A program made the position numbers and the translations under genes. The notes under the pieces were generated by a model. The model saw only the letters and a list, made by a program, of their open reading frames with translations, was not told the origin of the DNA and made no database searches. 64,000 nucleotides of DNA, taken from positions 1 through 64,000 of the forward strand of contig NZ_CP133160.1 in assembly GCF_030913365.1 (NCBI RefSeq), written 5' to 3'. The stretch is from Stenotrophomonas sp. 24(2023) (GTDB lineage: Bacteria > Pseudomonadota > Gammaproteobacteria > Xanthomonadales > Xanthomonadaceae). Shown here in pieces: positions 1 to 64,000 of the stretch; position 1 is the stretch's first letter, and the number at the start of each line of letters is the position of its first letter.

Positions 1-900
1 ATGCCGGTCGCTGCACTGATGATGCTGGGCATGGCGTCCGGGCTGGGCTATATGGGGGTGAACCTCGCACTTGATCCCACTGAAAGCATCTGGATGCGTG
101 TATTCACGTCCGCAAGCGCTGGCGTCATCACCGCGGCCCTTGCGGCAGCAGCCTTCCTCTGTATCAAGCTGAGTGTTGGCAGCCGACAGAGCCACCTGTA
201 CTTCCTGCGCAGGAGCAGACAGGTTTTCTGCATTGTCGATGGCAAGCAATGCTTGTTGGACTGGAGCAACGTCAGACCCTATGCCCGGGTTGGGTACGGC
301 CCGGTCCAGTTCGGCGCACCCTTGATGATGGCTCTCGACCTGATGGAGATTTATCCGGAGGCCCCTGAATCATGGCGTCTACGCTTCACTGTCGATGGCC
401 CGCTTCCACACCGGGAAGCATGCCAGCAATCGTGGGAGTTGATCCGTCGCTATATGGACGACGCCCCAGAGGCGATGCCCACCCTATCCCTCGTCGATTC
501 CTCACACTGGACCACAGCCCTGCTGGAACGGGGCCCGCTATCTGCCGGCGGCGCAGGCAGGGAGATGATTGAACGCCTGCGGGCCGCGCACTGGAATGTC
601 TTCACGGTTACGGACTACCTCGCAGCCGTGCCACTTTGGATCGCATTCTGGCCAGAGCCCGTGTCACAGATGCTCTATGCTCGGTTCAAGCGCCCGGTTG
701 CGCCGCCGACGGGCCTTCTTGCTGAAGGTCCACCCCGGGGCAGTTGCGCAGGCTACTCCATCCAGCCGGCCGACGCCGGCGATCCCGCGGGGCGCAGGAA
801 GGCCGCCACCCAGGTCGCCGTGGTCTGTGGACTCTGCTGCCTGGTCAGCATCACCGGATGGATTCTTGTTGGGTACATGGCACTCAAAGGACTGCAGTAG
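1..900 (+). CDS. DUF6708-like membrane protein (5' end may lie outside the window)
   Basis: The frame is open from the first base, so the true start may be upstream. The visible 299 residues begin with two hydrophobic segments (about 1-20 and 35-57). A soluble stretch carries SWELIRRYMDDAPEAMP (about 142-158), which matches the (I/L)WEF(I/V)RRYM-x(3-6)-LP signature of the other DUF6708-type proteins in this window. A final membrane helix (about 270-295) ends in YMALKGLQ. It is the only family copy on the plus strand. DUF6708 proteins commonly sit beside T6SS effector genes and are often assumed to be immunity proteins; that role is inference here. The last 25 or so bases of the gene recur at 4009-4037. 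Confidence 0.6.
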   Translation: MPVAALMMLGMASGLGYMGVNLALDPTESIWMRVFTSASAGVITAALAAAAFLCIKLSVGSRQSHLYFLRRSRQVFCIVDGKQCLLDWSNVRPYARVGYGPVQFGAPLMMALDLMEIYPEAPESWRLRFTVDGPLPHREACQQSWELIRRYMDDAPEAMPTLSLVDSSHWTTALLERGPLSAGGAGREMIERLRAAHWNVFTVTDYLAAVPLWIAFWPEPVSQMLYARFKRPVAPPTGLLAEGPPRGSCAGYSIQPADAGDPAGRRKAATQVAVVCGLCCLVSITGWILVGYMALKGLQ

Positions 901-903
901 CCA
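875..903 (+). repeat. 29-bp direct repeat, copy A (3' end of the first gene)
   Basis: Bases 875-903 hold the last codons and stop of the first gene and recur without mismatch at 4009-4037 in the same orientation. The flanks differ on both sides. A perfect 29-bp match that includes a stop codon marks a duplication or recombination junction. Confidence 0.85.
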
Positions 904-1189
904 TCGGATGATTCGCCTAAGGCAGCAACCGGCATGAGCCGGCGGGCGTTGCAAACATTCCGAGCTGTCCACGACCAAGACCAAGCTACCCACTGCATGT
1001 TCATTCCCGTCGCTTCGCACGCGATAGCGATGCCTGCCCTGATATCGCTTTGCCACGCAACACAGCATCAGAGAATGAGCCCACACCAGGCAACTGTCTC
1101 ACCACCCGCAGCCATGCGAGGCGCTACTGCATGCGACAGCTAACATGGCGATGGAAGCCATCAGACAGGCAGCGAAGCTGCCTGATCCA
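904..1189. other. Intergenic stretch without a convincing gene
   Basis: About 290 bases follow the stop of the first gene. Short open frames exist on both strands, but none has a Shine-Dalgarno sequence, recognisable motif or sensible composition. I see no gene, RNA or strong terminator here. Confidence 0.5.
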
Positions 1190-1620
1190 CTAGGAATTGC
1201 TGGAAAACCATGGCAGGGAAGCCAATAAACTGAAGCCGGACAGCACGACCAGCGCAGTGCTCAGCGCAGGCACGAGCCGGCGCTGCCAGAGCCGTGGCTG
1301 CTGCATCCCCTCGGTCCATTTCTGTCCTTCCGGCATCGCGCCCCGACGGAATGGCACCTTCATCGACAGCGTATCCCAGCCCTCGACCAGCGCGTCCGGC
1401 CACGCAACCCGTGGCAACCTGCGAGACAGTCAGAGCACTATGCGCTCGCACCAGAAAGTAAGGCCGCCAATAATCGGGATGTGCGTCCAGCAAAACAGCC
1501 CATTGACATAGCGCAAGCACTGCCGAGAACGTGCCAACCCAGCCACAACTGCTGGAATACCCACGCATTGCGCTCATCTGATCGACAGTAAAATTCCATG
1601 TCCATCGACATCAAGGGCAC
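1190..1620 (-). pseudogene. Frameshifted C-terminal remnant of a DUF6708-like gene
   Basis: Two overlapping minus-strand frames each look protein-like for part of the way. The upstream frame (about 1620-1440) gives a hydrophobic segment. The downstream frame (1417-1190) gives PRVAWPDALVEGWDT, then a charged linker, then a membrane helix ending LPWFSSNS. The intact 363-residue protein at 2474-3565 has the same order at its end: RPEWPEEI, charged linker, then a helix ending VPPWFSDSKF. Coding potential switches frame near 1420-1440, so I read this as one broken gene. No N-terminal half is present. Confidence 0.5.
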
Positions 1621-1667
1621 CGCCTTGGGTGCAGGGCCTTAGCCCTGCTCACCCATGCACCACCCTT

Positions 1668-2085
1668 CAAATCAACCCGGCCGACGGTCCGGCTCGAACT
1701 GCGCCATGGCCTCCGGCTCGATCAGTCTCAGAGGGTCATTCGCATCAAACGCACATTCGTCCTCAACCCACTGCGGCCACATTGGCATACGGCAGGATTT
1801 CAAGACCAGCCAGCGGCACAGTACGAGAGGCAACAGCAGTGGCATCAACGCGATTCGGGCACCCAGCATGGCAGGCCCGAGACTGGCAACCACGAACAGA
1901 TAGCAGTTGCGCCAGGACGGCTTCACCGAGATGTTCATCTGCCGGCCGTCGATGCTGTCGACCACAGCCTCCGGCCCACTCTCCATGTAGCGCCTGACGA
2001 ACTCCCAGATCCCACTGACTTTCTGCTCGTCATCTGAGTAGTGCCCGACAGCGAAGGTGCGCTTGACCACCCGATCTTCGACCGT
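1668..2085. repeat. Long direct repeat, copy 1
   Basis: About 420 bases match 4690-5108 in the same orientation at roughly 90 percent by eye. The differences are scattered single bases, and the reading frame is kept across the block. The match ends abruptly at both sides. This is an ancient duplication of part of a DUF6708-like gene. Confidence 0.8.
1672..2085 (-). pseudogene. 5'-truncated DUF6708-like remnant, fused to IS DNA
   Basis: This holds the C-terminal about 135 residues of a DUF6708-like protein: VEDRVVKRTFAVGHY, the signature GIWEFVRRYMESGPEAV, a membrane segment (CYLFVVASLGPAML and following), MWPQWVEDEC and the tail FEPDRRPG. A second copy at 4699-5169 matches at close to 90 percent of bases by eye and continues upstream into more family sequence. 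Here the similarity stops abruptly at about 2085, where an IS3-type transposase start takes over. The gene lost its N-terminal half and has no start of its own; a GTG at 2070 is only nominal. Probably non-functional. Confidence 0.7.
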
Positions 2086-2204
2086 AGGTAATCTGCCCCT
2101 CGGTGAAACGGGACTTCTTCATCACCTGATTCCTCGTGATCCACGGGGGCCCATGCGAGCTAAGTCCCTACTCTACGCTGGCGCGGTTCTTCGGGGGTGG
2201 GTCA
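2086..2204 (-). mobile_element. Remnant of an IS3-family element: left end plus start of orfA
   Basis: The minus strand encodes MKKSRFTEGQITY starting at about 2124. This is the usual N-terminus of IS3-family OrfA transposases (MKKSRFTEEQI and variants). About 80 bases upstream, on the minus strand, the sequence begins TGACCCACCCCCGAAGAACC, which looks like a TGA-type IS3 terminus ending near 2204. After the Tyr codon the frame runs straight into DUF6708 sequence. Only the first 120 or so bases of the element survive, and no other end was found nearby. The family assignment rests on the N-terminal motif. Confidence 0.6.
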
Positions 2205-2473
2205 GAGTCCCTTCCCCCAGGGCAACCAGATCAACTGCGATGCAGCGAGTGCTGTCTTTCGGCACCAACGGAAGTATTGATCCGGACCCGCTTAGATCAC
2301 CCCAACTGGGCCAGCCATAAGCTGGCCAAGGAACCGGATAAGGCGCACCGCAGAAAGCGAATATCAGTGATCCATTTTCTTCACTACGCCAGAACCAAAT
2401 TGAGACGGAATTAACCACCACATCCAATCAACAGCACCCTCACCAGGGAGAGCATCCAGAACATCAATAAATT
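2205..2473. other. Degenerate spacer between the IS remnant and a DUF6708 gene
   Basis: There is no intact gene. Just past the stop of the gene at 2474, the minus strand has a protein-like run (about 2472-2370: IDVLDALPGEGAVDWMWWL and on) that ends in a stop and has no start. It may be another remnant of immunity or effector DNA. Confidence 0.35.
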
Positions 2474-3565
2474 CTAGAACTTCGAATCGGAAAACCAGGG
2501 GGGCACACCGAGAACCGCGAACATCATGAGCACAATAACTGTTGAAATGAAGCCCAGCAGCGCCCAGCGTCGATTCAGTGAACGCAACTTTCCGGAATAG
2601 GCCTGTCGCTCTTCCTCCGTAGGGATCCTGACTCGATAGTAATTCTTCGAAGCCGCAGACATCATCTCAGCACGAATCTCTTCTGGCCATTCAGGCCTGG
2701 GAGCCACACGAGATATCCAAAGCCCAGCCTTTTCAAACCAATACATAAAGGCCCCGACAATTACCACGTACACGAAAGCAAATGCACCCGACTTGACTCG
2801 GTGATGATCGTCGACAAGATCCCCATACAGCTGGCGGTCCATCAACGCCAAATCCGCCTTTGCGTTCTCAGGTGATGGCAACGGATCCACTTCCGGCAGG
2901 CTGTCTGACTCCCCATCCATGTAGATTCTGATGAACTCCCAGATCATTTCAGGCGCACGAATATCTCGATGAGGCTGAGCCAATGGGACATATACATTAA
3001 TTCGCCTATCGGAACCATCACAATCCACGATCGCCAGCACATACCCGGTAGCGGCGCCCGCCAGACTGTAGCTTCTGGAAACCATGGACACAGGCTGAAC
3101 TTCATCGTAGCTCGTAATCACCCACCCAACCTTAGGCCCAAGCCATGAATAGAAGTGCCGATGCCTCCGGCTAAGCACGACGGGCGGCGCCATAGGCCTT
3201 AACACTGAGGCAACCGACCACGCAAAGAAACCGCATGCGATCAGGAGCAGAACTCCATATGCGGCCGCCGCACTGGGCCAGAAATTCGGACTCGATAGAA
3301 GATTCCCCACCACAACATCAGCGAGAATCATGCTCACTCCAGCACACCCGATTACGAGTCCGAACACGAAAGAAAAGCCTCTGCGAGAGGCAGGAACACC
3401 CTGAGCAAAAACCAAAAATGATTCATTTATTGACTGAATCGCCTTGGCAGACGCCGGCTCAAGTTCTGGAGGCATCTTTCCAGATCTAAGCAATCTTCCC
3501 CAGCTTCCACTTCTATCGGGAAGCTTGCTCATACCAAACAGAGCATCACGGGCACTTTTATTCAT
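2474..3565 (-). CDS. DUF6708-family membrane protein (candidate orphan T6SS immunity protein)
   Basis: An intact 363-residue protein. A soluble N-terminus (1-60) is followed by two membrane helices (about 62-90 and 97-120). A middle domain carries the family signature MIWEFIRIYMDGESDSLP (about 207-224). A third helix lies near 258-278, then APRPEWPEEI, a charged linker and a last helix ending VPPWFSDSKF. The ATG lies five bases after the stop of the effector-tail remnant at 3571-4017. The intact effector and DUF6708 gene at 6888 and 5820-6881 have the same spacing. I infer that this is the immunity gene of a lost effector, kept as an orphan. GC is clearly lower than in the T6SS core genes. 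Immunity function is not proven by sequence. Confidence 0.75.
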   Translation of the reverse strand: MNKSARDALFGMSKLPDRSGSWGRLLRSGKMPPELEPASAKAIQSINESFLVFAQGVPASRRGFSFVFGLVIGCAGVSMILADVVVGNLLSSPNFWPSAAAAYGVLLLIACGFFAWSVASVLRPMAPPVVLSRRHRHFYSWLGPKVGWVITSYDEVQPVSMVSRSYSLAGAATGYVLAIVDCDGSDRRINVYVPLAQPHRDIRAPEMIWEFIRIYMDGESDSLPEVDPLPSPENAKADLALMDRQLYGDLVDDHHRVKSGAFAFVYVVIVGAFMYWFEKAGLWISRVAPRPEWPEEIRAEMMSAASKNYYRVRIPTEEERQAYSGKLRSLNRRWALLGFISTVIVLMMFAVLGVPPWFSDSKF

Positions 3566-3570
3566 CAGAA

Positions 3571-4017
3571 CTACTTCTTCTTGGCTGTAGGGAATTCGAG
3601 ATTTGTCGATAAGGAAGGAATGGCATTTCTATACGGGAAATAGACGATCCTCATTCCGAAGCCGACTACTTCCGTATAGCGCTCAGCCTTGTCGTCGAAC
3701 CATCGCCCAATTGTGTTCATCATTCCTACTGTCATACCACGACCAGATCCGAGTCTCCCCTTGACTACAGCAGCACCACTTTCATCCACTTCAACATCAG
3801 GCTGACCCTCACCCCCGGTGAGCCTGATGCTTCTCTTGAAGTTCCGCGCACGGGGCTCGCCATCCAGTAAATCAAAAGATGAAACCACTACCTTCTTGCC
3901 ATCTTCAGTAAAACCAAAGAACGTAACCGACAGCGCAGCACCCTTCGTATATCGAGGAAGAGCAATTTCGTAGACTCCAAGTGTCGCATTGCCGTTGGCA
4001 ATTTTGGCACATGGCAC
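3571..4017 (-). pseudogene. C-terminal tail of a lost effector gene
   Basis: A 148-codon frame with only a GTG start, which lies inside the 29-bp junction repeat. The 5' part has therefore been cut off. The product is beta-rich and soluble (for example YEIALPRYTKGAALSV and MRIVYFPYRNAIPSLS) with a lysine-rich end. It has no signal peptide or membrane helix. It sits five bases upstream of an intact DUF6708 gene, as the VasX-like effector sits six bases upstream of its own. The intact effector also ends in a beta-rich domain containing WRIVYVTDELKK. I infer the C-terminal tip of a deleted T6SS effector. The homology between the two tails is weak by eye. Confidence 0.5.
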
Positions 4018-4037
4018 TCAAAGGACTGCAGTAGCCA
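4009..4037 (+). repeat. 29-bp direct repeat, copy B (recombination junction)
   Basis: An exact copy of 875-903, the end of the first gene including its stop codon. It abuts the truncated effector tail on one side and AT-richer filler on the other, so it marks the breakpoint that removed the 5' part of that gene. Confidence 0.85.
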
Positions 4038-4698
4038 CCCCTTGGCCGTTCTTAAGGTCATCCGCTACTGCCATGAAGCTCCGTGCCAAGCTTATTAATT
4101 AATCAAATGCACCCAACAGGGCAACAGCCGACTCCAGATGCCTGGCAAGCAGTTTTCGGGCGACTTGCCGCTCATACATTTCCGCGACATCAACAAACGA
4201 AAATACAACTCCAAACCCTGCCTAGAAGAAGCTTAAGATGGCGTCCCTGCGTTCTTTCGCCGTTCCGGAATCCGTCTTCTTCCACGCTCTGGCAATCTCC
4301 ATCGCCTGGATGATGCCTACCCCTGCACTCATCATCGTACGCATATCGGCAATCACCGTCAGGGGCGCCGAGGCCAGACTCATCAGGCCACTGGACCCCA
4401 TGTTGATGGGTTCAGCCGCAACCGCAATTCCCCTGTGGGGCCTTGTTGACCATGCCGCCAAATCCCGCAACGAGTGGAAATGCGGATAGCGACGAGATGG
4501 ATGTTAACTAAGATCGAAGCATCGGATTCCTCAATCGACTGAATACCAGGCAGCTTCATCGTCGCCCTTGGCGATGTATGCTCGTGCTTAGACAGCGCCG
4601 CGCGAGTCAGCCGGCGAACTGGCGCCTCGACACCGTTGATGTGAGCCTCATGCCGCCCTGCTTGCCCAACCCTGCTCCCCAGCGCGCCATCCTTCAAA
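4038..4698. other. Degenerate region, no intact gene
   Basis: There is no complete gene here. One minus-strand frame (4222-4470) could be a remnant and is listed separately. Around 4488-4530 a stretch encoding IHLVA on the minus strand resembles 5612-5665 (IGIHLVASH), so parts of this filler are themselves related to the DNA left of the 5820 gene. Confidence 0.4.
4222..4470 (-). pseudogene. Possible C-terminal remnant of unknown origin
   Basis: An 82-codon frame with a protein-like composition: AWSTRPHRGIAVAAEPINMG, a hydrophobic segment, then IEIARAWKK-type helical sequence and DAILSFF. There is no ribosome binding site. The opposite strand is also open (4238-4489), so the coding strand is uncertain. 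It lies among effector and immunity debris. I do not recognise the family. Confidence 0.25.
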
Positions 4699-5108
4699 TT
4701 AAGCCGGTCGACGGTCCGGCTCGAACTGCGCCATGACCTCCGGCTCGATCAATCTCAGAGGGTCATTTGCGTCGATCGCACATTCGTCCTCAACCCACTG
4801 CGGCCACATCGGCATACGGCAGGATTTCAAGACCAGCCAGCGGCACAGTACGAGAGGCAACAGCGGAGGCATCAACGCGAATCGGGCATCCAGCATGGCA
4901 GGCCCGAGACTGGCAACCACGAACAGATAGCAGTTGTGCCAGGACGGCTTTACCGAGAGATTCATCTGCCGGTCGTCGATGCTGTCGACCACGGCCTCCG
5001 GCCCATTCGCCATGTAGCGCCTGACGAACTCCCAGATTCCCCTGATTTTATGCTCATCATCGAAGTAGTGCCCGATGGCAAAGGTGCGCTTGACCACCCG
5101 ATCTTCGA
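4690..5108. repeat. Long direct repeat, copy 2
   Basis: Matches 1668-2085 at roughly 90 percent by eye in the same orientation. Unlike copy 1, its upstream neighbour sequence continues as DUF6708 coding DNA (see the pseudogene at 4699-5218). Confidence 0.8.
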
Positions 5109-5218
5109 CGACGCTGCAGCGCAGGTCGCGCAGGAACTCCTGGGTGGTTCCCCGACCGATGTAGAACACCGCGTCATCCCAGGGTACCCGGACTGCCCCT
5201 TCCTTTCCTCCGGGTCGT
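4699..5218 (-). pseudogene. DUF6708-like remnant, longer copy of 1672-2085
   Basis: The minus strand encodes GAVRVPWDDAVFYIGRG, EFLRDLRCSVVEDRVVKRTF, the signature GIWEFVRRYMANGPEAV, a membrane segment, MWPQWVEDEC and a C-terminal FEPDRRPA. The frame is closed upstream by a TAA near 5218, with no plausible start before it; the first GTG is at 5169. An RVPWD-type segment usually lies in the middle of the family, so about 150 N-terminal residues are missing. A truncated paralogue, probably not expressed as a functional protein. Confidence 0.65.
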
Positions 5219-5819
5219 TAGCCGCTTCTGCCACCGTGACCGCATCTCTCCAGACCGGAAGCCCCCGCCAATGGCAAGGTAAAAATAGCCCGATCCACAG
5301 CATCCATGGCGGCAAATGGACCCGCGTCCAACGACTGCCTGATCTTGGCCAGTCATCTCGGGCTTTCCTACGCTGGCACCATGATCAATTGCCTCCACCA
5401 GTTCCCTTCAAGGCCACCAGGCACGTGTAGACGAGGAAGGCGAATACCAATCCGTTGTCCGAGCGAAGCAAAAACAACTCAACGCTCGATCTCCTTTTCC
5501 ATTATCGCACTCGCCGCCGCCTGCTTCGTAGAAAGTTACAGCCAATGCGACTTTCATCGAGCCATTACATGATCAACTTCATCCCATCCAGCGGGGAAGT
5601 ACAATTGTGGCTGGCGACGAGATGGATTCCAATAAAAATCGAAACAACGGATTCCACGATCAGCCATATCCGCACAGGCGAGACCGGCACTGATGATTGA
5701 ATTTCACTCATGGCTACAACCAGATATTTCACCAAGAATCCGATCCAGCATCACATGCCGATAGAGTCATCTGTTGACTCAAAATTCCCTTATACATTAA
5801 AAATATACAGCAACCTCTT
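5219..5819 (-). pseudogene. Scrambled remnants of immunity-type membrane genes
   Basis: There is no intact gene in about 600 bases. The minus strand shows protein-like pieces in different frames, each ended by stops. One (about 5345-5205) reads RVHLPPWMLWIGLFLP then VTVAEAANDPEERKG, like a C-terminal membrane helix and tail. Another (about 5460-5380) reads LVFAFLVYTCLVALKG. A third (about 5690-5570) reads IVESVVSIFIGIHLVASH. All resemble hydrophobic parts of DUF6708-like proteins. The order and frames are disrupted, so I treat this as decayed paralogue DNA. Confidence 0.4.
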
Positions 5820-6881
5820 CTATCTAAATGCGACCATCAGGAGCATTCCAAGCAGCATTCCCCACAGAGCCACTCCCAGCCCCATGGAAGCCAACAAAAG
5901 TCTCTTTCCCAGGAGAGTAACCTCAGAATAACGACGCCCCTTTTGCTTAATTGGAGAGCTGCTCTTCTCCTTCTCGAACCTTCCTGGCCACGGCCCTGTT
6001 TCCTTCAAGCCAAACGGCCCCTTGGATATCCATGCGCCGATCAATTCAGTTATTTGCAAAGGTGTAATCAAGACCACCCATATCGTGCTGCAGACCATCA
6101 GCCAAGGCGTCCATGGCTTGTCGCCCATCCAGCGCTGGCGGAGCACATTACCGGTCCAAAGGCTCACTGCCAGCTGCTTTGACCAGTCCATTCGCTGCGA
6201 TATGATCTGGAAACGCGGAAGCTCATCATGCGCGCCCTCCATGAACTTCCTGAAAAATCCGTAGCGCTGAACGCCTGCGCCAATCAGATCCCCCTTCGCG
6301 GCGATGAATTCTGAGCGGATGACACCCGTACCTTCATCCACATCAGCCAAAACAAGCTGATACGTCACCGCTCCACCTGCGGAATGAACGATCTGGATAA
6401 TACGAATGAATGGCTTTAGTATCCGCCAGTCGCATGTCTTCGCGCCGGCTTGACTGAACTGAGTGAAAGTTCCTTCTCGTCTATTTAGCATAAGCGATTC
6501 GAGGCGATTACCCTTTCGAATCGCATTAAATACATTGATGCCAACAGCAACACTCAGCAGCAGTACCAATAGCATTCCAACCACGAGAGCAGACATGATC
6601 CGCCCATCAGCGACCACTTTCATGATAAGCCTCAGGATCGCTGCATCAATGAGAAAAAGCGAAAGCAGCAGAATTACCGCTATGCCTTTTCCGGCGGACA
6701 CTGAAGTAATGTCGGGCGCTGCAATCAAGACTTCTCCATCTATGTCCAGAACAAAATCTGGACCCCCATCCTCAACCCTTTGCAACAGCAGAGGATACAT
6801 CGTTCCACCAGCCCCGAGAACAGGGGCCTCCATATCCATGATTTCAATCTTTGTCGCGGCCGCATTATATTCGCAGGACAT
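5820..6881 (-). CDS. DUF6708-like membrane protein, candidate immunity to the VasX-like effector
   Basis: A 353-residue protein. A soluble N-terminus with strands (LLLQRVEDGGPDFVLDIDGE) precedes two membrane helices (about 63-90 and 95-116). A middle domain ends in GFFRKFMEGAHDELPRFQ (about 208-225), the position and pattern of the DUF6708 signature. A third helix lies at about 250-280 after DKPWTPW, and the last helix closes the protein near 328-352. The ATG is six bases downstream of the effector stop, so the two are probably cotranscribed. Pore-forming VasX of Vibrio cholerae is paired with a membrane immunity protein, TsiV2. By analogy this protein would guard the inner membrane. The pairing is inferred from position and topology. 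Confidence 0.7.
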   Translation of the reverse strand: MSCEYNAAATKIEIMDMEAPVLGAGGTMYPLLLQRVEDGGPDFVLDIDGEVLIAAPDITSVSAGKGIAVILLLSLFLIDAAILRLIMKVVADGRIMSALVVGMLLVLLLSVAVGINVFNAIRKGNRLESLMLNRREGTFTQFSQAGAKTCDWRILKPFIRIIQIVHSAGGAVTYQLVLADVDEGTGVIRSEFIAAKGDLIGAGVQRYGFFRKFMEGAHDELPRFQIISQRMDWSKQLAVSLWTGNVLRQRWMGDKPWTPWLMVCSTIWVVLITPLQITELIGAWISKGPFGLKETGPWPGRFEKEKSSSPIKQKGRRYSEVTLLGKRLLLASMGLGVALWGMLLGMLLMVAFR

Positions 6882-6887
6882 TACCCA

Positions 6888-9800
6888 TCACCCCCCAGCA
6901 GTGGCACTTTCTGTCATGCCCGAATTTGCCGGCACTACCAGCATGGGATTATTTTTTCTGTCTGGCCACATCCGTGCTGTCACATTGACTTTTTTTAGCT
7001 CGTCAGTGACATAAACGATCCTCCACATCACTCCACCAGACTCGCTTTTTCTCAGCGTTGCGCCGCCACTCGTCGGGGAAGCCAAACCTCGATTCTGGAA
7101 CTCCAAACCATCAGAGATCCGATTCCTATCGATCAACCCCTCTCGAAGACCCGACCCAATGGGCCGATTTGATGACGCATTCAAGACTCGCCCATCCTTC
7201 ATCTCAAGAGCAATATCGTAGCTCAACCAACCCTGCCCTGGCATGACATCAGGCGCGTCAATGATTACATCTACTGTACCCCCGAAGCGGAAGCCGAGCA
7301 CTGACTTTCCCTGCCGCCACACAACGTTGACCGCGAACGGAATCACGAAGAGCCTCTCAATTACCTGAATCTCTTCGCTCGCACTAGCATAAACAGGCTT
7401 TACCCCAAAAATGCATGACCTCAACCAGACTTGCAGTGGATTATCGCGCTTGTCTTCAGCAGCCACCAGCAAGTACAGACCAACAACTGCCGCGCCGACT
7501 GCGACGATTGCCCATACAACAGGACCACCCCACAGCGACACCAAGCCCAAGCTGGCAGCCCCTCCGCCCAAGGTAGCACCACCACTGATTGTTAGCAGTA
7601 TTCCGGCAAAAGCCATTCGATCAGCGGCATCCGTGTCCTTCTCATCATACAGATCTACAGCATCGCCTATGGTCAAAACACCTGCAATAATTCCCGCGGC
7701 ACCACCTAGAATACCGCCAGCTGCGGTCGCCCGTATCGCAACCGCCCCTACCGTCCTTGCGGATAAGTAAGCCCGTAGAGCCATCATCGCACCAGCCGCC
7801 TCCAATGCGGCCCCGGTAAATCCTAGAATCGAGGCTGCTATCTTCGCGTACGCCGCCGCTGATGGCTTGTCACTCATCTCCTTCAACGATGCAATGAAGG
7901 CTACTGCCTGGAAGCCCGCTGCCCAAACTGCCAAGCCGCCAGCAGCACCACCATTCTTCAGCGCAGCAAGCGAGCGGGTACTCCATCCGCCCGTTGTCGC
8001 TCGAGGAAGAGACTGCATTGCGGCAGGCGTGACCATCTGGCTCACACCAGCATTTCTAGCGCGAGCTGCAGCAATCCGCGCCGCTTCTTCAGCCATCTCT
8101 CGCTGCGTCCGTTGCGCCACCTGCTCGATCAGCGCCTGTTTCCGAAGTTCCTCATATATCTTTTCCATACTCGAGCCAAGGGGCGTTCTTTTGAACTTTC
8201 CTCCGCGGTTTGCGGCCGCAGCCGCCTTGCTTTGGGCGCGGACACGACGATTAACCTGACGACTTACCTCACGCGCTTGAGGGCCAGTCAGGGATTCCAC
8301 CTCAATAACCTCGCCCCATTGTATGCGTAGCAGTGGAATCTTCTTTCGCCCGGCCTCTCCCAGCTCATCGGTCACATCAGCAAGGTTGATGGAAGATCGG
8401 CGCCCCCCCTCTGCATCCACCGACCGCTGCAGCCTGGATTCCAAATTATGCCCCCACGCACTCTCCTTATTATCTCGAATAAAATCGGCAACCGTTACCT
8501 CTTGCAAAACAGGCTGAACTGCCGTTCGGAACCATAAAGCACCAGCGATGGAGAACACTCGCAGGTTTTTGAAACCGGCAAACTTGGCATCGGTGAGCAT
8601 GCCTTGCGCACCGGTAATCATGTTGCGAATCGCCTCATCTGCCTGTAGCGCGCTGCGATAAGTCGCCTGCCGGGCGGGGCCTGGATTCCACTTAGGGTCG
8701 GGAGGCGCACCTGCGAGCCTCAACTGCAGATTGCTGGTAAATTTTTTATGCTCGTCAAGCCATGCATCATAAACACTGTAGCTGGACTTTATAATACTCT
8801 GGACGTCAGCAACTTTATTCTCGGCAATGTTCGCAAGCAGACTTTTCTGACCGCCAGCGATCACCCAATACCAAATATTTTTCTCAGCTGGCTTCTCAAA
8901 CTCTTTGATCATGTTCTTGCGATCGATATCACAAAGAGCGCCTCCACCCAAGACGGCCGCCGTCTGGCAGACCATCTCCAGAACACTTTCCGGCTCAGCG
9001 ACATCAAAGTCATATCTCACGCATGTTTGGAGAGCCCAGCTATTGATGAATGAACTGGAATCTTCGACATGCGCGTCGAGCATTTCCGGCAAATCCCCCA
9101 TCTCCGCCTTGAAACTCGACTCGAAACTCTCAATTTTCGTAGAGTCAATTTTATCCAAATAATCCTCGACCCATTCCTTGGCCTTGTCCGCACCACCAGC
9201 CTTCCACGAGGCTCCAACCTGCTCAATCAAACGCTTGACTGCAATCTGCCTGCTGTACTTCTGGTTAACTCGTTCGATGCTCAAGCGTCGGCGGTTTGCA
9301 AAATTCCTGATCTCCATTGCAATGCCCATCGGATCATGCAGATAAACGGCAACGCCACCGCCCTCGTGCATCCCATACATTCGCGATGCGATCGCCGCAG
9401 CTCTCGACGATTGATCAACACCTGGCGTAAGGCTTTCGGCATAAACCTGCTGCTTTCCAGTGAACTCAGGGGCATACTCACTCAGCTTGCCCAAACCATT
9501 CCCAAAAATGCACGCCTGAGCATGGGTGAGCGATCCAGCCTTTGCGGACGCGACAAGGTCGGGCACAGAATACATTTGAAAACGTCGCTCCACGTACGCC
9601 GGATCGAGAGTGGGATCCTCCGAACTTCGTTCAGGCATAGTCTTGCCTAACAACGCCGATTCATAGACCGACAGCTGATGCTCCGTCTGCAGCACACTGA
9701 AATATGCCAGCCAGATCCTTTTGGCCTGCTTCGGATCGCGGATGGAAAAAGCCGCAGATCGTATGCTGTGATCACTCCTTCCACACTTTGCTTCTGTTGG

Positions 9801-10127
9801 CTCAACGGTAGTTACAGAAGACATCTCAGAGAGAGAGCCATCAATGGCAACCTGAAAGGACCTCCAAGTCCCCGATCCGCGCTCATCAAGCACGTACAGA
9901 TAGCCCTGGCTGAGCATACGAAGCGCCAGCGCACCCGCGCGAAGACGGTAGTCTTGTCCGTCGAGGCTAGCGACTTTGGTCTCGACCAGTTTTGCTATCG
10001 GTGTATATGCAAAGCGCATGGGCAGAATTGGAAAACCTGCCTTATCGCATTTTTTACAGTCACCAAACGGTGCCGTATTCTGTATGGATCGCTTGACACT
10101 GCTTGCAATCGCTGCGCCGTCAGCCAT
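6888..10127 (-). CDS. VasX-like (BTH_I2691-type) T6SS pore-forming effector
   Basis: A 1079-residue protein starting at an ATG that overlaps the end of the DUF4123 gene, with GGGAG nine bases upstream; an in-frame ATG seven codons earlier is less likely. The N-terminus carries C24-x2-C27 and GFPILPMRFAYTP, the hallmark of the VasX N-terminal domain, followed by the LRMLSQGYLYVLDERG segment typical of that domain. A long helical middle (about 130-700) includes a charged Arg/Lys/Ala-rich coiled-coil-like stretch. Several glycine/alanine-rich hydrophobic helices cluster at about 725-890, as in colicin-like pore formers. A beta-rich C-terminal domain of about 170 residues follows. The order vgrG, DUF4123 adaptor, effector, DUF6708 fits a VgrG-delivered membrane toxin. 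GC is well below that of the T6SS core. Confidence 0.8.
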   Translation of the reverse strand: MADGAAIASSVKRSIQNTAPFGDCKKCDKAGFPILPMRFAYTPIAKLVETKVASLDGQDYRLRAGALALRMLSQGYLYVLDERGSGTWRSFQVAIDGSLSEMSSVTTVEPTEAKCGRSDHSIRSAAFSIRDPKQAKRIWLAYFSVLQTEHQLSVYESALLGKTMPERSSEDPTLDPAYVERRFQMYSVPDLVASAKAGSLTHAQACIFGNGLGKLSEYAPEFTGKQQVYAESLTPGVDQSSRAAAIASRMYGMHEGGGVAVYLHDPMGIAMEIRNFANRRRLSIERVNQKYSRQIAVKRLIEQVGASWKAGGADKAKEWVEDYLDKIDSTKIESFESSFKAEMGDLPEMLDAHVEDSSSFINSWALQTCVRYDFDVAEPESVLEMVCQTAAVLGGGALCDIDRKNMIKEFEKPAEKNIWYWVIAGGQKSLLANIAENKVADVQSIIKSSYSVYDAWLDEHKKFTSNLQLRLAGAPPDPKWNPGPARQATYRSALQADEAIRNMITGAQGMLTDAKFAGFKNLRVFSIAGALWFRTAVQPVLQEVTVADFIRDNKESAWGHNLESRLQRSVDAEGGRRSSINLADVTDELGEAGRKKIPLLRIQWGEVIEVESLTGPQAREVSRQVNRRVRAQSKAAAAANRGGKFKRTPLGSSMEKIYEELRKQALIEQVAQRTQREMAEEAARIAAARARNAGVSQMVTPAAMQSLPRATTGGWSTRSLAALKNGGAAGGLAVWAAGFQAVAFIASLKEMSDKPSAAAYAKIAASILGFTGAALEAAGAMMALRAYLSARTVGAVAIRATAAGGILGGAAGIIAGVLTIGDAVDLYDEKDTDAADRMAFAGILLTISGGATLGGGAASLGLVSLWGGPVVWAIVAVGAAVVGLYLLVAAEDKRDNPLQVWLRSCIFGVKPVYASASEEIQVIERLFVIPFAVNVVWRQGKSVLGFRFGGTVDVIIDAPDVMPGQGWLSYDIALEMKDGRVLNASSNRPIGSGLREGLIDRNRISDGLEFQNRGLASPTSGGATLRKSESGGVMWRIVYVTDELKKVNVTARMWPDRKNNPMLVVPANSGMTESATAGG

Positions 10128-11031
10128 GCTGCATCTCCCTCGATTCATCCTTGAGTTCCACCGTCCAACGCCCGCTTTTTACGTCGTTCCACCAGCCTGA
10201 TGGTGCCTCTGCACTTCGGTCAGCATATGAAGAGCCCCCCAACGCCGCTTGGTCCAGCCACGCACGGATCGTCGGATGCCTCTCAATCTCCGGATGAATT
10301 AGAACTTTGTGCAAAAGAAAACTAGCAGCATCCGCTGAACTCTCCGGGGGAAATCCCAGCGTCATGCCACAGCGGACGGCCGACTGTAGCTGCACCTCAT
10401 GAGCTGGGGTCATCTCGCCAAAGCGTTGCAACTGTGCCATCGCGGCGATGGTGGGAATCGCCCAACGTTCATGAATTACATCGCTTTCACTTAGCCCATC
10501 ATTTTTCACGCCTGGCACGCCACCTGGAATCGGATACAAGATTCCGTCCAATCCAAGTTGAATCCACCGCTCCCAGCCGCCCGGCACACGTACCGGACAG
10601 TTGGAGAATGAAGCATGTCGAACTACTCTGGGGTCGTAGAATCTTCTTAGATTCCACCGTCCCCCTTCCAACTGCGAGACTGCCAAGTGCTTGATGGACA
10701 GGGCGACTGCTGCGGGAGATCGATTCGAGCACAGCCAACCGCATACTGGCTGTGGCTCTTGCCAATCTTGGCGGCGCTCCCATGCTAGCGACACGGTCTC
10801 TTCAAGAAATTCGTCTCTACTCCCCAAGATTTCGACGACGTAGGGGCAAAGGCTCTCATCGATACCGTAGCGTGTCAGATCCACCCGGTATCTTTGTCTA
10901 TTAAAGCGTTCTATACAGCTTAAATCGGTACGTGACATGGGATCTATCAGAACAAACCATGGTTGATCAGACCCAGATACCAGATCACGCAGCGCCATCA
11001 GAACATCGAACCGGCCGTCATAGCGTGACAT
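10120..11031 (-). CDS. DUF4123 T6SS effector adaptor/chaperone
   Basis: A 303-residue soluble protein. The early segment LMALRDLVSG...WFVLIDPMSR (about 10-35) and the central RRFYDPRVVRH are typical of DUF4123 proteins (Tap/TEC adaptors). These bind a specific effector and load it onto the tip of the cognate VgrG. The ATG at 11031 reads MSRYDGRF and overlaps the vgrG stop, and the gene also overlaps the effector start, so vgrG, adaptor and effector are translationally coupled. An in-frame ATG 13 codons upstream lies inside vgrG and is less likely. The C-terminal 100 residues (HEVQLQSAVRCGMTLGF and on) are helical, as in other family members. Confidence 0.85.
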   Translation of the reverse strand: MSRYDGRFDVLMALRDLVSGSDQPWFVLIDPMSRTDLSCIERFNRQRYRVDLTRYGIDESLCPYVVEILGSRDEFLEETVSLAWERRQDWQEPQPVCGWLCSNRSPAAVALSIKHLAVSQLEGGRWNLRRFYDPRVVRHASFSNCPVRVPGGWERWIQLGLDGILYPIPGGVPGVKNDGLSESDVIHERWAIPTIAAMAQLQRFGEMTPAHEVQLQSAVRCGMTLGFPPESSADAASFLLHKVLIHPEIERHPTIRAWLDQAALGGSSYADRSAEAPSGWWNDVKSGRWTVELKDESREMQHG

Positions 11032-13753
11032 TTGCAGCTCCCGACTTTGCTGCGTCCACGCTGGCCTCATTGCACTTATCGAGAGCCCCCTCCGGCACCT
11101 TCACCTCCCCCGCCACACTCGCCGGCCCGGTCCACTCCCGCTGGCTCGCCTTGAACTCCACTTTCCCCGGCGCGCCCAGCTCGATGTTGTCACCCTCGAT
11201 CCGGATATAGGCGCCAGCCGCGGTGGCCAGCAGATGCTTGGCCGGTGCCGACAGCTGCACATCCGCCTCCGTGCTGACGATCCGCACCTGGGTCTTGGCG
11301 GCCACGATGGCCTGGTTCTTGTGTGCGCGCGCGCTCACCTTGCCCTGCGCGGCATGCAGCGCGATGCCGCGTTCCTGGTTTGGGCTTTCTCCACTGGCCT
11401 CCACCCCGGCGGTATACAGCACCAGCCCACCGGCCACGGCCAGCGTGAGCGAGCCTTGAGTCATCCAGTTCAGTGCAACACCGCTGACCAGCGTGGTATG
11501 CGTACCGCTCACCCACACCTGGTCGGCAGGCGTCAGGCTCAGCAGGCCGGCAACGCCGCTGCCCATCAGGATCGGTGCGCTCCATCCCGGCGCATCGCCG
11601 TCACCACCGGAGATGCTGCCCGCCGCGCTGCCGCTCTGCGTGGCACGCAGGTGCTCCTGCAGCTCCTTCAGCGTCGCATCCACGGGCAGCTCGTCCGGGT
11701 CGCTGGGCAATTGCGCCTGCTGGCTCTTTGCCGACCCAGCCAGCTGCTGCAGCAGCTGCTGGCTTTCCTGCAGCTGGGTCAATGCCTGCGGGGCGGCCAG
11801 CTGCGGGGTTCCCTGTTCGGTGGTCAGCAGCAGGCCCCGGCCGGCGCGCAGCGCACCCTGTGCCTGGGTGGACAGTTCCACGCCGAAGCCACGCTCGGCC
11901 TCACGCACATTGTCGTCCCCCCCTTTCAGGTGCCCCAGCGTCAGCGTGCTCTGGTGCTGGGTGGTGGACAGCTGCGCACGGCCCTGCCCGGGCGTGTCGT
12001 CGAAGCGCAGCTGCTGGTAGCCGCCGGTGCCGCCCTGGCTGTCGGCCAGCGCCTGGCTCTTGAAGCCGGTATAGACCGCGGCGTGATCGTTGCCCTCGAA
12101 CCACGCGGCAGCGTTGCCGGTGGCGTTGCCGCCGCCGCCCTGCACCTGGTTGTGCTGCGCGTCCTGCTGGCCGCGCCCGTTGTAGACCGCCCCCACCACC
12201 ACCGGACGGTCGATATCGCCTTCCAGGAACGCCACCAGCACTTCCTGCCCACGGCGTGGCAGCACCACGCCGCCCCAGTTGTCACCGGCCCAGGGGGTCA
12301 TTACCCGCACCCAGGTCCAGGCACCGCCAGTGGCGGGCGCATTGTCATCCCCGCCCGGATGCGCCAGGCCGTGGCTGGCGTTGCCGCCACGCTGCCATGG
12401 GAACTGCACTTTGATGCGATGGTCGCGGTCGGACAGCAACGGATCGCCATCGCTGACCACGATCGCGCTGAGCGTGCCGGTGATCGTCGGCCGCGGATGC
12501 AGGTGCGCACCGTGACCGTCGACGGTCTGTGGGCGGTAGCTGACCTCGGCCGGAATGGCGACGAAACGGTTGTCGTAGAAGGCGGTGGTGATAGCGGCCG
12601 GATCGTCGCCATAGGCCAATCCGGCCAGCGCCCCCGGCAGCACCGGCGTGGCCACGCTGGCCGACCCCAGCTGCTGCTCCAGTGCGTCGAACACATCCGC
12701 ATCGAGATTGTTGCGTGCCTGGTGATGCACGGACAGGCACAGGAACGCTGCATCCTCGCCAACCTGCGGGTGCTGCTGCAGCGTGAAGCGGCTGCCCGGC
12801 GCCAGCTGGCGCCACTGGCCGGCGCCCTCGATCGTATGCGCCTGCACGCGCAGCGCGTCCAGGTGCTGCTGGGCCCGGCGCTGGCCACGTGCATTGTCCT
12901 GCCAGCCGTAGGGCCCGCAGGTGTCGCTGTCCACGATGCCCAGATCATTGTCCTGTTCGGCCTGCGCGCTGGCCTGCCGCCGTTCCAGCGTGCGGTAATC
13001 CCATGTCGCCCGCTCGACCTTCGAGGGCCGCCAGCGGTAGGCATCGGACCATTGCTGCACGGTATCGCTGCGCTCGCTGGCATCACGGCGGTGGAAGCGC
13101 ACCCCGCCCAGTTCCCGGGTGTCATGGCTGTGGTCGGCCAGTACCAGGGTATGGCTGCCGAAATCGCTGCCGCCGGAGTCACCGGCGTGCTCGAACCAGT
13201 AATAGATGCCTTCTTCGGCCAGCAGACGCTGGATGAAAGCCAGGTCACTCTCGTGATACTGCGTGGTCAGGCTGCGCCGGGCGTACTGGCTGGCATCGCC
13301 CAGCGACCAGCGCCAGGCCGGGGCAAGCCCCTGGTAGTCCGCGAAGATGTCTTCGACGATCTCAACGACGGTCTTGTCGTGGAAGACGTAGCTGTCCACG
13401 CGCTGCGACAGGAACGCCAGCCACGGCTGCAGGCGCAGCCGATAGCGGGCCAGGCCGCCATTGCTGCCCAGCCGCTCGGCGGCGGTGATGCGGCCATGCA
13501 GGGGGCGAAGGCTGCCATCGGCCTGCTGCAGTTCCAGCAGGGCACCCTGCCCGACCAGACCCGCCAGCGCCAGGCCGGCATCCACTGACAGTGCGGTGAT
13601 CGTCCACTGGAAACCGATGCCGTCGATCTGTTCGACGCCATCAAGGGTTTCGGCCACCAGCACGTCGCCTCCCAGCGAGGTGTGCAGCCTGAGGAAACGC
13701 TGCCCCTGGCCGGGACCGGCCAAGGCTGCGCGCAGGTTGTTTACCAGGTCCAT
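11018..13753 (-). CDS. vgrG: T6SS spike protein VgrG (first copy)
   Basis: A 911-residue VgrG. The gp27-like part spans about 1-390, with typical phrases HGRITAAERLGSNGGLARYRL, ICDIFADY-like EDIFADYQG and TTQYHESDLAFIQRLLAEEG. The gp5-like OB-fold spans about 430-560 (HRIKVQFPWQ, WVRVMTPWAGDNWGGVVLPRRGQEVLVAFLEGDIDRPVVVG). A DUF2345 region follows (about 690-850). The tail ends in a short non-repetitive stretch (KVPEGALDKCNEASVDAAKS) with no enzyme domain. It is followed, with overlaps, by the DUF4123 adaptor and the VasX-like effector, so it is probably the carrier for that toxin. It is much more GC-rich than its cargo genes. Confidence 0.95.
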   Translation of the reverse strand: MDLVNNLRAALAGPGQGQRFLRLHTSLGGDVLVAETLDGVEQIDGIGFQWTITALSVDAGLALAGLVGQGALLELQQADGSLRPLHGRITAAERLGSNGGLARYRLRLQPWLAFLSQRVDSYVFHDKTVVEIVEDIFADYQGLAPAWRWSLGDASQYARRSLTTQYHESDLAFIQRLLAEEGIYYWFEHAGDSGGSDFGSHTLVLADHSHDTRELGGVRFHRRDASERSDTVQQWSDAYRWRPSKVERATWDYRTLERRQASAQAEQDNDLGIVDSDTCGPYGWQDNARGQRRAQQHLDALRVQAHTIEGAGQWRQLAPGSRFTLQQHPQVGEDAAFLCLSVHHQARNNLDADVFDALEQQLGSASVATPVLPGALAGLAYGDDPAAITTAFYDNRFVAIPAEVSYRPQTVDGHGAHLHPRPTITGTLSAIVVSDGDPLLSDRDHRIKVQFPWQRGGNASHGLAHPGGDDNAPATGGAWTWVRVMTPWAGDNWGGVVLPRRGQEVLVAFLEGDIDRPVVVGAVYNGRGQQDAQHNQVQGGGGNATGNAAAWFEGNDHAAVYTGFKSQALADSQGGTGGYQQLRFDDTPGQGRAQLSTTQHQSTLTLGHLKGGDDNVREAERGFGVELSTQAQGALRAGRGLLLTTEQGTPQLAAPQALTQLQESQQLLQQLAGSAKSQQAQLPSDPDELPVDATLKELQEHLRATQSGSAAGSISGGDGDAPGWSAPILMGSGVAGLLSLTPADQVWVSGTHTTLVSGVALNWMTQGSLTLAVAGGLVLYTAGVEASGESPNQERGIALHAAQGKVSARAHKNQAIVAAKTQVRIVSTEADVQLSAPAKHLLATAAGAYIRIEGDNIELGAPGKVEFKASQREWTGPASVAGEVKVPEGALDKCNEASVDAAKSGAANVTL

Positions 13754-13868
13754 GGTCCTTCCCCGACGTCCCGTACTTCAAGGTGGTCTGCATGCGGCGT
13801 GCGCATCGGTGTCCTCCGTTGCCGCCCTGCGCGCCTGCGCCCCGAAGGGCGGCAGGCACACCGGGCCA

Positions 13869-14219
13869 TTACGCGGCCTGGACGATCTCTTCCAGCTGCA
13901 GGCGGACGCCTTCGCTGATCTTCAGGCGGTAGTCGCGGCCACCGGCGGTGATCTGCAGCTCGCGCACATTGGCCACCAGCTGCGGCTTGCCCACCACCGG
14001 GGCATCCATGTGGATGCGCCAGGAGCCGCGGCTGATCTGCGCGGCAACGTTGCGGGCATCCTGCCGGGCAGCCGGCACGGCCGTGTCCAGCAGTTCGATC
14101 ACATGCTCCGGGCGCAACCGGTTCCAGGCGCGCACGCGGTCCAGTTCACGCCCCAGCCCCAGTTCCAGGCTGTCGCAGTGGTTGAGGGCCGCTTCGCGGT
14201 TGAATCCATAGAATTCCAT
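13869..14219 (-). CDS. Small conserved-looking T6SS-cluster protein of unknown function
   Basis: A 116-residue acidic soluble protein (MEFYGFNREAALNHCDSLEL to LQLEEIVQAA). It has an AAGGAG ribosome binding site nine bases before the ATG and is 22 bases downstream of clpV, so it belongs to the T6SS operon. There is no signal peptide or membrane helix. The first half looks helical (LGRELDRVRAWNRLRPEHVI). The second half looks like short strands (SWRIHMDAPVVG, LVANVRELQITAGGRDYRLKI). I do not recognise a family. A structural accessory or VgrG-assembly role would fit its position between clpV and vgrG, but that is a guess. Confidence 0.8.
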   Translation of the reverse strand: MEFYGFNREAALNHCDSLELGLGRELDRVRAWNRLRPEHVIELLDTAVPAARQDARNVAAQISRGSWRIHMDAPVVGKPQLVANVRELQITAGGRDYRLKISEGVRLQLEEIVQAA

Positions 14220-14241
14220 GCGTGTTCTCCTTAGCTCCGTG

Positions 14242-16995
14242 TCATGACACTTTGTATTTGAAGTCACCCTTCTTGCCAGCGGTAACCTTGATGGCGTTGA
14301 TCCGGTTCCCCTCGGCCATGGCCGCCAGCACGCTCTCGGCGATTTCCGGCAGCAGTGTCCCGTTGAGGATGTGGTCAACGTTGCGCGCACCCGAGTCCAC
14401 TTCGGTGCAACGCGCAAGCACGGCCTCCACCAGGCTGTCATCCCAGCTGAAGGTGGCCTTGTGGTTGGCGGTGACGCGGTCGCGGATGCGACCAAGCTTG
14501 AGCGTGATGATGCGGGCCAGCACGTCATCGCTGATCGGGTAGTACGGCACCACCTTCAGGCGGCCGAGGAAGGCCGGCTTGAAGCTGCGCATCAGCACCG
14601 GGCGCAGGGCCTCGGCCAGCGCATCGGCGGCGGGGATCTCCTCGACCGGCTTGTTCAGGCAGGCCTGCATGATCTGCGAGGAGCCGATGTTGGACGTCAG
14701 GATGATCAGCGTGTTGCGGAAGTCGATCTCGCGGCCTTCGGCATCGTCCATCACGCCCTTGTCGAACACCTGGAAGAACATTTCCAGCACGTCCGGGTGG
14801 GCCTTTTCGACCTCGTCCAGCAGCACCACGCTGTACGGGTTGCGGCGCACGGCCTCGGTCAGCACGCCGCCCTCGCCGTAGCCCACATAGCCCGGCGGAG
14901 AGCCCTTCAGCCCGGAAACGCTGTGTGCTTCCTGGTATTCACTCATGTTGATGGTGACCAGCTTGCGCTCGCCGCCGTACAGGATGTCGGCCAGCGCCAG
15001 GGCGGTTTCGGTCTTGCCCACGCCGGAGGGGCCAACGAACATGAACACGCCACGTGGCTTGTTCGGGTCTTCCAGCTTGGCCGTCGCCGTACGCACGCGC
15101 TGGGCGATGGCATCCAATGCATGGTCCTGGCCGATCACGCGCTCGACCAGCAGCGTCCCCAGCGTGCGCACGGTACGGATTTCGTCCTTCACCATCCGCC
15201 CCAGCGGCACGCCGGTCCAGGCCGACACGATTTCAGCCACCACCGTGCCGTCCACCTGCAACGGCACCATCGGGGTTTCCCCCTGGAGCTCACGCAGCTC
15301 AGCCTGCAGCCGCGCCAGCTCGGCATGCTGCGGCGATAGTTCCGGCGGGGCCTTGCCGCGCTTGGCAGCAGGCTTGGCCACGACCACATCGCCCTCGGCG
15401 TCATCGCCCCCGACGTCACTGTCGCGCGCCTCGTCACGGCCCTGCTCCAGCTGCTGGCGCAGCGCGGCGATCCGGTTGGCCAGTTCGCGCTCGCGCCCCA
15501 GGCGTTCCTCGTTGCTGGCCAGCACCGCCTGTGCCTGGACCTGCTGCGCATGCAGTTCGGCCAGGCGTTCGGCGTGGTGCACGCTGCCACCGGCGGTCTC
15601 CCGCTGCAGTGCGACGATTTCGGCCTGCAGACGGTCCAGATGCTTGCGGGTGTCCTCGATGATCGCCGGCGTGGCGCTCTGGCCGAGGGCAACCTTGGCG
15701 CAGGCGGTGTCGAGCACGCTGACTGCCTTGTCCGGCAGCTGGCGCCCGCTGATGTAACGGTGCGACAGGCGCACGGCCTCGGTGACGGCCTCATCCAGCA
15801 CGCGGATGTTGAAGTGCGCTTCCATCAGCCCGACCATGCCGCGCAGCATCGCTGCGGCAAGCGCTTCGCTGGGCTCTTCCACCTTCACCACCTGGAAGCG
15901 GCGGGCCAGCGCGGCGTCTTTCTCGAAATACTTCTTGTACTCGCCCCAGGTGGTGGCGGCGATGGTGCGCAGTTCACCACGTGCCAGTGCCGGCTTGAGC
16001 AGGTTGGCCGCATCGTTCTGCCCGGCGGTACCACCGGCACCGATCATGGTGTGTGCTTCATCGATGAACAGGATGATCGGGTGCGGGCTCTTCTTGACCT
16101 CGTCGATCACGTTCTTCAGGCGGTTCTCGAACTCGCCCTTGACGCTGGCACCGGCCTGCAGCAGGCCCATGTCCAGGGTGTGCAGTTCCACGCCCTGCAG
16201 GACATCGGGCACGTCCTTGTCGGCAATGCGCCGGGCCAGCCCTTCGACCACGGCGGTCTTGCCGACACCGGCCTCGCCGGTGAGGATGGGATTGTTCTGG
16301 CGGCGGCGCATCAGGATGTCGATCACCTGCCGGATCTCGCCATCGCGGCCGATCACCGGGTCGATCCTGCCGTCGCGCGCACGCTGGGTCAGGTTGGTGG
16401 TGAACTGGTCCAATGCCGGGGTCTTGGACAGGCCACCCTTGGCCTCGCCGGGCACGGGATCGTCGCCCTCTGCCGCCGCACCGGTGGCCGAGGCATCGGC
16501 GAAGCGCACGGTCTGCGCCGCCTCCTGCGAGCCCTCGGTGAGCTTGGCGAAATCGTGCTTGAGGTCATCGCGCTTGAAGCGCACGAACAGCTTGGAACCG
16601 CGGTAGGCCAGCTGCGCCAGGTCAGGCTCGGTCAGCAGCGCCAGCAGCAGGTGGCCACTGCGGATCCGCGTGGTTTCCGAATCGAGCGAGGCGATCAGCC
16701 AGGCATGCTCGAACAGGGCCGGAATATGCTGGGAAAACACCGGCGTGCGGGCGTTGCCGGTCTTGAACTGGCTGATCTCGTCGTTGAGGTCGCGTTCCAG
16801 CGCCTCGGGGGCGATGCCACTGCGACGGGCGATCAACACGAAATCGCTCTGCGGCTGCTCGAGCAGGGCCAGGAACAGATGCTCCAGGTCCACCTCGTAG
16901 TTGCCACGCGCCATGCACAGGTTTGCCGCCCGCTCGGCCGCCTGGCGGCAGGTGTCATCCAGCTTGCTGATCAGGGTCTTGAGGTTGATGCTCAT
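14242..16995 (-). CDS. clpV: T6SS sheath-disassembly ATPase ClpV (TssH)
   Basis: A 917-residue AAA+ disaggregase of the ClpB class. Clp N-terminal repeats occupy about 1-160. The first ATPase domain has Walker A GEAGVGKT (240-247) and Walker B ILFIDEAH. A coiled-coil middle region follows (about 430-560, with a charged insertion of about 30 residues). The second ATPase domain has GPSGVGKTE and VVLLDEVEKAH, then the ClpB D2-small domain. ClpV recycles contracted TssB/TssC sheaths in the cytoplasm. The length is usual for the family. It lies between tssG and the small gene at 13869 on the same strand. Confidence 0.97.
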   Translation of the reverse strand: MSINLKTLISKLDDTCRQAAERAANLCMARGNYEVDLEHLFLALLEQPQSDFVLIARRSGIAPEALERDLNDEISQFKTGNARTPVFSQHIPALFEHAWLIASLDSETTRIRSGHLLLALLTEPDLAQLAYRGSKLFVRFKRDDLKHDFAKLTEGSQEAAQTVRFADASATGAAAEGDDPVPGEAKGGLSKTPALDQFTTNLTQRARDGRIDPVIGRDGEIRQVIDILMRRRQNNPILTGEAGVGKTAVVEGLARRIADKDVPDVLQGVELHTLDMGLLQAGASVKGEFENRLKNVIDEVKKSPHPIILFIDEAHTMIGAGGTAGQNDAANLLKPALARGELRTIAATTWGEYKKYFEKDAALARRFQVVKVEEPSEALAAAMLRGMVGLMEAHFNIRVLDEAVTEAVRLSHRYISGRQLPDKAVSVLDTACAKVALGQSATPAIIEDTRKHLDRLQAEIVALQRETAGGSVHHAERLAELHAQQVQAQAVLASNEERLGRERELANRIAALRQQLEQGRDEARDSDVGGDDAEGDVVVAKPAAKRGKAPPELSPQHAELARLQAELRELQGETPMVPLQVDGTVVAEIVSAWTGVPLGRMVKDEIRTVRTLGTLLVERVIGQDHALDAIAQRVRTATAKLEDPNKPRGVFMFVGPSGVGKTETALALADILYGGERKLVTINMSEYQEAHSVSGLKGSPPGYVGYGEGGVLTEAVRRNPYSVVLLDEVEKAHPDVLEMFFQVFDKGVMDDAEGREIDFRNTLIILTSNIGSSQIMQACLNKPVEEIPAADALAEALRPVLMRSFKPAFLGRLKVVPYYPISDDVLARIITLKLGRIRDRVTANHKATFSWDDSLVEAVLARCTEVDSGARNVDHILNGTLLPEIAESVLAAMAEGNRINAIKVTAGKKGDFKYKVS

Positions 16996-17061
16996 ACGGA
17001 AACACGCACTCCTTGCTGGAACCGTTCAGTGGCCGGCGGCACGCAGGCTGCCGGCGCGTTG

Positions 17062-18153
17062 TCATTGCAGCGTGTGGATGCCATAGGTGGTGTCCTCACG
17101 CGAGGTGGTCTGTGGTCGTGAACACAGGTAGCTGTCCCAGCCCAGGCGGGCGCCACCGCCGCCGCCCAGTGCACTGCCCTGTACATCCTCGGCACGCAGC
17201 ACCAGCCGCACTTCATATTCCAGGGTGCCGCCGGTCAGCAGCGACAGCCACTTGGCCAGCGCCTCGGCGGCCGTGCCCCCCGGCAGGAAATCATCGAACT
17301 GGTCCTTGCGCAGCGGGCCGATACGCAGGCGCAGGCGCAGATCGCGTTGCCACACCCGGTCACCGGCCAGCGCGCTGGCACCCAGCACGGCGTTGGCCTG
17401 GCCCAGCCGGGTGGCCTGACCGGCCGGCACGCGGTACCAGGCGCCGACGAACTGCTCCAGGTGCAGGGACACCTGGAAATAGTCGGACAGCACGCGCTGC
17501 ATCAGCGCCGCCGATACCGGACGCTGGCGGATCGCACCGGCGTAATAGGCCACGGCCTGGTCGAAGATCTCGCCCTGGCCCTCGTGCAGGCGGTCGCGCA
17601 GTTCGCTCATGCCCATGCCCAGCAGCGACAGCACCAGCGGCAGGAAGCGTTCGCGGCGGTCCAGCTCGTACTGCAGGGCAAGACGATGCTTCTTCCATGC
17701 GGCGTAATGCAGCGACACCGCGCGGGTGGAGAAGATGTCCAGGAAGGCACGTGCCGTGCGGTCGCGCTCGTACAGCTCGCGCAGCTGCAGGGTTTCGGTG
17801 TAGTGCAGTGGCAACGCGCCGGTGGTACCGAGCAGGCCCATGAACTGCGGGGTCAGGTGTACCTCGGCCAGGTCCTCGCCGATCAGCGCCTGCTCGATCG
17901 CTTCACGGCCCTGCAGGCGTTCGCCCTTGAGCGAATACACTTCGCCCTCGGCCGCCAGTTCCGTTGCCGGGAACCCGAGCGACAGCGAATTGCGGAACCG
18001 TACCCGCATGGGCACAGCCTGGCCGGCCTTCACGCCCTGGCGCTGGAACACCTGCTCCAGTACCCGCACCGCCTGGAAGAACTGGAAGCGGTGCGGTTCG
18101 GCAAGCAGCTGCTGCGCTACGCCAGGATCGATTCGCCGCTGCGCGCTGGGCAT
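17062..18153 (-). CDS. tssG: T6SS baseplate protein TssG
   Basis: A 363-residue protein with the TssG (ImpH/VasB) start RIDPGVAQQLLAEPHRFQFFQAVRVLEQ. The conserved middle follows: LTPQFMGLLGTTGALPLHYTE and RAFLDIFSTRAVSLHYAAWKKHRL. TssG forms the baseplate wedge with TssF, TssE and TssK. The start overlaps the end of tssF by 37 bases, implying coupled translation. It is 66 bases upstream of clpV. Length and motifs are normal. Confidence 0.95.
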   Translation of the reverse strand: MPSAQRRIDPGVAQQLLAEPHRFQFFQAVRVLEQVFQRQGVKAGQAVPMRVRFRNSLSLGFPATELAAEGEVYSLKGERLQGREAIEQALIGEDLAEVHLTPQFMGLLGTTGALPLHYTETLQLRELYERDRTARAFLDIFSTRAVSLHYAAWKKHRLALQYELDRRERFLPLVLSLLGMGMSELRDRLHEGQGEIFDQAVAYYAGAIRQRPVSAALMQRVLSDYFQVSLHLEQFVGAWYRVPAGQATRLGQANAVLGASALAGDRVWQRDLRLRLRIGPLRKDQFDDFLPGGTAAEALAKWLSLLTGGTLEYEVRLVLRAEDVQGSALGGGGGARLGWDSYLCSRPQTTSREDTTYGIHTLQ

Positions 18154-19955
18154 CGGACGATCTCCTCCCCGCTGTCACTGGACACCAGTACCAGGCGGGT
18201 GAAACTGTTGGCATGCACGTACAGTGCGAAGAAGTGGTCCATCACCTGGGCGAAGGCGGCCACACCGGTACCCACGAAGTGGGCTTCATTGATCGTCAGA
18301 GTGATCTCCAGGCCACGTACCACGGACGCGAACTGGCGCCCGGACATCCAGGTCGTGGCCGGAACCTGGTCCAGTGCCACGATGCCATCGATCTGCCGCG
18401 CCGAGACGCTGCTGCCGGCCAGATCGTACAGGCGCAGCATTTCCTTCAGCGCCGGCAGGCCGCTGCCGGTCAGCGAGAGCTGGTTGAGCGACAGGTGCGA
18501 TATCAAGCGCCACTGGGCATTGCGCGCATGCCGGAAGCGCAGTGGCTTGGTCGGCTTGCGCAGCAGGCTGATCGCGCGCGCCGGGCTGCCCCCCTCAATG
18601 CTCAGGTCACCGCCGGTCACGCCGAACGCCAGCTGGTTGGGCAGATCGCGATTGCTGCAGGTCAATTCCAGGCTGACGGTATCGGTCTGTGGCAACACCG
18701 GGTTGAACGACAGGTCGACGAAGCTGATTTCCATTTCAAAGCCTGGGCTCTGCCGCGCCACGTCCTCATCGCGGCGCGCGACCCAGTACTGACCCGTGCG
18801 TTCGGGATCCTCGCCATGGTGCAGCGAATAGAACGGGCGGAACGCCTGGATGCTCTCACCCTGCGGCGTCTGGCGGATGCGGTGTACCGAATCGATCGAA
18901 TGCACTTCATAGGCGAAGGCACGGCGCGCATCGGCCAGCACCGGGTAATTGACCGTGCGGTGGGTGACGCGGATGGGTTCGCCGCTGGTCTGGAACAGGT
19001 TGACGATGGGCGTGCAGCCCAGGCGCACGTTATGCGTGCCCAGCTCCTCCAGCACCATCGTGCTGCCACGGTCCTGGCCGCTGGCCTGCAGGATCAGGTG
19101 CAGGGTAAAGCGCCGACTGGCCCCGGCCGTCACCGGCGGCAGATGCAGATCGATGAAGCCGAACTTTTCCGGGTAGGCGAACAGCTCGGTCAGCAGGCGG
19201 TAGGCCGGGTGCGAGCGGGCGGGGAAATCGATCAGCGCCTCATCGTCGGCGAAACCGACCGGGCTCAGCGGCACCTGCTCCAGGCGTCGCCAGCGGCCGT
19301 CGCCGTCGGATTCGACGTAGGCGGCCTTGACGCCGAGCATCAGGGCATCGCGCAGGCCGGCGCGCACGGAGGGTTCGCCATCCAGGAACAACCGCAGGTG
19401 GTCGGTGCCCAGCTGCCCGAAGCCGAGCTGGTCGGACAACAGCTGGAAGCCCAGCGAAATCTGCCCACCACTGCCCGCCGGCAACGTGGTGGCCATCGGC
19501 GCATCGGCCACGCTGCGGTACTGCACCTGCTGTACGCCGACCGGCGCCAGCACCACATCGTAGGCCGTGCGGAAATCGCAGGGCACGCCACGTACCGGGC
19601 GGCTCTGCAGGCCAGTGCCGCGCGGAACACGCACCGGTGCGCTGAGCTTGGACGCCACGCCCTCCATGTCGAAATGGGCGATCGAGCAGGACGGGAACGG
19701 CCGCAGGTAGTGCGGATAGAGCACGTCCAGCAGTGCATCGGTGAACTCGGGATAGTCATCCTCGATACGCTTGGACACGCGCGCACTGAGCAGCGCGAAG
19801 GCCTCGATCAGGCGCTCGACATGGGGGTCCTGGCTGCCCTCGGCAGACAGCTGCAGGCGCCCGGCAATCTTGGGGTAATGCTCGGCGAACTCGCGGCCAT
19901 AGCGCCGCAGGTAGGCCAGTTCACGTTCGTAATAGGGCAGCAGGTCCTGCATCAC
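18117..19955 (-). CDS. tssF: T6SS baseplate protein TssF
   Basis: A 612-residue protein beginning MMQDLLPYYERELAYLRRYG, followed by FAEHYPKIAGRL and DPHVERLIEAFALLSARV. These are the classical TssF (ImpG/VasA) N-terminal signatures. RLTELFAYPEKFGFIDL-type sequence follows in the middle. TssF is the second wedge subunit of the cytoplasmic baseplate. It overlaps tssE upstream by an ATGA and tssG downstream by 37 bases. No anomalies are visible. Confidence 0.96.
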   Translation of the reverse strand: MMQDLLPYYERELAYLRRYGREFAEHYPKIAGRLQLSAEGSQDPHVERLIEAFALLSARVSKRIEDDYPEFTDALLDVLYPHYLRPFPSCSIAHFDMEGVASKLSAPVRVPRGTGLQSRPVRGVPCDFRTAYDVVLAPVGVQQVQYRSVADAPMATTLPAGSGGQISLGFQLLSDQLGFGQLGTDHLRLFLDGEPSVRAGLRDALMLGVKAAYVESDGDGRWRRLEQVPLSPVGFADDEALIDFPARSHPAYRLLTELFAYPEKFGFIDLHLPPVTAGASRRFTLHLILQASGQDRGSTMVLEELGTHNVRLGCTPIVNLFQTSGEPIRVTHRTVNYPVLADARRAFAYEVHSIDSVHRIRQTPQGESIQAFRPFYSLHHGEDPERTGQYWVARRDEDVARQSPGFEMEISFVDLSFNPVLPQTDTVSLELTCSNRDLPNQLAFGVTGGDLSIEGGSPARAISLLRKPTKPLRFRHARNAQWRLISHLSLNQLSLTGSGLPALKEMLRLYDLAGSSVSARQIDGIVALDQVPATTWMSGRQFASVVRGLEITLTINEAHFVGTGVAAFAQVMDHFFALYVHANSFTRLVLVSSDSGEEIVRCPARSGESILA

Positions 19956-20440
19956 ATGGCCTGCGTGCGACGGGCGCGGCTGACCTGGTACTGCAGCGTG
20001 GACGGCTGCAGCATGGCATCGAAGCTGACCGGCTCGCGGGCCGGCTCCAGGTCAAGCAGGGCATGGATGGTGAAGTGAAGGCCGCCGGCGAACTGGTTGC
20101 CCACGTCCAGGTGGACCGTGACGTTCTTCAGCCGCCGTTCGTGGCGGGCCACCGCCTGCTCCAGCGAGCGGCAGATGGCCGCGCGGTCGTAGGCATTGGA
20201 CAGGCTCATCGCCGAGAAATCGGCCAAACCATAGGTCAGCAATGACTGGCGGCAGTTCGGGAACTCCTTCATGTCCGCCTCCTGGAACGCGGCGCGCGAA
20301 TTCAGCAGCCCCTCCAGGTCACGGGCGATGGATTCCTTGTACTGCTCCAGCGACACCGACTTGAACACCGGCCCTGCCCCCGCCTGGCGGGGTGCATCGT
20401 CGAACAGTTTTTCCAGCAGGCTGGGTTCGAGTCCCTTCAT
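19952..20440 (-). CDS. tssE: T6SS baseplate protein TssE (gp25-like)
   Basis: A 162-residue gp25-like lysozyme-fold protein. It begins MKGLEPSLLEKLFDD; an in-frame GTG four codons upstream is less likely. It contains SIARDLEGLLNSRAA, RQSLLTYGLADFSAMS and ICRSLEQAVARHERRLKNVTV, the usual TssE order. It nucleates sheath assembly at the baseplate. The stop overlaps the tssF start. It follows hcp after a spacer of about 125 bases that contains a strong hairpin. Confidence 0.94.
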   Translation of the reverse strand: MKGLEPSLLEKLFDDAPRQAGAGPVFKSVSLEQYKESIARDLEGLLNSRAAFQEADMKEFPNCRQSLLTYGLADFSAMSLSNAYDRAAICRSLEQAVARHERRLKNVTVHLDVGNQFAGGLHFTIHALLDLEPAREPVSFDAMLQPSTLQYQVSRARRTQAM

Positions 20441-20526
20441 CGTTCGATCCACTCAGGTTCGGCATCCGTGCGGGCGGCAGCGGTGCATCAGGACAGGGCC
20501 CTTCCTGGCCCCGCCGGGATGATCAG

Positions 20527-20557
20527 ACTGCGATGGCGCACGAGGCGCCATCGCAGT
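20527..20557 (-). terminator. Perfect 13-bp hairpin just downstream of hcp
   Basis: ACTGCGATGGCGC is followed by a 5-base loop and its exact reverse complement. It starts 10 bases after the hcp stop (minus strand). No U-run follows, so it is more likely an mRNA-stabilising or partly terminating hairpin than a complete rho-independent terminator. Confidence 0.7.
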
Positions 20558-20566
20558 GACACAACA

Positions 20567-21064
20567 TCACACGGTGTAGTTCGGGATGTTCTTGGTCGCG
20601 CTCCACTGCGCCACGGTCTTGCCACCAACACCGCCTTCCGGCTTCTGCTGCTGGTAAGTCCACTTGATGGCGCCGAAGCTCAACTGAACAACTTCCTGCG
20701 GCATGCCTTCCTTGTCCACCGTGGTGGTGACGCGGTGGACCAGCACGTTCAGCAGCTCGACCGTGTAGTAATTGATCGCGTTGCCGTCCTTGTCGGCGCG
20801 CATGAACTGGATCTGCGCCTTCGGGAAGGTAGTGCCGTTGGAGGCGGCCTGGTTGAGGGCCGTGGAAGCGAGGTCGATCGATTTGGTGATTTCGATCGGC
20901 GACAGGTTCACGCGGGCTGCCGTGGTACCGCCGGAGGTCGACGCGGTGGCCGAACGCGGCTGCAGCAGGTCCTGCGAGAACGACTGGATTTCGATCCAGT
21001 CCTTGTGCTTGTCGTCGTGCGACTCGCCCTTGATGGTGTCAATCGAGAGGAAAGCGTGTTGCAT
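20567..21064 (-). CDS. hcp: T6SS inner-tube protein Hcp
   Basis: A 165-residue Hcp starting MQHAFLSIDTIKGES with AGGAG ten bases upstream of the ATG. An upstream extension of the frame has no supporting signal. Conserved features are DWIEIQSFSQD, VNLSPIEITKSIDLAS, KAQIQFMRADKDGNAINYYTVEL and the closing SFGAIKWTYQQQKPEGG. It forms the hexameric inner tube and carries small effectors. Hairpins lie on both sides of the gene, in the 146-base tssC-hcp spacer and just after the stop. This fits the much higher demand for Hcp than for neighbouring products. Confidence 0.97.
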   Translation of the reverse strand: MQHAFLSIDTIKGESHDDKHKDWIEIQSFSQDLLQPRSATASTSGGTTAARVNLSPIEITKSIDLASTALNQAASNGTTFPKAQIQFMRADKDGNAINYYTVELLNVLVHRVTTTVDKEGMPQEVVQLSFGAIKWTYQQQKPEGGVGGKTVAQWSATKNIPNYTV

Positions 21065-21104
21065 ATCTGGTCTCCTAAGTTCCGTTCTTCCGTGAGATTG
21101 GGTT

Positions 21105-21184
21105 GCCGGGCGGGGGCCCGGCGGTTCAGGGGGGCTTGGCCCTCTTGAAATGCGCGTCACTGCGAAACGGGGAGCGGGCTCCCC
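21105..21184 (-). promoter_or_regulatory. Two hairpins in the tssC-hcp spacer
   Basis: Hairpin 1 is GGGGAGC/GCTCCCC with a 2-base loop (21169-21184), followed on the minus strand by GTTT. Hairpin 2 is GCCGGGC/GCCCGGC with a 4-base loop (21105-21122). Both lie in the leader of hcp. They could partly end tssBC transcripts or mark an RNA-processing site that leaves a stable hcp message. Confidence 0.5.
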
Positions 21185-21210
21185 TTGACGCTACAGCTAC
21201 AGCAAAACCG

Positions 21211-22701
21211 TTACGCCTTCTTCGCGGACGCCGGCAGTTCGGCGACAAGACGCAACGAAACAGACAGCTCATCGAGCTGGAAATGCGGCCTGATGAAGGC
21301 CACCGCGCGGTAGACGCCAGGCTTGCCCGGCACCTCCGAAACCTGCACAGAGGCTTCACGCAGGGGGAACTGCGCCTTGGCTTCCTGGCCCGCGTTGTCA
21401 TCCAGCAGCACGTACTGGGCGATCCACCGGTTCAGGAATTCCTCGACGTTGCCCGCCGACGCGAAGCTGCCGATCTTCTCCCGCATCATCGCCTTGAGGT
21501 AATGGGCGATACGCGAGACCGCGAAGATGTACTGCAGCTGGGCAGACAGGATCGCGTTGGCATTGGCCGAATCGGTGTTGTACTTCTTCGGCTTCTGTGC
21601 CGACTGCGCGCCGAAGAAGGCGGCGTAGTCGGTATTCTTGCAGTGCACCAGGGGCATGAAGCCCAGGTCACTGAGTTCCTTTTCACGACGGTCGGTGATG
21701 GCCACCTCGGTCGGGCACTTCAACGCCACTTCACCGTCGTCGGTGCGGAAGGTGTGCGTGGGCAGGTCTTCGACCAGGCCACCGCCTTCCACGCCACGGA
21801 TGGCTGCGCACCAGCCGAAGTTCTCGAAGGCCTGGGTCAGGCGTGCACCCATCGCGTAGGCGGTGTTGCACCACAGGAACTTGCTGTGGTCGGCCGCTTC
21901 GATCTCTTCAACGAAGTTGAAGCCTTCCACCGTGGTGCCGTCCTTCGGGTTGTATGGCAGGCGGCCCAGGAAGCGCGGCATGGTCAGGCCCACGTAGCGG
22001 CTGTCCTCGCTTTCGCGGAAGGACTTCCACTTGGCGTACTCGACGGTGTCGAACACCTTGGCCAGATCACGCGGCTTGCCCAGGTCGGTGAAGCTTTCCA
22101 GGCCGAACATGCTTTCACTGGCGGCGGAAATGAACGGCGCGTGGGCAGCAGCGGCCACGTGCGACATCTGCTCGATGAAGTACATGTCTTCCGGCTGGCG
22201 GCCCAGGAAGTAGTCGCCGATCAGCGCCCCGAACGGGGCACCACCGAACGTACCGAACTCTTCCTCGTAGACCTTCTTGAACAGCGCGCTCTGGTCGAAG
22301 TCGATGGCCGACTTGAAATCCTTCACCAGGTCCTTCTTCGGCGAGTTGAAGACCTTGATCTTCATGTTCGGCCCGGTGGAGGTCTGCTGGCACAGGTAGT
22401 GCAGGCCACGCCAGCTGCCTTCCAGCTGCTGGAACTGCTCGGCATGCATGACCGCGCTGAGCTGCTCGGAGATGATCCGGTCGATCTCGGCGATGCGGGC
22501 ATCCAGCGTCAGGTTGAGGTTGTCGGACACCACCACGGTGCCGTCGAGGACCTCCTTGGCCAGGGCCGAGATGATGTCCTTGGCGCGGTCGTGTTCGGTA
22601 CGCGACTTGGCGACCTTGCTCTTCTCCACGATCTGGTCGAGCAGGCCCACCTCTTCGGTGACCGCGGACGGGGTGGCCAACTGGCTGGCATCGGCTGACA
22701 T
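21211..22701 (-). CDS. tssC: T6SS contractile sheath large subunit TssC
   Basis: A 496-residue TssC (VipB/ImpD). It has the N-terminal IDRIISEQLSAVMHAEQFQQLEGSW region, then GLHYLCQQTSTGPNMKIKV-type sequence. The conserved middle and end are FGALIGDYFLGRQPEDMYFI, FLGRLPYNPK and ISRIAHYLKAMMREKIGSF-like VSRIAHYLKAMMRE. It polymerises with TssB into the contractile sheath. Three bases separate it from tssB upstream. Length and motifs are standard. Confidence 0.97.
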   Translation of the reverse strand: MSADASQLATPSAVTEEVGLLDQIVEKSKVAKSRTEHDRAKDIISALAKEVLDGTVVVSDNLNLTLDARIAEIDRIISEQLSAVMHAEQFQQLEGSWRGLHYLCQQTSTGPNMKIKVFNSPKKDLVKDFKSAIDFDQSALFKKVYEEEFGTFGGAPFGALIGDYFLGRQPEDMYFIEQMSHVAAAAHAPFISAASESMFGLESFTDLGKPRDLAKVFDTVEYAKWKSFRESEDSRYVGLTMPRFLGRLPYNPKDGTTVEGFNFVEEIEAADHSKFLWCNTAYAMGARLTQAFENFGWCAAIRGVEGGGLVEDLPTHTFRTDDGEVALKCPTEVAITDRREKELSDLGFMPLVHCKNTDYAAFFGAQSAQKPKKYNTDSANANAILSAQLQYIFAVSRIAHYLKAMMREKIGSFASAGNVEEFLNRWIAQYVLLDDNAGQEAKAQFPLREASVQVSEVPGKPGVYRAVAFIRPHFQLDELSVSLRLVAELPASAKKA

Positions 22702-22704
22702 CGG

Positions 22705-23205
22705 TCAGTCCTCCTTGGTCGCGCCGAGCTGCTTGAGCTGCTCGGTGTTGTTGAGCACGTCGGTCAGCAGGTCTTCCAGCTTTTCATTGCCGGCCAGCTT
22801 GTTGCGCAGGTCGGCCAGCTTGGTGCGCGACTCGAGCAGCCGGCGCAGCGGCTCGATCTGCTGGACGATCGCCTCGGGGCGGAAATCATCGATGGAGGAG
22901 AACTTCAGCTCGACGCCGAATTCACCACCGTCCTCGCTGATCTTGTTCGGCACGCGGTAGACGGCGCGCGGGGCGACGCCCTCCATCACCTCGTCGAAGT
23001 TGTCCAGGTCCACATTGACGAACTTGCGGTCCTTCACCTTCGGCAGCGGCTGTTCGGGGTTGCCACTGAAATCGCCGAGTACGCCGACAACGAACGGAAG
23101 TTCCTTCTGTTCGATCGCGTCGCCCTTCTCGACGTCATAGGTCAACTGCACGCGCGGCGGGCGAATCTTCTGCAGCCGCTTCTGGACGCTTTCCTTCTTG
23201 GCCAT
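22705..23205 (-). CDS. tssB: T6SS contractile sheath small subunit TssB
   Basis: A 166-residue TssB (VipA/ImpB) beginning MAKKESVQKRLQKIRPPRVQ, followed by the hallmark ELPFVVGVLGDFSGNPEQPLP and DRKFVNVDLDNFDEVMEG. The C-terminus has the IEPLRRLLESRTKLADLRNKL helix that ClpV engages in extended sheaths. It lies 29 bases after the lipoprotein gene and 3 bases before tssC, in one operon. Confidence 0.97.
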   Translation of the reverse strand: MAKKESVQKRLQKIRPPRVQLTYDVEKGDAIEQKELPFVVGVLGDFSGNPEQPLPKVKDRKFVNVDLDNFDEVMEGVAPRAVYRVPNKISEDGGEFGVELKFSSIDDFRPEAIVQQIEPLRRLLESRTKLADLRNKLAGNEKLEDLLTDVLNNTEQLKQLGATKED

Positions 23206-23234
23206 GGGAGTCTCCTTACTGGGGGCCGGGCAGA

Positions 23235-23861
23235 TCAGTTGCCGATGTTCTGGAACGGATCGGCGCTGTTGGAACCCTGCGGGCGGGCGGCGGGGCGGGT
23301 CTGGGGCGGCGTGGCCGGCGTGGCACCGGCAGCCGGCGTGGCGCGGCCACCGCGTACGCGGGGCTTGGGCTTCGGCTTGGCCGGCTCGAGGATGGCTTCG
23401 CCCATGGTGCTGCGCAGGGTGTTGGCGAGCGTCTGTGCTTCCTTGCGTGCGGTGTCCGATGCCAGCGCGCCACGGCCCTGCAGGCGCTGCAGCGACTGGT
23501 TGGCGACACGGAAACCGGCAACGGTGATCACGCCATCGGCGACAAGATCATCCGGGTCACGCTGCAGCACTTCCTCGGCTGCCACGATGGCACGCGCATA
23601 CTGGCCCTGGTCGAACTGCAGCTGGGCGATGCGCACCCACGGTTCCTTGCGGGTGGGGTCGGCCTTGGCCGCCGCCTCGAACGCCGTGATCGCCGCATCG
23701 GCACCGGCCGTGGTGACCTGCGCTTCGGCGTTGCTGAGCGTTGTTTCGAACGGCACGACCTCGGCCTTCTTCGGCGCCGATGCACACGCTGCCAGACCCG
23801 ACAGCAGCACCAGCGCGAACATCGGCCGATAAACAGCCTTCCCCATTGCCTTCACTTCCAT
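23235..23861 (-). CDS. TPR-containing lipoprotein at the head of the tssB operon
   Basis: A 208-residue protein. The ATG at 23861 follows GAGGGATC and gives a lipoprotein signal ending LLSGLAAC; the mature protein starts at Cys about 25. A longer upstream frame has no support. The body reads AITAFEAAAKADPTRKEPWVRIAQLQFDQGQYARAIVAAEEVLQRDP, about two TPR-type helix pairs. The tail (about 150-208) is low-complexity Lys/Pro/Arg-rich and may cross or bind peptidoglycan. It opens the minus-strand T6SS operon, divergent from tssJ. Its role is unknown; anchoring or scaffolding of the envelope complex would fit. Confidence 0.8.
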   Translation of the reverse strand: MEVKAMGKAVYRPMFALVLLSGLAACASAPKKAEVVPFETTLSNAEAQVTTAGADAAITAFEAAAKADPTRKEPWVRIAQLQFDQGQYARAIVAAEEVLQRDPDDLVADGVITVAGFRVANQSLQRLQGRGALASDTARKEAQTLANTLRSTMGEAILEPAKPKPKPRVRGGRATPAAGATPATPPQTRPAARPQGSNSADPFQNIGN

Positions 23862-23982
23862 AGTGATCCCTCGTCGAAATTGGTTCCTAAAGGAAGCCTG
23901 ATTCCCGCCGATACAACACACGGGAATCCTGCCCCTGTCGGCGGCAGTGTACATTCGCAAATACGCATCGGTATAGTGAATT

Positions 23983-23998
23983 TCATCAACGTTGATGA
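23983..23998. promoter_or_regulatory. 16-bp perfect palindrome between the two T6SS operons
   Basis: TCATCAACGTTGATGA lies in the 239-base divergent spacer between the lipoprotein-tssBC operon and tssJKL. The spacer is AT-rich for this genome. The site is well placed for a regulator acting on both directions. The binding protein is unknown. Confidence 0.5.
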
Positions 23999-24100
23999 CC
24001 TTCGCGGTAGACACACTCTTCACACTCCGATGTGATATTCGCGAGAAAAAACGGTTTCACGCGTGACTTACTCCCGCACTTTCCAACCGGCCGACAGCAT

Positions 24101-24724
24101 ATGAATGCGCAATCATTCCGATTTCAACGCGTGATACCCGTCACAACTTTACTTCTCATACTCTCGGCCTCGCTTTCCGGCTGCGCCAGCGACAGCAAGC
24201 TGGGCAAGGCCATGGACAAGACCCTGCAGGCGGTCGGCATCCGCGACAGCAAGCCCGAAGCCCCCCCCACCATTCCGCTGCGCCTGTATGCCGGCAGCAA
24301 CCTCAACGCCGCCAACGACAAGCGGGCAACCGCCGCGGTGGTCAAGGTCTACCACCTGCGCAGCAGCCAGCGCTTCGAACAGGCCCCCTTCAATGCGTTC
24401 CTCGACCAGGCCGGAGAGCAGGCCGCACTAGGCGCGGACCTGCTTTCGGTGAACGAGGTGGTGCTCACGCCGGGGGCGCGTCAGGAATTGTCCGAGCAGT
24501 TGAGTGAAGGCACTGCAGTGCTCGGCGTGGTGGCGCTGTTCCGTGCACCGGCCGAGAACCGCTGGCGCCTGGCGTTCGACACCAAGGGCAAGACCCTGCC
24601 CCAGGAGGGCGTCACCGTCGGCATCCACGCCTGTGCCCTGACCAGCGACAGCAAGGCCTTGTTGACACGCATTTCAGGCGACCCCGGCAGCCTGGCTTCC
24701 ATCCGTTGTGCGAGCGTGCGTTGA
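24101..24724 (+). CDS. tssJ: T6SS outer-membrane lipoprotein TssJ
   Basis: A 207-residue lipoprotein. The signal peptide ends LSASLSGC, giving a lipidated Cys about 28. A short linker is followed by the TssJ beta-sandwich: IPLRLYAGSNLNA, VVKVYHLRSSQRFEQAPFNAFLD, LLSVNEVVLTPGARQEL and VLGVVALFRAPAENRWRL. TssJ anchors the TssJLM envelope complex in the outer membrane. It is followed after 195 bases by tssK and tssL. Its partner TssM is not found in the window. Confidence 0.93.
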   Translation: MNAQSFRFQRVIPVTTLLLILSASLSGCASDSKLGKAMDKTLQAVGIRDSKPEAPPTIPLRLYAGSNLNAANDKRATAAVVKVYHLRSSQRFEQAPFNAFLDQAGEQAALGADLLSVNEVVLTPGARQELSEQLSEGTAVLGVVALFRAPAENRWRLAFDTKGKTLPQEGVTVGIHACALTSDSKALLTRISGDPGSLASIRCASVR

Positions 24725-24919
24725 ATCCGCGACGGGATTCTGACACCGCCTTTTCGTCTTGCGATAGTATCCTCGGCGCAACGGACGGCCTCCCACAGAT
24801 AAATATGCGATGTGACTCACACTTTCACATTCCATAATGGGGATCCCGCGCCGCGCGATTATCACGCGGACGATGCCAGGCCCGACACACGGCCCCACTG
24901 TATTTCCAAGGATTGAAAT

Positions 24920-26272
24920 GTGGCTTATGTAAGCAGGATGTCGAAGGTTCTCTGGGGCGAGGGATTGTTCCTGCGCCCCCAGCATTTCCAGCGCCAGGAC
25001 GCGTACCACGAAGCGCGCCTGCAGGACCTGTCGCAGACATTGCACCCCTATGCGTGGGGCGCCCGCCGCGTGCGTTTCGACCCGCACGCGCTGTCCGGCG
25101 GCACGCTGCGGCCCCTCGACCTGTCGGCGGTGTTTCCCGATGGCGAGACCTATGATGCGCCCGCCCACGACAGCCTGCCCGATGCGGTATCGCTGCATGA
25201 GCTGCCACCGGGCGTGCAGTCCACCGTGGTGTACCTGGCGCTGCCGTTGCTGCGCGACGACGGCGCCAACTGTGCCGACGCCGAGGGCACCGTCCTGGCG
25301 CGCTACCGCCAGGCCAACCGCGATACGCAGGACCTGTTCACCGATGCGGTGGAGGCGGAACTGTCCTACCTGAGCAAGGCGGTGAAGCTGCTCACCGACG
25401 ACCAGCCTCGTGACGCCTACAGCACGGTGCCGGTCGCGCGCGTCCGCCGCACCTCCAGCGGCGGGTTCGAACTGGACGACGAGTTCATCCCCCCTTGCGC
25501 GCAGCTGCAGGCATCGCCGTTCCTGCACCGCGAACTGCGTGCGGTGCTCGACGCGCTGCAGGCCAAGGTGGATGCGCTGTACGGCCTGCACCGGCAGACA
25601 TCACAGAACATCATCGAATTCCGCAGTGGCGACATCGCCTCGTTCTGGCTGCTGCACACCATCAACAGTTCCTTCAGTGCACTGGCCCACCTGCTGCACC
25701 ACCCGCAGCTGCACCCTGAGCGCCTGCACCAGGAACTGCTGCGCATGGCCGGTGCACTGCTGACCTTCTCCAACGCCTACCAGCTGAGCGATCTGCCGGT
25801 TTACCGGCACGACCAGCCCGAAGCCTCGTTCCGCAAGCTGCTGGACATCGTGCGCGCGTTGCTGGATACGGTGATCTCCACGCGCTACTTCAAGATCGCG
25901 CTGAACGAGGTCAAGCCGTCCTATCACCTGGGTCGGCTCGACTCGCAGCGCATCGATGGCGATGCCTCCTTCTACCTGTCGGTGTCGGCGGCCCTGCCCG
26001 CGCAGGAACTCATCCAGACCGTGCCCGTACGCTTCAAGGTGGGTGCACCGGACGACGTGGAGAAGTGCGTGCTGTCGGCATTGCCCGGCGTGAAGCTGGT
26101 GCACGCCGCCCAGGTGCCTGCGGCCATTCCGGTGCGCCCGGGCAGCCACTACTTCGAACTTGATGCACGCGGTGCGTTGTACGAGCGCATGCTCAAGTCG
26201 CAGTCGTTGATGATCTACGTGCCGGCCGGCATTGCCGACCTGAAGATGGAACTCGTGGCGGTGACCTCATGA
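24920..26272 (+). CDS. tssK: T6SS baseplate-membrane connector TssK
   Basis: A 450-residue TssK (ImpJ/VasE) with the hallmark VLWGEGLFLRPQHFQRQDAYHE at the start. Later motifs are LPDAVSLHELP, LHRELRAVLDALQAKVDALYG and PVRFKVGAPDDVEKCVLSALPGVKL. TssK links the baseplate to TssL and TssM. Two starts are possible: GTG at 24920 with AAGGA at proper distance (chosen), or ATG at 24938 (MSKVLWGEG), which has AGCAGG too close. The stop overlaps the tssL start by ATGA. Confidence 0.95.
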   Translation: MAYVSRMSKVLWGEGLFLRPQHFQRQDAYHEARLQDLSQTLHPYAWGARRVRFDPHALSGGTLRPLDLSAVFPDGETYDAPAHDSLPDAVSLHELPPGVQSTVVYLALPLLRDDGANCADAEGTVLARYRQANRDTQDLFTDAVEAELSYLSKAVKLLTDDQPRDAYSTVPVARVRRTSSGGFELDDEFIPPCAQLQASPFLHRELRAVLDALQAKVDALYGLHRQTSQNIIEFRSGDIASFWLLHTINSSFSALAHLLHHPQLHPERLHQELLRMAGALLTFSNAYQLSDLPVYRHDQPEASFRKLLDIVRALLDTVISTRYFKIALNEVKPSYHLGRLDSQRIDGDASFYLSVSAALPAQELIQTVPVRFKVGAPDDVEKCVLSALPGVKLVHAAQVPAAIPVRPGSHYFELDARGALYERMLKSQSLMIYVPAGIADLKMELVAVTS

Positions 26273-27063
26273 TGAATTCCCCCCTGCCCCCGACCCCGGG
26301 CCCGATGCCGTCGCTGACCGCCAATGGCGCGATGGTCAACCCCACCCCCCAGGCTGCCAACCCGCAAAGCCTGCAGGACCTGATGTCCGACGGCTTCTAC
26401 CTGCTGCTGCTGCTCAAGCGTGGCCAGCTGCCCAACGATGCCGAAGGCTTCGTGCAGACCGTGCAGAAGTTCCTCGATGGCGTGGAGCGCAACGCGATGC
26501 GCCTGGGTGTAGCCGCCGAGGATGTCTACGCCGCCAAGTACGCGTTCTGCGCGGCGGTGGACGAGGCGATCCTGTCACAGCCCTCGCCGCTGCACGAAAT
26601 CTGGGAGCGCAACCCGCTGCAGCTGCGGCTGTTCGGCGAACACCTGGCTGGCGAACACTTCTTCGACCGCCTGGAAGAACTGCGCCGCCAGGGTGCGGCG
26701 CGCCTGCCGTCGCTGGAGGTCTACCACTACTGCCTGCTGATGGGGTTCGAAGGCAAGTACCGGCTGGAGGGCACCGAGAAGCTGGGTTACCTGACGGCAC
26801 GGCTGGGCGATGAGATCGTCTACCTGAAGGGCAAGCGCCATGGCTTCGCCCCGCACGCCCTGCCGCCGGACAACGTGCGCCACCGCCTGCGCCGCGTGGT
26901 GCCGCTGTGGCTGCCGGCCGCGCTGGTCGGCTGCTTCGGCGTGCTGGCGTTCTTCGGCCTGCGTTTCTACCTGGGCCACGAGACCCGCCAGCAGCTGGCG
27001 GCCTACAACGATGTGGTGCAGATGCCACAGCGCACCGCGCACATCACGATCACCTTGCCATGA
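26269..27063 (+). CDS. tssL: T6SS inner-membrane protein TssL (DotU-like)
   Basis: A 264-residue protein. A proline-rich N-terminus precedes the DotU domain: LVLLLKRGQ-like YLLLLLKRGQLPNDAEGF, AKYAFCAAVDEAILSQPSPLHEIWERNPLQ, GEHLAGEHFFDRLEEL and LEVYHYCLLMGFEGKYRL. One C-terminal membrane helix (about 213-237) gives the usual tail-anchored topology. There is no peptidoglycan-binding OmpA domain. TssL normally works with TssM, whose gene usually follows; here a vgrG starts 10 bases later. Confidence 0.95.
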   Translation: MMNSPLPPTPGPMPSLTANGAMVNPTPQAANPQSLQDLMSDGFYLLLLLKRGQLPNDAEGFVQTVQKFLDGVERNAMRLGVAAEDVYAAKYAFCAAVDEAILSQPSPLHEIWERNPLQLRLFGEHLAGEHFFDRLEELRRQGAARLPSLEVYHYCLLMGFEGKYRLEGTEKLGYLTARLGDEIVYLKGKRHGFAPHALPPDNVRHRLRRVVPLWLPAALVGCFGVLAFFGLRFYLGHETRQQLAAYNDVVQMPQRTAHITITLP

Positions 27064-27073
27064 GCCTGTCGAT

Positions 27074-30046
27074 ATGGACATCCCAAGCTCCGCGCTGCTC
27101 GCTTCACTCGCCTCGCTGTCCCACCGCGAACGGCTGATCCAGCTCATCGGCCCGCATGACGGGCTGGTGGTCGAACGCTTTGAAGGCGAGGAAACGGTCT
27201 GCGGCGACAACCGCCTGCAGATCGACTGCCTGGCCACCGACGCGTTCCTGGAACTGGACCCGTGGCTGGAGAAGCCGCTGACCCTGCAGCTGCGCCAGGC
27301 CGATGGCGGCCTGCGCCAGTGGCACGGCCTGTGCACCGAAGCGGCCCAGCTGGGCAGCGACGGCGGCCTGGCCCGCTACCGGCTCACCCTGGAACCGTGG
27401 ACCGCCCTGCTGCGCCTGCGCCGCAATGCGGTGATCTTCCAGGACAGCGACACCCGCGCCATCTGCGAGCAGATCTTCGCCGACTACCCGCAGGCGAGCT
27501 TCCGCTTCGATGTGCAGGCCACCCTGCCCGCCCGCGCCATCACCACCCAGTACCGCGAGACCGACTGGGACTTCGTCACCCGCCTGCTGGCCGAGGCCGG
27601 CCTGGCCTGGCGCATCGAGCAGGCCCAGGGTGATGAGGCCGGCCATACGCTGGTGGTGTTCGAGCCCGGCGCCGAGCAGCCCGACAGCGGCACGCTGCGC
27701 TTCCACCGCGCCGACATGGCCGAGGCCAGCGATGGCATCACCGCCTTTGCCGAGCGCCAGCAGCTGGTGCCCAACGCCAGCACCGTGGCCAGCTGGCACA
27801 GCGAGCAGGTCAGCGCCATTGCCGGCCAGTCCAGCGCCGATGCCGGCACCCTGCCGGCGCTGGAGGTCTACGTGCAGCCGCGCGCCGGGCGCTTTGCCCA
27901 GTCCGGCTGGGCCGATGCCGAAGCACAGGCCCGCCTGGATGCCCTGCGCGTGGGCCAGGTGCTGTACAGCGGCAGCGGCAGCGAGCGCCGGCTGGCCGCC
28001 GGCAGCACCTTTGCCCTGTCCCAGCACCCGCAGCACCAGGGCCAGCGCTTCCAGCTGCTGGCCGTGCAGCACGTGGCGGTGAACAACCTGGACCAGGGCA
28101 TCGCCGAACTGCTGGGCAGCGCCGAGGCCGAGCGCGGCAGCTACCGCAACCGTTTCCTGGCCACCGGCGTGGACGTGCCGGTGCGCGCCCTGCCGCAGGA
28201 CCGGCCCACCCTGCACGGCCCGCAGACCGCACGCGTGGTGGGCGTGGCCGATGCCGCCCTCAGCCCCAGCCGCGAACACCAGGTGCGCGTGCAGTTCGGC
28301 TGGCAGCGCGGTGCCAGCCCCAACCCCGGCGGGCTGACCGACACCGGCAGCGCCCGTTCCGGCCATGCCCCGGGCGACCACACCAGTGGCAGCTGGGTAC
28401 CCGTGGCCGAATGGGTGGCCGGCCCGAACTGGGGCAGCGCCTTCCTGCCGCGCATCGGCAGCGAGGTGCTGGTGGAGTTCCTGCACGGGGACATCGACCA
28501 GCCGCGCATCACCGGCCAGCTGTACAACGGCGAGGTCGCCCCGCCTTTCGGCGGTGGCATCGACGAGAAGGCGCGGCATCCCGGCGTGCTCAGCGGCCTG
28601 CACACCCGATCCCATGACGGCAGCGGCACCCAGCAGTGGGTGATCGACGACACCCCCGGCCAGCTGCGCACCCGCCTGCACAGCTCGCTGGCCGACAGCC
28701 GGCTGGAACTGGGCTACCTGATCGCCCACCAGGACACCGCCCGCGGCAGCCTGCGCGGGGAAGGCTTCGAGCTGGCCACCCAGGGCTGGGGCAACGTGCA
28801 CGCCGCCGAGGGCCTGCTGCTGTCGGCCAGCCTGCAGGCCGGTGCCGGCTCGACGGTGATGGACAACGCCAGCGTGGTGGCCCAGCTCAAGGGCGCCGAG
28901 CGCAGCCTGGAGCAGATGCAGCAGACGCTGGGCCAGCAGCAGGTACCGGGCCTGGCCGAATTCCAGCGCACCCGGCAGCTGCGCGAGCAGATCGACCCGC
29001 AGGCGCAGGGCCGCTACAGCGGCCAGGTGAATGGCCAGAGCGCGATGAAGCCGGGCAGCGACGGCCGCAGCGCCGGTGACCAGCCGGTAGAGCGGCTGGG
29101 CACGCCGCTGCTGCTGGCCGAGGCCCCGCACCACATCGCCTGGACCACCCCGGCCAGCGCGGTGGCCTATGCCGGGCAGAACCTGCAGATGACGGTGCAG
29201 CAGGACCTGCACGTGAGCGCCGGCGAGACGCTGGCGACGGTGTCCGGCGAACAGGTTTCGCTGTTCACGCAGAGCGGCCCGCTGCGGGTGATCGCGGCCA
29301 ATGGCCCGGTCAGTCTGCAGGCCCACGATGGCGAGCTGGAACTGCTGAGCGAGCAGGCGCTGACCATCACCGCCACCGACGAGCGCATCGACGTGCTGGC
29401 GCAGAGCAAGGTGGTGCTGCAGGCCGGCAGCAGCGCGATCACCCTGGACGGCGGCAACATCACCTTCAGCTGCCCGGGCGAGTTCAAGGTCAAGGCTGGC
29501 GAGCATCCGTTCATGGGGGGGGAGAGCTCGCAACCGCTGCTGGCGGCACTCCCCCTCGGACTGACGCCACGCGCACTTGATCTGAAGTACGCGTACAAGG
29601 ATCTGAAGCCGGTAGTCGGCGCGCCATTCCGGGTGATGTTCGACAACGGCACCAGCGCCGAGGGAAAGCTGGACGATAAGGGTGAGGCCCGCATCGAGAA
29701 TCCGCCGGGCCCTGGCAAGGTCTTCTTTGGCTATGACCAGCGTGAAGCCTTCGCCTACCCGCAACGCCCGGCGAACCCGATCTTTGGCTTCGTACCCACC
29801 TCCCCGGAGGATGCCCGGCAGGCACTTGAGCGTTACGCCAAAGCCGAGAACGAGTACATGGAAGACAACTACTTCCCGGATGAGGTCGCTGCGATCTATT
29901 CAGGCGAAGAGACCTACGACGATCTGGTCAATGCCTACGACTATTTCGACGAGCTTGAAGAGACGCATGCCGGCGACGGCACGCCCGGAGAGCATCGCGA
30001 AATTGTTCTGGATGAGAATGGCAAGGATGCCGGGGAAAGCGCATGA
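27074..30046 (+). CDS. vgrG: T6SS spike protein VgrG with C-terminal effector-docking extension (second copy)
   Basis: A 990-residue VgrG starting at ATG 27074. It has the gp27-like core (ICEQIFADYPQASFRF, ITTQYRETDWDFVTRLLAEAG), the gp5 OB-fold (WVAGPNWGSAFLPRIGSEVLVEFLHGDIDQPRITG) and a DUF2345 region ending near residue 812 (GEFKVKAGEHPFM). About 175 extra residues follow. They include a beta-sandwich-like segment (GAPFRVMFDNGTSAEGKLDD) and an acidic helical tail rich in Glu/Tyr. Such extensions dock specific effectors. The stop overlaps the effector start by ATGA. GC drops at the junction, which also carries a run of eight G. Confidence 0.95.
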   Translation: MDIPSSALLASLASLSHRERLIQLIGPHDGLVVERFEGEETVCGDNRLQIDCLATDAFLELDPWLEKPLTLQLRQADGGLRQWHGLCTEAAQLGSDGGLARYRLTLEPWTALLRLRRNAVIFQDSDTRAICEQIFADYPQASFRFDVQATLPARAITTQYRETDWDFVTRLLAEAGLAWRIEQAQGDEAGHTLVVFEPGAEQPDSGTLRFHRADMAEASDGITAFAERQQLVPNASTVASWHSEQVSAIAGQSSADAGTLPALEVYVQPRAGRFAQSGWADAEAQARLDALRVGQVLYSGSGSERRLAAGSTFALSQHPQHQGQRFQLLAVQHVAVNNLDQGIAELLGSAEAERGSYRNRFLATGVDVPVRALPQDRPTLHGPQTARVVGVADAALSPSREHQVRVQFGWQRGASPNPGGLTDTGSARSGHAPGDHTSGSWVPVAEWVAGPNWGSAFLPRIGSEVLVEFLHGDIDQPRITGQLYNGEVAPPFGGGIDEKARHPGVLSGLHTRSHDGSGTQQWVIDDTPGQLRTRLHSSLADSRLELGYLIAHQDTARGSLRGEGFELATQGWGNVHAAEGLLLSASLQAGAGSTVMDNASVVAQLKGAERSLEQMQQTLGQQQVPGLAEFQRTRQLREQIDPQAQGRYSGQVNGQSAMKPGSDGRSAGDQPVERLGTPLLLAEAPHHIAWTTPASAVAYAGQNLQMTVQQDLHVSAGETLATVSGEQVSLFTQSGPLRVIAANGPVSLQAHDGELELLSEQALTITATDERIDVLAQSKVVLQAGSSAITLDGGNITFSCPGEFKVKAGEHPFMGGESSQPLLAALPLGLTPRALDLKYAYKDLKPVVGAPFRVMFDNGTSAEGKLDDKGEARIENPPGPGKVFFGYDQREAFAYPQRPANPIFGFVPTSPEDARQALERYAKAENEYMEDNYFPDEVAAIYSGEETYDDLVNAYDYFDELEETHAGDGTPGEHREIVLDENGKDAGESA
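29515..29522 (+). repeat. G8 homopolymer at the VgrG core/extension boundary
   Basis: Eight consecutive G bases encode the Met-Gly-Gly-Glu junction in the second vgrG. It is the kind of tract prone to slippage. A shift here would remove the docking extension and uncouple the effector start. Confidence 0.7.
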
Positions 30047-31467
30047 GCAGCAATGCCGCACTGAAGAAGGCTGAAGACGATACGCTGGCGGAAATTCTTA
30101 CCTGGGTCCAGGAAGTTGTCGAGGGGCGCGGCGATTCGGCCGCCCAGATGGTGGTCTCCGTCGTGCTGGGGTGCATCCCGTATGTAGGACAGGCGATTGA
30201 TGTCTACAACATCCTCCGCAGCCTCTACACGCTGACCCGTGCGCCTGCCGCCGTGGATGGCTGGATTTCGCTGGTGCTTTCGCTGATCGCGATCGTGCCG
30301 GTATTTGGGGACGCCCTGAAGAATGTCTTCATGATGCTGCGCAATGGCAAGAAGATGGGGCGCATCCTCGACAGCCTGCCGAACAAGGTCCGCGGAGACA
30401 TCGAGAAATGGTTCCGCCACCTCAACTGGGCGCAGTACGCGCGCGAACTGACGAAATCAGTCGACGACATCCTGGCCGGCATGGTCGACGTGCTGGAATA
30501 CCGGGTCACCAACTGGGTACTGGGTCGCCAGGGCGTACAGAAGCTGGTCAAGCAGCTTCAGGAACTGAAGAGCCTGGCAAGCCGAAAGATCGACGAGGCC
30601 ATGGGCAATCTTCGCCAGGCGCACCAGCGTGCGCTGCATGACCCGTTGCCGACCACCAGCGGCAGCAGCAGCATCGGAACATCCACAGCCAAGCTGCCCA
30701 CACCCGGCTCCCAGACCGGAGGCACCGTCCGCCATACATCGGCTGGCACCGCAACGCCATCGAGTGGAACCGCCAACGCCACGAAACGCCAGAGCGACCG
30801 CTCGACGTTGAGCCGCAGCCAACTGGGGGCATCCGGCGAGCACATCGCCGATTACTACTTCGTCAAGCGTCAGCGCAACCGCAGCAAAGTGAGCTTCAAC
30901 GGGCACCTGTTCGAGATGCGCCAGCCTGGTCATCAGGGTATCGACCATGTGTGGCATGGTGCCCGACTGCCGCATGGCTATCGCATCAGTGACACCAAGG
31001 GAACGGGGGGCCCGTTCCACAAGCTGGAGACTGCCAAGGCGGTCTACCAGGCCCTGGAGTATGGAATTGATGCGTACCTGGGAGAGCAGGACGAGAAGAA
31101 GGCCAAGGGGGCGGTTAATTCAAAGGTCACCGCAGATGGCAAGCAGATGAGCCACCGATGGATTGCGAAGAAGCTTGCAACCGCAAAGCTTCTGCCAGCG
31201 CATGCCAGCACGCTGCTCCCGAAGGTAAGCGCATGGCGCCGAAATGATTTCAAACTTGGCGCCTCTACTGATATTAGTGAGGATGGCGATGTTACACGCA
31301 CCCTCGTTAGATGCCCATATGATCGCAGCATCGTCACGGTGGTCGGACCAAACCACAACACGCACGAAAAATCCAAAGGAAATTCGTCAGGAAGATGCGC
31401 CAAAGCAGCAACCAGCCATCAAATAGCCACTGAATTCATCCTACCCAACTCCATACTTCCGAAGTGA
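30043..31467 (+). CDS. PoNe-type PD-(D/E)XK DNase T6SS effector
   Basis: A 474-residue protein. The N-terminal 110 residues hold hydrophobic helices (VVSVVLGCIPYVGQAIDVYN, SLVLSLIAIVPVFGDALKNV), a pre-toxin type region. A helical linker (110-200) and a Ser/Thr/Pro/Gly-rich spacer (200-258) follow. The C-terminal toxin begins LGASGEHIADYYF (E266), then GIDHVWHG (D301) and RISDTKGTGG (D317-x-K319), the PD-(D/E)XK core. KQMSHRWIAKKL (about 367-378) is a segment typical of PoNe nucleases. The ATG overlaps the vgrG stop, so VgrG delivery is likely. The last 70 residues are AT-richer. Four PoNi-type immunity genes follow directly. Assignment to PoNe is from motifs plus partner genes. Confidence 0.8.
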   Translation: MSSNAALKKAEDDTLAEILTWVQEVVEGRGDSAAQMVVSVVLGCIPYVGQAIDVYNILRSLYTLTRAPAAVDGWISLVLSLIAIVPVFGDALKNVFMMLRNGKKMGRILDSLPNKVRGDIEKWFRHLNWAQYARELTKSVDDILAGMVDVLEYRVTNWVLGRQGVQKLVKQLQELKSLASRKIDEAMGNLRQAHQRALHDPLPTTSGSSSIGTSTAKLPTPGSQTGGTVRHTSAGTATPSSGTANATKRQSDRSTLSRSQLGASGEHIADYYFVKRQRNRSKVSFNGHLFEMRQPGHQGIDHVWHGARLPHGYRISDTKGTGGPFHKLETAKAVYQALEYGIDAYLGEQDEKKAKGAVNSKVTADGKQMSHRWIAKKLATAKLLPAHASTLLPKVSAWRRNDFKLGASTDISEDGDVTRTLVRCPYDRSIVTVVGPNHNTHEKSKGNSSGRCAKAATSHQIATEFILPNSILPK

Positions 31468-31475
31468 AATAATTC

Positions 31476-32528
31476 ATGCAATTTAGTAATCCTGACTGGA
31501 AGTCCTGGCTTGCCTGGAAGGTACAACAAACGGCATTTGATGGCCGCCGCGAACCATATCAGCGCTTTGATACTTATTCCGCACAGTTCAAAGACTCCCT
31601 CGGCGGCATCGTCATGGTCACAACTGACCTACCTAAGCATGTTGCGAAGGCACGCAAATCTGGCCTAATGATGTCCACACAACAGCGCCTATGGGACGCG
31701 CTTAACTTAATGAGCTTGCAGTACTCGGCAGGCGCAGCCATCAATCAACTTACGGCGATCTGGCCATACACTCTGCAATGGGCAGAGGAATACTCGCGCT
31801 TTGACAAGGAGTATGACGACTCTGCAGAGAACACCTCCGGCGATCGGATTCCACACGTTACGCTGAGAGACGAAGAATACTGGATAGTTGCACTACGGAT
31901 GGTCTGCTTTGGAATTCTTACAGGCAATGCCAACGATATGCCCCGTGTCATGGCCATACTCGACTACGTCAACGCCGAATTGAACATACATGACGGACTG
32001 CTGGAGCGACTGGTCGCACCGTGGGCTCCGGGTAGACCCATCCCGGACACCGCAACCCGACACCTCCCCTACCGCAAGCTGTTCAAAGTTTTCGATGCCA
32101 CGCCCGAAAAGCGCCCGGCCCTGATGGCTACCTATCTTGACGAGTGGTACCACGCCAGCCGGCGCGAACCTTATATTGACCAGCATGGCGAGGGTGACAT
32201 TGCCTTCTATGGCTACTGGTCGTGGGAAGCCGCAGCGACCACCATCGTGCTCGGCATCGATGATGCGAGCTATCGCGACATGGCGTTCTATCCCAGGGAT
32301 CTTGCGGACTACGCCCGCCAGGTCGCGTCCGGCGCGACCAGCGACGAACGTGTTGGCCGGGTAGCAGCGAACGAGCCCTGCCCGCGCAATGGCTGGTGGT
32401 ACACACCTGCACAAGGCAGTCGACGCTACTTCCGCGAAGGCGACATCTTCCCCTCCATCGAGAACAGCGACTGGGGCGACACCTTCTGGATATGGGCCGC
32501 AGACCAGACGCCGCCGGCGTTGGGTTGA
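31476..32528 (+). CDS. PoNi-type immunity protein, copy 1 (DUF1910/DUF1911)
   Basis: A 350-residue soluble protein, eight bases after the PoNe stop. The N-terminal half is DUF1910-like (MQFSNPDWKSW, LWDALNLMSLQYSAGA). The C-terminal half is DUF1911-like (EYWIVALRMVCFGILTGN, YIDQHGEGDIAFYGYWSWEAAA, GIDDASYRDMAFYPRDLADYAR). PoNi proteins bind and neutralise PoNe DNases in the cytoplasm. This copy has an extra C-terminal tail of about 40 residues (YFREGDIFPSIENSDWGDTFWIWAAD). It is closest to the effector and probably the cognate immunity. GC is low for this genome. From about residue 120 on it is nearly identical to copies 2 and 3, while the first third differs. Confidence 0.85.
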   Translation: MQFSNPDWKSWLAWKVQQTAFDGRREPYQRFDTYSAQFKDSLGGIVMVTTDLPKHVAKARKSGLMMSTQQRLWDALNLMSLQYSAGAAINQLTAIWPYTLQWAEEYSRFDKEYDDSAENTSGDRIPHVTLRDEEYWIVALRMVCFGILTGNANDMPRVMAILDYVNAELNIHDGLLERLVAPWAPGRPIPDTATRHLPYRKLFKVFDATPEKRPALMATYLDEWYHASRREPYIDQHGEGDIAFYGYWSWEAAATTIVLGIDDASYRDMAFYPRDLADYARQVASGATSDERVGRVAANEPCPRNGWWYTPAQGSRRYFREGDIFPSIENSDWGDTFWIWAADQTPPALG

Positions 32529-32772
32529 CTCTCCGCCACCAGCACTGAGCCCTTCGGCAAGGCGGAAATTGCCGCGAGCTGCATGGAGAATCATTGGCAG
32601 ATCCTCATGTTGAGGGCTTCGGCGGCAAGCCAAAAGCACAATTCCGCGGCGACGCCGGCTTCTTCGTCGCCACATGTGCACCTCCGTGTGGGAATGGTGA
32701 CCGAACAACCAAAGCTGCGGCATCACAGCAGGTCACCGTTGCATTCATGCTTCCTTGTGCTCCGCTTCTGAT
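32529..32772 (+). other. Spacer between immunity copies 1 and 2
   Basis: About 240 bases. One open frame (ATG 32594, ending at the TGA that overlaps ATG 32773) gives MADPHVEGFGGKPKAQFRG and then a hydrophobic cysteine-containing stretch. It has no clear ribosome binding site and matches nothing I know. It may be a remnant of a gene replaced when the immunity unit was duplicated. Confidence 0.3.
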
Positions 32773-32784
32773 ATGAGATCTTGC

Positions 32785-33726
32785 ATGCAATCCGTGAGCC
32801 CCGATTGGAAGGCCTGGATGGCCCGAAAGATCAGCGAAGAAGGCTTCGAGCAACGCAGAGAACCTTATCAGCGTTACGGGACCTATCTGGCTCAATTCAA
32901 GAGCACAATCAACAGGATCGCGATGGTGACTGTCGACCTCCCAAAGCACCTTGCCAAGGCCACGAATGGGGGATTGATGACCTCGACGCGTCGGCGCCTT
33001 TGGGATTCGCTTGATTGGCTCTGCGTGCAATACTCTGCTGGCGCACCCGCAGCGGAAATTGCAGACGTCTGGCCTTACGTTATTGAATGGGCAGAAGAGT
33101 ACGCGAGGTTTGACAAAGCGTATGACGACTCTGCAGAAAACACCTCCGGCGATCGGATTCCACACGTCACGCTGAGAGACGAAGAATACTGGATGGTTGC
33201 ACTGCGGATGGTCTGCTTTGGAATTCTTACAGGCAATGCCAACGACATGCCGCGTGTCATGGCCATGCTCGACTACGTCAACGCCGAATTGGACATCCAT
33301 GACGGACTGCTGGAACGGCTGGTCGCACCGTGGGCTCCGGGCAGACCCATCCCGGACACCGCAACCCGACACCTCCCCTACCGCAAGCTGTTCAAAGTCT
33401 TCGATGCCACGCCCGACAAGCGCCCAACCCTGATGGCTACCTATCTTGACGAGTGGTACCACGCCAGCCGGCGCGAACCTTATATTGATCAGCATGGCGA
33501 GGGTGATATTGCCTTCTATGGCTACTGGTCGTGGGAAGCCGCCGCGACCACCATCGTGCTCGGTATCGATGATGCGAGCTATCGTGATATGGCGTTCTAT
33601 CCCAAGGATCTTGTGGACTATGCTCGCCAGATCGCGTCCGGCGCGCCCAGCGACGAACGTATTGGCCGCGTAGCAGCGAACGAGCCCAGCCCCCGCGGCG
33701 GCTGGTGGTACACGCCCGCACTATGA
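32785..33726 (+). CDS. PoNi-type immunity protein, copy 2
   Basis: A 313-residue DUF1910/DUF1911 protein starting MQSVSPDWKAWMARKISEEG, aligned to the starts of copies 1 and 4; an ATG four codons earlier (32773) is also possible. The C-terminal half matches copy 1 at about 95 percent of bases (compare 31820-32330 with 33130-33640). The N-terminal 110 residues differ at many positions, including the AGAPAAEIADVWPYVIEWAEEYARF segment. It ends at WWYTPAL, without the extra tail of copy 1. The stop overlaps an ATG of copy 3. It probably gives immunity to a related but different PoNe toxin. Confidence 0.8.
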   Translation: MQSVSPDWKAWMARKISEEGFEQRREPYQRYGTYLAQFKSTINRIAMVTVDLPKHLAKATNGGLMTSTRRRLWDSLDWLCVQYSAGAPAAEIADVWPYVIEWAEEYARFDKAYDDSAENTSGDRIPHVTLRDEEYWMVALRMVCFGILTGNANDMPRVMAMLDYVNAELDIHDGLLERLVAPWAPGRPIPDTATRHLPYRKLFKVFDATPDKRPTLMATYLDEWYHASRREPYIDQHGEGDIAFYGYWSWEAAATTIVLGIDDASYRDMAFYPKDLVDYARQIASGAPSDERIGRVAANEPSPRGGWWYTPAL

Positions 33727-33734
33727 GATCTCGT

Positions 33735-34679
33735 ATGCAACCTGTGAGCCCCGATTGGAAGGCCTGGATGGCCCGAAAGATCAGCGAAGAAGGTTTCAAG
33801 AAACGCAGAGAACCCTACCAGCGCTACGAGACCTATCTAGCTCAGTTCAAGAGCACCGTTGGCAGGATCGCGATGATAACTGTGGATCTGCCAAAGCACC
33901 TTGCCAAGGCCACCAGTGGGGGATTGATGACCTCCACGCGTCGGCGTCTTTGGGACACACTGGACTTCATGAGCCTGCAGTACTCAGCAGGTGCACCGCC
34001 GGCCGAGATTGGTGATATCTGGCCGTATGTTCTGCGATGGGCGGAGGAGTACGGCACTTTTGACAAGGCCTATGATGACTCGCCTGAAAACACCTCCGGC
34101 GATCGGATTCCTCATGCGCCGCTCGTGAGCGAAAGCTATTGGATCGTCGCGCTTCGCTTAGTCTGCTTTGGAATTCTTACAGGCAATACCAACGACCTGC
34201 CACGCGTCATGTCGTTCCTGGACTACGTCAACGCCGAATTGGACATCCATGACGGACTGCTGGAACGACTGGTCGCACCATGGGCCCCGGGTAGACCCAT
34301 CCCCGACACCGCAACCCGGCACCTTCCCTACCGCAAGCTGTTCAAAGTCTTCGATGCCCCACTCGACAAGCGCCCGGCCCTGATGGCCACCTATCTTGAC
34401 GAGTGGTACCACGCCAGCCGGCGCGAACCCTACATTGACCAGCATGGCGAGAGTGACATCGCCTTCTATGGCTACTGGTCGTGGGAAGCTGCCGCGACCA
34501 CCATCGTGCTCGGCATCGATGATGCGAGCTATCGCGATATGGCGTTCTACCCCAAGGATCTTGCGGATTACGCCCGCCAGATCGCGCCAGGCGCAACCAG
34601 CGAAGGCAGCGAAGGCAGCGACCTGGGTGACACGTTCCGGATATGGGCCGCGGACAAGACACCACCAATAATGGAATGA
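33735..34679 (+). CDS. PoNi-type immunity protein, copy 3
   Basis: A 314-residue paralogue. The start MQPVSPDWKAWMARKISEEG is nearly identical to copy 2; an ATG at 33723 overlapping the stop of copy 2 is an alternative start. From SGDRIPHAPLVSESYWIVALR it follows copy 4 for a short stretch, then returns to the shared C-terminal half. After DYARQIAPGATSE the GWWYTP region is missing. Instead two GAAGGCAGC units lead straight into DLGDTFRIWAADKTPPIME, the tail type of copy 1. That is an internal deletion relative to copy 1. The mosaic pattern points to recombination among copies. Confidence 0.8.
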   Translation: MQPVSPDWKAWMARKISEEGFKKRREPYQRYETYLAQFKSTVGRIAMITVDLPKHLAKATSGGLMTSTRRRLWDTLDFMSLQYSAGAPPAEIGDIWPYVLRWAEEYGTFDKAYDDSPENTSGDRIPHAPLVSESYWIVALRLVCFGILTGNTNDLPRVMSFLDYVNAELDIHDGLLERLVAPWAPGRPIPDTATRHLPYRKLFKVFDAPLDKRPALMATYLDEWYHASRREPYIDQHGESDIAFYGYWSWEAAATTIVLGIDDASYRDMAFYPKDLADYARQIAPGATSEGSEGSDLGDTFRIWAADKTPPIME

Positions 34680-34708
34680 ACAGGCGCCCCGCCTCACCAT
34701 TCCCATGC

Positions 34709-34740
34709 GGCATCCGGCATCCGGCATCCGGCATCCGGCA
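34709..34740 (+). repeat. Tandem repeat of GGCATCC (about 4.5 units)
   Basis: GGCATCC occurs four times in a row plus a partial unit, 30 bases after the stop of immunity copy 3. It is in non-coding DNA and could mark slippage or a breakpoint of the array. Confidence 0.85.
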
Positions 34741-34814
34741 ACGGATAGACCACCAGACCCAGACGAACGTTCGACGGCGAGGTAGACATCGACAGCAGAC
34801 CGTTCGACGGTGAC

Positions 34815-35003
34815 ATGAAGATGGGCGATATCCCGGCCGCCAGCAACATGACCTTTGAGGTTCACTGCAGCAGTGGCATTGCCACATGCACAACGAATCG
34901 GGTTGATGGAACGTCTCGTGGCTACTCGATCTACTTCAAGGTCGACAAAAAGCGGCACAACAGTCTGCTGTACACCGTGAAAGTAAGCCACGCCCTTGAG
35001 TGA
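34815..35003 (+). CDS. Small hypothetical protein or 3' remnant
   Basis: A 62-residue frame (MKMGDIPAASNMTFEVHCSS...VDKKRHNSLLYTVKVSHALE) with two cysteines and a beta-rich look. The frame stays open upstream to a stop at 34746 with protein-like sequence (RTFDGEVDIDSRPFDGD) but no start. The ATG has no ribosome binding site. It may be the C-terminal end of a truncated gene. No family is recognised. Confidence 0.35.
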   Translation: MKMGDIPAASNMTFEVHCSSGIATCTTNRVDGTSRGYSIYFKVDKKRHNSLLYTVKVSHALE

Positions 35004-35134
35004 CCTCGTCCGGACGGCTCACCAGCTTGGCAATCCCACTCGATCCCACCAAGATCACACCGCCCTGACTGGCCCGCCATCGAACATCCACCGCTCCGCG
35101 CAGTTGCCAGCGCCATTGCCTTTACGGATATACC

Positions 35135-35698
35135 ATGATGCTGTCACCTCGCAGGTTTGTAGTTCTGGCCACCATCTCCTGGCTTTCGGCAGCCGCGTGG
35201 GCTTCAACACCGAAGGACAGCGCATTCAACGCGCACCCGCCTCATGGCATTGCGGTCTCGGCGGATAGCCGGATTGCACGCAACTATCCGCAAACCGAGT
35301 GCCTCGATTTCCAGCGGGAGCGAAAGCACATTGGATTTCTCTGCACGTCTGCCAGCAAGCTGTTCCTAGCCGATTTCGGAATTACGACCGTAGAGGGAAC
35401 CCAGGATTCTCCAGAGCACGCCCAGGTAGCGACAGGCGTGTCGTCCTATGAAATGGCACCCATCCCCCTTCATGGACACAGGCTGTTCACCGCTGAAGTC
35501 GATTGCGATGAGGGGGACGAACTGCAGTATCGTGCAACCTCCACGTGCCATGTGGCCTTCATGCCACTGACCAGCACGCACTTCTACTACAGCAGTTTCG
35601 TCCTCAGAAACCACGCCACGTCCACATCGCGCATTGATGTACAGGCCGTCCTGGCCATCTGGGAAAGCCTGACCATTCCGCCGGGTAAGCAGGACTGA
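35135..35698 (+). CDS. Exported protein of unknown function inside the immunity array
   Basis: A 187-residue protein. The N-terminus MMLSPRRFVVLATISWLSAAAWAS is a signal peptide with cleavage expected near ASA or WAS. The mature part has four cysteines (TECLDF, FLCTS, VDCDEGDE, STCHVAF), possibly two disulfides, and a beta-rich character (HFYYSSFVLRNHATSTSRIDV). It lies between immunity copies 3 and 4. A periplasmic immunity protein to another toxin is one possibility, but nothing in the sequence shows it. I do not recognise the family. Confidence 0.65.
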   Translation: MMLSPRRFVVLATISWLSAAAWASTPKDSAFNAHPPHGIAVSADSRIARNYPQTECLDFQRERKHIGFLCTSASKLFLADFGITTVEGTQDSPEHAQVATGVSSYEMAPIPLHGHRLFTAEVDCDEGDELQYRATSTCHVAFMPLTSTHFYYSSFVLRNHATSTSRIDVQAVLAIWESLTIPPGKQD

Positions 35699-35770
35699 TC
35701 GCTGATGCACCAAAGCTCCAACATTGCGTCGAGTTTCTCAACCCCGCTTTCCATTGAAACAGGAACCGGC

Positions 35771-36664
35771 ATGCCGCTTCATAATCCCGACTGGAAGGAA
35801 TGGATGGCACGCAAAGTCAGCGCAGACGACTTTGCGCTGCGAAGAGAGCCGCAGCAGCGCTATGCAACGTATCTCGCCCAGTTCCAGGATACGGTGAGCG
35901 GGATTGCCATGGTCACCGTCGACCTGCCCAAGCACCTTTCCAGAGCATCCCGTGGCGGATTGATGACCTCCACGCGCCGGCGCTTATGGGACACCCTTGA
36001 TCTGATGAGCCTGCAGTACTCGGCAGGTGCGCCGATCGGCCAACTCACCGGGATCTGGCCATACACCCTGGCGTGGGCAGAGGAGTACGGCGCCTTTGAC
36101 AAAGCCTATGATGATTCGCCGGAAAACACCTCCGGCGATCGCGTTCCGCATGCACCGTTGGTAACTGAAAGCTATTGGATCGTCGCCCTGCGGATGGTGT
36201 GCTTCGGGATCCTGACGGGCAACGCCAATGACATGCCCCGTGTCATGGCATTCCTCGACTATGTCAACGCCGAACTGGGCATCCATGACGGACTGCTGGA
36301 GCGCCTGGTGGCACCGTGGGCACCTGGCCGCCCCCAGCCTGACACCACCACGCGCAACCTGCCCTACCGCAGGCTGCTGAAGGTCTTCGAGGCCAGCCCT
36401 GACAGGCGTCCGGCATTGATGGCGACCTATCTTCAGCACTGGTACGAGGCCAGCCGGCGCGAGCCCTATGTCGACCAGCATGGCGAGGGCGACATTATCT
36501 TCTACGGCTACTGGTCATGGGAGGCCGCCGCGACCACCATCGTGCTCGGCATCGATGATGCCAGCTATCGCGACATGGCCTTCTACCCGAAGGATCTTGT
36601 GGACTACGCACGCAGGGGCGCACCAATGAAGACACCCCACACGCATTCCGATGGGGCATCCTGA
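35771..36664 (+). CDS. PoNi-type immunity protein, copy 4
   Basis: A 297-residue DUF1910/DUF1911 protein. The ATG at 35771 follows AGGAA and reads MPLHNPDWKEWMARKV; an upstream in-frame ATG at 35705 would add 22 unlikely residues. It has YSAGAPIGQLTGIWPYTLAWAEEYGAF, YVDQHGEGDIIFYGYWSWEAAA and YPKDLVDYARRGAP at the end. It is more GC-rich and more diverged than copies 1-3, so it is probably the oldest or a separately acquired member. It is separated from copy 3 by about 1.1 kb holding two unknown frames. Confidence 0.8.
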   Translation: MPLHNPDWKEWMARKVSADDFALRREPQQRYATYLAQFQDTVSGIAMVTVDLPKHLSRASRGGLMTSTRRRLWDTLDLMSLQYSAGAPIGQLTGIWPYTLAWAEEYGAFDKAYDDSPENTSGDRVPHAPLVTESYWIVALRMVCFGILTGNANDMPRVMAFLDYVNAELGIHDGLLERLVAPWAPGRPQPDTTTRNLPYRRLLKVFEASPDRRPALMATYLQHWYEASRREPYVDQHGEGDIIFYGYWSWEAAATTIVLGIDDASYRDMAFYPKDLVDYARRGAPMKTPHTHSDGAS

Positions 36665-36668
36665 CCCC

Positions 36669-37172
36669 ATGGCACCATCACTCATTCCCACGGCTGCGGC
36701 GGCTGCTCTGCTGGCCCTGGCCTGCGCGGCAAGCGCCGCCACACCACTACAGCGCGCCTGCACTGCCGCGCCCATCGACGACCGGATCGCGCTGCTGCCG
36801 CTGGAAGGCAAGCGCGTCAGTGCCTGCCCGCCCGGTAATGATGAGGGCTGCCCTTACAGCGGGCAGCACGGCAGCACATCGCTGGATGGCACTCCGGACC
36901 TCAACCACGACGGTCGAAAGGACGCCATCCTGACCTATGTCGGCAGCAGTCATGGCGATATCGACGTGACTGACAAGCTGGTCCTGGCCCAGTGTGCGGA
37001 CGGAACCTATATCCGCCTTCTGGAAGGAACGTTCACAACGCTGCTGGCTCCCGCACCGCCACATGCCACCTGGCCTGATCTGGAGGCAACGCGGGATTGC
37101 CCGACAGGCCGGGATGAAGCGGCCCGCCCCCTGACGATACGGCTGCACTTCGATGCCACCGCCGTTCGCTAG
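36669..37172 (+). CDS. Exported protein with a DLNHDGRKD calcium-loop-like motif
   Basis: A 167-residue protein starting MAPSLIPTAAAAALLALACAASA, a signal peptide; an ATG six codons earlier overlaps the immunity gene and is possible. The mature protein has cysteines in ACTAAP, SACPPG, EGCPYS, AQCADG and RDCPTG. TPDLNHDGRKDAILTYVG (about 74-91) has the DxNxDGxxD pattern seen in FG-GAP or EF-hand-like calcium loops. It begins four bases after the stop of immunity copy 4, so the two are likely cotranscribed. Function unknown. Confidence 0.7.
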   Translation: MAPSLIPTAAAAALLALACAASAATPLQRACTAAPIDDRIALLPLEGKRVSACPPGNDEGCPYSGQHGSTSLDGTPDLNHDGRKDAILTYVGSSHGDIDVTDKLVLAQCADGTYIRLLEGTFTTLLAPAPPHATWPDLEATRDCPTGRDEAARPLTIRLHFDATAVR

Positions 37173-37373
37173 CTGGGCCCGGCGGGGCTGGACCTGGTCA
37201 ACGCCTGTGCAGATTGACGGCTGCCATCAACACCTCCCATACCCGTTCTTTGCTTCCAGATGGCTCGGCACCCGTTGCAGCACCCCGTAGCCCAGGCCAT
37301 CACTGGCCAGACCATCGCGCGAGCATGCGATGATGGGAACCCATTGAGCCCCCGCCTCCGCACAGGCATCGCG
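37173..37373. other. Intergenic spacer
   Basis: About 200 bases with no gene seen. It must hold the promoter of the lipoprotein gene at 37374, but no clear -35/-10 pair stands out. Confidence 0.4.
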
Positions 37374-38054
37374 ATGACCCGTCACCTGCTCCTTGGCCTG
37401 GGCGCGACCGTCGCGCTGGCGGCCTGTTCGCCCTCGGCGCCAACCGCAGCGCCTGCCGCCACGGCGGCGGCACCGGCCCAGCCCGGTATCCGCCTGCTGC
37501 CCGACGTGACCGACCTGGGTTTTGCGGCCCTGCCCGCCGGTACGCTGTTGCGGCAGCTGCACGTGGCCGACGACGACGGCGAGGGCCTGATGCTGCTGTC
37601 GCGCCAGGAAGATGCCTTCACCGATGAAGATGGCGTGGACCAGGACCGCATCACCCTGACCGCCACGCTGTACCAGCGCGACGACGCCCAGTCCGCGTGG
37701 GAGCTGGCCTGGCAGAACGTGGACCCGACCGAGTGCCCGGGGCTGGATCTGCAGGCAGGCTTCTTCCTTGAACCGTTCCAGGCAACCGACCTCGATGGCG
37801 ACGGCCGCGCCGAATACACCGTGGCCAGCCATGCCTTCTGCGGCGGAGGCGTGGATCCCCACGCGCTGCAGATACTGCTGGTGCAGGGAGACGACGCGCT
37901 GGTGGTGGAAGGAGAATCGGTGGTGCAGGTCGAGGGAGACCCGCCGTTCGGCGGCGACCGCCAGGACAGCCCGGAGGTCGCCGAGGCCCCAGCCGCCATC
38001 CGCCAGCACCTGGACCAGGTATGGGCGCGCATCAAGCAGGGGCCGGCCGCGTAA
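37374..38054 (+). CDS. Lipoprotein with a DLDGDGRAE motif
   Basis: A 226-residue lipoprotein. The ATG at 37374 starts MTRHLLLGLGATVALAAC, with a lipobox ending at Cys 18. An Ala/Pro/Thr-rich linker follows. The body has LHVADDDGEGLMLLSRQED, then FQATDLDGDGRAEYTVASHAFCGGGVDP (DxDxDG calcium-loop-like) and ALQILLVQGDDALVVEGE. This arrangement resembles uncharacterised proteins annotated as M949_RS01915 family. Location is the outer membrane or periplasm; no biochemical role is known. Confidence 0.75.
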   Translation: MTRHLLLGLGATVALAACSPSAPTAAPAATAAAPAQPGIRLLPDVTDLGFAALPAGTLLRQLHVADDDGEGLMLLSRQEDAFTDEDGVDQDRITLTATLYQRDDAQSAWELAWQNVDPTECPGLDLQAGFFLEPFQATDLDGDGRAEYTVASHAFCGGGVDPHALQILLVQGDDALVVEGESVVQVEGDPPFGGDRQDSPEVAEAPAAIRQHLDQVWARIKQGPAA

Positions 38055-38123
38055 TGCAACGCATGCAGCAATGACATGCCCGGTGCTATCGTGGCGCCAT
38101 CATCCCCCGCAGGAGCAGTGCCG

Positions 38124-38429
38124 ATGATCCGTTTCCGTCATGCCGGCGTTGGGCTGGCCGCCGTGGTCGCACCGCTGTTGCTGGCCGCCTGTGTCACCTC
38201 GCCCGGCCCGGAGGTCAAGGGCAGCGGGGTGTGCGATGCCAGCCAGCTGGGCTGGGCAGTAGGCCAGCCGGCCAACGAGGAAAACCTGCGCCGCCTGTCA
38301 CGTGAAAGTGGTGCCGGCCTGGTCAACCCGATCGGCCCCAGCACCCTCACCACCAAGGACATCCGCCGCGATCGCCTGCGCGTGTTCTTCGGCAAGGACA
38401 ACCTCATCAGCGCCGTGCGCTGCGAATAA
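38124..38429 (+). CDS. I78-family protease inhibitor-like lipoprotein
   Basis: A 101-residue lipoprotein with AGGAG nine bases before the ATG. The signal ends APLLLAAC. The mature domain reads CDASQLGWAVGQPANEENLRR, then GAGLVNPIGPSTLTTKDIRRDRLRVFF and LISAVRCE, the peptidase-inhibitor I78 pattern (C...GQ...E..R...RV..P...T.D...RLR). Members inhibit serine proteases or act as small periplasmic proteins. The two cysteines at the ends of the domain probably pair. Confidence 0.8.
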   Translation: MIRFRHAGVGLAAVVAPLLLAACVTSPGPEVKGSGVCDASQLGWAVGQPANEENLRRLSRESGAGLVNPIGPSTLTTKDIRRDRLRVFFGKDNLISAVRCE

Positions 38430-38481
38430 CGACAACAGCGCCTGCCCCGTGGTGTCGCGCAGTCGGATCTGCGCGCACCTG

Positions 38482-39366
38482 TCACGGCTCGGTGTAGCCA
38501 GCGCAGTCCGGCAGCGGCTGATCGGGATGGAACGCCCCGTCCCTGAAGCGGAACAGTCGCATGTAAGTACACGCCGGGTCCTGCTCCGTGCGCAGATCCT
38601 TCTTCTTCAGCGGGCCCTTGGCCAGTGAATCCTCCTGGCGCGAAACGCCCGCCGGGAACCGGGTAGCAACGGTCTGGTAGCGCAGCACCGGCATGCCCTT
38701 GTCCACGGCATCCAGTGCCAGCCGGGCCGAGAAGGTGTACTCGTCATGGCACGCCCCGGCGCGCTGCTTCATGTCCTGCTCGCTGAAGCAGGCGCGGATG
38801 CTCGCATTGCCCTGCCACGGCAGGGACAGCACGTTGTCGTCGATCTGCACCCCCTCATCGAGGTGACGGATCTGCGCCAGCTGCAGGGTCGTGGCCTCGG
38901 CACCGCCCCCGGAATACATTTCCGTACGCTTGACCAGCCCCCCCACCAGCACGTTCTGGCGGGCGCGTTGCTGCGGATCACCCAGCGTTTCATCGGCACC
39001 CACGCCCGGGGCCAGGCGCACGATCCATGGCCACACCGCCAGCTCGCTATCCGCTGGCACAGCGATGCTGGCGTGGAAATAGCTGGGGCCGTGTTCGCCG
39101 GTTACCTGCTCTGCTACTTCCAGGGTGGTCGAGTGCCCGCCGTCCGTGGTTGCCGGCTGCACCCGCACGCACCACACGCGATCGCGCGTGCAGAACTGCA
39201 GCCGTGCCTCACCCTGGCCCCGGTCATCGAGCACCTGGCCCAGCGGCTCCACGACATTGCCGGCGGCATCGCGCTGCTGCGGCAGCACCGACGGCTGCGC
39301 CGATGCCAGCAACGGCAGGGCCAGCAACGCGACGTAGCCCGCTGTGCAGGAAACTGTCTTGAACAT
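38482..39366 (-). CDS. Exported protein of unknown function
   Basis: A 294-residue protein starting at ATG 39366 with the signal peptide MFKTVSCTAGYVALLALPLLASA. The body is beta-rich (VLDDRGQGEARLQFCTRDRVWCVRVQPA, ASIAVPADSELAVWPWIVRLAPG, TLQLAQIRHLDEGVQI) with six cysteines. Near the end it has DPACTYMRLFRFRDGAFHPDQPLPDC. I recognise no enzyme motif. It is convergent with the I78 gene and 73 bases downstream of dld in the same direction. Probably periplasmic. Confidence 0.7.
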   Translation of the reverse strand: MFKTVSCTAGYVALLALPLLASAQPSVLPQQRDAAGNVVEPLGQVLDDRGQGEARLQFCTRDRVWCVRVQPATTDGGHSTTLEVAEQVTGEHGPSYFHASIAVPADSELAVWPWIVRLAPGVGADETLGDPQQRARQNVLVGGLVKRTEMYSGGGAEATTLQLAQIRHLDEGVQIDDNVLSLPWQGNASIRACFSEQDMKQRAGACHDEYTFSARLALDAVDKGMPVLRYQTVATRFPAGVSRQEDSLAKGPLKKKDLRTEQDPACTYMRLFRFRDGAFHPDQPLPDCAGYTEP

Positions 39367-39439
39367 CCGGGCAACTCCTGCGCCATCGGCGCCATCCATG
39401 CGATGGCACCCATCGTAGCGCAGGCCCGGCGCGACCGGC

Positions 39440-41140
39440 TCAGGTGCAGTCGCAGCCGCCCCAGTCCCGGGCTTTCGAGGTCTGCCCGATGCCGGGGTTG
39501 AAGGTGTTGCTCGGGTCCAGTTGCCGGTAGAAGCCTGCCAGCGCCGGCTTGGCCGGGTACAGGTGGCCGACATTGTGTTCGGCCGGATACTCCGCGCCAC
39601 GCCCGTCCAGCAGGGCCCACATGGCATGTTCAATCGCCATGGGATCCTCGCCCTTGCGGGCGATGTAATCCTGGTGGAACACATGGCAGAGGAAATGCCC
39701 GTAGTACAGCTTGTGCAGCAGGCGACCATCGATGTCGGCCGGCAGGGTCTCGAACCAGTCGGCATCATCCCGGCGCAGGGCGATGTCCAGGGCCACGATG
39801 TCCTGCACCTGGTCGCGGTGCACTTCGCGGTAGCGCACGGCGGCACCGGCCACCGCGAACCGGTGCAGGAAGGCCTTGCGCCCTTCCTCGGCGGTGCAGC
39901 GGAAGAAGCCACCTTCGTGGTCGGCGAAACAGCGGTGCAGCCAGGCTTCGGTTTCCGCAGCGTCCTGCGCCGATACCTTCAAAAGCAGGTGGTGTTCATA
40001 ACGCTGCCGGTACTCGCCCATCCGCACTGGAAGGTGCGGCGGCAGCAGGCCCACCAACGCCTGCATCACCCGGTCGGTCACTCCGCGCAGGCCGAGCCGT
40101 TCACACCAGCCGTCGATGCGGCTCTTGAACGCGAACGCCGCCGGCACCCGCGCGGTACCCAGGCGGTCGATCAGCAGGAAGGTGTCCTTGCCGTAGCGCT
40201 CGCCGATGTCATACGCATCGCGGTGGATGTACTCCCCGGAAATGGGCAGGCGTTCGAAACCGGTCAGCAGCTGGCGACGGATCGCGGTCAGGGTGGCTGT
40301 CTGGTTGCTGCCGATGTAGAAGACCTCGGCCGGCTCTTTCTCGAAGGTATCCAGGCGCACCGCGAACACCGCCAGCTTGCCGGCGGAACCGGCCGCTTCG
40401 AAATGGCGGCTGGCATCGGCATTGAAGCGCGCGGGCGTGGCCGCATCCACCTGGCGCACCTGCGCGCCGTAATGGGCATCGGAGGCAGCGCGGCCACCGC
40501 CATCGCCGACGTCGGCAGCGGTGTAGTCACCCGCCTGCAGTCGTTGCAGGATCTGCTCGGGGGTGTGCCCCAGCGCGATGCCCAGGTGGTTGACCAGCTG
40601 CAGCTGGCCCTGCGCATCCACCTGCGCGAACAGCGCCAGTTCGGTATAGGCCGGACCACGGCGCACCAGCGCCCCGCCGGAATTGTTGCAGACCCCGCCC
40701 AGCACCGAGGCGCCGATGCAGGATGAGCCGATCACCGAATGCGGTTCGCGGCCGAGCGGTGCCAGCGTCTGCTCCAGGCGGTCCAGGGTGGCGCCGGGCA
40801 GGCAGACCACCTGGCGGCCGCCGTCGAGCAGCTGGATGCCGGCCAGCCGCAACGTGCTGACCAGCACGACCGGACGGCCGTAGTCATCGCCATCGGGCGT
40901 GGAGCCACCGGTCAGGCCGGTATTGGCCGCCTGCAGGATGATGGCCGCCCCACCCTGCACGGCGGCCTGCAGCACCTGCCACAACGCCAGCAGCGTGCCG
41001 GGGCGGACCACCGCCAGCACCGGGCCATCACCGAAGCGGTAGCCCTTGCGGAAGCGCCGGGTCGCCTTGTCACCGGTCAGCACGTGGCGCTGGCCGACGG
41101 CCGCGCGCAGCTGGGCCAGCACCACCGCGTGCTCGCTCAT
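39440..41140 (-). CDS. dld: Quinone-dependent D-lactate dehydrogenase (FAD)
   Basis: A 566-residue membrane-associated flavoprotein that oxidises D-lactate to pyruvate and passes electrons to quinone. The N-terminal FAD-binding (FAD_binding_4) domain has [41 protein letters not shown], and [25 protein letters not shown]. The C-terminal Dld-specific membrane-binding domain follows ([63 protein letters not shown]). The length equals the E. coli enzyme. The start overlaps the lldD stop by ATGA, so it belongs to the lldR-lldD-dld operon. Confidence 0.95.
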
Positions 41141-42276
41141 GGCAGGCTGGCCAGCGAATCGCGGCCGATGTCGGCGATGCGGCGCGCACCGGTCAGCGTC
41201 ATCGCCACGCGCATTTCCCTGGCGATCAGGTCCAGCAGGTTGGCCACGCCCGCTTCCCCCTGCGCGGCCAGCGCATAGATGAAGGCACGGCCGAGCAGCA
41301 CGGTGTCGGCGCCCAGCGCCAGCATGCGCACCACATCCAGGCCGGTGCGGATGCCCGAATCGACGAGAATCTTCAGCTCGCCCCGCACCGCATCGGCAAT
41401 GGCCGGCAGCGCGCGGGCGGTGGACAGCACGCCATCGAGCTGGCGGCCACCGTGGTTGGAGACCACGATGCCATCGGCACCGAAGCTGACGGCATCGCGT
41501 GCGTCGTCCGGGTCGAGGATGCCCTTGATTACCATCGGGCCCTTCCAGAATTCACGGATCCACTCCAGGTCTTTCCAGGAAATGGACGGATCGAAGTTGC
41601 TGCCCAGCCAGCCGATATAGTCCTCCAGCCCGGTCGGATGACCGCGGTAGGTGGAGATGTTGCCCAGATCGTGCGGGCGGCCGAACAGGCCGACATCCCA
41701 GGCCCAGCGGGGATGGGTGATGGCCTGCAGCAGCCGTCGCACTGCCGCGTTGGGGCCGCTCATGCCCGAATGCGCGTCACGGTAACGGGCACCCGGCACC
41801 GGCATGTCCACGGTGAACACCAGGGTGGATACCCCGGCCGCCTGCGCCCGTTCCAGCGCATTGCGCATGAAGCCGCGGTCACGCAGCACGTACAGCTGGA
41901 ACCACATCGGCCGCGTGATGGCTGGCGCGACCTCCTCGATCGGGCAGACCGACACGGTGGACAGGGTAAAAGGAATGCCGCGGCTGTCGGCGGCACGCGC
42001 GGCCTGTACCTCGCCCCGGCGCGCATACATGCCGGTCAGGCCGACCGGCCCCAGCGCGACCGGCAGTGCCAGGGTCTGGCCGAACAGTTCGGTGTCCAGG
42101 CTCAGGTCGGCCATGTTGCGCAGCACGCGTTGGCGCAGGGCGATATCAGCCAGGTCCGATACGTTGCGCTTGAGCGTGTGCTCGGCATACGCGCCGCCAT
42201 CGATGTAGTGGAACAGGAACGGCGGCAGGCGACGTTCGGCGGCGGCGCGGTAGTCGGTGGAAGCGGAGATGATCAT
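41137..42276 (-). CDS. lldD: L-lactate dehydrogenase (cytochrome), FMN-dependent
   Basis: A 379-residue FMN alpha-hydroxyacid oxidase family enzyme. It starts [29 protein letters not shown], with the ATG 22 bases after the lldR stop; a longer upstream frame is an artefact. Active-site features are [22 protein letters not shown], the [12 protein letters not shown] segment, [32 protein letters not shown] (Lys, His-Gly-Gly-Arg) and [22 protein letters not shown]. It oxidises L-lactate and feeds the respiratory chain at the inner membrane. The start overlaps nothing; the stop overlaps dld. Confidence 0.96.
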
Positions 42277-42298
42277 GGGGGTGGCCCGTGGGGCAACG

Positions 42299-43063
42299 TC
42301 AGTCGGGGGAGGACGGCAGGCGTGAAGCGCGGGCGCGCCGGGCCGCGTTGTCGTCGAGCGTACGCAACGCGGTATGTACGAACGCCAGGTGCGCATGGGC
42401 CGCCGCACGGGCGCGCTCAGGGTCACCGGCCAGCACCGCTTCCATCATCGCGCGGTGCTGCTCGGACAGCGGCGCGAAGGTGCTGGCCGAGGTGAACAGC
42501 TTTTCGCGGCTCTGCGAGATGTTGGTCTGCAGCAGCCCGAACAGGCCACGCATGACCTGCAGCAGCACCAGGTTGTGCGCCGCTTCGGCAATGGACAGGT
42601 GGAAGGCCGCATCGGCCTGCGCTTCTCCCGCCGGGTCGTCCTTGCCATGCGCGTCCATCATGGTCTGGAAGGCCTGTGCGATGCGGGCACGGTCCTCGTC
42701 GGTGGCGCGCAGCGCCGCATGCCAGGCCGTGGCGCCTTCCAGCGCATGGCGGATTTCAAGCACGTCGAAACGGTACTCCGGGTCGCCCTGGAAGACCGGC
42801 AGGTACGCCGCCAGCGGTTCGTGCAATGCCTGCTGCGCACGCAGGGCCGGCCCCGCCACGTAAGTCCCACCGCCCACGCGCGCGGCCAGCAGGCCCTGGC
42901 TGGCCAGCTGTGCGATGGCCTCGCGCAGCACCGTGCGCGACACCCCCAGCTGCACCGCCAGCACCCGTTCGGCCGGCAGGCGCTCGCCCGGCTGCAGTTG
43001 CTGTTCGTCCACCAGCCCGCGCAGCTGCACAGCCACCCGGTCGGACAGTCGTTGTGTACTCAT
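42299..43063 (-). CDS. lldR: FadR-family transcriptional regulator LldR
   Basis: A 254-residue GntR/FadR-type regulator. It has an N-terminal winged helix ([64 protein letters not shown]) and a C-terminal FCD ligand domain (about 95-230: [54 protein letters not shown]). The FCD domain binds lactate or a metal. It heads the lactate operon. Two candidate operators of the form TNGTNNNACNA lie upstream at 43148-43160 and 43243-43259, consistent with autoregulation and lactate induction. Confidence 0.92.
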
Positions 43064-43147
43064 GGTGCCCTTACCGCCAGATCGTGCCGGCGACAGCAGA
43101 CAGAGGTTGCCAGGACTGCATGCAGCGCTCTCGATGGGAGAAACATT

Positions 43148-43160
43148 TTGGTACGACCAA
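43148..43160. promoter_or_regulatory. Candidate LldR operator 1
   Basis: TTGGTACGACCAA fits TNGTNNNACNA, the FadR/LldR-type half-site arrangement. It lies about 85 bases upstream of the lldR start. Confidence 0.65.
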
Positions 43161-43242
43161 TATGGGAATTGTACAGGCCAGACAAGATGGATTGATCCTG
43201 GCCCAGCGCGGGAGCCCATTTAATCATGGATTGACGCACTAT

Positions 43243-43259
43243 TATTGGTAATACCAATA
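43243..43259. promoter_or_regulatory. Candidate LldR operator 2 (17-bp perfect palindrome)
   Basis: TATTGGTAATACCAATA is a perfect palindrome that also fits TNGTNNNACNA. It lies 95 bases from operator 1 and close to the 3' end of the mgtC-like gene. Two spaced operators, as known for E. coli lldPRD, would allow looping. Confidence 0.75.
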
Positions 43260-43279
43260 TTATCGATAGCGTGCGCTCC

Positions 43280-43729
43280 CTACAGCCGCTTCTCGACCCG
43301 CCTGATGGCCGCCAGCACCAGTACGCACAGCACACTTACCCCCAGGGCGATCACATACTTGCCGATGCCCACGGCGATGCCGATCGCTGCGGCCATCACC
43401 AGCGAACTGGCGGTGGTCAGGCCGCTGACCTGGTCCTCGCGCGAACCACGCAGGATGGTACCGGCGGCAACGAAGCCCACACACGCCACCACCGCCTCGA
43501 TCAGGCGCACCGGATCGACCTGCAGCAGGTCGCGGTAGCGCTCCTGCTGGAAATGCTCGGCCACCGAATCGCCGAGGCCGACGATCAGCGCCGCCGCGCC
43601 GGCAATCAGCATGTGCGTGCGCAGGCCTGCGGCATGCTTGCCCATCTCACGCTCGATACCGAGCACGCCGCCGAACAGCATGGCAGCCGCCACGCGCAGC
43701 AGGATCGAGACATCCTGGGTGAGTTCCAT
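43280..43729 (-). CDS. MgtC/SapB-family inner-membrane protein
   Basis: A 149-residue protein with four or five membrane helices. It begins MELTQDVSILLRVAAAMLFGGVLGIEREMGKHAAGLRTH, followed by ALIVGLGDSVAEHF, the soluble loop VDPVRLIEAVVACVGFVAAGTI and LTTASSLVMAAAIGIAVGIG. GIERE and AGLRTH are the family signature. It lacks the long C-terminal ACT-like domain of true MgtC, so it belongs to the short SapB/YhiD-like branch. It lies downstream of the SDR gene region and before the lactate operon, same strand. Substrate unknown; a role in Mg or acid stress is only family lore. Confidence 0.85.
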   Translation of the reverse strand: MELTQDVSILLRVAAAMLFGGVLGIEREMGKHAAGLRTHMLIAGAAALIVGLGDSVAEHFQQERYRDLLQVDPVRLIEAVVACVGFVAAGTILRGSREDQVSGLTTASSLVMAAAIGIAVGIGKYVIALGVSVLCVLVLAAIRRVEKRL

Positions 43730-43833
43730 GGCCGCCTCCCGGGGTTTTCCGGAGCGTTGCGCGGCGGCCGTGGGGTGGCAGTGAAGATGACGGCGCTTTG
43801 CCTTCACATCCGGCGTTGTCTGGGCGCGGGGTT

Positions 43834-43901
43834 CATCCACGCATGGCGTGGATCTACAACGGCTCCAAGGGGCATCCACGCGTGGCGTGGATCTACAACG
43901 G
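43834..43901. repeat. Pair of Stenotrophomonas-type palindromic repeats
   Basis: Two hairpins with the stem ATCCACGC/GCGTGGAT (43835-43853 and 43874-43892) are each followed by CTACAACGG and separated by 20 bases. Read on the other strand each begins GTAGATCCACGC. They lie between the mgtC-like and SDR genes in non-coding DNA. The family is common between genes in Stenotrophomonas. Confidence 0.8.
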
Positions 43902-43932
43902 CCATTGCCCGGTGCGACCGGCCATCACCGCG

Positions 43933-44682
43933 TCATTGCGCCAGGTAGCCACCATCGATGGCGTAGTACGTACCAGTGGCGAAGGACGCGGCATCACTGG
44001 CCAGCCAGGCCACCAGCGCAGCCACTTCATCGGCGGTGCCCAGGCGCTTGAGCGCGTGCTTGCCTTCCAGCGTGGCGCGCACCTTGGCGTCCATCTTTTC
44101 CAGCAGCGGCGTGTTGATGAAGCCCGGCCCCACTGCATTGATGCGGATGTTGTCGCCGGCATGTTCCCATGCCGCGGTCTGGGTCAGGCCGACCACGCCG
44201 TGCTTGGCCGCCACGTAGGCCACCGAGCCGGCATAGCCCACCTGGCCGAGGATGGAGGCCATGTTGATGATGCTGCCGCCCTTGCCGGCGGCGCGCATGG
44301 CCTGGATCTGCGCGCGCTGGCACAGGAATACGCTGGTCAGGTTCACGTCGATCACCCGCTTCCAGCCCTCGACGGGGTAATCGCCGCTCTTCTCCGCCGG
44401 GCCGCCGATGCCCGCATTGTTGACGGCGATATCGACGCCCCCCAGTTCCTCCACGGTGCGCCTCACGGCCGCCGCCACCGCCGCCTCATCGGTCACGTCC
44501 AGCGCGATGCCGATGGCCTTGCCGCCCAATGCGGCCACCGTGGCATCGACCGCGTCCTGCTTCAGGTCCCATACCGACAGGGCCGCACCGGACGCTGCCA
44601 AGGCCTGCGCCACGGCCAGGCCGATGCCGGATACACCGCCGGTCACGATGGCGACCTTGCCGTTGAGCTGGTAATCGATCAT
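43933..44682 (-). CDS. Short-chain dehydrogenase/reductase
   Basis: A 249-residue classical SDR. NAD(P)-binding GGVSGIGLA (about 15-23) is followed by VWDLKQD, with Asp after the second strand, suggesting NAD(H). NNAGIGG (about 88-94), the catalytic Ser in MASILGQ, and Y-x3-K in AYVAAKHG (about 154-161) follow, and the protein ends in ASFATGTYYAIDGGYLAQ. The ATG at 44682 has GGAGAAC upstream. Oxidoreductase of unknown alcohol or ketone substrate. It is divergent from the Old Yellow Enzyme gene. Confidence 0.9.
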   Translation of the reverse strand: MIDYQLNGKVAIVTGGVSGIGLAVAQALAASGAALSVWDLKQDAVDATVAALGGKAIGIALDVTDEAAVAAAVRRTVEELGGVDIAVNNAGIGGPAEKSGDYPVEGWKRVIDVNLTSVFLCQRAQIQAMRAAGKGGSIINMASILGQVGYAGSVAYVAAKHGVVGLTQTAAWEHAGDNIRINAVGPGFINTPLLEKMDAKVRATLEGKHALKRLGTADEVAALVAWLASDAASFATGTYYAIDGGYLAQ

Positions 44683-44877
44683 CACTGTTCTCCACGTGGG
44701 GGTAATCGGTGCGGACCGTGCCGCAGGCCTTCAACCCTACGCGCAGCGGTGTCGTGCACGCGTTACGGCATTTCAATGCCGGGCCACCGCAACCGAGCTT
44801 CCCATCGCTGCAACGTCGGTGTCCCTATGCTGGGTACAGGGCCTGCTGCCCGCCCCTATCGCCAACCTGGACTTTCG

Positions 44878-45966
44878 ATGAGCACCGATTCAGACGTGCT
44901 GTTCACCCCGACCCGCTTGGGCAGCATCGCCCTGGCCAACCGCATCGCCATGGCACCGCTGACCCGCAACCGTGCGTTGCCGGACCGCGTGCCCACGCCC
45001 CTGGCGGCGACCTACTATGGCCAACGCGCCAGTGCCGGCCTGCTGATTGCCGAAGCCACCCAGATCAGTCCGCTTGGCCAGGGCTACCTGGACACCCCGG
45101 GCATCTACAGTGCCGCGCAGGTGACGGCATGGAAGACGATCACCGATGCCGTGCATGCGCGTGGCGGCAAAATCGTCCTGCAGCTGTGGCATGTCGGCCG
45201 CATCTCCCATACCAGCCTGCTGCCCGAAGGTGAAGTGCCGGTGGCCCCCAGTGCGATCCGCGCTGACAGCAAGACCTTCACCGCCAACGGCTTCGAGGAT
45301 GTCTCGGCGCCGCGTGCATTGGCGCTGGAAGAGATTCCCGCGCTGATCGAGGACTACCGCCAGGCCGCGCGCAACGCCATCACCGCTGGTTTTGATGGCG
45401 TGGAAGTGCATGCGGCCAACGGCTACCTGATCGACCAGTTCCTGCGTGATGGCAGCAACCACCGCGACGACGCCTATGGTGGCAGCATCGAAAACCGCAC
45501 GCGCCTGCTGTTCGAGGTGGTCAGCGCGGTTGCCGAAGCGATCGGCCCGGCCCGCACCGGCGTGCGCCTGTCCCCGGTCACGCCGGTCAACGATGCGCAT
45601 GACAGCAACCCGCAGCCGTTGTTCGAGCGTGCGGTGGAGCGCCTGGACAGCATCGACGGGCTGGCCTTCATCCATGTGATCGAAGGTGCCACCGGCGGCG
45701 ACCGCGACAACCTGCCCTTCGACTATGCGGCATTGCGCGCGCGCTTCCGCGGTGGCTGGATCGCCAACAACGGCTACGACAAGGCCAGTGCGGCGGCGGC
45801 GGTCACCGCCGGCAACGCCGATGTGATCGCCTTCGGCCGGCCCTTCATCTCCAACCCGGACCTGGTCGAGCGCCTGCGCACGGATGCCCCGCTGGCCGCG
45901 CTCGACCCGCAGACCCTGTATGGCGGCGGCGAGCACGGCTACATCGATTACCCTCCCCTGGGCTGA
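44878..45966 (+). CDS. Old Yellow Enzyme family alkene reductase (NemA-like)
   Basis: A 362-residue FMN enzyme. MAPLTRNRA (about 24-32), LIAEATQISPLGQGY, KIVLQLWHVGRISH, GFDGVEVHAANGYLIDQFLRDGSNHRDD (catalytic His and Asn in VHAANGY), YGGSIENRTR and ADVIAFGRPFISNPDL are class signatures. It reduces activated C=C bonds of enals, enones, maleimides or nitro compounds with NAD(P)H. The ATG at 44878 has a weak ribosome binding site. It may share control with the divergent SDR. An AraC-type regulator follows on the same strand after a strong hairpin. Confidence 0.93.
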   Translation: MSTDSDVLFTPTRLGSIALANRIAMAPLTRNRALPDRVPTPLAATYYGQRASAGLLIAEATQISPLGQGYLDTPGIYSAAQVTAWKTITDAVHARGGKIVLQLWHVGRISHTSLLPEGEVPVAPSAIRADSKTFTANGFEDVSAPRALALEEIPALIEDYRQAARNAITAGFDGVEVHAANGYLIDQFLRDGSNHRDDAYGGSIENRTRLLFEVVSAVAEAIGPARTGVRLSPVTPVNDAHDSNPQPLFERAVERLDSIDGLAFIHVIEGATGGDRDNLPFDYAALRARFRGGWIANNGYDKASAAAAVTAGNADVIAFGRPFISNPDLVERLRTDAPLAALDPQTLYGGGEHGYIDYPPLG

Positions 45967-45976
45967 ACCCGGCCAC

Positions 45977-46004
45977 GCGGCCCGCCGCTTCGGTGGCGGG
46001 CCGC
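45977..46004 (+). terminator. 12-bp hairpin with TTCG loop after the alkene reductase gene
   Basis: GCGGCCCGCCGC-TTCG-GTGGCGGGCCGC starts 10 bases after the stop and has one G-T pair. It is very stable, with no U-run after it. It is a likely terminator or transcript end. Confidence 0.65.
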
Positions 46005-46063
46005 GCTAGAATGCCCGCGCCAGCTTCCGCCAGCACGACTCCTTACCTGTCGAGTGCTGAGTG

Positions 46064-47017
46064 ATGTCCCGATATTTCACCTTTGCCGATTACCGCCGTT
46101 TCGGCCTGCGCCACGGCTATGACTACCGTGCCGATCCGCGCGACCTGCGCGATGACCAGTGGGTTGGCCGCGGCGAACTGCATGAACAGATCCTGCGCGG
46201 CGGCCTGAGCCTGGTGGCCACCGATGTGCACAACCGCATCGGTTATACCGCCACGGCCGAGGAGCGCCCCGGCCTGTCGATCCGCATGATGCTCGATGGC
46301 CAGGTGGACGTGCACGCGCCGCGCCGCCCGCACTTCACCCTGCGCGCCGGCACCGCCATGACGTCCCACCACCGCGAGCCGGTGGCCATGCGCGGCGTGC
46401 ACCCGGCCAGCATGCGCCTGCGCGGAGTGAGCCTGATGGTACCGGCCGACCTGGATCCGGCCATCCATGGCTGCCCGGAACTGCAGCAGGCCCTGCGGGA
46501 CGAGCAGGCCCGCTGCCGGCACTGGGCCATTCCGCACACGCTGCTGCCCAGCCTGTCACAACTGTTCGACAGCCCCTGGCAGGGCAACCTGGATGCCTTG
46601 TGGCGCGAAGGGCTGGCGCTGCAGATCCTGTCGATCGGCCTGCAGGCCGACGACCTGGACACCCGCGTGCGTTGCCTGCGCGCCGGCCAGCAGGCCCGGC
46701 TGGACCGCGTGCGCGATTACCTGCAGGCCGCGCCCGGCCATGACCACAGCCTGGCCGAACTGGCCGGCATCGCCTGCATGAGTGCCAGTGCGTTGCGCCG
46801 GCTGTTCGTGCAGCAGTATGGCTGTTCGGTGTTCGACTACCTGCACGAACAGCGCATGCACCATGCCGAGCGCGGCCTGCGCGAAGACGGCTGGAGCGTG
46901 GAGCAGGCCGCGGCGGCCTGTGGCTACCGCCACCCGAGCAATTTCGCCGCCGCGTTCCGCAAGCGTTTCGGGCTGGTGCCCAGCCGCTGGCGGACCGGGC
47001 CATCGAAGGTCGGGTGA
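46064..47017 (+). CDS. AraC-family transcriptional regulator
   Basis: A 317-residue protein. The N-terminal half is a sensor region (HEQILRGGLSLVATDVHN, RPGLSIRMMLDGQVDVHAP). The C-terminal 100 residues form the AraC double helix-turn-helix: RVRDYLQAAPGHDHSLAELAGIACMSASALRRLFVQQYGCSVFDYLHEQRM and GWSVEQAAAACGYRHPSNFAAAFRKRFGLVPSRWR. The ATG at 46064 overlaps a possible GTG start at 46061. Such sensor regions are seen in siderophore- and stress-type regulators (PchR-like). The target is not evident; a TonB or siderophore gene is not next to it. Confidence 0.9.
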   Translation: MSRYFTFADYRRFGLRHGYDYRADPRDLRDDQWVGRGELHEQILRGGLSLVATDVHNRIGYTATAEERPGLSIRMMLDGQVDVHAPRRPHFTLRAGTAMTSHHREPVAMRGVHPASMRLRGVSLMVPADLDPAIHGCPELQQALRDEQARCRHWAIPHTLLPSLSQLFDSPWQGNLDALWREGLALQILSIGLQADDLDTRVRCLRAGQQARLDRVRDYLQAAPGHDHSLAELAGIACMSASALRRLFVQQYGCSVFDYLHEQRMHHAERGLREDGWSVEQAAAACGYRHPSNFAAAFRKRFGLVPSRWRTGPSKVG

Positions 47018-47053
47018 ACGGCGGCCGGGCATGGCCCGGCACCACCGTCAACC

Positions 47054-48964
47054 TCAGTACACCGGCAGGTCGATGTAGCTGGCCTGCGCGGCGCTGTGCC
47101 AGACCCGCTGCGTGGCCTTCTGGTAATCCCCCGGCTTGGCCAGGTAGATGTTCGGCACGTAGGTCTGCGGATTGCGGTCGTACAGCGGGAACAGGCTGGA
47201 CTGCACCTGCACCATCACCCGGTGGCCCTTCTGGAAGGTGTGGTTGGCATTGGGCAGGTCGAACCGGTATGGCAGCACCTGGTTGGCCGCCAGCGGCCTG
47301 GGATCACTGAAGCTCTCACGATAGCGGCCACGGAAGATCGCCAGCGAGACCGGCAGCTCGTAACCGCCCATCTCCGGCGTCGAGGCCTCCTGGTCCGGGT
47401 AGACATCGATCAGCTTGACCACCCAGTCACTGTCGGTACCGCTGGTCGATGCCTGCAGGTGCACCACCGGGGCACCGCCGATGCGCAGCGGCGCGGTCAA
47501 CGGCTCGGTGATGAAGGTCAGCACATCCGGGCGGCCATCGACGAAGCGCTGATCCTTCACCAGCCAGGTCGTCCACATGTCACGGTCGGCGAAGCGCACC
47601 GGGCGCGGCACGAACGGCACCGGCTTGGCCGGGTCGGACACGTATTCCTCGTAGTCGCCCTCACCGGCGGCCGGCGCCTGGAAGGCCAGCTTGCCGCCGG
47701 CGCGCAGGTACAGCGGCTTGCTGCTGGCGGTGCAGCCCTTGTCGCAGCTGCGTGGCCAGCCCTGCAGGCGGTCCCAGTGGTTTTCGCCGGTGTTGTAGAT
47801 CAGCACCGGCGGCGTGTCGGCCTTGGGCGCACCGTCCACCAGGTACTGGTCGAAGAACGGCTTGAGCACATCACGACGGAACTGCAGCGCGGTATCGCCA
47901 TCGAACTTCAGCGCGCCCAGCTGGGCGCCGTCATAGTTGACCTGGCTGTGCCGCCACGGGCCCATCACCAGGTAGTTGAGCGTGTTGCCGGTATCGCGGC
48001 CTTCCATCGCATGGTAGGCATGGTTGGCACCCCACATGTCTTCCTGGTCCCACAGGCCCTGCAGCCACATGGTCGGCACTTTCAATGGTGTCTTCGCCAT
48101 TTCCGCATCCAGCGCCTGGCCCTGCCAGAACGCATCGTAGGCCGGGTGCTGCACCAGCTTCTTCCACCAGGTCAGCTGGTCCACGCCGGTGAAACGGGCG
48201 TAGTCACCGGCCGAGCCGATGCGCAGGAAGGTGCTGTAGTCGTCGTAGCCCAGGCTGGGCAGCGGTGTGCCCTTGCCGCGCTTTTCGGTCTGCATGGCGA
48301 AGTAGTTGAAGTTGACCTGGCGGAAGGCGCCGTAGTTGAGCCAGTCATCGCCCATCCAGCCATCGACCATCGGGCTCTGCGGCGCGGCCACCTTCAAGGC
48401 CGGGTGCGGGTTGGTCAGCGCCATCACCACCGTGAAGCCCTCGTAGGACGAGCCCAGCATGCCGACCTTGCCATTGCTTTCCGGCACATGCTTGACCAGC
48501 CAGTCGATGGTGTCCCAGGCATCGGTGGCATGGTCGACCTGGGTGGTGTTCAACGGCCCGCGCAGCGGCCGGGTCATCACGTAATCGCCTTCCGAGCCGT
48601 ACTTGCCGCGGATGTCCTGGAACACGCGGATGTAGCCCCCATCGACGAAGACCTCATCGCCCTGCGGCAGCAGGTCGCGCATGCGTGGCGAATCGGTGCG
48701 CGCGGCGCGGCTGGCGGCGTCGTACGGCGTGCGGGTCAGCAGGATGGGGGCATTGCGGGCCCCCTTGGGCACCACGATGACCGTGTACAGCTTCGTGCCA
48801 TCGCGCATCGGCACCATCACCACGCGCTTGTCGTAGTCGCGACCGATGTCCGGGGCGACGAACGGCTTGCCACTGATGTCCGGCGTCATCGGCGGGGTAT
48901 CGGCAGCGAACAGTGGGCCGGACAGGGTCAGGGCGATCGCAAGGGCAACGGCACGCACACGCAT
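47054..48964 (-). CDS. Secreted alpha-amino-acid ester hydrolase (CocE/NonD family)
   Basis: A 636-residue protein with the signal peptide MRVRAVALAIALTLSGPLFA. It follows the Xanthomonas citri enzyme closely over the full length as I recall it: MTPDISGKPFVAPD, VFVDGGYIRVFQDIRGKYGSEGDYVM, GMLGSSYEGFT (nucleophile Ser173), MWLQGLWDQEDMWG (Asp306) and MGPWRHSQ (His339). The carboxylate cluster that binds the substrate amino group is present (Asp207, Glu308, Asp309). A C-terminal jelly-roll domain completes it. Such enzymes hydrolyse amino-acid esters and beta-lactam antibiotics carrying an alpha-amino side chain, in the periplasm. The natural role is unsettled. Confidence 0.92.
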   Translation of the reverse strand: MRVRAVALAIALTLSGPLFAADTPPMTPDISGKPFVAPDIGRDYDKRVVMVPMRDGTKLYTVIVVPKGARNAPILLTRTPYDAASRAARTDSPRMRDLLPQGDEVFVDGGYIRVFQDIRGKYGSEGDYVMTRPLRGPLNTTQVDHATDAWDTIDWLVKHVPESNGKVGMLGSSYEGFTVVMALTNPHPALKVAAPQSPMVDGWMGDDWLNYGAFRQVNFNYFAMQTEKRGKGTPLPSLGYDDYSTFLRIGSAGDYARFTGVDQLTWWKKLVQHPAYDAFWQGQALDAEMAKTPLKVPTMWLQGLWDQEDMWGANHAYHAMEGRDTGNTLNYLVMGPWRHSQVNYDGAQLGALKFDGDTALQFRRDVLKPFFDQYLVDGAPKADTPPVLIYNTGENHWDRLQGWPRSCDKGCTASSKPLYLRAGGKLAFQAPAAGEGDYEEYVSDPAKPVPFVPRPVRFADRDMWTTWLVKDQRFVDGRPDVLTFITEPLTAPLRIGGAPVVHLQASTSGTDSDWVVKLIDVYPDQEASTPEMGGYELPVSLAIFRGRYRESFSDPRPLAANQVLPYRFDLPNANHTFQKGHRVMVQVQSSLFPLYDRNPQTYVPNIYLAKPGDYQKATQRVWHSAAQASYIDLPVY

Positions 48965-49118
48965 GGGGTTCAGCTCCCGGCAGGAAAGCCCCAAGCCTAC
49001 TCCTGCCTGCGCCTGGGGTGTGTGCCGAAGCGTTGTGTTACGGGGGGAAAACAGCACGACTGATGGCACATGTGCTGCGCTGGGCCGGCAGCACCGGGCA
49101 CGGTCCGGCGCCCTCACA

Positions 49119-49505
49119 TCAGGCCACCGGCACCTCGTGTAGGGCCAGCCAGCGCCAGCGGCCGCCGTCCTGCCGCAGCACCGCCAGCGACTCGCGCCAC
49201 ACCGGCGCGGTGGTGGCGAGCGCATGCCCTTCGCGATAGCGCAGCACCGCCAGCGGCGCCGATGCTTCCACCACCTGCACGGCCTCGATGGCAATGCACA
49301 GGCCAGGACGGGCGCCGTGGCCGCCCACGAACAACGCCTGCACCGCCAGCCGGTCAAGCCGGCGCCCGGCAACGCCGACCATGCTGAAATCCGCGCAGAA
49401 GTGCGCCATCAGATCTTCCAGCGCATCGGCCTCCACCTCGGCGCGGAACCAGGCCTGCAGTTTGTCGTGCAGCACGTGGATTTCATGTTCAGCCGTGTGT
49501 TCCAT
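49119..49505 (-). CDS. SnoaL/NTF2-like small protein
   Basis: A 128-residue soluble protein. An N-terminal helix pair (EHEIHVLHDKLQAWFRAEVEADALEDLMAHFCADFSMVG) is followed by strands (LCIAIEAVQVVEASAPLAVLRYREGH, RESLAVLRQDGGRWRWLALHEVPVA). This is the NTF2-like/DUF4440 arrangement with the usual length. The start codon overlaps the stop of the MFS gene (TGATG), so they are translationally coupled. Function unknown; a small-molecule-binding or enzyme fold. Confidence 0.8.
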   Translation of the reverse strand: MEHTAEHEIHVLHDKLQAWFRAEVEADALEDLMAHFCADFSMVGVAGRRLDRLAVQALFVGGHGARPGLCIAIEAVQVVEASAPLAVLRYREGHALATTAPVWRESLAVLRQDGGRWRWLALHEVPVA

Positions 49506-50875
49506 CAAGCATTCTCCGGTCGCGGAAGGGTGAGGGGCTGCGATGAGCGCAACAGCACCATCGGCAGCAGGGTAAGTACCGCCGCCAGGCCCAGCGCCAC
49601 ACCCGTGGCCCGGGTCGGCAGCCAGTGCACCGCCAGCGCCAGCAGCAGCGCAATCGCAGCCGTGCCGAGGCAGAAACTGAGCTGGCGGTTGAGGTTCCAC
49701 AGTGCGCTGGCGTCGCCCAGTGCTTCGCCCTCGACGCCATGGAAGGCCAACGTCTGTGCGGTACTGCTGCACAGGCTGCCGCCCGCCCCCATCAGCGCGA
49801 ACAACAGCCCGGCCAGCGCAAATACCGGCTGCGGCAGCAGTGCCATCGACAGCAGGCCGCTGGCCTGCAGCAGCATGCCGGTGCGCAGCACCGTGGCCGG
49901 GCCGAAGCGGGCCAGCAGGCGTTTGCTGGCGGCAATCGCCATTGCCGACGCCAGCGCCCAAGGCAGCATCAGCGCGCCGATGCGGGCCGCGCTGTAACCG
50001 GCCTGGTGCAACTGCAGGGTGCTGACCAGCTGGCTGCCGATGAACACGCCCGGCACCGCCAGATACACCAGCATCGCCAGGCGCAGGCCCCGATGGGACA
50101 GCAGCGACCAGCGCAGCAACGGTTGCGCCTGGCGGCGCACGTCCCGCAGGTGCGCAACCGCCAGCAGCAGCGCGACCAGCAGCAACACAGCGCCCGCGCT
50201 GCGATGGCCGGATTCGCCCAGCCAGGTCAACGCCAGCAGCAGCGCGCCCAGTGCAAGCATCGCGGTGGACAGCGCATAGGCCTGCAGGCGTGGCGCATCA
50301 CGCGTGCCATCGGCAGGCATCCAGGCCAGCACCAGCCCCGTCGCCACCACCGCCAGTGGCAGGCTGGCCCAGAGCACGCCGCGCCAGGACAACCATTGCA
50401 CCAGCAGGCCGCCCAGCGCAGGCGCCAGGGCCGGCACCAGCAGCGCCACCAGCAGCGCCACCAGCAGGATGCGCCGGGTCAGTGCCCCCCGCTGGTCGGG
50501 CGTGCACTGACGGTAGGCCGCCGCCTGCGCGACAGGGATCAGCAGGCCACCGGCCAGGCCCTGCAGCAAGCGCCAGCCCAGCAGCCAGCCGATACCCGGC
50601 GCGGCGCCTGCCAGCACGGCGGCGACCGCGAACAACAGCAACGCAACCAGCAGCAGGCGACACTCGCCGCAGCGCGCGGCCAGCCACGGCGCCAGCGGAA
50701 TCACCACGCTCAGGCCCAGCATGTAGGCAGTGCCGACCCAGGCCAGAGTGCCGATGTCGGCGTGCAGGTCCGCCGCCAGCGCCGGATAGGCGACCGTGGC
50801 GATGAACATGTTGACCAGGTCCAAGGCGAACACCAGCAGGAAGATCGCCTCATGACGCAGGCGGAGGGATGGCAT
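49505..50875 (-). CDS. MFS drug-efflux-type transporter
   Basis: A 456-residue protein with 12-14 hydrophobic helices. It starts LRLRHEAIFLLVFALDLVNMFIATVAYPALAADLHADIGTLAWVGTAYMLGLSVVIPLAPWLAARCG, including the MFS loop 2-3 region. It then has LLGWRLLQGLAGGLLIPVAQA (the motif C-like drug/H antiporter region) and an Arg-rich cytoplasmic loop. Topology resembles the DHA2 group. The upstream LysR gene is divergent, with an inverted repeat in the 105-base spacer, so it is probably the regulator. Substrate not predictable. Confidence 0.88.
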   Translation of the reverse strand: MPSLRLRHEAIFLLVFALDLVNMFIATVAYPALAADLHADIGTLAWVGTAYMLGLSVVIPLAPWLAARCGECRLLLVALLLFAVAAVLAGAAPGIGWLLGWRLLQGLAGGLLIPVAQAAAYRQCTPDQRGALTRRILLVALLVALLVPALAPALGGLLVQWLSWRGVLWASLPLAVVATGLVLAWMPADGTRDAPRLQAYALSTAMLALGALLLALTWLGESGHRSAGAVLLLVALLLAVAHLRDVRRQAQPLLRWSLLSHRGLRLAMLVYLAVPGVFIGSQLVSTLQLHQAGYSAARIGALMLPWALASAMAIAASKRLLARFGPATVLRTGMLLQASGLLSMALLPQPVFALAGLLFALMGAGGSLCSSTAQTLAFHGVEGEALGDASALWNLNRQLSFCLGTAAIALLLALAVHWLPTRATGVALGLAAVLTLLPMVLLRSSQPLTLPRPENA

Positions 50876-50951
50876 CGGCGGTGCTCCAGCAGGGAAGCGG
50901 CCAGCATGCCTTTCACACCCTGTTGGAAAAACACGACAGCAGCTGCAACAC

Positions 50952-50970
50952 TGTCAAATCTTTTTTGACA
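50952..50970. promoter_or_regulatory. Inverted repeat between mfs and lysR genes
   Basis: TGTCAAATCTTTTTTGACA has perfect 7-bp arms around 5 bases and contains a T-N11-A core as in LysR-type sites. It lies 10 bases before the lysR start and in the MFS promoter region. Probable autoregulatory site. Confidence 0.6.
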
Positions 50971-50980
50971 ATGAATCATC

Positions 50981-51886
50981 ATGGTCAGCCTGGATCGCTT
51001 CGATGTTTTCCGTGCCGTGGTCGAGGCCGGCAGCCTGACCGCCGCCGCCGATCGCCTTGGCCTGAGCCGCGCGGTGGTCAGCTTCAACCTGAAGCGGCTG
51101 GAGCAGGAACTGGGCGTGCCCCTGCTGCTGCGCAGTACCCGTCACCTGGCCCTGACCGAAGCCGGCGAGCAGTTCCTGCAGCACTGCGTACAGGCGCTGG
51201 ACGCCGCACAGGCAGCGATCGATGCCGCGCGCCGTGACCAGCACCAGCTGCAGGGCGTGCTGCGCCTGACCACCACGCCGGAGTACGCGCAGCTGCGCCT
51301 GATTCCGGCGCTGGAGGCATTTCGTGCGCGGCATCCGGCCCTGCTGCTTCACCTGTCGACGTCACCCGCGCCAGCCGACCTGATTCCCGAGCGGTTCGAC
51401 CTGGCCATCCGCCTGGGCCGCCTGCCGGATTCGGGCCTGCATGCCAGCGAGCTTGAACAGCACCCGCTGTGTGCGGTGGCCGCACCATCGCTGCTGGCCC
51501 GGCTGCCTTCGGCAGACGCCGCCGATGATCCGGTGCAGCTGGGCACCCTGCCCCGCCTCGGCTACCCGCGCCTGGCCGATGTGCCGGTGGTCGCACCCGA
51601 CGGCAGCGATGCCCTGTTCGCCACCAACCCGGGCAATGCCGTCGTGCGCGTGGATGGGGCCAGCAGCCTGCGCGCCTTCGCCCTGGCAGGCGCCGGGGTC
51701 ACCGTGCTGCCGCGCTGGCTGATCGAGGAGGATCTGGCCCACGGTCGCCTGCGGCCGGTGCTGCGCCAGCACCGTTTCCCGCAGCAGAGCGTGTACGCGG
51801 TCTACCCGCACAGCGCGCAGCCCTCGCCGAAGGTGCGGCAGCTGATTGATTTCCTGCGCGGGTGGTTTGACGGTACACCCGGCTGA
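50981..51886 (+). CDS. LysR-family transcriptional regulator (divergent to the MFS gene)
   Basis: A 301-residue LysR protein. The N-terminal winged helix reads DRFDVFRAVVEAGSLTAAADRLGLSRAVVSFNLKRLEQELGVPLLLRSTRHLALTEAGEQFL. The effector domain covers about 90-300 (GVLRLTTTPEYAQLRLIPALEAF, RLGRLPDSGLHASELEQHPLCAVAAPSLL, ALAGAGVTVLPRWLIEEDLAHGRLRPVL). It is of the CrgA/AaeR-like subgroup. The ATG at 50981 is preceded by AT-rich promoter DNA. It likely controls the MFS pump and the small NTF2-like gene. Confidence 0.92.
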   Translation: MVSLDRFDVFRAVVEAGSLTAAADRLGLSRAVVSFNLKRLEQELGVPLLLRSTRHLALTEAGEQFLQHCVQALDAAQAAIDAARRDQHQLQGVLRLTTTPEYAQLRLIPALEAFRARHPALLLHLSTSPAPADLIPERFDLAIRLGRLPDSGLHASELEQHPLCAVAAPSLLARLPSADAADDPVQLGTLPRLGYPRLADVPVVAPDGSDALFATNPGNAVVRVDGASSLRAFALAGAGVTVLPRWLIEEDLAHGRLRPVLRQHRFPQQSVYAVYPHSAQPSPKVRQLIDFLRGWFDGTPG

Positions 51887-51936
51887 TGACGCGCCCGCCG
51901 GCGCCCTGTCCGGCGAGCGCAGTGGCTGCCTGAACC

Positions 51937-51964
51937 AGATACGGCCCCTTGCGGGGCCGTATCT
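51937..51964. terminator. Bidirectional terminator between lysR and the GH3 gene
   Basis: AGATACGGCCCC-TTGC-GGGGCCGTATCT is a perfect 12-bp stem between two convergent genes, with short A and T flanks on either side. Confidence 0.85.
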
Positions 51965-51988
51965 TCAAACCATCAGGATCGCGCGGGA

Positions 51989-54745
51989 TCAGCGCAGCAC
52001 CTGCTCCGCCAGCTGCACGTCCACGCGCTGCAGCGGTTCGGCAGCGGTGCGGCCCAGCTGCACCTGGTAGGTACCGGCCGCGATCTTCCACTGCCGTGCC
52101 TGTGCATCGTAGTGGGCCAGCGTCTTCGGCTCGGCCTCGATGCGGATGCGGCGCTGTTCACCCGGCTGCAGGCTGACCTTGTCGAAACCGATCAGGCGTA
52201 CCGGCGTGGTGTTGCCCGCCGGCAGCTTCAGGTACAGCTGGGCCACATCGGCACCGGCGCGTGCACCGGTGTTGCGGATGTCCACGCTGGCCACCACGCG
52301 CGCACCGTCCACACTTACCGTCAGGTTCTCGTAGGCGAAGGAGGTGTAGGACAGGCCATGGCCGAAGGCGAAGGTCGGGGTCAGACCCTTGGCGGCCATC
52401 CACTTGTAGCCCACGTTGGCGCCTTCGATATCGAAATTGAACACATCGCCGAACGGCTTGGCCGGCGTGAAGCCCAGGCCGTCGATGTGCGGGCGCGGCA
52501 GCTGCGATTCGTCCACCACCCAGGTGACCGGCAGGCGGCCGGACGGGTTGGCCTGGCCGGTCAGCAGCGCGGCGATACCTTCGCCACCGCGGATGCCCGG
52601 GTACCAGGCCTGCAGCAGTGCCGGCACCTGCGCCAGCCACGGCGTGCGCACCGGGCCGTTGGTTTCCAGCACCACCACGGTCTTCGGGTTGGCCCTGGCC
52701 ACGGCCGAGATCAGCGCATCCTGGTTGTCCGGCAGCTGCATGTCCGGCAGGTCCACCGATTCGGCCGCCCACTGGGTGGCGAACACGATGGCCACGTCGG
52801 CCTGCGCGGCAGCCTTGGCGGCGGCGGTGGCGTTGCTGCCGTCCACATAGGTGATGGTCGCGTCCGGGCGCGCCGCACGCAGTGATTCCAGCGGCGAGGA
52901 CGGGTGGAAGATCACCGGGCCCGGCCAGGTGGTGGGCATCACGCCCGGCACCGCATTGGTGCCCTTGGCGGTCACGCCGACCATCGACGAGCCACCGCCA
53001 CCGATCACGCCCTTGTCGGCATGCCCGCCGATGATGACGATGCGCTTGGCGCTGTCGGCCAGCGGCAGCAGGTTGCCTTCGTTGCGCAGCAGCACGCTGC
53101 CTTCTTCCACGGTGCGCTGGGCCGCGGCATAGCCGGCCTGCACATCGATCGGCTGGTGCTGCGGCGGGTTGTCGAAGTTGCCATGGGCGAACAGCGTGCG
53201 CAGGATGCGCGCCACCATGTCATCCAGGCGCGACTGCGGCACCACGCCGCCATGCACGGCCAGGCGCAGCGGTTCGTCGAAGAACACCGCCGCGTCGAAC
53301 ACCTCACCGGCCGACTGCTGGTCCAGGCCGGCCAGCGCCGCCTTCGAGCCGCTGTGCACGCCGCCCCAGTCGGACATCACGAAACCGGGAAACTTCCATT
53401 CCTGCTTCAGCACCTGGTTCATCAGGTAGCCGTTCTCGCAGCCGTAGGTGCCGTTGATCTTGTTGTACGAACACATCGCCACACCGGGGCGGCCCGCTTC
53501 CAGCGCGATCTCGAAGGCCAGCAGGTCCGATTCGTGCATGGCCTGTTCACCGATGCGCACGTCATGGAAGTTGCGGCGCGTCTCCATGTCGTTCATCGCG
53601 AAGTGCTTCATCGAGGAGATCACGTGCTGGCTCTGCACGCCCTGGATGACCGCACCGACCATCACGCCGGCCAGCAGCGGGTCTTCACCGGCGTACTCGA
53701 AATTGCGGCCGTTACGCGGGTCGCGCTGCAGGTTCACGCTGCCGGACAGCAGGATGTTGAAGCGCTGCTGCCAGGCTTCGCGGCCCATGGTCGCGCCACC
53801 GGCAAAGGCGACTTGCGGGTTCCAGCTGGCAGCGGTGGACGGACCCGACGGCATCGCGGTGGCGAAGTCGCCCTTGCGGATGCCACCGGGATTGGTCACG
53901 CCCACGCCGGCATCGGCCGACTGCTGCGAAGGAATGCCCAGGCGCGGCACGCCCGGCACGAACCCGGCCGAACCCACGGCGCCTTCCGGCAGCGGGCCAC
54001 CGTCCTTGCCCAGCCCGAAGTAGCTGTGCAGCATCTGGAACTTCTCGTCCTCGGTCATCGCCTTGAGCAGCAGCGCGGCGCGGGCATCGGCACTGAGCGC
54101 GGCGTCCATCCACGGCTGCTCGCCGCCCTTGTCGGCGGCATAGGCCAGGCTCAGCAGGCTGGCCTTGGTCCCCTTCAACGCCAGCGGCGCACTGCTGGCG
54201 CCCTGGAATCCGTCACTGAAGACATGCGCGTGCGGCGTGGCGGTGGCGATCCCGGCGCCAGCCGAACCCAGCAACACGGCCGGCGCGCCCAGGCGCGAGG
54301 CCGACACCAACTGCGGCAGGTTGCCGGCACCGACGCCATCCGCGTAGAGCGCCACCACATGGCGGCCATCGTTGACGCGCAGGTAGCCCAGGCCGGCCTG
54401 GTCGGGGCCCGATTCGGCCTCGACCGGCAGGCGGGTCAGCAGCACCTGGCCCTTCTGCACCACGCCCTTGCCATCATCGGCGGCGATGAAACGGTACTGG
54501 TAACCGGCCTGGTCGGCCAGGCGCTGCAGCGGGTCGATGGCACCGACACCCCGCTGCACCTGGCGCACGCTGACCGCGTCGACCTGCAGCGTCTGCAACT
54601 GGCTGCCCAGGGCCGGCAGCGCGGCGGTGTCAGGCGCCTGCTCCAGGGTCAGCACGGTGAAGGCGGCGGGGGTGGCCCCGGCCTGCGCAGACAGCGCAGC
54701 GGAGAGGGCCAGGGACAGGGCGAGCGGCTTTGTAAACGTTTTCAT
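51989..54745 (-). CDS. Secreted GH3 beta-glucosidase with an unusual N-terminal extension
   Basis: A 918-residue protein. The signal peptide is MKTFTKPLALSLALSAALSAQAGA (ATG 54745). About 190 residues follow that are not typical GH3 (FTVLTLEQAPDTAALP, QVLLTRLPVEAESGP, GRHVVALYADGVGAGNLP). The GH3 catalytic domain then begins near 215 (LLLKAMTEDEKFQML). It includes NLQRDPRNGRNFEYAGEDPLLAG, SSMKHFAMNDMETRR and nucleophile Asp in FPGFVMSDWGGVHSG. The C-terminal domain has IVIIGGHADKGVIGGGGSS and VVLETNGPVRTPWLAQVPALLQAWYPG. A fibronectin-III-like end domain closes it. It probably hydrolyses plant beta-glucosides in the periplasm. Confidence 0.9.
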   Translation of the reverse strand: MKTFTKPLALSLALSAALSAQAGATPAAFTVLTLEQAPDTAALPALGSQLQTLQVDAVSVRQVQRGVGAIDPLQRLADQAGYQYRFIAADDGKGVVQKGQVLLTRLPVEAESGPDQAGLGYLRVNDGRHVVALYADGVGAGNLPQLVSASRLGAPAVLLGSAGAGIATATPHAHVFSDGFQGASSAPLALKGTKASLLSLAYAADKGGEQPWMDAALSADARAALLLKAMTEDEKFQMLHSYFGLGKDGGPLPEGAVGSAGFVPGVPRLGIPSQQSADAGVGVTNPGGIRKGDFATAMPSGPSTAASWNPQVAFAGGATMGREAWQQRFNILLSGSVNLQRDPRNGRNFEYAGEDPLLAGVMVGAVIQGVQSQHVISSMKHFAMNDMETRRNFHDVRIGEQAMHESDLLAFEIALEAGRPGVAMCSYNKINGTYGCENGYLMNQVLKQEWKFPGFVMSDWGGVHSGSKAALAGLDQQSAGEVFDAAVFFDEPLRLAVHGGVVPQSRLDDMVARILRTLFAHGNFDNPPQHQPIDVQAGYAAAQRTVEEGSVLLRNEGNLLPLADSAKRIVIIGGHADKGVIGGGGSSMVGVTAKGTNAVPGVMPTTWPGPVIFHPSSPLESLRAARPDATITYVDGSNATAAAKAAAQADVAIVFATQWAAESVDLPDMQLPDNQDALISAVARANPKTVVVLETNGPVRTPWLAQVPALLQAWYPGIRGGEGIAALLTGQANPSGRLPVTWVVDESQLPRPHIDGLGFTPAKPFGDVFNFDIEGANVGYKWMAAKGLTPTFAFGHGLSYTSFAYENLTVSVDGARVVASVDIRNTGARAGADVAQLYLKLPAGNTTPVRLIGFDKVSLQPGEQRRIRIEAEPKTLAHYDAQARQWKIAAGTYQVQLGRTAAEPLQRVDVQLAEQVLR
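54731..54744. promoter_or_regulatory. LacI-family operator-like sequence over the GH3 start codon
   Basis: TGTAAACGTTTTCA is a near palindrome (one mismatched pair) with the central CG typical of LacI-family sites. It overlaps codons 1-5 of the GH3 gene. The codons themselves (ATG AAA ACG TTT ACA) could create it by chance. Confidence 0.3.
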
Positions 54746-55080
54746 CAACAGGCGTCATTCCGTTGCCAAGGCAATCGGTCCAGGGAAAAAGCCGCCGAAG
54801 GGTGCAGCGTCAGTGCCGTGGCCTGCTGCAGGGCAGCATGGCGCAGGCGGAAGGACGGGCCGGTCTGCGCACGGGCCCCTCCGCCCGGCGTGACAACCTG
54901 CCTGTCCGGGCCACGCATGGCGGCCCAACCTGTGAAGAGTGGGCGAGCGCGTTCATCCCTGTCAACAGGACCTAAGTCACGCCCGCGATGTGCGCAGCGG
55001 TTATCAGCCCATCACCGGCCGTCATCAACAACGGCGCAGGCGCTGCAGATAATGGCCCTTCCTCACCTTCGGGCGTGCGC
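54746..55080. other. Intergenic region between the divergent GH3 and VOC genes
   Basis: About 335 bases that must contain both promoters. I see no conserved RNA, repeat or small gene, and no convincing -35/-10 pair by eye. Confidence 0.4.
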
Positions 55081-55515
55081 ATGACTCCACATCGCGATTT
55101 CAACCATCTCTGGCGCGACCGATGTGATACCTCGCGCCAACGCGCACCGCGCGTGCTGATCCGTGTCTTCGTCGCACCCGGTGAACTGGAGCGCCGGGTG
55201 GCCTTCTACGAACAGCTGCAGGGCGTGGTGGCCGATGCAGGTTTCCCCTTCCCCGATGCCGGCCTGCGCCTGGCCATGGTCGGCGCCTTCCTGCTGATCG
55301 AAGGCAGCGACGCCGCACTGGCACCGTTCACCTCCACTACCGGCACGCTGCTGGTGGACGATGTACAGCCCTATTACGACAAACTGATCGCCAACGGCGC
55401 GCAGATCATCTTCCCGCTGCAGGTGGTTCCTACCGGTGCGGCGTTCAATGCCGTGCACCCCGATGGCACCGTGGTGGAATACGTGCACCATCGGCCCGAT
55501 CCGCACGGGCGGTAA
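55081..55515 (+). CDS. VOC-superfamily (glyoxalase/bleomycin-resistance-like) protein
   Basis: A 144-residue single-domain VOC protein starting MTPHRDFNHLWRDRCDTSRQ. The core is RVLIRVFVAPGELERRVAFYEQLQGV, GLRLAMVGAFLLIEG, TSTTGTLLVDDVQPYYDKLIANGAQIIFPL, and the closing FNAVHPDGTVVEYVHHRP with the Glu of the metal site. The first beta-alpha unit begins about residue 25, so the N-terminus is somewhat long, but earlier or later starts are not better. Function (dioxygenase, binding or resistance) cannot be told. Confidence 0.82.
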   Translation: MTPHRDFNHLWRDRCDTSRQRAPRVLIRVFVAPGELERRVAFYEQLQGVVADAGFPFPDAGLRLAMVGAFLLIEGSDAALAPFTSTTGTLLVDDVQPYYDKLIANGAQIIFPLQVVPTGAAFNAVHPDGTVVEYVHHRPDPHGR

Positions 55516-55593
55516 CGACCGCCCACGCCACCCGGCCTGCCGCGCGCGTGGCGGGGCTTTACAATGCGGCGCCCAGCCACGCCCGGGCCCTGC

Positions 55594-56499
55594 ATGGATT
55601 CCTTCACCCTGATGCGCGCGTTCCGCCGCATCGTCGAGCGCGGCGGGCTGGCACGGGCCGCCGAGGATCTGGGTGTTTCCGCCGCCGGGCTCAGCAAGCA
55701 GCTGCGCCAGCTGGAAGCACACCTGGGCGTGGTGCTGCTGCAGCGGACCACCCGGCGCATGGCCCTGACCACGACCGGCCAGCGTTACTACGATGAATGC
55801 TGCCGCCTGCTGGATGATCTGGATGCACTCGAACGTGGCATCGCCGGGCAGGCCACGGCGGTCAGTGGCCGCCTGCGGGTCAACGCACCGCATTCGTTCG
55901 CCCTGAGCACGCTGTCGCCCCTGCTGCCACGCTTCCTGCAGCAGCACCCACAGCTGGCCCTGGACCTGGTGCTGGAAGACCGCCTGCTGGATGCCGTCGG
56001 CGAAGGCTTCGATGTCTCGCTGCGGCTGCGCGCCGAACTGGATGACTCGCGCCTGGTCGCACGCCGGCTGGCCTCGCTGCAGCAGGTGCTGTGCGCGGCA
56101 CCGTCCTACCTGGCCGCACACCCTGCCCCGCAGACCGTGCAGGCGCTGCAGCAGCACACCCTGTTGGCCTACAGCCTGTCCGACCCACCCGGCAGCTGGC
56201 CGCTGCAGGGGCCGGACGGCCAGGCCACGGTCACCCTCGGCACACGGGTGGCGGTCAACAGCAGCCAGCTGCTGCGCGACCTGCTGCTGGCCGGCGAAGG
56301 CATCGGCGCCCTGCCCTCGTTCCTCGCCGCGGCCGACCTTGCCGATGGCCGGCTGCAGCGCGTGCTGCCCGACCACCGCTTCCCGCCACGCATCGTGTAT
56401 GCGGTCTACCCGACCGCGCGCCACCTGCCGCCCAAGGTGCGCGCCTTCATCGAATTCCTGCAGGAAACACTGCCCACCTGCCCTGGCCTGGATTACTGA
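55594..56499 (+). CDS. LysR-family transcriptional regulator
   Basis: A 301-residue LysR protein starting MDSFTLMRAFRRIVERGGLARAAEDLGVSAAGLSKQLRQLEAHLGVVLLQRTTRRMALT, a normal helix-turn-helix. The effector domain follows (GRLRVNAPHSFALSTLSPLLPRFLQQHPQLALDLVLEDRLLDAVGEGFDVSLRL to RIVYAVYPTARHLPPKVRAFIEFLQE). An earlier in-frame ATG adds 10 poor residues. It is followed on the same strand by the cyclase-family gene after 93 bases, which it may regulate, although such regulators often act on divergent genes. Confidence 0.92.
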   Translation: MDSFTLMRAFRRIVERGGLARAAEDLGVSAAGLSKQLRQLEAHLGVVLLQRTTRRMALTTTGQRYYDECCRLLDDLDALERGIAGQATAVSGRLRVNAPHSFALSTLSPLLPRFLQQHPQLALDLVLEDRLLDAVGEGFDVSLRLRAELDDSRLVARRLASLQQVLCAAPSYLAAHPAPQTVQALQQHTLLAYSLSDPPGSWPLQGPDGQATVTLGTRVAVNSSQLLRDLLLAGEGIGALPSFLAAADLADGRLQRVLPDHRFPPRIVYAVYPTARHLPPKVRAFIEFLQETLPTCPGLDY

Positions 56500-56592
56500 C
56501 CGCCAGCGAAAACTGAGCTGTCGGCCAGGTGCTGTTTCGCTACCCGGCCGCTGCCTAACCTGCCCGCTCCCCCTGATGGAGCCGACAGGCCG

Positions 56593-57600
56593 ATGCATTC
56601 CATGAACGTACTTTCCCCGGGCCTCGCCCTGGCCCTGCTGCTGGCAGCGGCCGTCCCTGCCACCGCGCACGAGCGCGTCCCCTCCGGCCAGCAGGTCGGC
56701 ATCAGCCCCTGGGGGCCGGCCGATGAGATCGGCCGCCTGAACCTGATCACCGAGGCCTCGCGCGCGGCCATCCTGTCGCGGGTCAGTGGTGGCAAGGCGT
56801 ATGACCTGGCCACCGACTACTACGTCGGCATGCCCAGCTGGCAGGACGCCGGCGATCCGCACTACCAGTTCTGGATGACCCATACCCCGCGCGGCACCGT
56901 GGTGGACGACCCGATGGGCGTCGGCGCCCCCATGAACCTCACCCGCAGCTACACCGGCACGGCGTTCTCGATGTACAGCCACACCGGCACCCACATCGAC
57001 GCACTGAACCACTTCGGCATCCATGGCAGGATCTGGAACGGCTTCAAGGCCGATGAGCACCTGGGCGACCGCGGCTGGAAGGTCACCGGCATCGAGAAAT
57101 TCCCGCCGCTGATCGCCCGTGGCGTGCTGATCGACGTGGCCGCTGCCAAGGGCATGGACATGCTGCCGGACAGCTACCGCATCACCCGCCAGGACCTGAA
57201 AGCGGCACTGGCACGCCAGCACGTGACACTGCAGCAGGGCGATGTGGTGCTGGTGCGCACCGGGCGCATGCGCCTGTTCGAGCAGCCCCGTGCGTACATG
57301 GCCAACCCGCCGGGCATGGGCCTGGATGCGGCGCGCTTCCTGGTCGAGGACAGCGGCGCGATGATCGTCGGTGCCGACAACCTCAGCTTCGAGACGTTCC
57401 CTTCCGAAGTGGCCGATGACTACGTGCCGCTGCATACCTACCTGCTGGCGCAGCAGGGGGCGCCGATCATCGAACTGGTGGCGCTGGACGAACTGGCCCG
57501 TGACAAGGTCTACGAGTTCGCCTTCATCGGCGGCCCGTTGAAGATCCGTGGCGGCGATGCGGCACCGCTGCGCCCGGTGGCCTTGCCTGTACGGCCCTGA
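56593..57600 (+). CDS. Exported cyclase-family (KynB-type fold) metal hydrolase
   Basis: A 335-residue protein with the signal peptide MHSMNVLSPGLALALLLAAAVPATA. The metal-binding motif is SHTGTHIDALNHFG (HxGTHxDxxxH, about 133-146). Earlier, WGPADEIGRLNLIT is characteristic of the larger cyclase-like proteins. LIDVAAAKGMDMLP and GDVVLVRTGR follow. Relatives include arylformamidase and isatin hydrolase, but the substrate here is unknown. Export to the periplasm is unusual among well-studied members. It follows a LysR gene. Confidence 0.88.
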   Translation: MHSMNVLSPGLALALLLAAAVPATAHERVPSGQQVGISPWGPADEIGRLNLITEASRAAILSRVSGGKAYDLATDYYVGMPSWQDAGDPHYQFWMTHTPRGTVVDDPMGVGAPMNLTRSYTGTAFSMYSHTGTHIDALNHFGIHGRIWNGFKADEHLGDRGWKVTGIEKFPPLIARGVLIDVAAAKGMDMLPDSYRITRQDLKAALARQHVTLQQGDVVLVRTGRMRLFEQPRAYMANPPGMGLDAARFLVEDSGAMIVGADNLSFETFPSEVADDYVPLHTYLLAQQGAPIIELVALDELARDKVYEFAFIGGPLKIRGGDAAPLRPVALPVRP

Positions 57601-57648
57601 GCGGGTGGGGGCCCCTTCAGCTGGCTGAAGCTACCTGCCGCCACGCCA

Positions 57649-57663
57649 TTAGTAATTTTACTC
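57649..57663. promoter_or_regulatory. LexA box upstream of imuA
   Basis: TTAGTAATTTTACTC fits the Xanthomonas/Xylella LexA consensus TTAG-N6-TACTA with one mismatch at the last base. It lies about 110 bases before the imuA start, where the SOS promoter should be. Confidence 0.75.
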
Positions 57664-57771
57664 ACAAGACGGGTAGCATGTCGGTCCCGGCCCCTTGCTG
57701 CGACCCCGCCCTGCCATGCCCGTTCCTGCTGCCCCTGCCCACTGCCCAGCGCCCTGCCCGGAGGCCCGCTG

Positions 57772-58386
57772 ATGGGCGCCGTCGTGGCCCTGGACCGCCT
57801 GCTGGATGGGCAGCGGCTGTGGCGTGGCCCGGCCCGCCAGGGCACCGCGGGCGATCACCTGCCCACCGGCCACCCGGCGCTGGATGCGCGCCTGCCCGGC
57901 GGTGGCTGGCCGGCCAGCGGGCTGTGCGAAGTGCTGCAGCCGGCCCCGGGCAGCGGTGAACTGGCCCTGGTCTGGCCGGTGCTGGCACGGCTGAGCCAGC
58001 GCGGCCAGCCCATCGTGCTGGTGGCCCCGCCGCATGCCCCGCATGCACCGGCCTGGGCCCGCGCCGGCCTGGACCTGCGGCAGCTGCAGGTGGTGCGCGC
58101 CGATCCACGGCAGGCGCTGTGGGCGGCCGAGCAGTGCCTGCGTTCGGCCGCCTGCGCCGCCGTGCTGTGCTGGCCGGGCCAGGCCGATGACCGGGCGCTG
58201 CGCCGTCTGCAGGTCGCCGCCGACAGTGGCCAATGCCTGGGCCTGGCCTTCCGCGATGCCCGTGCCGCGCGCAATCCCTCGCCGGCCACGCTGCGCCTGC
58301 AGCTGGAGCAGGGCCAGGTCCGCGTGCTCAAGTGCCGTGGCGGGCTGGCACCGCCACAGCCGTTGCCCCTGGCCCGCCCCCACTGA
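57772..58386 (+). CDS. imuA: SOS mutagenesis accessory protein ImuA
   Basis: A 204-residue RecA/SulA-like protein. Its features are LPTGHPALDARLPGGGWPASGLCEVLQPAPGSGELALVWPVLARLSQRGQPIVLVAPP, a degenerate ATP-binding-like fold without a Walker GKT, and RVLKCRGG near the end. It starts at ATG 57772 and is 10 bases from imuB. With ImuB and DnaE2 it forms the lexA-regulated mutasome of damage-induced translesion synthesis. A LexA box lies upstream. Confidence 0.9.
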   Translation: MGAVVALDRLLDGQRLWRGPARQGTAGDHLPTGHPALDARLPGGGWPASGLCEVLQPAPGSGELALVWPVLARLSQRGQPIVLVAPPHAPHAPAWARAGLDLRQLQVVRADPRQALWAAEQCLRSAACAAVLCWPGQADDRALRRLQVAADSGQCLGLAFRDARAARNPSPATLRLQLEQGQVRVLKCRGGLAPPQPLPLARPH

Positions 58387-58396
58387 GGCCCGGCGG

Positions 58397-59806
58397 ATGG
58401 ACTGGGCCTGCCTGTTGTTGCCGCAGCTGGCGCTGGACAGTGTCCTGCGCCACCGCCCCGACCCGCAGCAGCCGGTGGCGCTGGTGCAGGGCCCGGCACA
58501 GCGCCGCGTGCTGCGTGCGGTCAGCCCGGCCGCACGCGCCGCCGGCCTGCGCCCGGGCATGCTGCTGTCGGCCGCACAGGTCCTGGTGCAGGCCCTGCAC
58601 CAGCATGACTACGACCCGCAGGCCGAACAGCACACCCGCGCGCTGCTGGCCAGTTGGCTGTACGGCATCAGCTCGCAGGTCAGCCTGGATTTCCCCCATG
58701 CGCTGGTCCTGGAGATCGGTGCCAGCCGGGCCCTGTTCGGCGATTGGCCGCACATCGAACGCCGCCTGCGCAACGGCCTTCGCGAACTGGGCTTCCGCCA
58801 TCGGCTGGTGGCGGCCCCCAATCCGCATGCCGCGCGCGTGCTGGCCAACGTACACGACCGCCTGGGCATCGGCGAAGCACAGCTGGCTGCCACGCTGGCC
58901 AAGGTGCCGCTGGAACGCAGCGGCCTGCCGATCGAAGCGGTGACCGTACTGGCACGTTCCGGCCTGCGCACGCTGGGCCAGGCCTTTGCCCTGCCCCGTG
59001 ACAGCCTGGCGCGGCGCTTCGCACCGGCCGTGCTGCAGCAGTTGGACGCCATCGCCGGGCATGCGCCGGCACCGCTGCGTTTCTACCAGCCGCCGGACCG
59101 TTTCGATGCGCGCATCGAATTCGACGACGAGATCGACTCCAGCCAGGCCCTGCTGTTCCCGCTGCGCCGCCTGCTGCAGGACCTGGCCGCGTTCCTGTGC
59201 TCGCGCGATGGCGGCGTGCAGCAGTTCCAGCTGCATTTCGAACATGACCTGCTGCCGGCCAGCACCCTGCCGATCGGGCTGCTCAGCCCCGAGCGCGATG
59301 CCGGCCTGCTGTTCGAGATCGCACGCAGCCGGCTGGAAGCCTTCGCCCTGCCGGCCGGCAGCCGCGCGCTGCGCCTGGATGCCGAGCACCTGCCGCCCTT
59401 CGTGCCAGCCGCGCGCGATCTGTTCGACACCCGCCCGGCGCAAGCGATGCCCTGGCCACAGTTGCGCGAACGGCTGCGCGCCCGCTTGGGCGACGATGCC
59501 GTGCAACCGCTGGCCGTGCAGGCCGACCATCGCCCCGAACAGGCCAGCGGCACGCAACCGCCGACCGCGCCACCGGCCCACTGGCCACTGCGCCCTGGCT
59601 GGCTGCTGCAGCCGGCACAGCCCTTGCGCGATCCGCGCCTGCGCGTGCTGTCCGGCCCCGAGCGCATCGAGTCGGGCTGGTGGGACCAGCACGATGCGCG
59701 CCGCGATTACTACGTCGTGGAAACCAGCCACGGCCAGCGCGGCTGGGCGTACCGCCTGCGCGACGATCCGCGCGCGCCCTGGATGCTGCACGGCTGGTTC
59801 GGGTGA
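58397..59806 (+). CDS. imuB: Y-family polymerase-like protein ImuB
   Basis: A 469-residue protein starting [22 protein letters not shown]. It has the Y-family fold ([70 protein letters not shown], the little-finger region [23 protein letters not shown]). The catalytic Asp/Glu of true Y polymerases are replaced, as in other ImuB proteins, so it is a scaffold. The C-terminal tail ([26 protein letters not shown]) binds partners. The stop overlaps the dnaE2 start by GTGA. Confidence 0.92.
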
Positions 59807-62800
59807 ATGCCGTGGCCGATACCCACCCTGCCTACGCCGAACTGCATTGCCTGTCGGCCTTCAGTTTCCAGCGTGGTGCTTCCACCGCCGAAGAACTGTT
59901 CGCCCGCGCCCGGGGCCAGGGCTACCGCGCCCTGGCGATCACCGACGAATGTTCGCTGGCCGGCATCGTGCGCGCCTGGCAGGCCGCCAGGCAACACGGC
60001 ATCGCGCTGATCACCGGTGCCGAGTTCCAGCTGGAAGACGGGCCGAAACTGGCCCTGCTGTGCAGCGACCAGGCGGCCTATGCCGCCCTGTGCCAACTGA
60101 TCACCACCTGCCGCCGGCGTGCGCCCAAGGGCCGTTACCGCTGCCTGCGCGAGGATCTGCAGGGCCTGCCCGACGGGCTGTTGTGCCTGTGGCTGGACCC
60201 GCGCCCGCACGCCAGCGATCTGCCCTGGCTGCAGGCCTGCTTTCCGCAGCGGTTGTGGTTGGCGGTGGAGCTGCACCGCCAGGACGACGACGCGCCACGC
60301 CTGCAGCAGCTGCAGGCGTTCGGCCAGCGCCATCGGATACCGCTGGTCGCCAGCGGCGATGTGCACATGCATGTGCGCCGCCGCCGCGCGCTGCAGGACA
60401 CGCTGACCGCGATCCGCCACCGCTGCAGCGTGGCCGAAGCTGGATGGCGGCTGTTTCCCAACGGCGAACGCCACCTGCGCCCGCGCTCGGCCCTGGCCAC
60501 GCTGTACCCGCCGGAGCTGCTGGCCGAAAGCGTGCGCATCGCCGAACGCTGCCACTTCCAGCTGGAGCAGCTGCGCTACACCTACCCGCGCGAGCTGGTG
60601 CCCGACGGCCACAGCCCCGACAGCTGGCTGCGCGCGCTGGTGGAGCGCGGCATTGCAACGCGCTGGCCGAAGGGCATCAAGCCGGCGCAGCGGACCCAGA
60701 TCGAGAAGGAGCTCGACCTGATCGCCACCAAGCAGTACGCCTCCTACTTCCTCACCGTGCAGGACATCGTGGCCTTCGCCCGCAGCCGCCAGATCCTGTG
60801 CCAGGGCCGGGGGTCGGCCGCCAATTCGGCGGTGTGCTTCGTGCTGGGCGTCACCGAAATCAACCCGGAAGACAGCAACCTGCTGTTCGAGCGCTTCATT
60901 TCCGCCGAGCGCGATGAACCACCGGACATCGACATCGATTTCGAGCACGAGCGCCGCGAGGAAGTGCTGCAGTACGTGTTCAACCGCTATGGCCGCGAGC
61001 GTGCCGCGCTGACCGCCGTGGCGATCAGTTACCGTGGCCGCAGTGCGATCCGTGATGTCGCCCGCGCGCTGGGCCTGCCGATGGACCAGGTGAATGAACT
61101 GGGCGCGGCGATGGACCATTGGGGCGGTGCCATCCCGCTGCCGGATACGCTGCGCGAGCGCGGCTTCGACCCGGACACGCCGCTGATGCGGCGGCTGCTG
61201 GCGCTGACCGCGGAACTGATCGATTTCCCGCGCCACCTGTCCCAGCATCCCGGGGGTTTCGTCATTTCCGAATACCCGTTGTCGACGCTGGTGCCAGTGG
61301 AAAATGCCGCCATGGCCGAGCGCACGGTCATCCAGTGGGACAAGGACGACCTGGATGCGGTGGGCCTGATGAAGGTCGACTGCCTGGCGCTGGGCATGCT
61401 CACCGCCATCCGCAAATGCCTGGCCATGCTCAAGCAGCACGGCTATCACAGCGGGGACATGGCCGCCATCAAGCAAGGTGACACCGCGACCTACGACATG
61501 ATCTGCCGGGCCGATACCCTCGGCGTGTTCCAGATCGAATCCCGCGCGCAGATGGCCATGCTGCCGCGCATGCAGCCGCGCTGCTTCTACGATCTGGTGA
61601 TCGAAGTAGCCATCGTGCGCCCCGGGCCGATCCAGGGCGACATGGTGCACCCCTACCTAGAACGGCGGCGCAGGCTGCGCGAAGAAGGCCCGGACGCACT
61701 GCAGGCCGATGCGGAACTGCTGTACCCGCACCGGCTGCGCCATGTGTTCGAACGCACCCTGGGCGTGCCCCTGTTCCAGGAACAGGTGATGCAGGTCGCC
61801 GTCGATGCCGCCGGCTACACACCCGGGCAGGCCGACGAACTGCGCCGCTCGATGGCCGCCTGGAAGCGCCGCGGCGGCCTGGAACCGCACCGCGAACGCC
61901 TGCTCACCGGCATGCTGGGCAACAACTACAGCCTGGCATTTGCCGAACGCCTGTTCGAACAGATCAAGGGCTTCGGCAACTACGGCTTCCCTGAAAGCCA
62001 CGCGGCCAGCTTCGCCCTGCTTACCTACATCAGCTGCTGGCTCAAGTGCCATCATCCGGCCGCCTTCGTGGCCAGCCTCATCAACAGCCAGCCCCTGGGC
62101 TTCTACAGCCCCGACCAGCTGCTGCAGGATGCCCGCCGCCAGGGCGTGCGCGTGCTGCCGGTGGACGTGCGCCACAGCGAGTGGAACTGCACCCTGGTGG
62201 TGATCGATGAGCGTGCCCATCCGGCCATCCGCCTGGGCCTGCGGATGGTGGAAGGCTTCAACGAACAGGCCGCGCAGACAATCGGCCACGAACGGGCACG
62301 CCGCGCCTTCGACGATGCCGCCGACCTGTGCCGGCGCTGCGCACTGGACCGACGCCTGCAGGGGCTGCTGGCCGATGCCGGTGCGCTGCGCGGGCTCAGC
62401 GGCCATCGCCATCGCGCGCGCTGGGACATCGCCGGCGTGGAAAACCACCTGCCACTGTTCGAGCAGGCCCCGGCCACTGCCGAAGCACGCGTCGCCCTGC
62501 CCCTGCCCAGTGCCTGGCAGGACCTGCAGGCCGACTACCGCACCACCGGCACCACCCTGGGCCGGCACCCGCTGAGCTTCCTGCGCGCCCAGCTGCAGGC
62601 ACGGGGCTGCCGCCTGTCCAGCCAGCTGGCCGGCACCGCACATGGCCGCCGCGTCCGCTTCGCCGGGCTGGTGCGCATGCGCCAGCGCCCACAGACCGCC
62701 AGCGGCGTGACCTTCCTGACCCTGGAAGACGAAGCCGGCATGGTCAATGCCGTGGTCTGGCGCCACGTCGCCGACCGCCAGCACCGCATCCTCGTCGACA

Positions 62801-62928
62801 GCCAGCTGATGCAGATCGAAGGCCGCCTGGAACGCGCCGACGGCGTGCAGCACCTGATCGTGCAGCGCATGGAGCAACTTGATGGCCTGCTGGAAGGCCT
62901 GCGCAGCCACAGCCGCGATTTCCGGTAA
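59803..62928 (+). CDS. dnaE2: Error-prone DNA polymerase DnaE2
   Basis: A 1041-residue C-family polymerase starting at GTG 59803 ([27 protein letters not shown]). The PHP domain is at the start ([28 protein letters not shown]). Polymerase motifs are [42 protein letters not shown] (about 370-390, catalytic Asp), [18 protein letters not shown] and [17 protein letters not shown]. It ends with an OB-fold ([37 protein letters not shown]). The overlap with imuB indicates coupled SOS-induced expression. Confidence 0.96.
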
Positions 62929-63000
62929 ACGCAGCGGCTACCCATCCGCACCACGTTTCCGTTATTGTCGCTGCATTCCAAGGAAGGAAAGGATCTGCCC

Positions 63001-63507
63001 ATGGGCCGTGCCCTGAACGTGACCACGCTGCTGGTCTCCAGCCTCGCCCTGCTTGTTTCCGGCTGGACCGCCTGGCGCCTGCATGACAGCCAATCCCCCC
63101 AGCGTGTGCTGGACGTGCGCGGGGTGGTCGTGCGCGATGCCAAGGGCACGCCACGCGTGCTGCTGGGCGCGCCGCTGCCCGATCCCACCCGCCATGGCCA
63201 GAGCGCCGGCCCGCGTGCCAGCGCACTGTCAGGCCTGGTGCTGCTGGGGCCGGATGGTTCCGAACGCGGCGGTTATGGCACCACCGACATCGGCGGCGAA
63301 GCGCTGCTCACCCTCGACGATGCCAACGGCAGCACCGAAGTATTCAAGGTCGTGGCCAACCGCGACCAGGGCGCCACCCTGATGGTCAAGCACCAGAACA
63401 ACACCGGCGCGATGCTCACCTCGTGGCAGGGCAAGCCGGAGCTGATGTTCGTCGATGACAGCGGTCAGTCATACTACGTGCGTCCGGGCGCCAGCGCCGC
63501 GCCCTGA
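63001..63507 (+). CDS. Single-span or exported protein of unknown function
   Basis: A 168-residue protein. The ATG at 63001 has AGGAAGGAAAGG upstream. The N-terminus LNVTTLLVSSLALLVSGWTAWRLHD is a membrane anchor or signal. The rest is beta-rich with repeated strand-turn units (DVRGVVVRDAKGTPRVLLGAPLPD, LSGLVLLGPDGSERGGYGTTDIGGEALLTLDD, QGATLMVKHQNNTGAMLTSW, PELMFVDDSG). It looks like a small beta-solenoid or sandwich. I do not recognise a family. It faces the periplasm if the anchor is N-terminal. Confidence 0.75.
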   Translation: MGRALNVTTLLVSSLALLVSGWTAWRLHDSQSPQRVLDVRGVVVRDAKGTPRVLLGAPLPDPTRHGQSAGPRASALSGLVLLGPDGSERGGYGTTDIGGEALLTLDDANGSTEVFKVVANRDQGATLMVKHQNNTGAMLTSWQGKPELMFVDDSGQSYYVRPGASAAP

Positions 63508-63612
63508 CACTGCCCGGCCGCAGGCTGCCATGGGTCACCCCTGCGGATATGCCACACTGACTGCTGCCCTGTGACCCTATCCGTCCAGGCACACCCTGCT
63601 CCTGGAGTTTCC

Positions 63613-64000
63613 ATGCCGCTCGCCCCCGCTACCTGGCCCGTTGCCAGCAGCGTCGAACAGATTGCCGCCAACCTTGCCGCGGTACGCCACCGCATCACCA
63701 CCGCCTGCCAGCGCGCAGGCCGTGACCCGGCCAGCGTGCGCCTGTTGCCGGTCAGCAAGACCGTCGATGAGGCGCGCCTGCGCATGGCCTATGCCGCTGG
63801 CTGCCGGCAACTGGGCGAGAACAAGGTGCAGGAAGCCCAGCACAAGGCCGACGCCATGGCCGACCTGACCGACCTGCAGTGGTCGGTGATCGGCCATCTG
63901 CAGACCAACAAGGCGCGCCAGGTCGCCCGGTTCGCCCGTGAATTCCAGGCACTGGACAGCCTGCGCGTGGCCGAGGTCCTGCAGCAGCGCCTGCAGCACG
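63613..64000 (+). CDS. YggS/PROSC-family PLP-homeostasis protein (3' end outside the window)
   Basis: The first 129 residues of a YggS-type alanine-racemase-fold protein. EQIAANLAAVRHRITTACQRAGRDPASVRLLPVSKTVDEARLRMAYAAGCRQLGENKVQEA shows the PLP lysine in PVSKT (about 50). LGENKVQEA and WSVIGHLQTNKARQVARF are the family signature. The gene starts at ATG 63613 and runs past the window end. YggS controls pyridoxal phosphate homeostasis in the cytoplasm. Confidence 0.93.
   Translation, partial: MPLAPATWPVASSVEQIAANLAAVRHRITTACQRAGRDPASVRLLPVSKTVDEARLRMAYAAGCRQLGENKVQEAQHKADAMADLTDLQWSVIGHLQTNKARQVARFAREFQALDSLRVAEVLQQRLQH

What the first reader, a model, noticed from the sequence alone, without database searches (positions are those of the whole stretch)
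31476..36664. Four-gene array of PoNi-type immunity paralogues behind one PoNe-type DNase, with a conserved C-half and variable N-half
Seen: four DUF1910/DUF1911-like genes. From about residue 120 on, copies 1 and 2 are about 95 percent identical in DNA by eye. The first 110 residues differ heavily, and copy 3 mixes tracts of copies 2 and 4 with the tail of copy 1. Known: PoNi proteins neutralise PoNe DNases. Inferred: the N-terminal half sets toxin specificity while the C-half is homogenised by gene conversion, so the array acts as a bank of immunities against rival PoNe variants.
Basis: partly seen in the sequence, partly recalled or inferred. Interest (0 to 1): 0.75.

Follow-up and report, generated by a model that had tools for sequence, protein, structure and literature searches.

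The report
Mosaic T6SS immunity-gene array (PoNi)
Behind one antibacterial injected toxin sit four related antidote genes whose front halves differ while three of the four back halves are kept alike by DNA exchange, which looks like a way for bacteria to collect and reshuffle protection against rival toxins.

Summary
In 90-base windows copies 1 and 2 are 56-63% identical up to codon 105 and 91-98% from codon 106; silent sites show the same step (27/48 mismatches, then 20/158), so this is recombination, not selection alone. Copy 3 is copy 2 carrying a copy-4 tract (codons 74-138). Copy 4 stands outside the homogenised set. A fast-N/slow-C gradient is family-wide (114 of 114 usable homologues), so conversion explains only the excess. 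The step recurs in two of four other same-genus arrays tested (codons 135-139). New: against a related genome, the coldest silent stretch runs from toxin codon 348 to immunity codon 100, so the toxin's end and the first immunity's N-half are shared as one block. A toxin C-terminal stub precedes copy 2. The toxin is PoNe-like but misses three motif positions. N-half specificity and the "bank" role have indirect support; neutralisation is untested. Closest precedents: EsaG/TipC arrays (T7SS) and V. cholerae T6SS immunity arrays. New variant of a known kind.

The parts
27074..30046 (+). VgrG spike gene (open frame from 26840; start inferred by eye), overlaps the toxin gene by 4 bases
   Evidence: Phage_GPD, T6SS_Vgr, DUF2345, TIGR03361 (scanned from 26912)
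30043..31467 (+). PoNe-like toxin, 474 aa: helical part (about 1-200), linker, predicted PD-(D/E)xK nuclease part (about 255-474) with E266, D301, D317-x-K319
   Evidence: no Pfam/NCBIfam hit
31084..31775 (+). block shared with L036: toxin codon 348 to copy-1 codon 100, coldest silent-site stretch
   Evidence: 11/204 mismatches inside, 177/685 outside, LLR 24.4 against a maximum of 12.8 in 100 shuffles
31476..32528 (+). copy 1 (350 aa), adjacent immunity gene with full C-tail
32696..32776 (+). toxin C-terminal stub, about 26 codons, its stop overlapping the first ATG of copy 2 (ATGA)
   Evidence: profile score 6.2, best of 2279 other stop-ended peptides in the window -11.8; not significant by whole-domain HMM
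32773..33726 (+). copy 2 (313 aa from ATG 32785, or 317 from ATG 32773), tail cut short; stop overlaps the first ATG of copy 3
33723..34679 (+). copy 3 (314 aa from ATG 33735), copy-2 backbone with copy-4 tract at codons 74-138 and copy 1/2-like C-half
34735..34894 (+). gene fragment, 91% identical to part of a longer frame in L036 (frame seen by eye)
35135..35698 (+). 187-aa gene with a signal-peptide-like start (by eye), function unknown, kept in L036 at 88%
35705..36664 (+). copy 4 (297 aa from ATG 35771), no C-tail, outside the homogenised set

Best explanation
This is the variable end of a T6SS vgrG operon: a VgrG, one PoNe-like nuclease toxin with its adjacent PoNi immunity gene (copy 1), then three further PoNi genes left by earlier toxin-immunity modules whose toxins were displaced; one displaced toxin left a C-terminal stub before copy 2. 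Shown: the copies are mosaics with recurring boundaries near codons 73 and 100-140; the part from about codon 140 on is homogenised among copies 1-3; the toxin's last 127 codons and copy 1's first 100 codons are shared with another genome as one block. Inferred: the N-terminal helices, with the variable toxin segment 351-425, carry pairing specificity; the alike C-half is a common scaffold and a stretch of homology through which copies are swapped, fused or lost, and possibly through which a new toxin end plus matching N-half is spliced in; the orphans stay because they protect against relatives that still carry the older toxins.
For: Silent-site steps: copies 1-2 after codon 105, 1-3 after 141. 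dS: copies 1-2 saturated in N, 0.19 in C, while copy 1 against its L036 counterpart x1 is 0.094 in N, 0.38 in C; copies 2-3, 2-4, 3-4 and 4-x2 have dN/dS about 0.11-0.25 where dS is measurable. N tree pairs copy 1 with x1 and rejects copies 1+2 (AU p 6e-6); C tree joins 1+2 (support 88/86, not starred). Tracts: copy 3 (74-138) and L036 x2 (72-135), p 5e-5 each. Same step in L041 (after codon 135: 41/88, then 9/191) and L071 (after 139: 32/65, then 14/126), p 0.002 each. Shared toxin-N-half block. L036 lacks copies 2 and 3; its x1 has a copy-1 front, a copy-2-like tract (codons 118-178), a tail shortened much like that of copy 3, and copy 3's 3' flank. Stub before copy 2. In L071 a toxin remnant (residues 405-472, 59%) lies between two PoNi genes. 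Toxin-N-half covariation: partial r 0.68, p 0.0005, against 0.27 for the C-half (toxin residues 425-474, 13 loci).
Against: Two of five same-genus arrays tested are not homogenised: L036 x1/x2 (p 0.58) and L072 (34/101 mismatches still after its changepoint, N-half of one copy missing). Copy 4 is not homogenised. In L071 the N-half proteins are alike (58/63) although silent sites differ. The toxin core 255-330 also tracks the C-half (partial r 0.36, p 0.005), and in the ten-locus subset the variable toxin segment tracks the immunity middle (0.56) and tail (0.45) better than the N-half (0.29). In the solved relative a C-half loop matters for binding. No toxin paired with a copy-2, -3 or -4 type N-half was found. 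Silent-only run tests on the four copies alone were not significant. dN/dS between recombining copies is only a rough guide.
Confidence: 0.66

Rival explanations
1. No exchange: the C-half is conserved only because the DUF1911 fold is under strong purifying selection, and the N-half drifts or diversifies.
For: N is less conserved than C in 114 of 114 usable homologues, so a selection gradient is real.
Against: Silent sites show the step; copies 1-4 keep about half their silent sites different up to codon 218 (64/135); copy 1 is closer to copy 2 than to x1 in C (dS 0.19 against 0.38) and the reverse in N; tract tests.
Confidence: 0.06
2. Leftovers: copies 2-4 are remnants of displaced modules with no present use, and their alikeness is a passive by-product of recombination between repeats.
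For: Tails are shortened in copies 2 and 3 and lost in copy 4; toxin stub before copy 2; a PoNi pseudogene in L071.
Against: All four frames are open; dN/dS 0.12-0.14 (copies 2-3), 0.12 in C (2-4) and 0.22-0.25 (4-x2); copy 4 and the 187-aa gene have counterparts in L036.
Confidence: 0.2
3. Redundant or cross-protecting set: all four copies neutralise the same local toxin (dosage, or broad binding through the common C-half).
For: Cross-protection between non-cognate immunity proteins is known for another PD-(D/E)XK effector, RdnE (PMC12483513, passages); the C-half loop needed for binding in VP14460 is 16/19 invariant among the copies (loop placed by alignment and helix order).
Against: N-half proteins of copies 1 and 2 are 55% identical while the C-half is 95%; Vibrio and Bacillus PoNi did not cross-protect (PMC6688995, passages).
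Confidence: 0.13
4. Direction reversed: whole genes were duplicated recently and divergent N-halves were then imported from outside donors, anchored in the C-half, rather than C-halves being converted.
For: The toxin-end/copy-1-N block is nearly identical to that of another genome, which could be import of that kind for copy 1.
Against: In the N tree copies 2-3 and 4-x2 are sisters and copies 1-4, x1 and x2 form one starred clade among 16 rows, so most of the N-half variety seen is old within this lineage. The two directions are not exclusive.
Confidence: 0.25

Closest known systems
PoNe/PoNi pair VP14465-VP14460 (V12_14465/V12_14460) of Vibrio parahaemolyticus (PMC6688995, passages; PMC13377157, abstract and sections 6, 7, 8, 10)
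   Same: DUF1911 immunity gene directly behind a toxin with a GE...GID...(D/E)-x-K core; residues 207-341 of copy 1 align with the solved chain 9vy2, E 5e-12, which I take for VP14460 because D209, R215 and T222 fall at the right places (entry code not seen in the parts read)
   Different: One immunity gene described in the parts read; N-halves not alignable by sequence; our toxin lacks the motif K, has W for Y and D for E
EsaG and TipC immunity-gene strings of T7SS (PMC9484751, abstract and discussion read)
   Same: Tandem non-identical immunity genes exchanging segments through conserved blocks; copy number changes by recombination; toxin fragment inside an immunity cluster (tspA/tsaI)
   Different: Firmicutes, T7SS; for EsaG three blocks of about 55-100 bases rather than one homogenised half-gene; a shared toxin-end-plus-N-half block is not described in the parts read
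Orphan immunity arrays of V. cholerae T6SS clusters (PMC5361080, passages incl. part of the abstract)
   Same: New effector-immunity modules displace older effectors and leave their immunity genes as an array
   Different: The model there is of arrays of different immunity types; here they are paralogues of one subfamily that recombine with one another
Poly-immunity operons of S. rhizophila CFBP13503 (PMC13340143, passages): tsi3 with 12 homologues, tdi5 with four extra, Tse4 with DUF1911 Tsi4a and Tsi4b; immunity arrays in thirteen Ralstonia aux types (PMC11481896, passages)
   Same: T6SS vgrG operons with extra homologous immunity genes; the S. rhizophila case is the same genus and one set is of DUF1911 type
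   Different: 'recombination' occurs 0 times in the S. rhizophila text; exchange between copies is not described in the passages seen of either paper
PA2201 (PDB 2fef), DUF1911-type protein of P. aeruginosa
   Different: 20% identity over the aligned residues; its genetic context was not looked at

Membership tests
PoNi immunity family | DUF1911 / PoNi_C domain above curated cut-off | tested here: met
   78.7-79.2 bits against 25 in all four
PoNi immunity family | DUF1910 / PoNi_N domain (often present, not obligatory) | tested here: not met
   19.3 and 16.8 bits against 22.4 in copies 1 and 2, no match in 3 and 4
PoNi immunity family | Fold of a solved DUF1911 protein | tested here: met
   [not shown]
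PoNi immunity family | Encoded directly behind a PoNe or PoNe-like toxin | tested here: met
   copy 1 starts 8 bases after the toxin stop; copy 2 only behind a stub; not met by copies 3 and 4
PoNi immunity family | Binds and neutralises the toxin | not testable with these tools
   needs co-expression
PoNe toxin family | Motif Kx3GExnGIDx2YxnYx3ExK (PMC6688995) | tested here: not met
   79 sequences: E266, GID, Y313 and K319 79/79, G265 74/79, but K in 2/79, W not Y 79/79, D not E 79/79; core kept, three positions differ
PoNe toxin family | PD-(D/E)xK residues at the expected places (Glu in a helix, Asp before a strand, D-x-K in the next strand; placing recalled) | tested here: met
   E266 in H258-276, D301 before E302-305, D317-x-K319 in E313-320
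PoNe toxin family | Fold match of the nuclease domain to a solved relative | tested here: inconclusive
   rows span residues 13-203 only; one search has no match at E 0.001
PoNe toxin family | DNase activity | not testable with these tools
   needs an assay
T6SS orphan immunity array | Several immunity genes behind one effector in a vgrG operon | tested here: met
T6SS orphan immunity array | Remnants of displaced effectors | tested here: met
   in the window; L071 residues 405-472 at 59%
T6SS orphan immunity array | Orphans match the immunity partner of a toxin in another strain | tested here: inconclusive
   None found for copies 2-4. P0121 resembles copy 2 (N-half 90%) but its neighbours are unknown. 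Outside the window, L074 is a PoNi without this toxin whose counterpart L073 has one
EsaG-type recombining immunity string | Recombination between paralogues at conserved blocks, with copy-number change | tested here: met
   L036 has two copies where the window has four

The most novel reading that the evidence does not exclude
The homogenised C-half of PoNi genes acts as a built-in downstream homology arm: strains trade one cassette made of the toxin's specificity-bearing end plus the matching N-half of the immunity gene, spliced onto a resident immunity C-half. Every swap then yields a chimeric but working antidote, and the displaced partner survives further down as an orphan from which middle segments (codons about 73-137) can be drawn again.
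Probability: 0.35. Interest if true: 0.7.

Novelty: new variant of a known kind. Interest (0 to 1): 0.52.

Why it matters
How a bacterium changes a toxin without killing itself is a standing question for polymorphic toxin systems. If one recombining unit carries the toxin end and only the pairing half of the antidote, with the other half supplied locally, the change is safe in one step and the old antidote can be kept. The natural chimeras found here (copy 3, L036 x1 and x2) make the idea testable without designing anything, and the boundary near codons 100-140 is a concrete prediction for other PoNi arrays.

Tried and rejected
Toxin remnant in the copy 1-2 gap: whole-domain HMM 2.4 bits, below the best shuffles (8.0 among 1000); best tblastn E 0.001 among 120 queries, with an equally low E at an unrelated place. 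The profile test was clear, but I had already noticed the resemblance in that frame by eye (note), so the frame was not chosen blind; what carries the claim is the margin over 2279 other stop-ended peptides and the place directly at the copy-2 start. No other such peptide in the window scored above -11.8 (own toxin apart).

A first reading that the toxin's last bin is only 77% identical to L036 was an arithmetic artefact (72 bases divided by 90); finer bins give 97-98%.

Longest-run tests on the four copies: copies 1-2 (p 0.002) and 2-3 (p 0.0003) significant on all sites, 3-4 marginal (0.049), none of six pairs on silent sites alone; changepoint and triplet tests were used as well. Changepoints for the other pairs: 2-3 p 0.038, 3-4 p 0.048, 2-4 p 0.054, 1-4 p 0.12. 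Of the 17 triplet tests, 14 have p below 0.05 and 3 do not; five were repeated with 20000 shuffles and silent sites.

Covariation used 13 loci: the window, 11 of the 17 loci, and L073. Left out: L043 and L050 (toxin in two pieces), L049 (partial), L047, L048, L052 (further Acinetobacter). In 'same contig' was inferred from equal contig lengths: 9 pairs outside the window, one of them the L041 array; all 9 above the mean C-identity of other pairs at their N-identity, 6 of 9 with under 5% of other pairs as high. Six other genomes of the genus sample have two or more matches; four were tested for homogenisation, the distant arrays L076 and L077 were not, nor the fragments in L075.
Full report
SETTING. 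The window starts a 4.52-Mb genome held as one contig. The genus is Stenotrophomonas: G013, listed as same genus, has a contig of the same length as Stenotrophomonas sp. SY1. The window holds the genome's only match to the tail-sheath family VipB, other T6SS genes (ClpV-type ATPase, TssF, TssG, TssK-type VasE, DotU) and two VgrG genes. The second VgrG ends at 30046 and overlaps by four bases a 474-aa toxin gene (30043-31467), followed after 8 bases by copy 1. GC at third positions is 0.81-0.88 in most of the surrounding T6SS genes, 0.72 in the toxin and 0.66-0.74 in the immunity genes, which fits acquired DNA.

EXCHANGE, NOT ONLY SELECTION. In 114 of 114 usable homologues the N-half (1-105) is less like copy 1 than the C-half (106-285; means 0.49 and 0.68), so part of the pattern is family-wide. 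Silent sites separate the causes. Copies 1-2 change after codon 105 from 27/48 to 20/158 mismatches, copies 1-3 after codon 141 from 38/77 to 21/123 (p 0.002, the floor); copies 1-4 show no significant change (p 0.12) and 64/135 silent sites differ up to codon 218. dS for copies 1-2 is saturated in N and 0.19 in C; for copy 1 against its counterpart x1 in L036 it is 0.094 in N and 0.38 in C. So in the C-half copy 1 is nearer to its neighbour than to its counterpart in the other genome, and in the N-half the reverse: the mark of concerted evolution. Trees agree: the N tree has starred pairs copy 1 + x1, 2 + 3, 4 + x2 and rejects 1 + 2 (AU p 6e-6); the C tree (codons 142-285) joins 1 + 2 (88/86, not starred) and keeps 4 + x2 apart (starred).

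SEGMENT SHUFFLING. Copy 3 reads as copy 2 with a copy-4 tract at codons 74-138; x2 of L036 reads as copy 4 with a copy-2 tract at codons 72-135; both p 5e-5 with 20000 shuffles, silent-only p 0.010 and 0.0011 (the silent-only tract of x2 is 104-135). Nearly the same boundaries in two genomes point to a middle segment that is exchanged as a unit. In the model it runs from the middle of helix 61-85 to the start of helix 134-148.

OTHER ARRAYS. In the genus sample 11 of 91 genomes have a match, this one counted, and six others have two or more. Of the four tested, two show the same silent-site step: L041 after codon 135 (41/88, then 9/191) and L071 after codon 139 (32/65, then 14/126), p 0.002 each. 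Two do not: L072 (38/65, then 34/101 at codon 213, p 0.046, N-half of one copy missing) and L036 x1/x2 (p 0.58). The distant arrays L076 and L077 were not tested. Among nine protein pairs outside the window that seem to share a contig (one is L041), all nine have more C-half identity than the mean of other pairs with the same N-half identity.

THE TOXIN END AND THE N-HALF TRAVEL TOGETHER. L036 (MAG contig WNDS01000007.1, titled Stenotrophomonas maltophilia) carries the same toxin (95.6% protein identity); a 3.3-kb stretch 3 kb downstream of the array is 86% identical in DNA. Over 889 silent third positions from VgrG to copy 1, the coldest stretch is toxin codon 348 to copy-1 codon 100: 11/204 mismatches against 177/685 outside, LLR 24.4, maximum in 100 shuffles 12.8. 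Its 3' edge agrees with the copy 1-x1 changepoint (codon 101; 4/88, then 37/163) and with the copy 1-2 changepoint (codon 105). Its 5' edge is where the toxin family becomes variable: residues 351-425 are 46-57% identical among the first 20 toxins of alignment A3, residues 301-350 79-80%. Over 13 loci, with delivery-domain distance held constant, the N-half follows the toxin's residues 425-474 (partial r 0.68, p 0.0005) better than the C-half does (0.27, p 0.047). For the core 255-330 the contrast is small (0.45 and 0.36), for segment 331-424 too (0.39 and 0.26), and for that segment in the ten closest loci it is not seen (0.29 and 0.30).

DISPLACED TOXINS. The 26 codons before copy 2 score 6.2 on a profile of the toxin's last 24 residues; the best of 2279 other stop-ended peptides in the window scores -11.8 (the frame had been noticed by eye before). 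The stub's stop and the first ATG of copy 2 overlap as ATGA, as do the copy-2 stop and first copy-3 ATG (read). In L071 a longer remnant (residues 405-472, 59%) lies between a full PoNi gene and a PoNi pseudogene; upstream, by eye, stand a VgrG-like frame of 165 aa, a 447-aa frame that is no PoNe-like toxin, and two related genes of 280 and 291 aa. L036 lacks copies 2 and 3; its x1 has the copy-1 front, a copy-2-like tract at codons 118-178, a tail shortened much as in copy 3, and copy 3's 3' flank, as fusion through the C-half would leave. This is the displacement model of V. cholerae arrays (PMC5361080, passages) combined with the recombination model of EsaG and TipC strings (PMC9484751, abstract and discussion).

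WHAT THE TOXIN IS. 120 database proteins match its residues 220-474, itself counted, among them named ones of Xanthomonas, Luteimonas, Pseudomonas, Cupriavidus, Azoarcus and Acinetobacter; it occurs in 6 of 398 genomes of the order, this one counted. E266, G299-I300-D301 and D317-x-K319 are invariant in 79 of 79 and lie as I recall them in PD-(D/E)xK enzymes. Against the PoNe motif (PMC6688995, passages) K, Y and E are mostly L/I/T, W and D. PoNe-like toxins with PoNi-like immunity are mentioned in that paper. DNase activity is inferred.

FUNCTION. In the solved relative VP14460-VP14465 the binding pocket is formed by helices 2, 3 and 5 and the loop between helices 9 and 10; the residues named are Y28, K45, R52, W55, D107, S108, D209, R215 and T222 (PMC13377157, sections 8 and 10). 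Six of nine are N-terminal, but the loop double mutant gave no measurable binding. The same loop in copy 1 (231-249) is 16/19 invariant among the copies, so it can hardly tell toxins apart here; the helices can (31-55: 13/25, 61-85: 14/25, 86-115: 16/30 invariant). The N-halves of VP14460 and copy 1 could not be aligned by sequence, so for them this mapping is by helix order only. Where dS is measurable the orphans show dN/dS of about 0.11-0.25, so they have been kept as proteins. That they protect against rivals is inferred.

VERDICT. The parts are known kinds; I did not see the combination, in a T6SS and at half-gene scale, in the listings of searches.

Noticed in passing
window 1643-5169: A second, apparently decayed immunity array: three DUF6708 stretches (1750-2058, 2657-3208, 4777-5088, minus strand) with a 300-base duplication at 92% (1643 and 4670). 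DUF6708 is the family named for Tsi3a in S. rhizophila.
   Followed up: partly
window 35135-35698: 187-aa protein with a signal-peptide-like start between copies 3 and 4, kept at 88% in L036; 8 database hits including itself, one named S. maltophilia. Possibly immunity to a periplasmic toxin.
   Followed up: partly
L074 8901-9977 and L073: G439 carries a full PoNi gene with no match to this toxin in the 16-kb stretch and no T6SS gene recognised by eye nearby; its N-half is close to that of the toxin-linked PoNi of G420 (dN 0.021, dS 0.141). A possible acquired orphan antidote.
   Followed up: partly
L071 5190-12798: PoNe-like module apparently displaced: VgrG-like frame, a 447-aa frame, a pair of related 280/291-aa genes (all by eye), then PoNi, toxin remnant, PoNi pseudogene.
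   Followed up: partly
window 32334-32525 and loci L064, L065, L066: The C-tail of copy 1 (residues about 287-350) alone matches other open frames of 387-430 codons at 56-70% in three genomes; copies 2-4, L036 x1 and the first L041 copy have lost or shortened it. It may be a detachable module.
   Followed up: no
[not shown]
   Followed up: no
P0148 and L072: A DUF1911 protein labelled Bacillus subtilis sits on an 8096-base contig, the length of contig C80 of G451, a genome of this window's genus; the label is probably a contamination.
   Followed up: no
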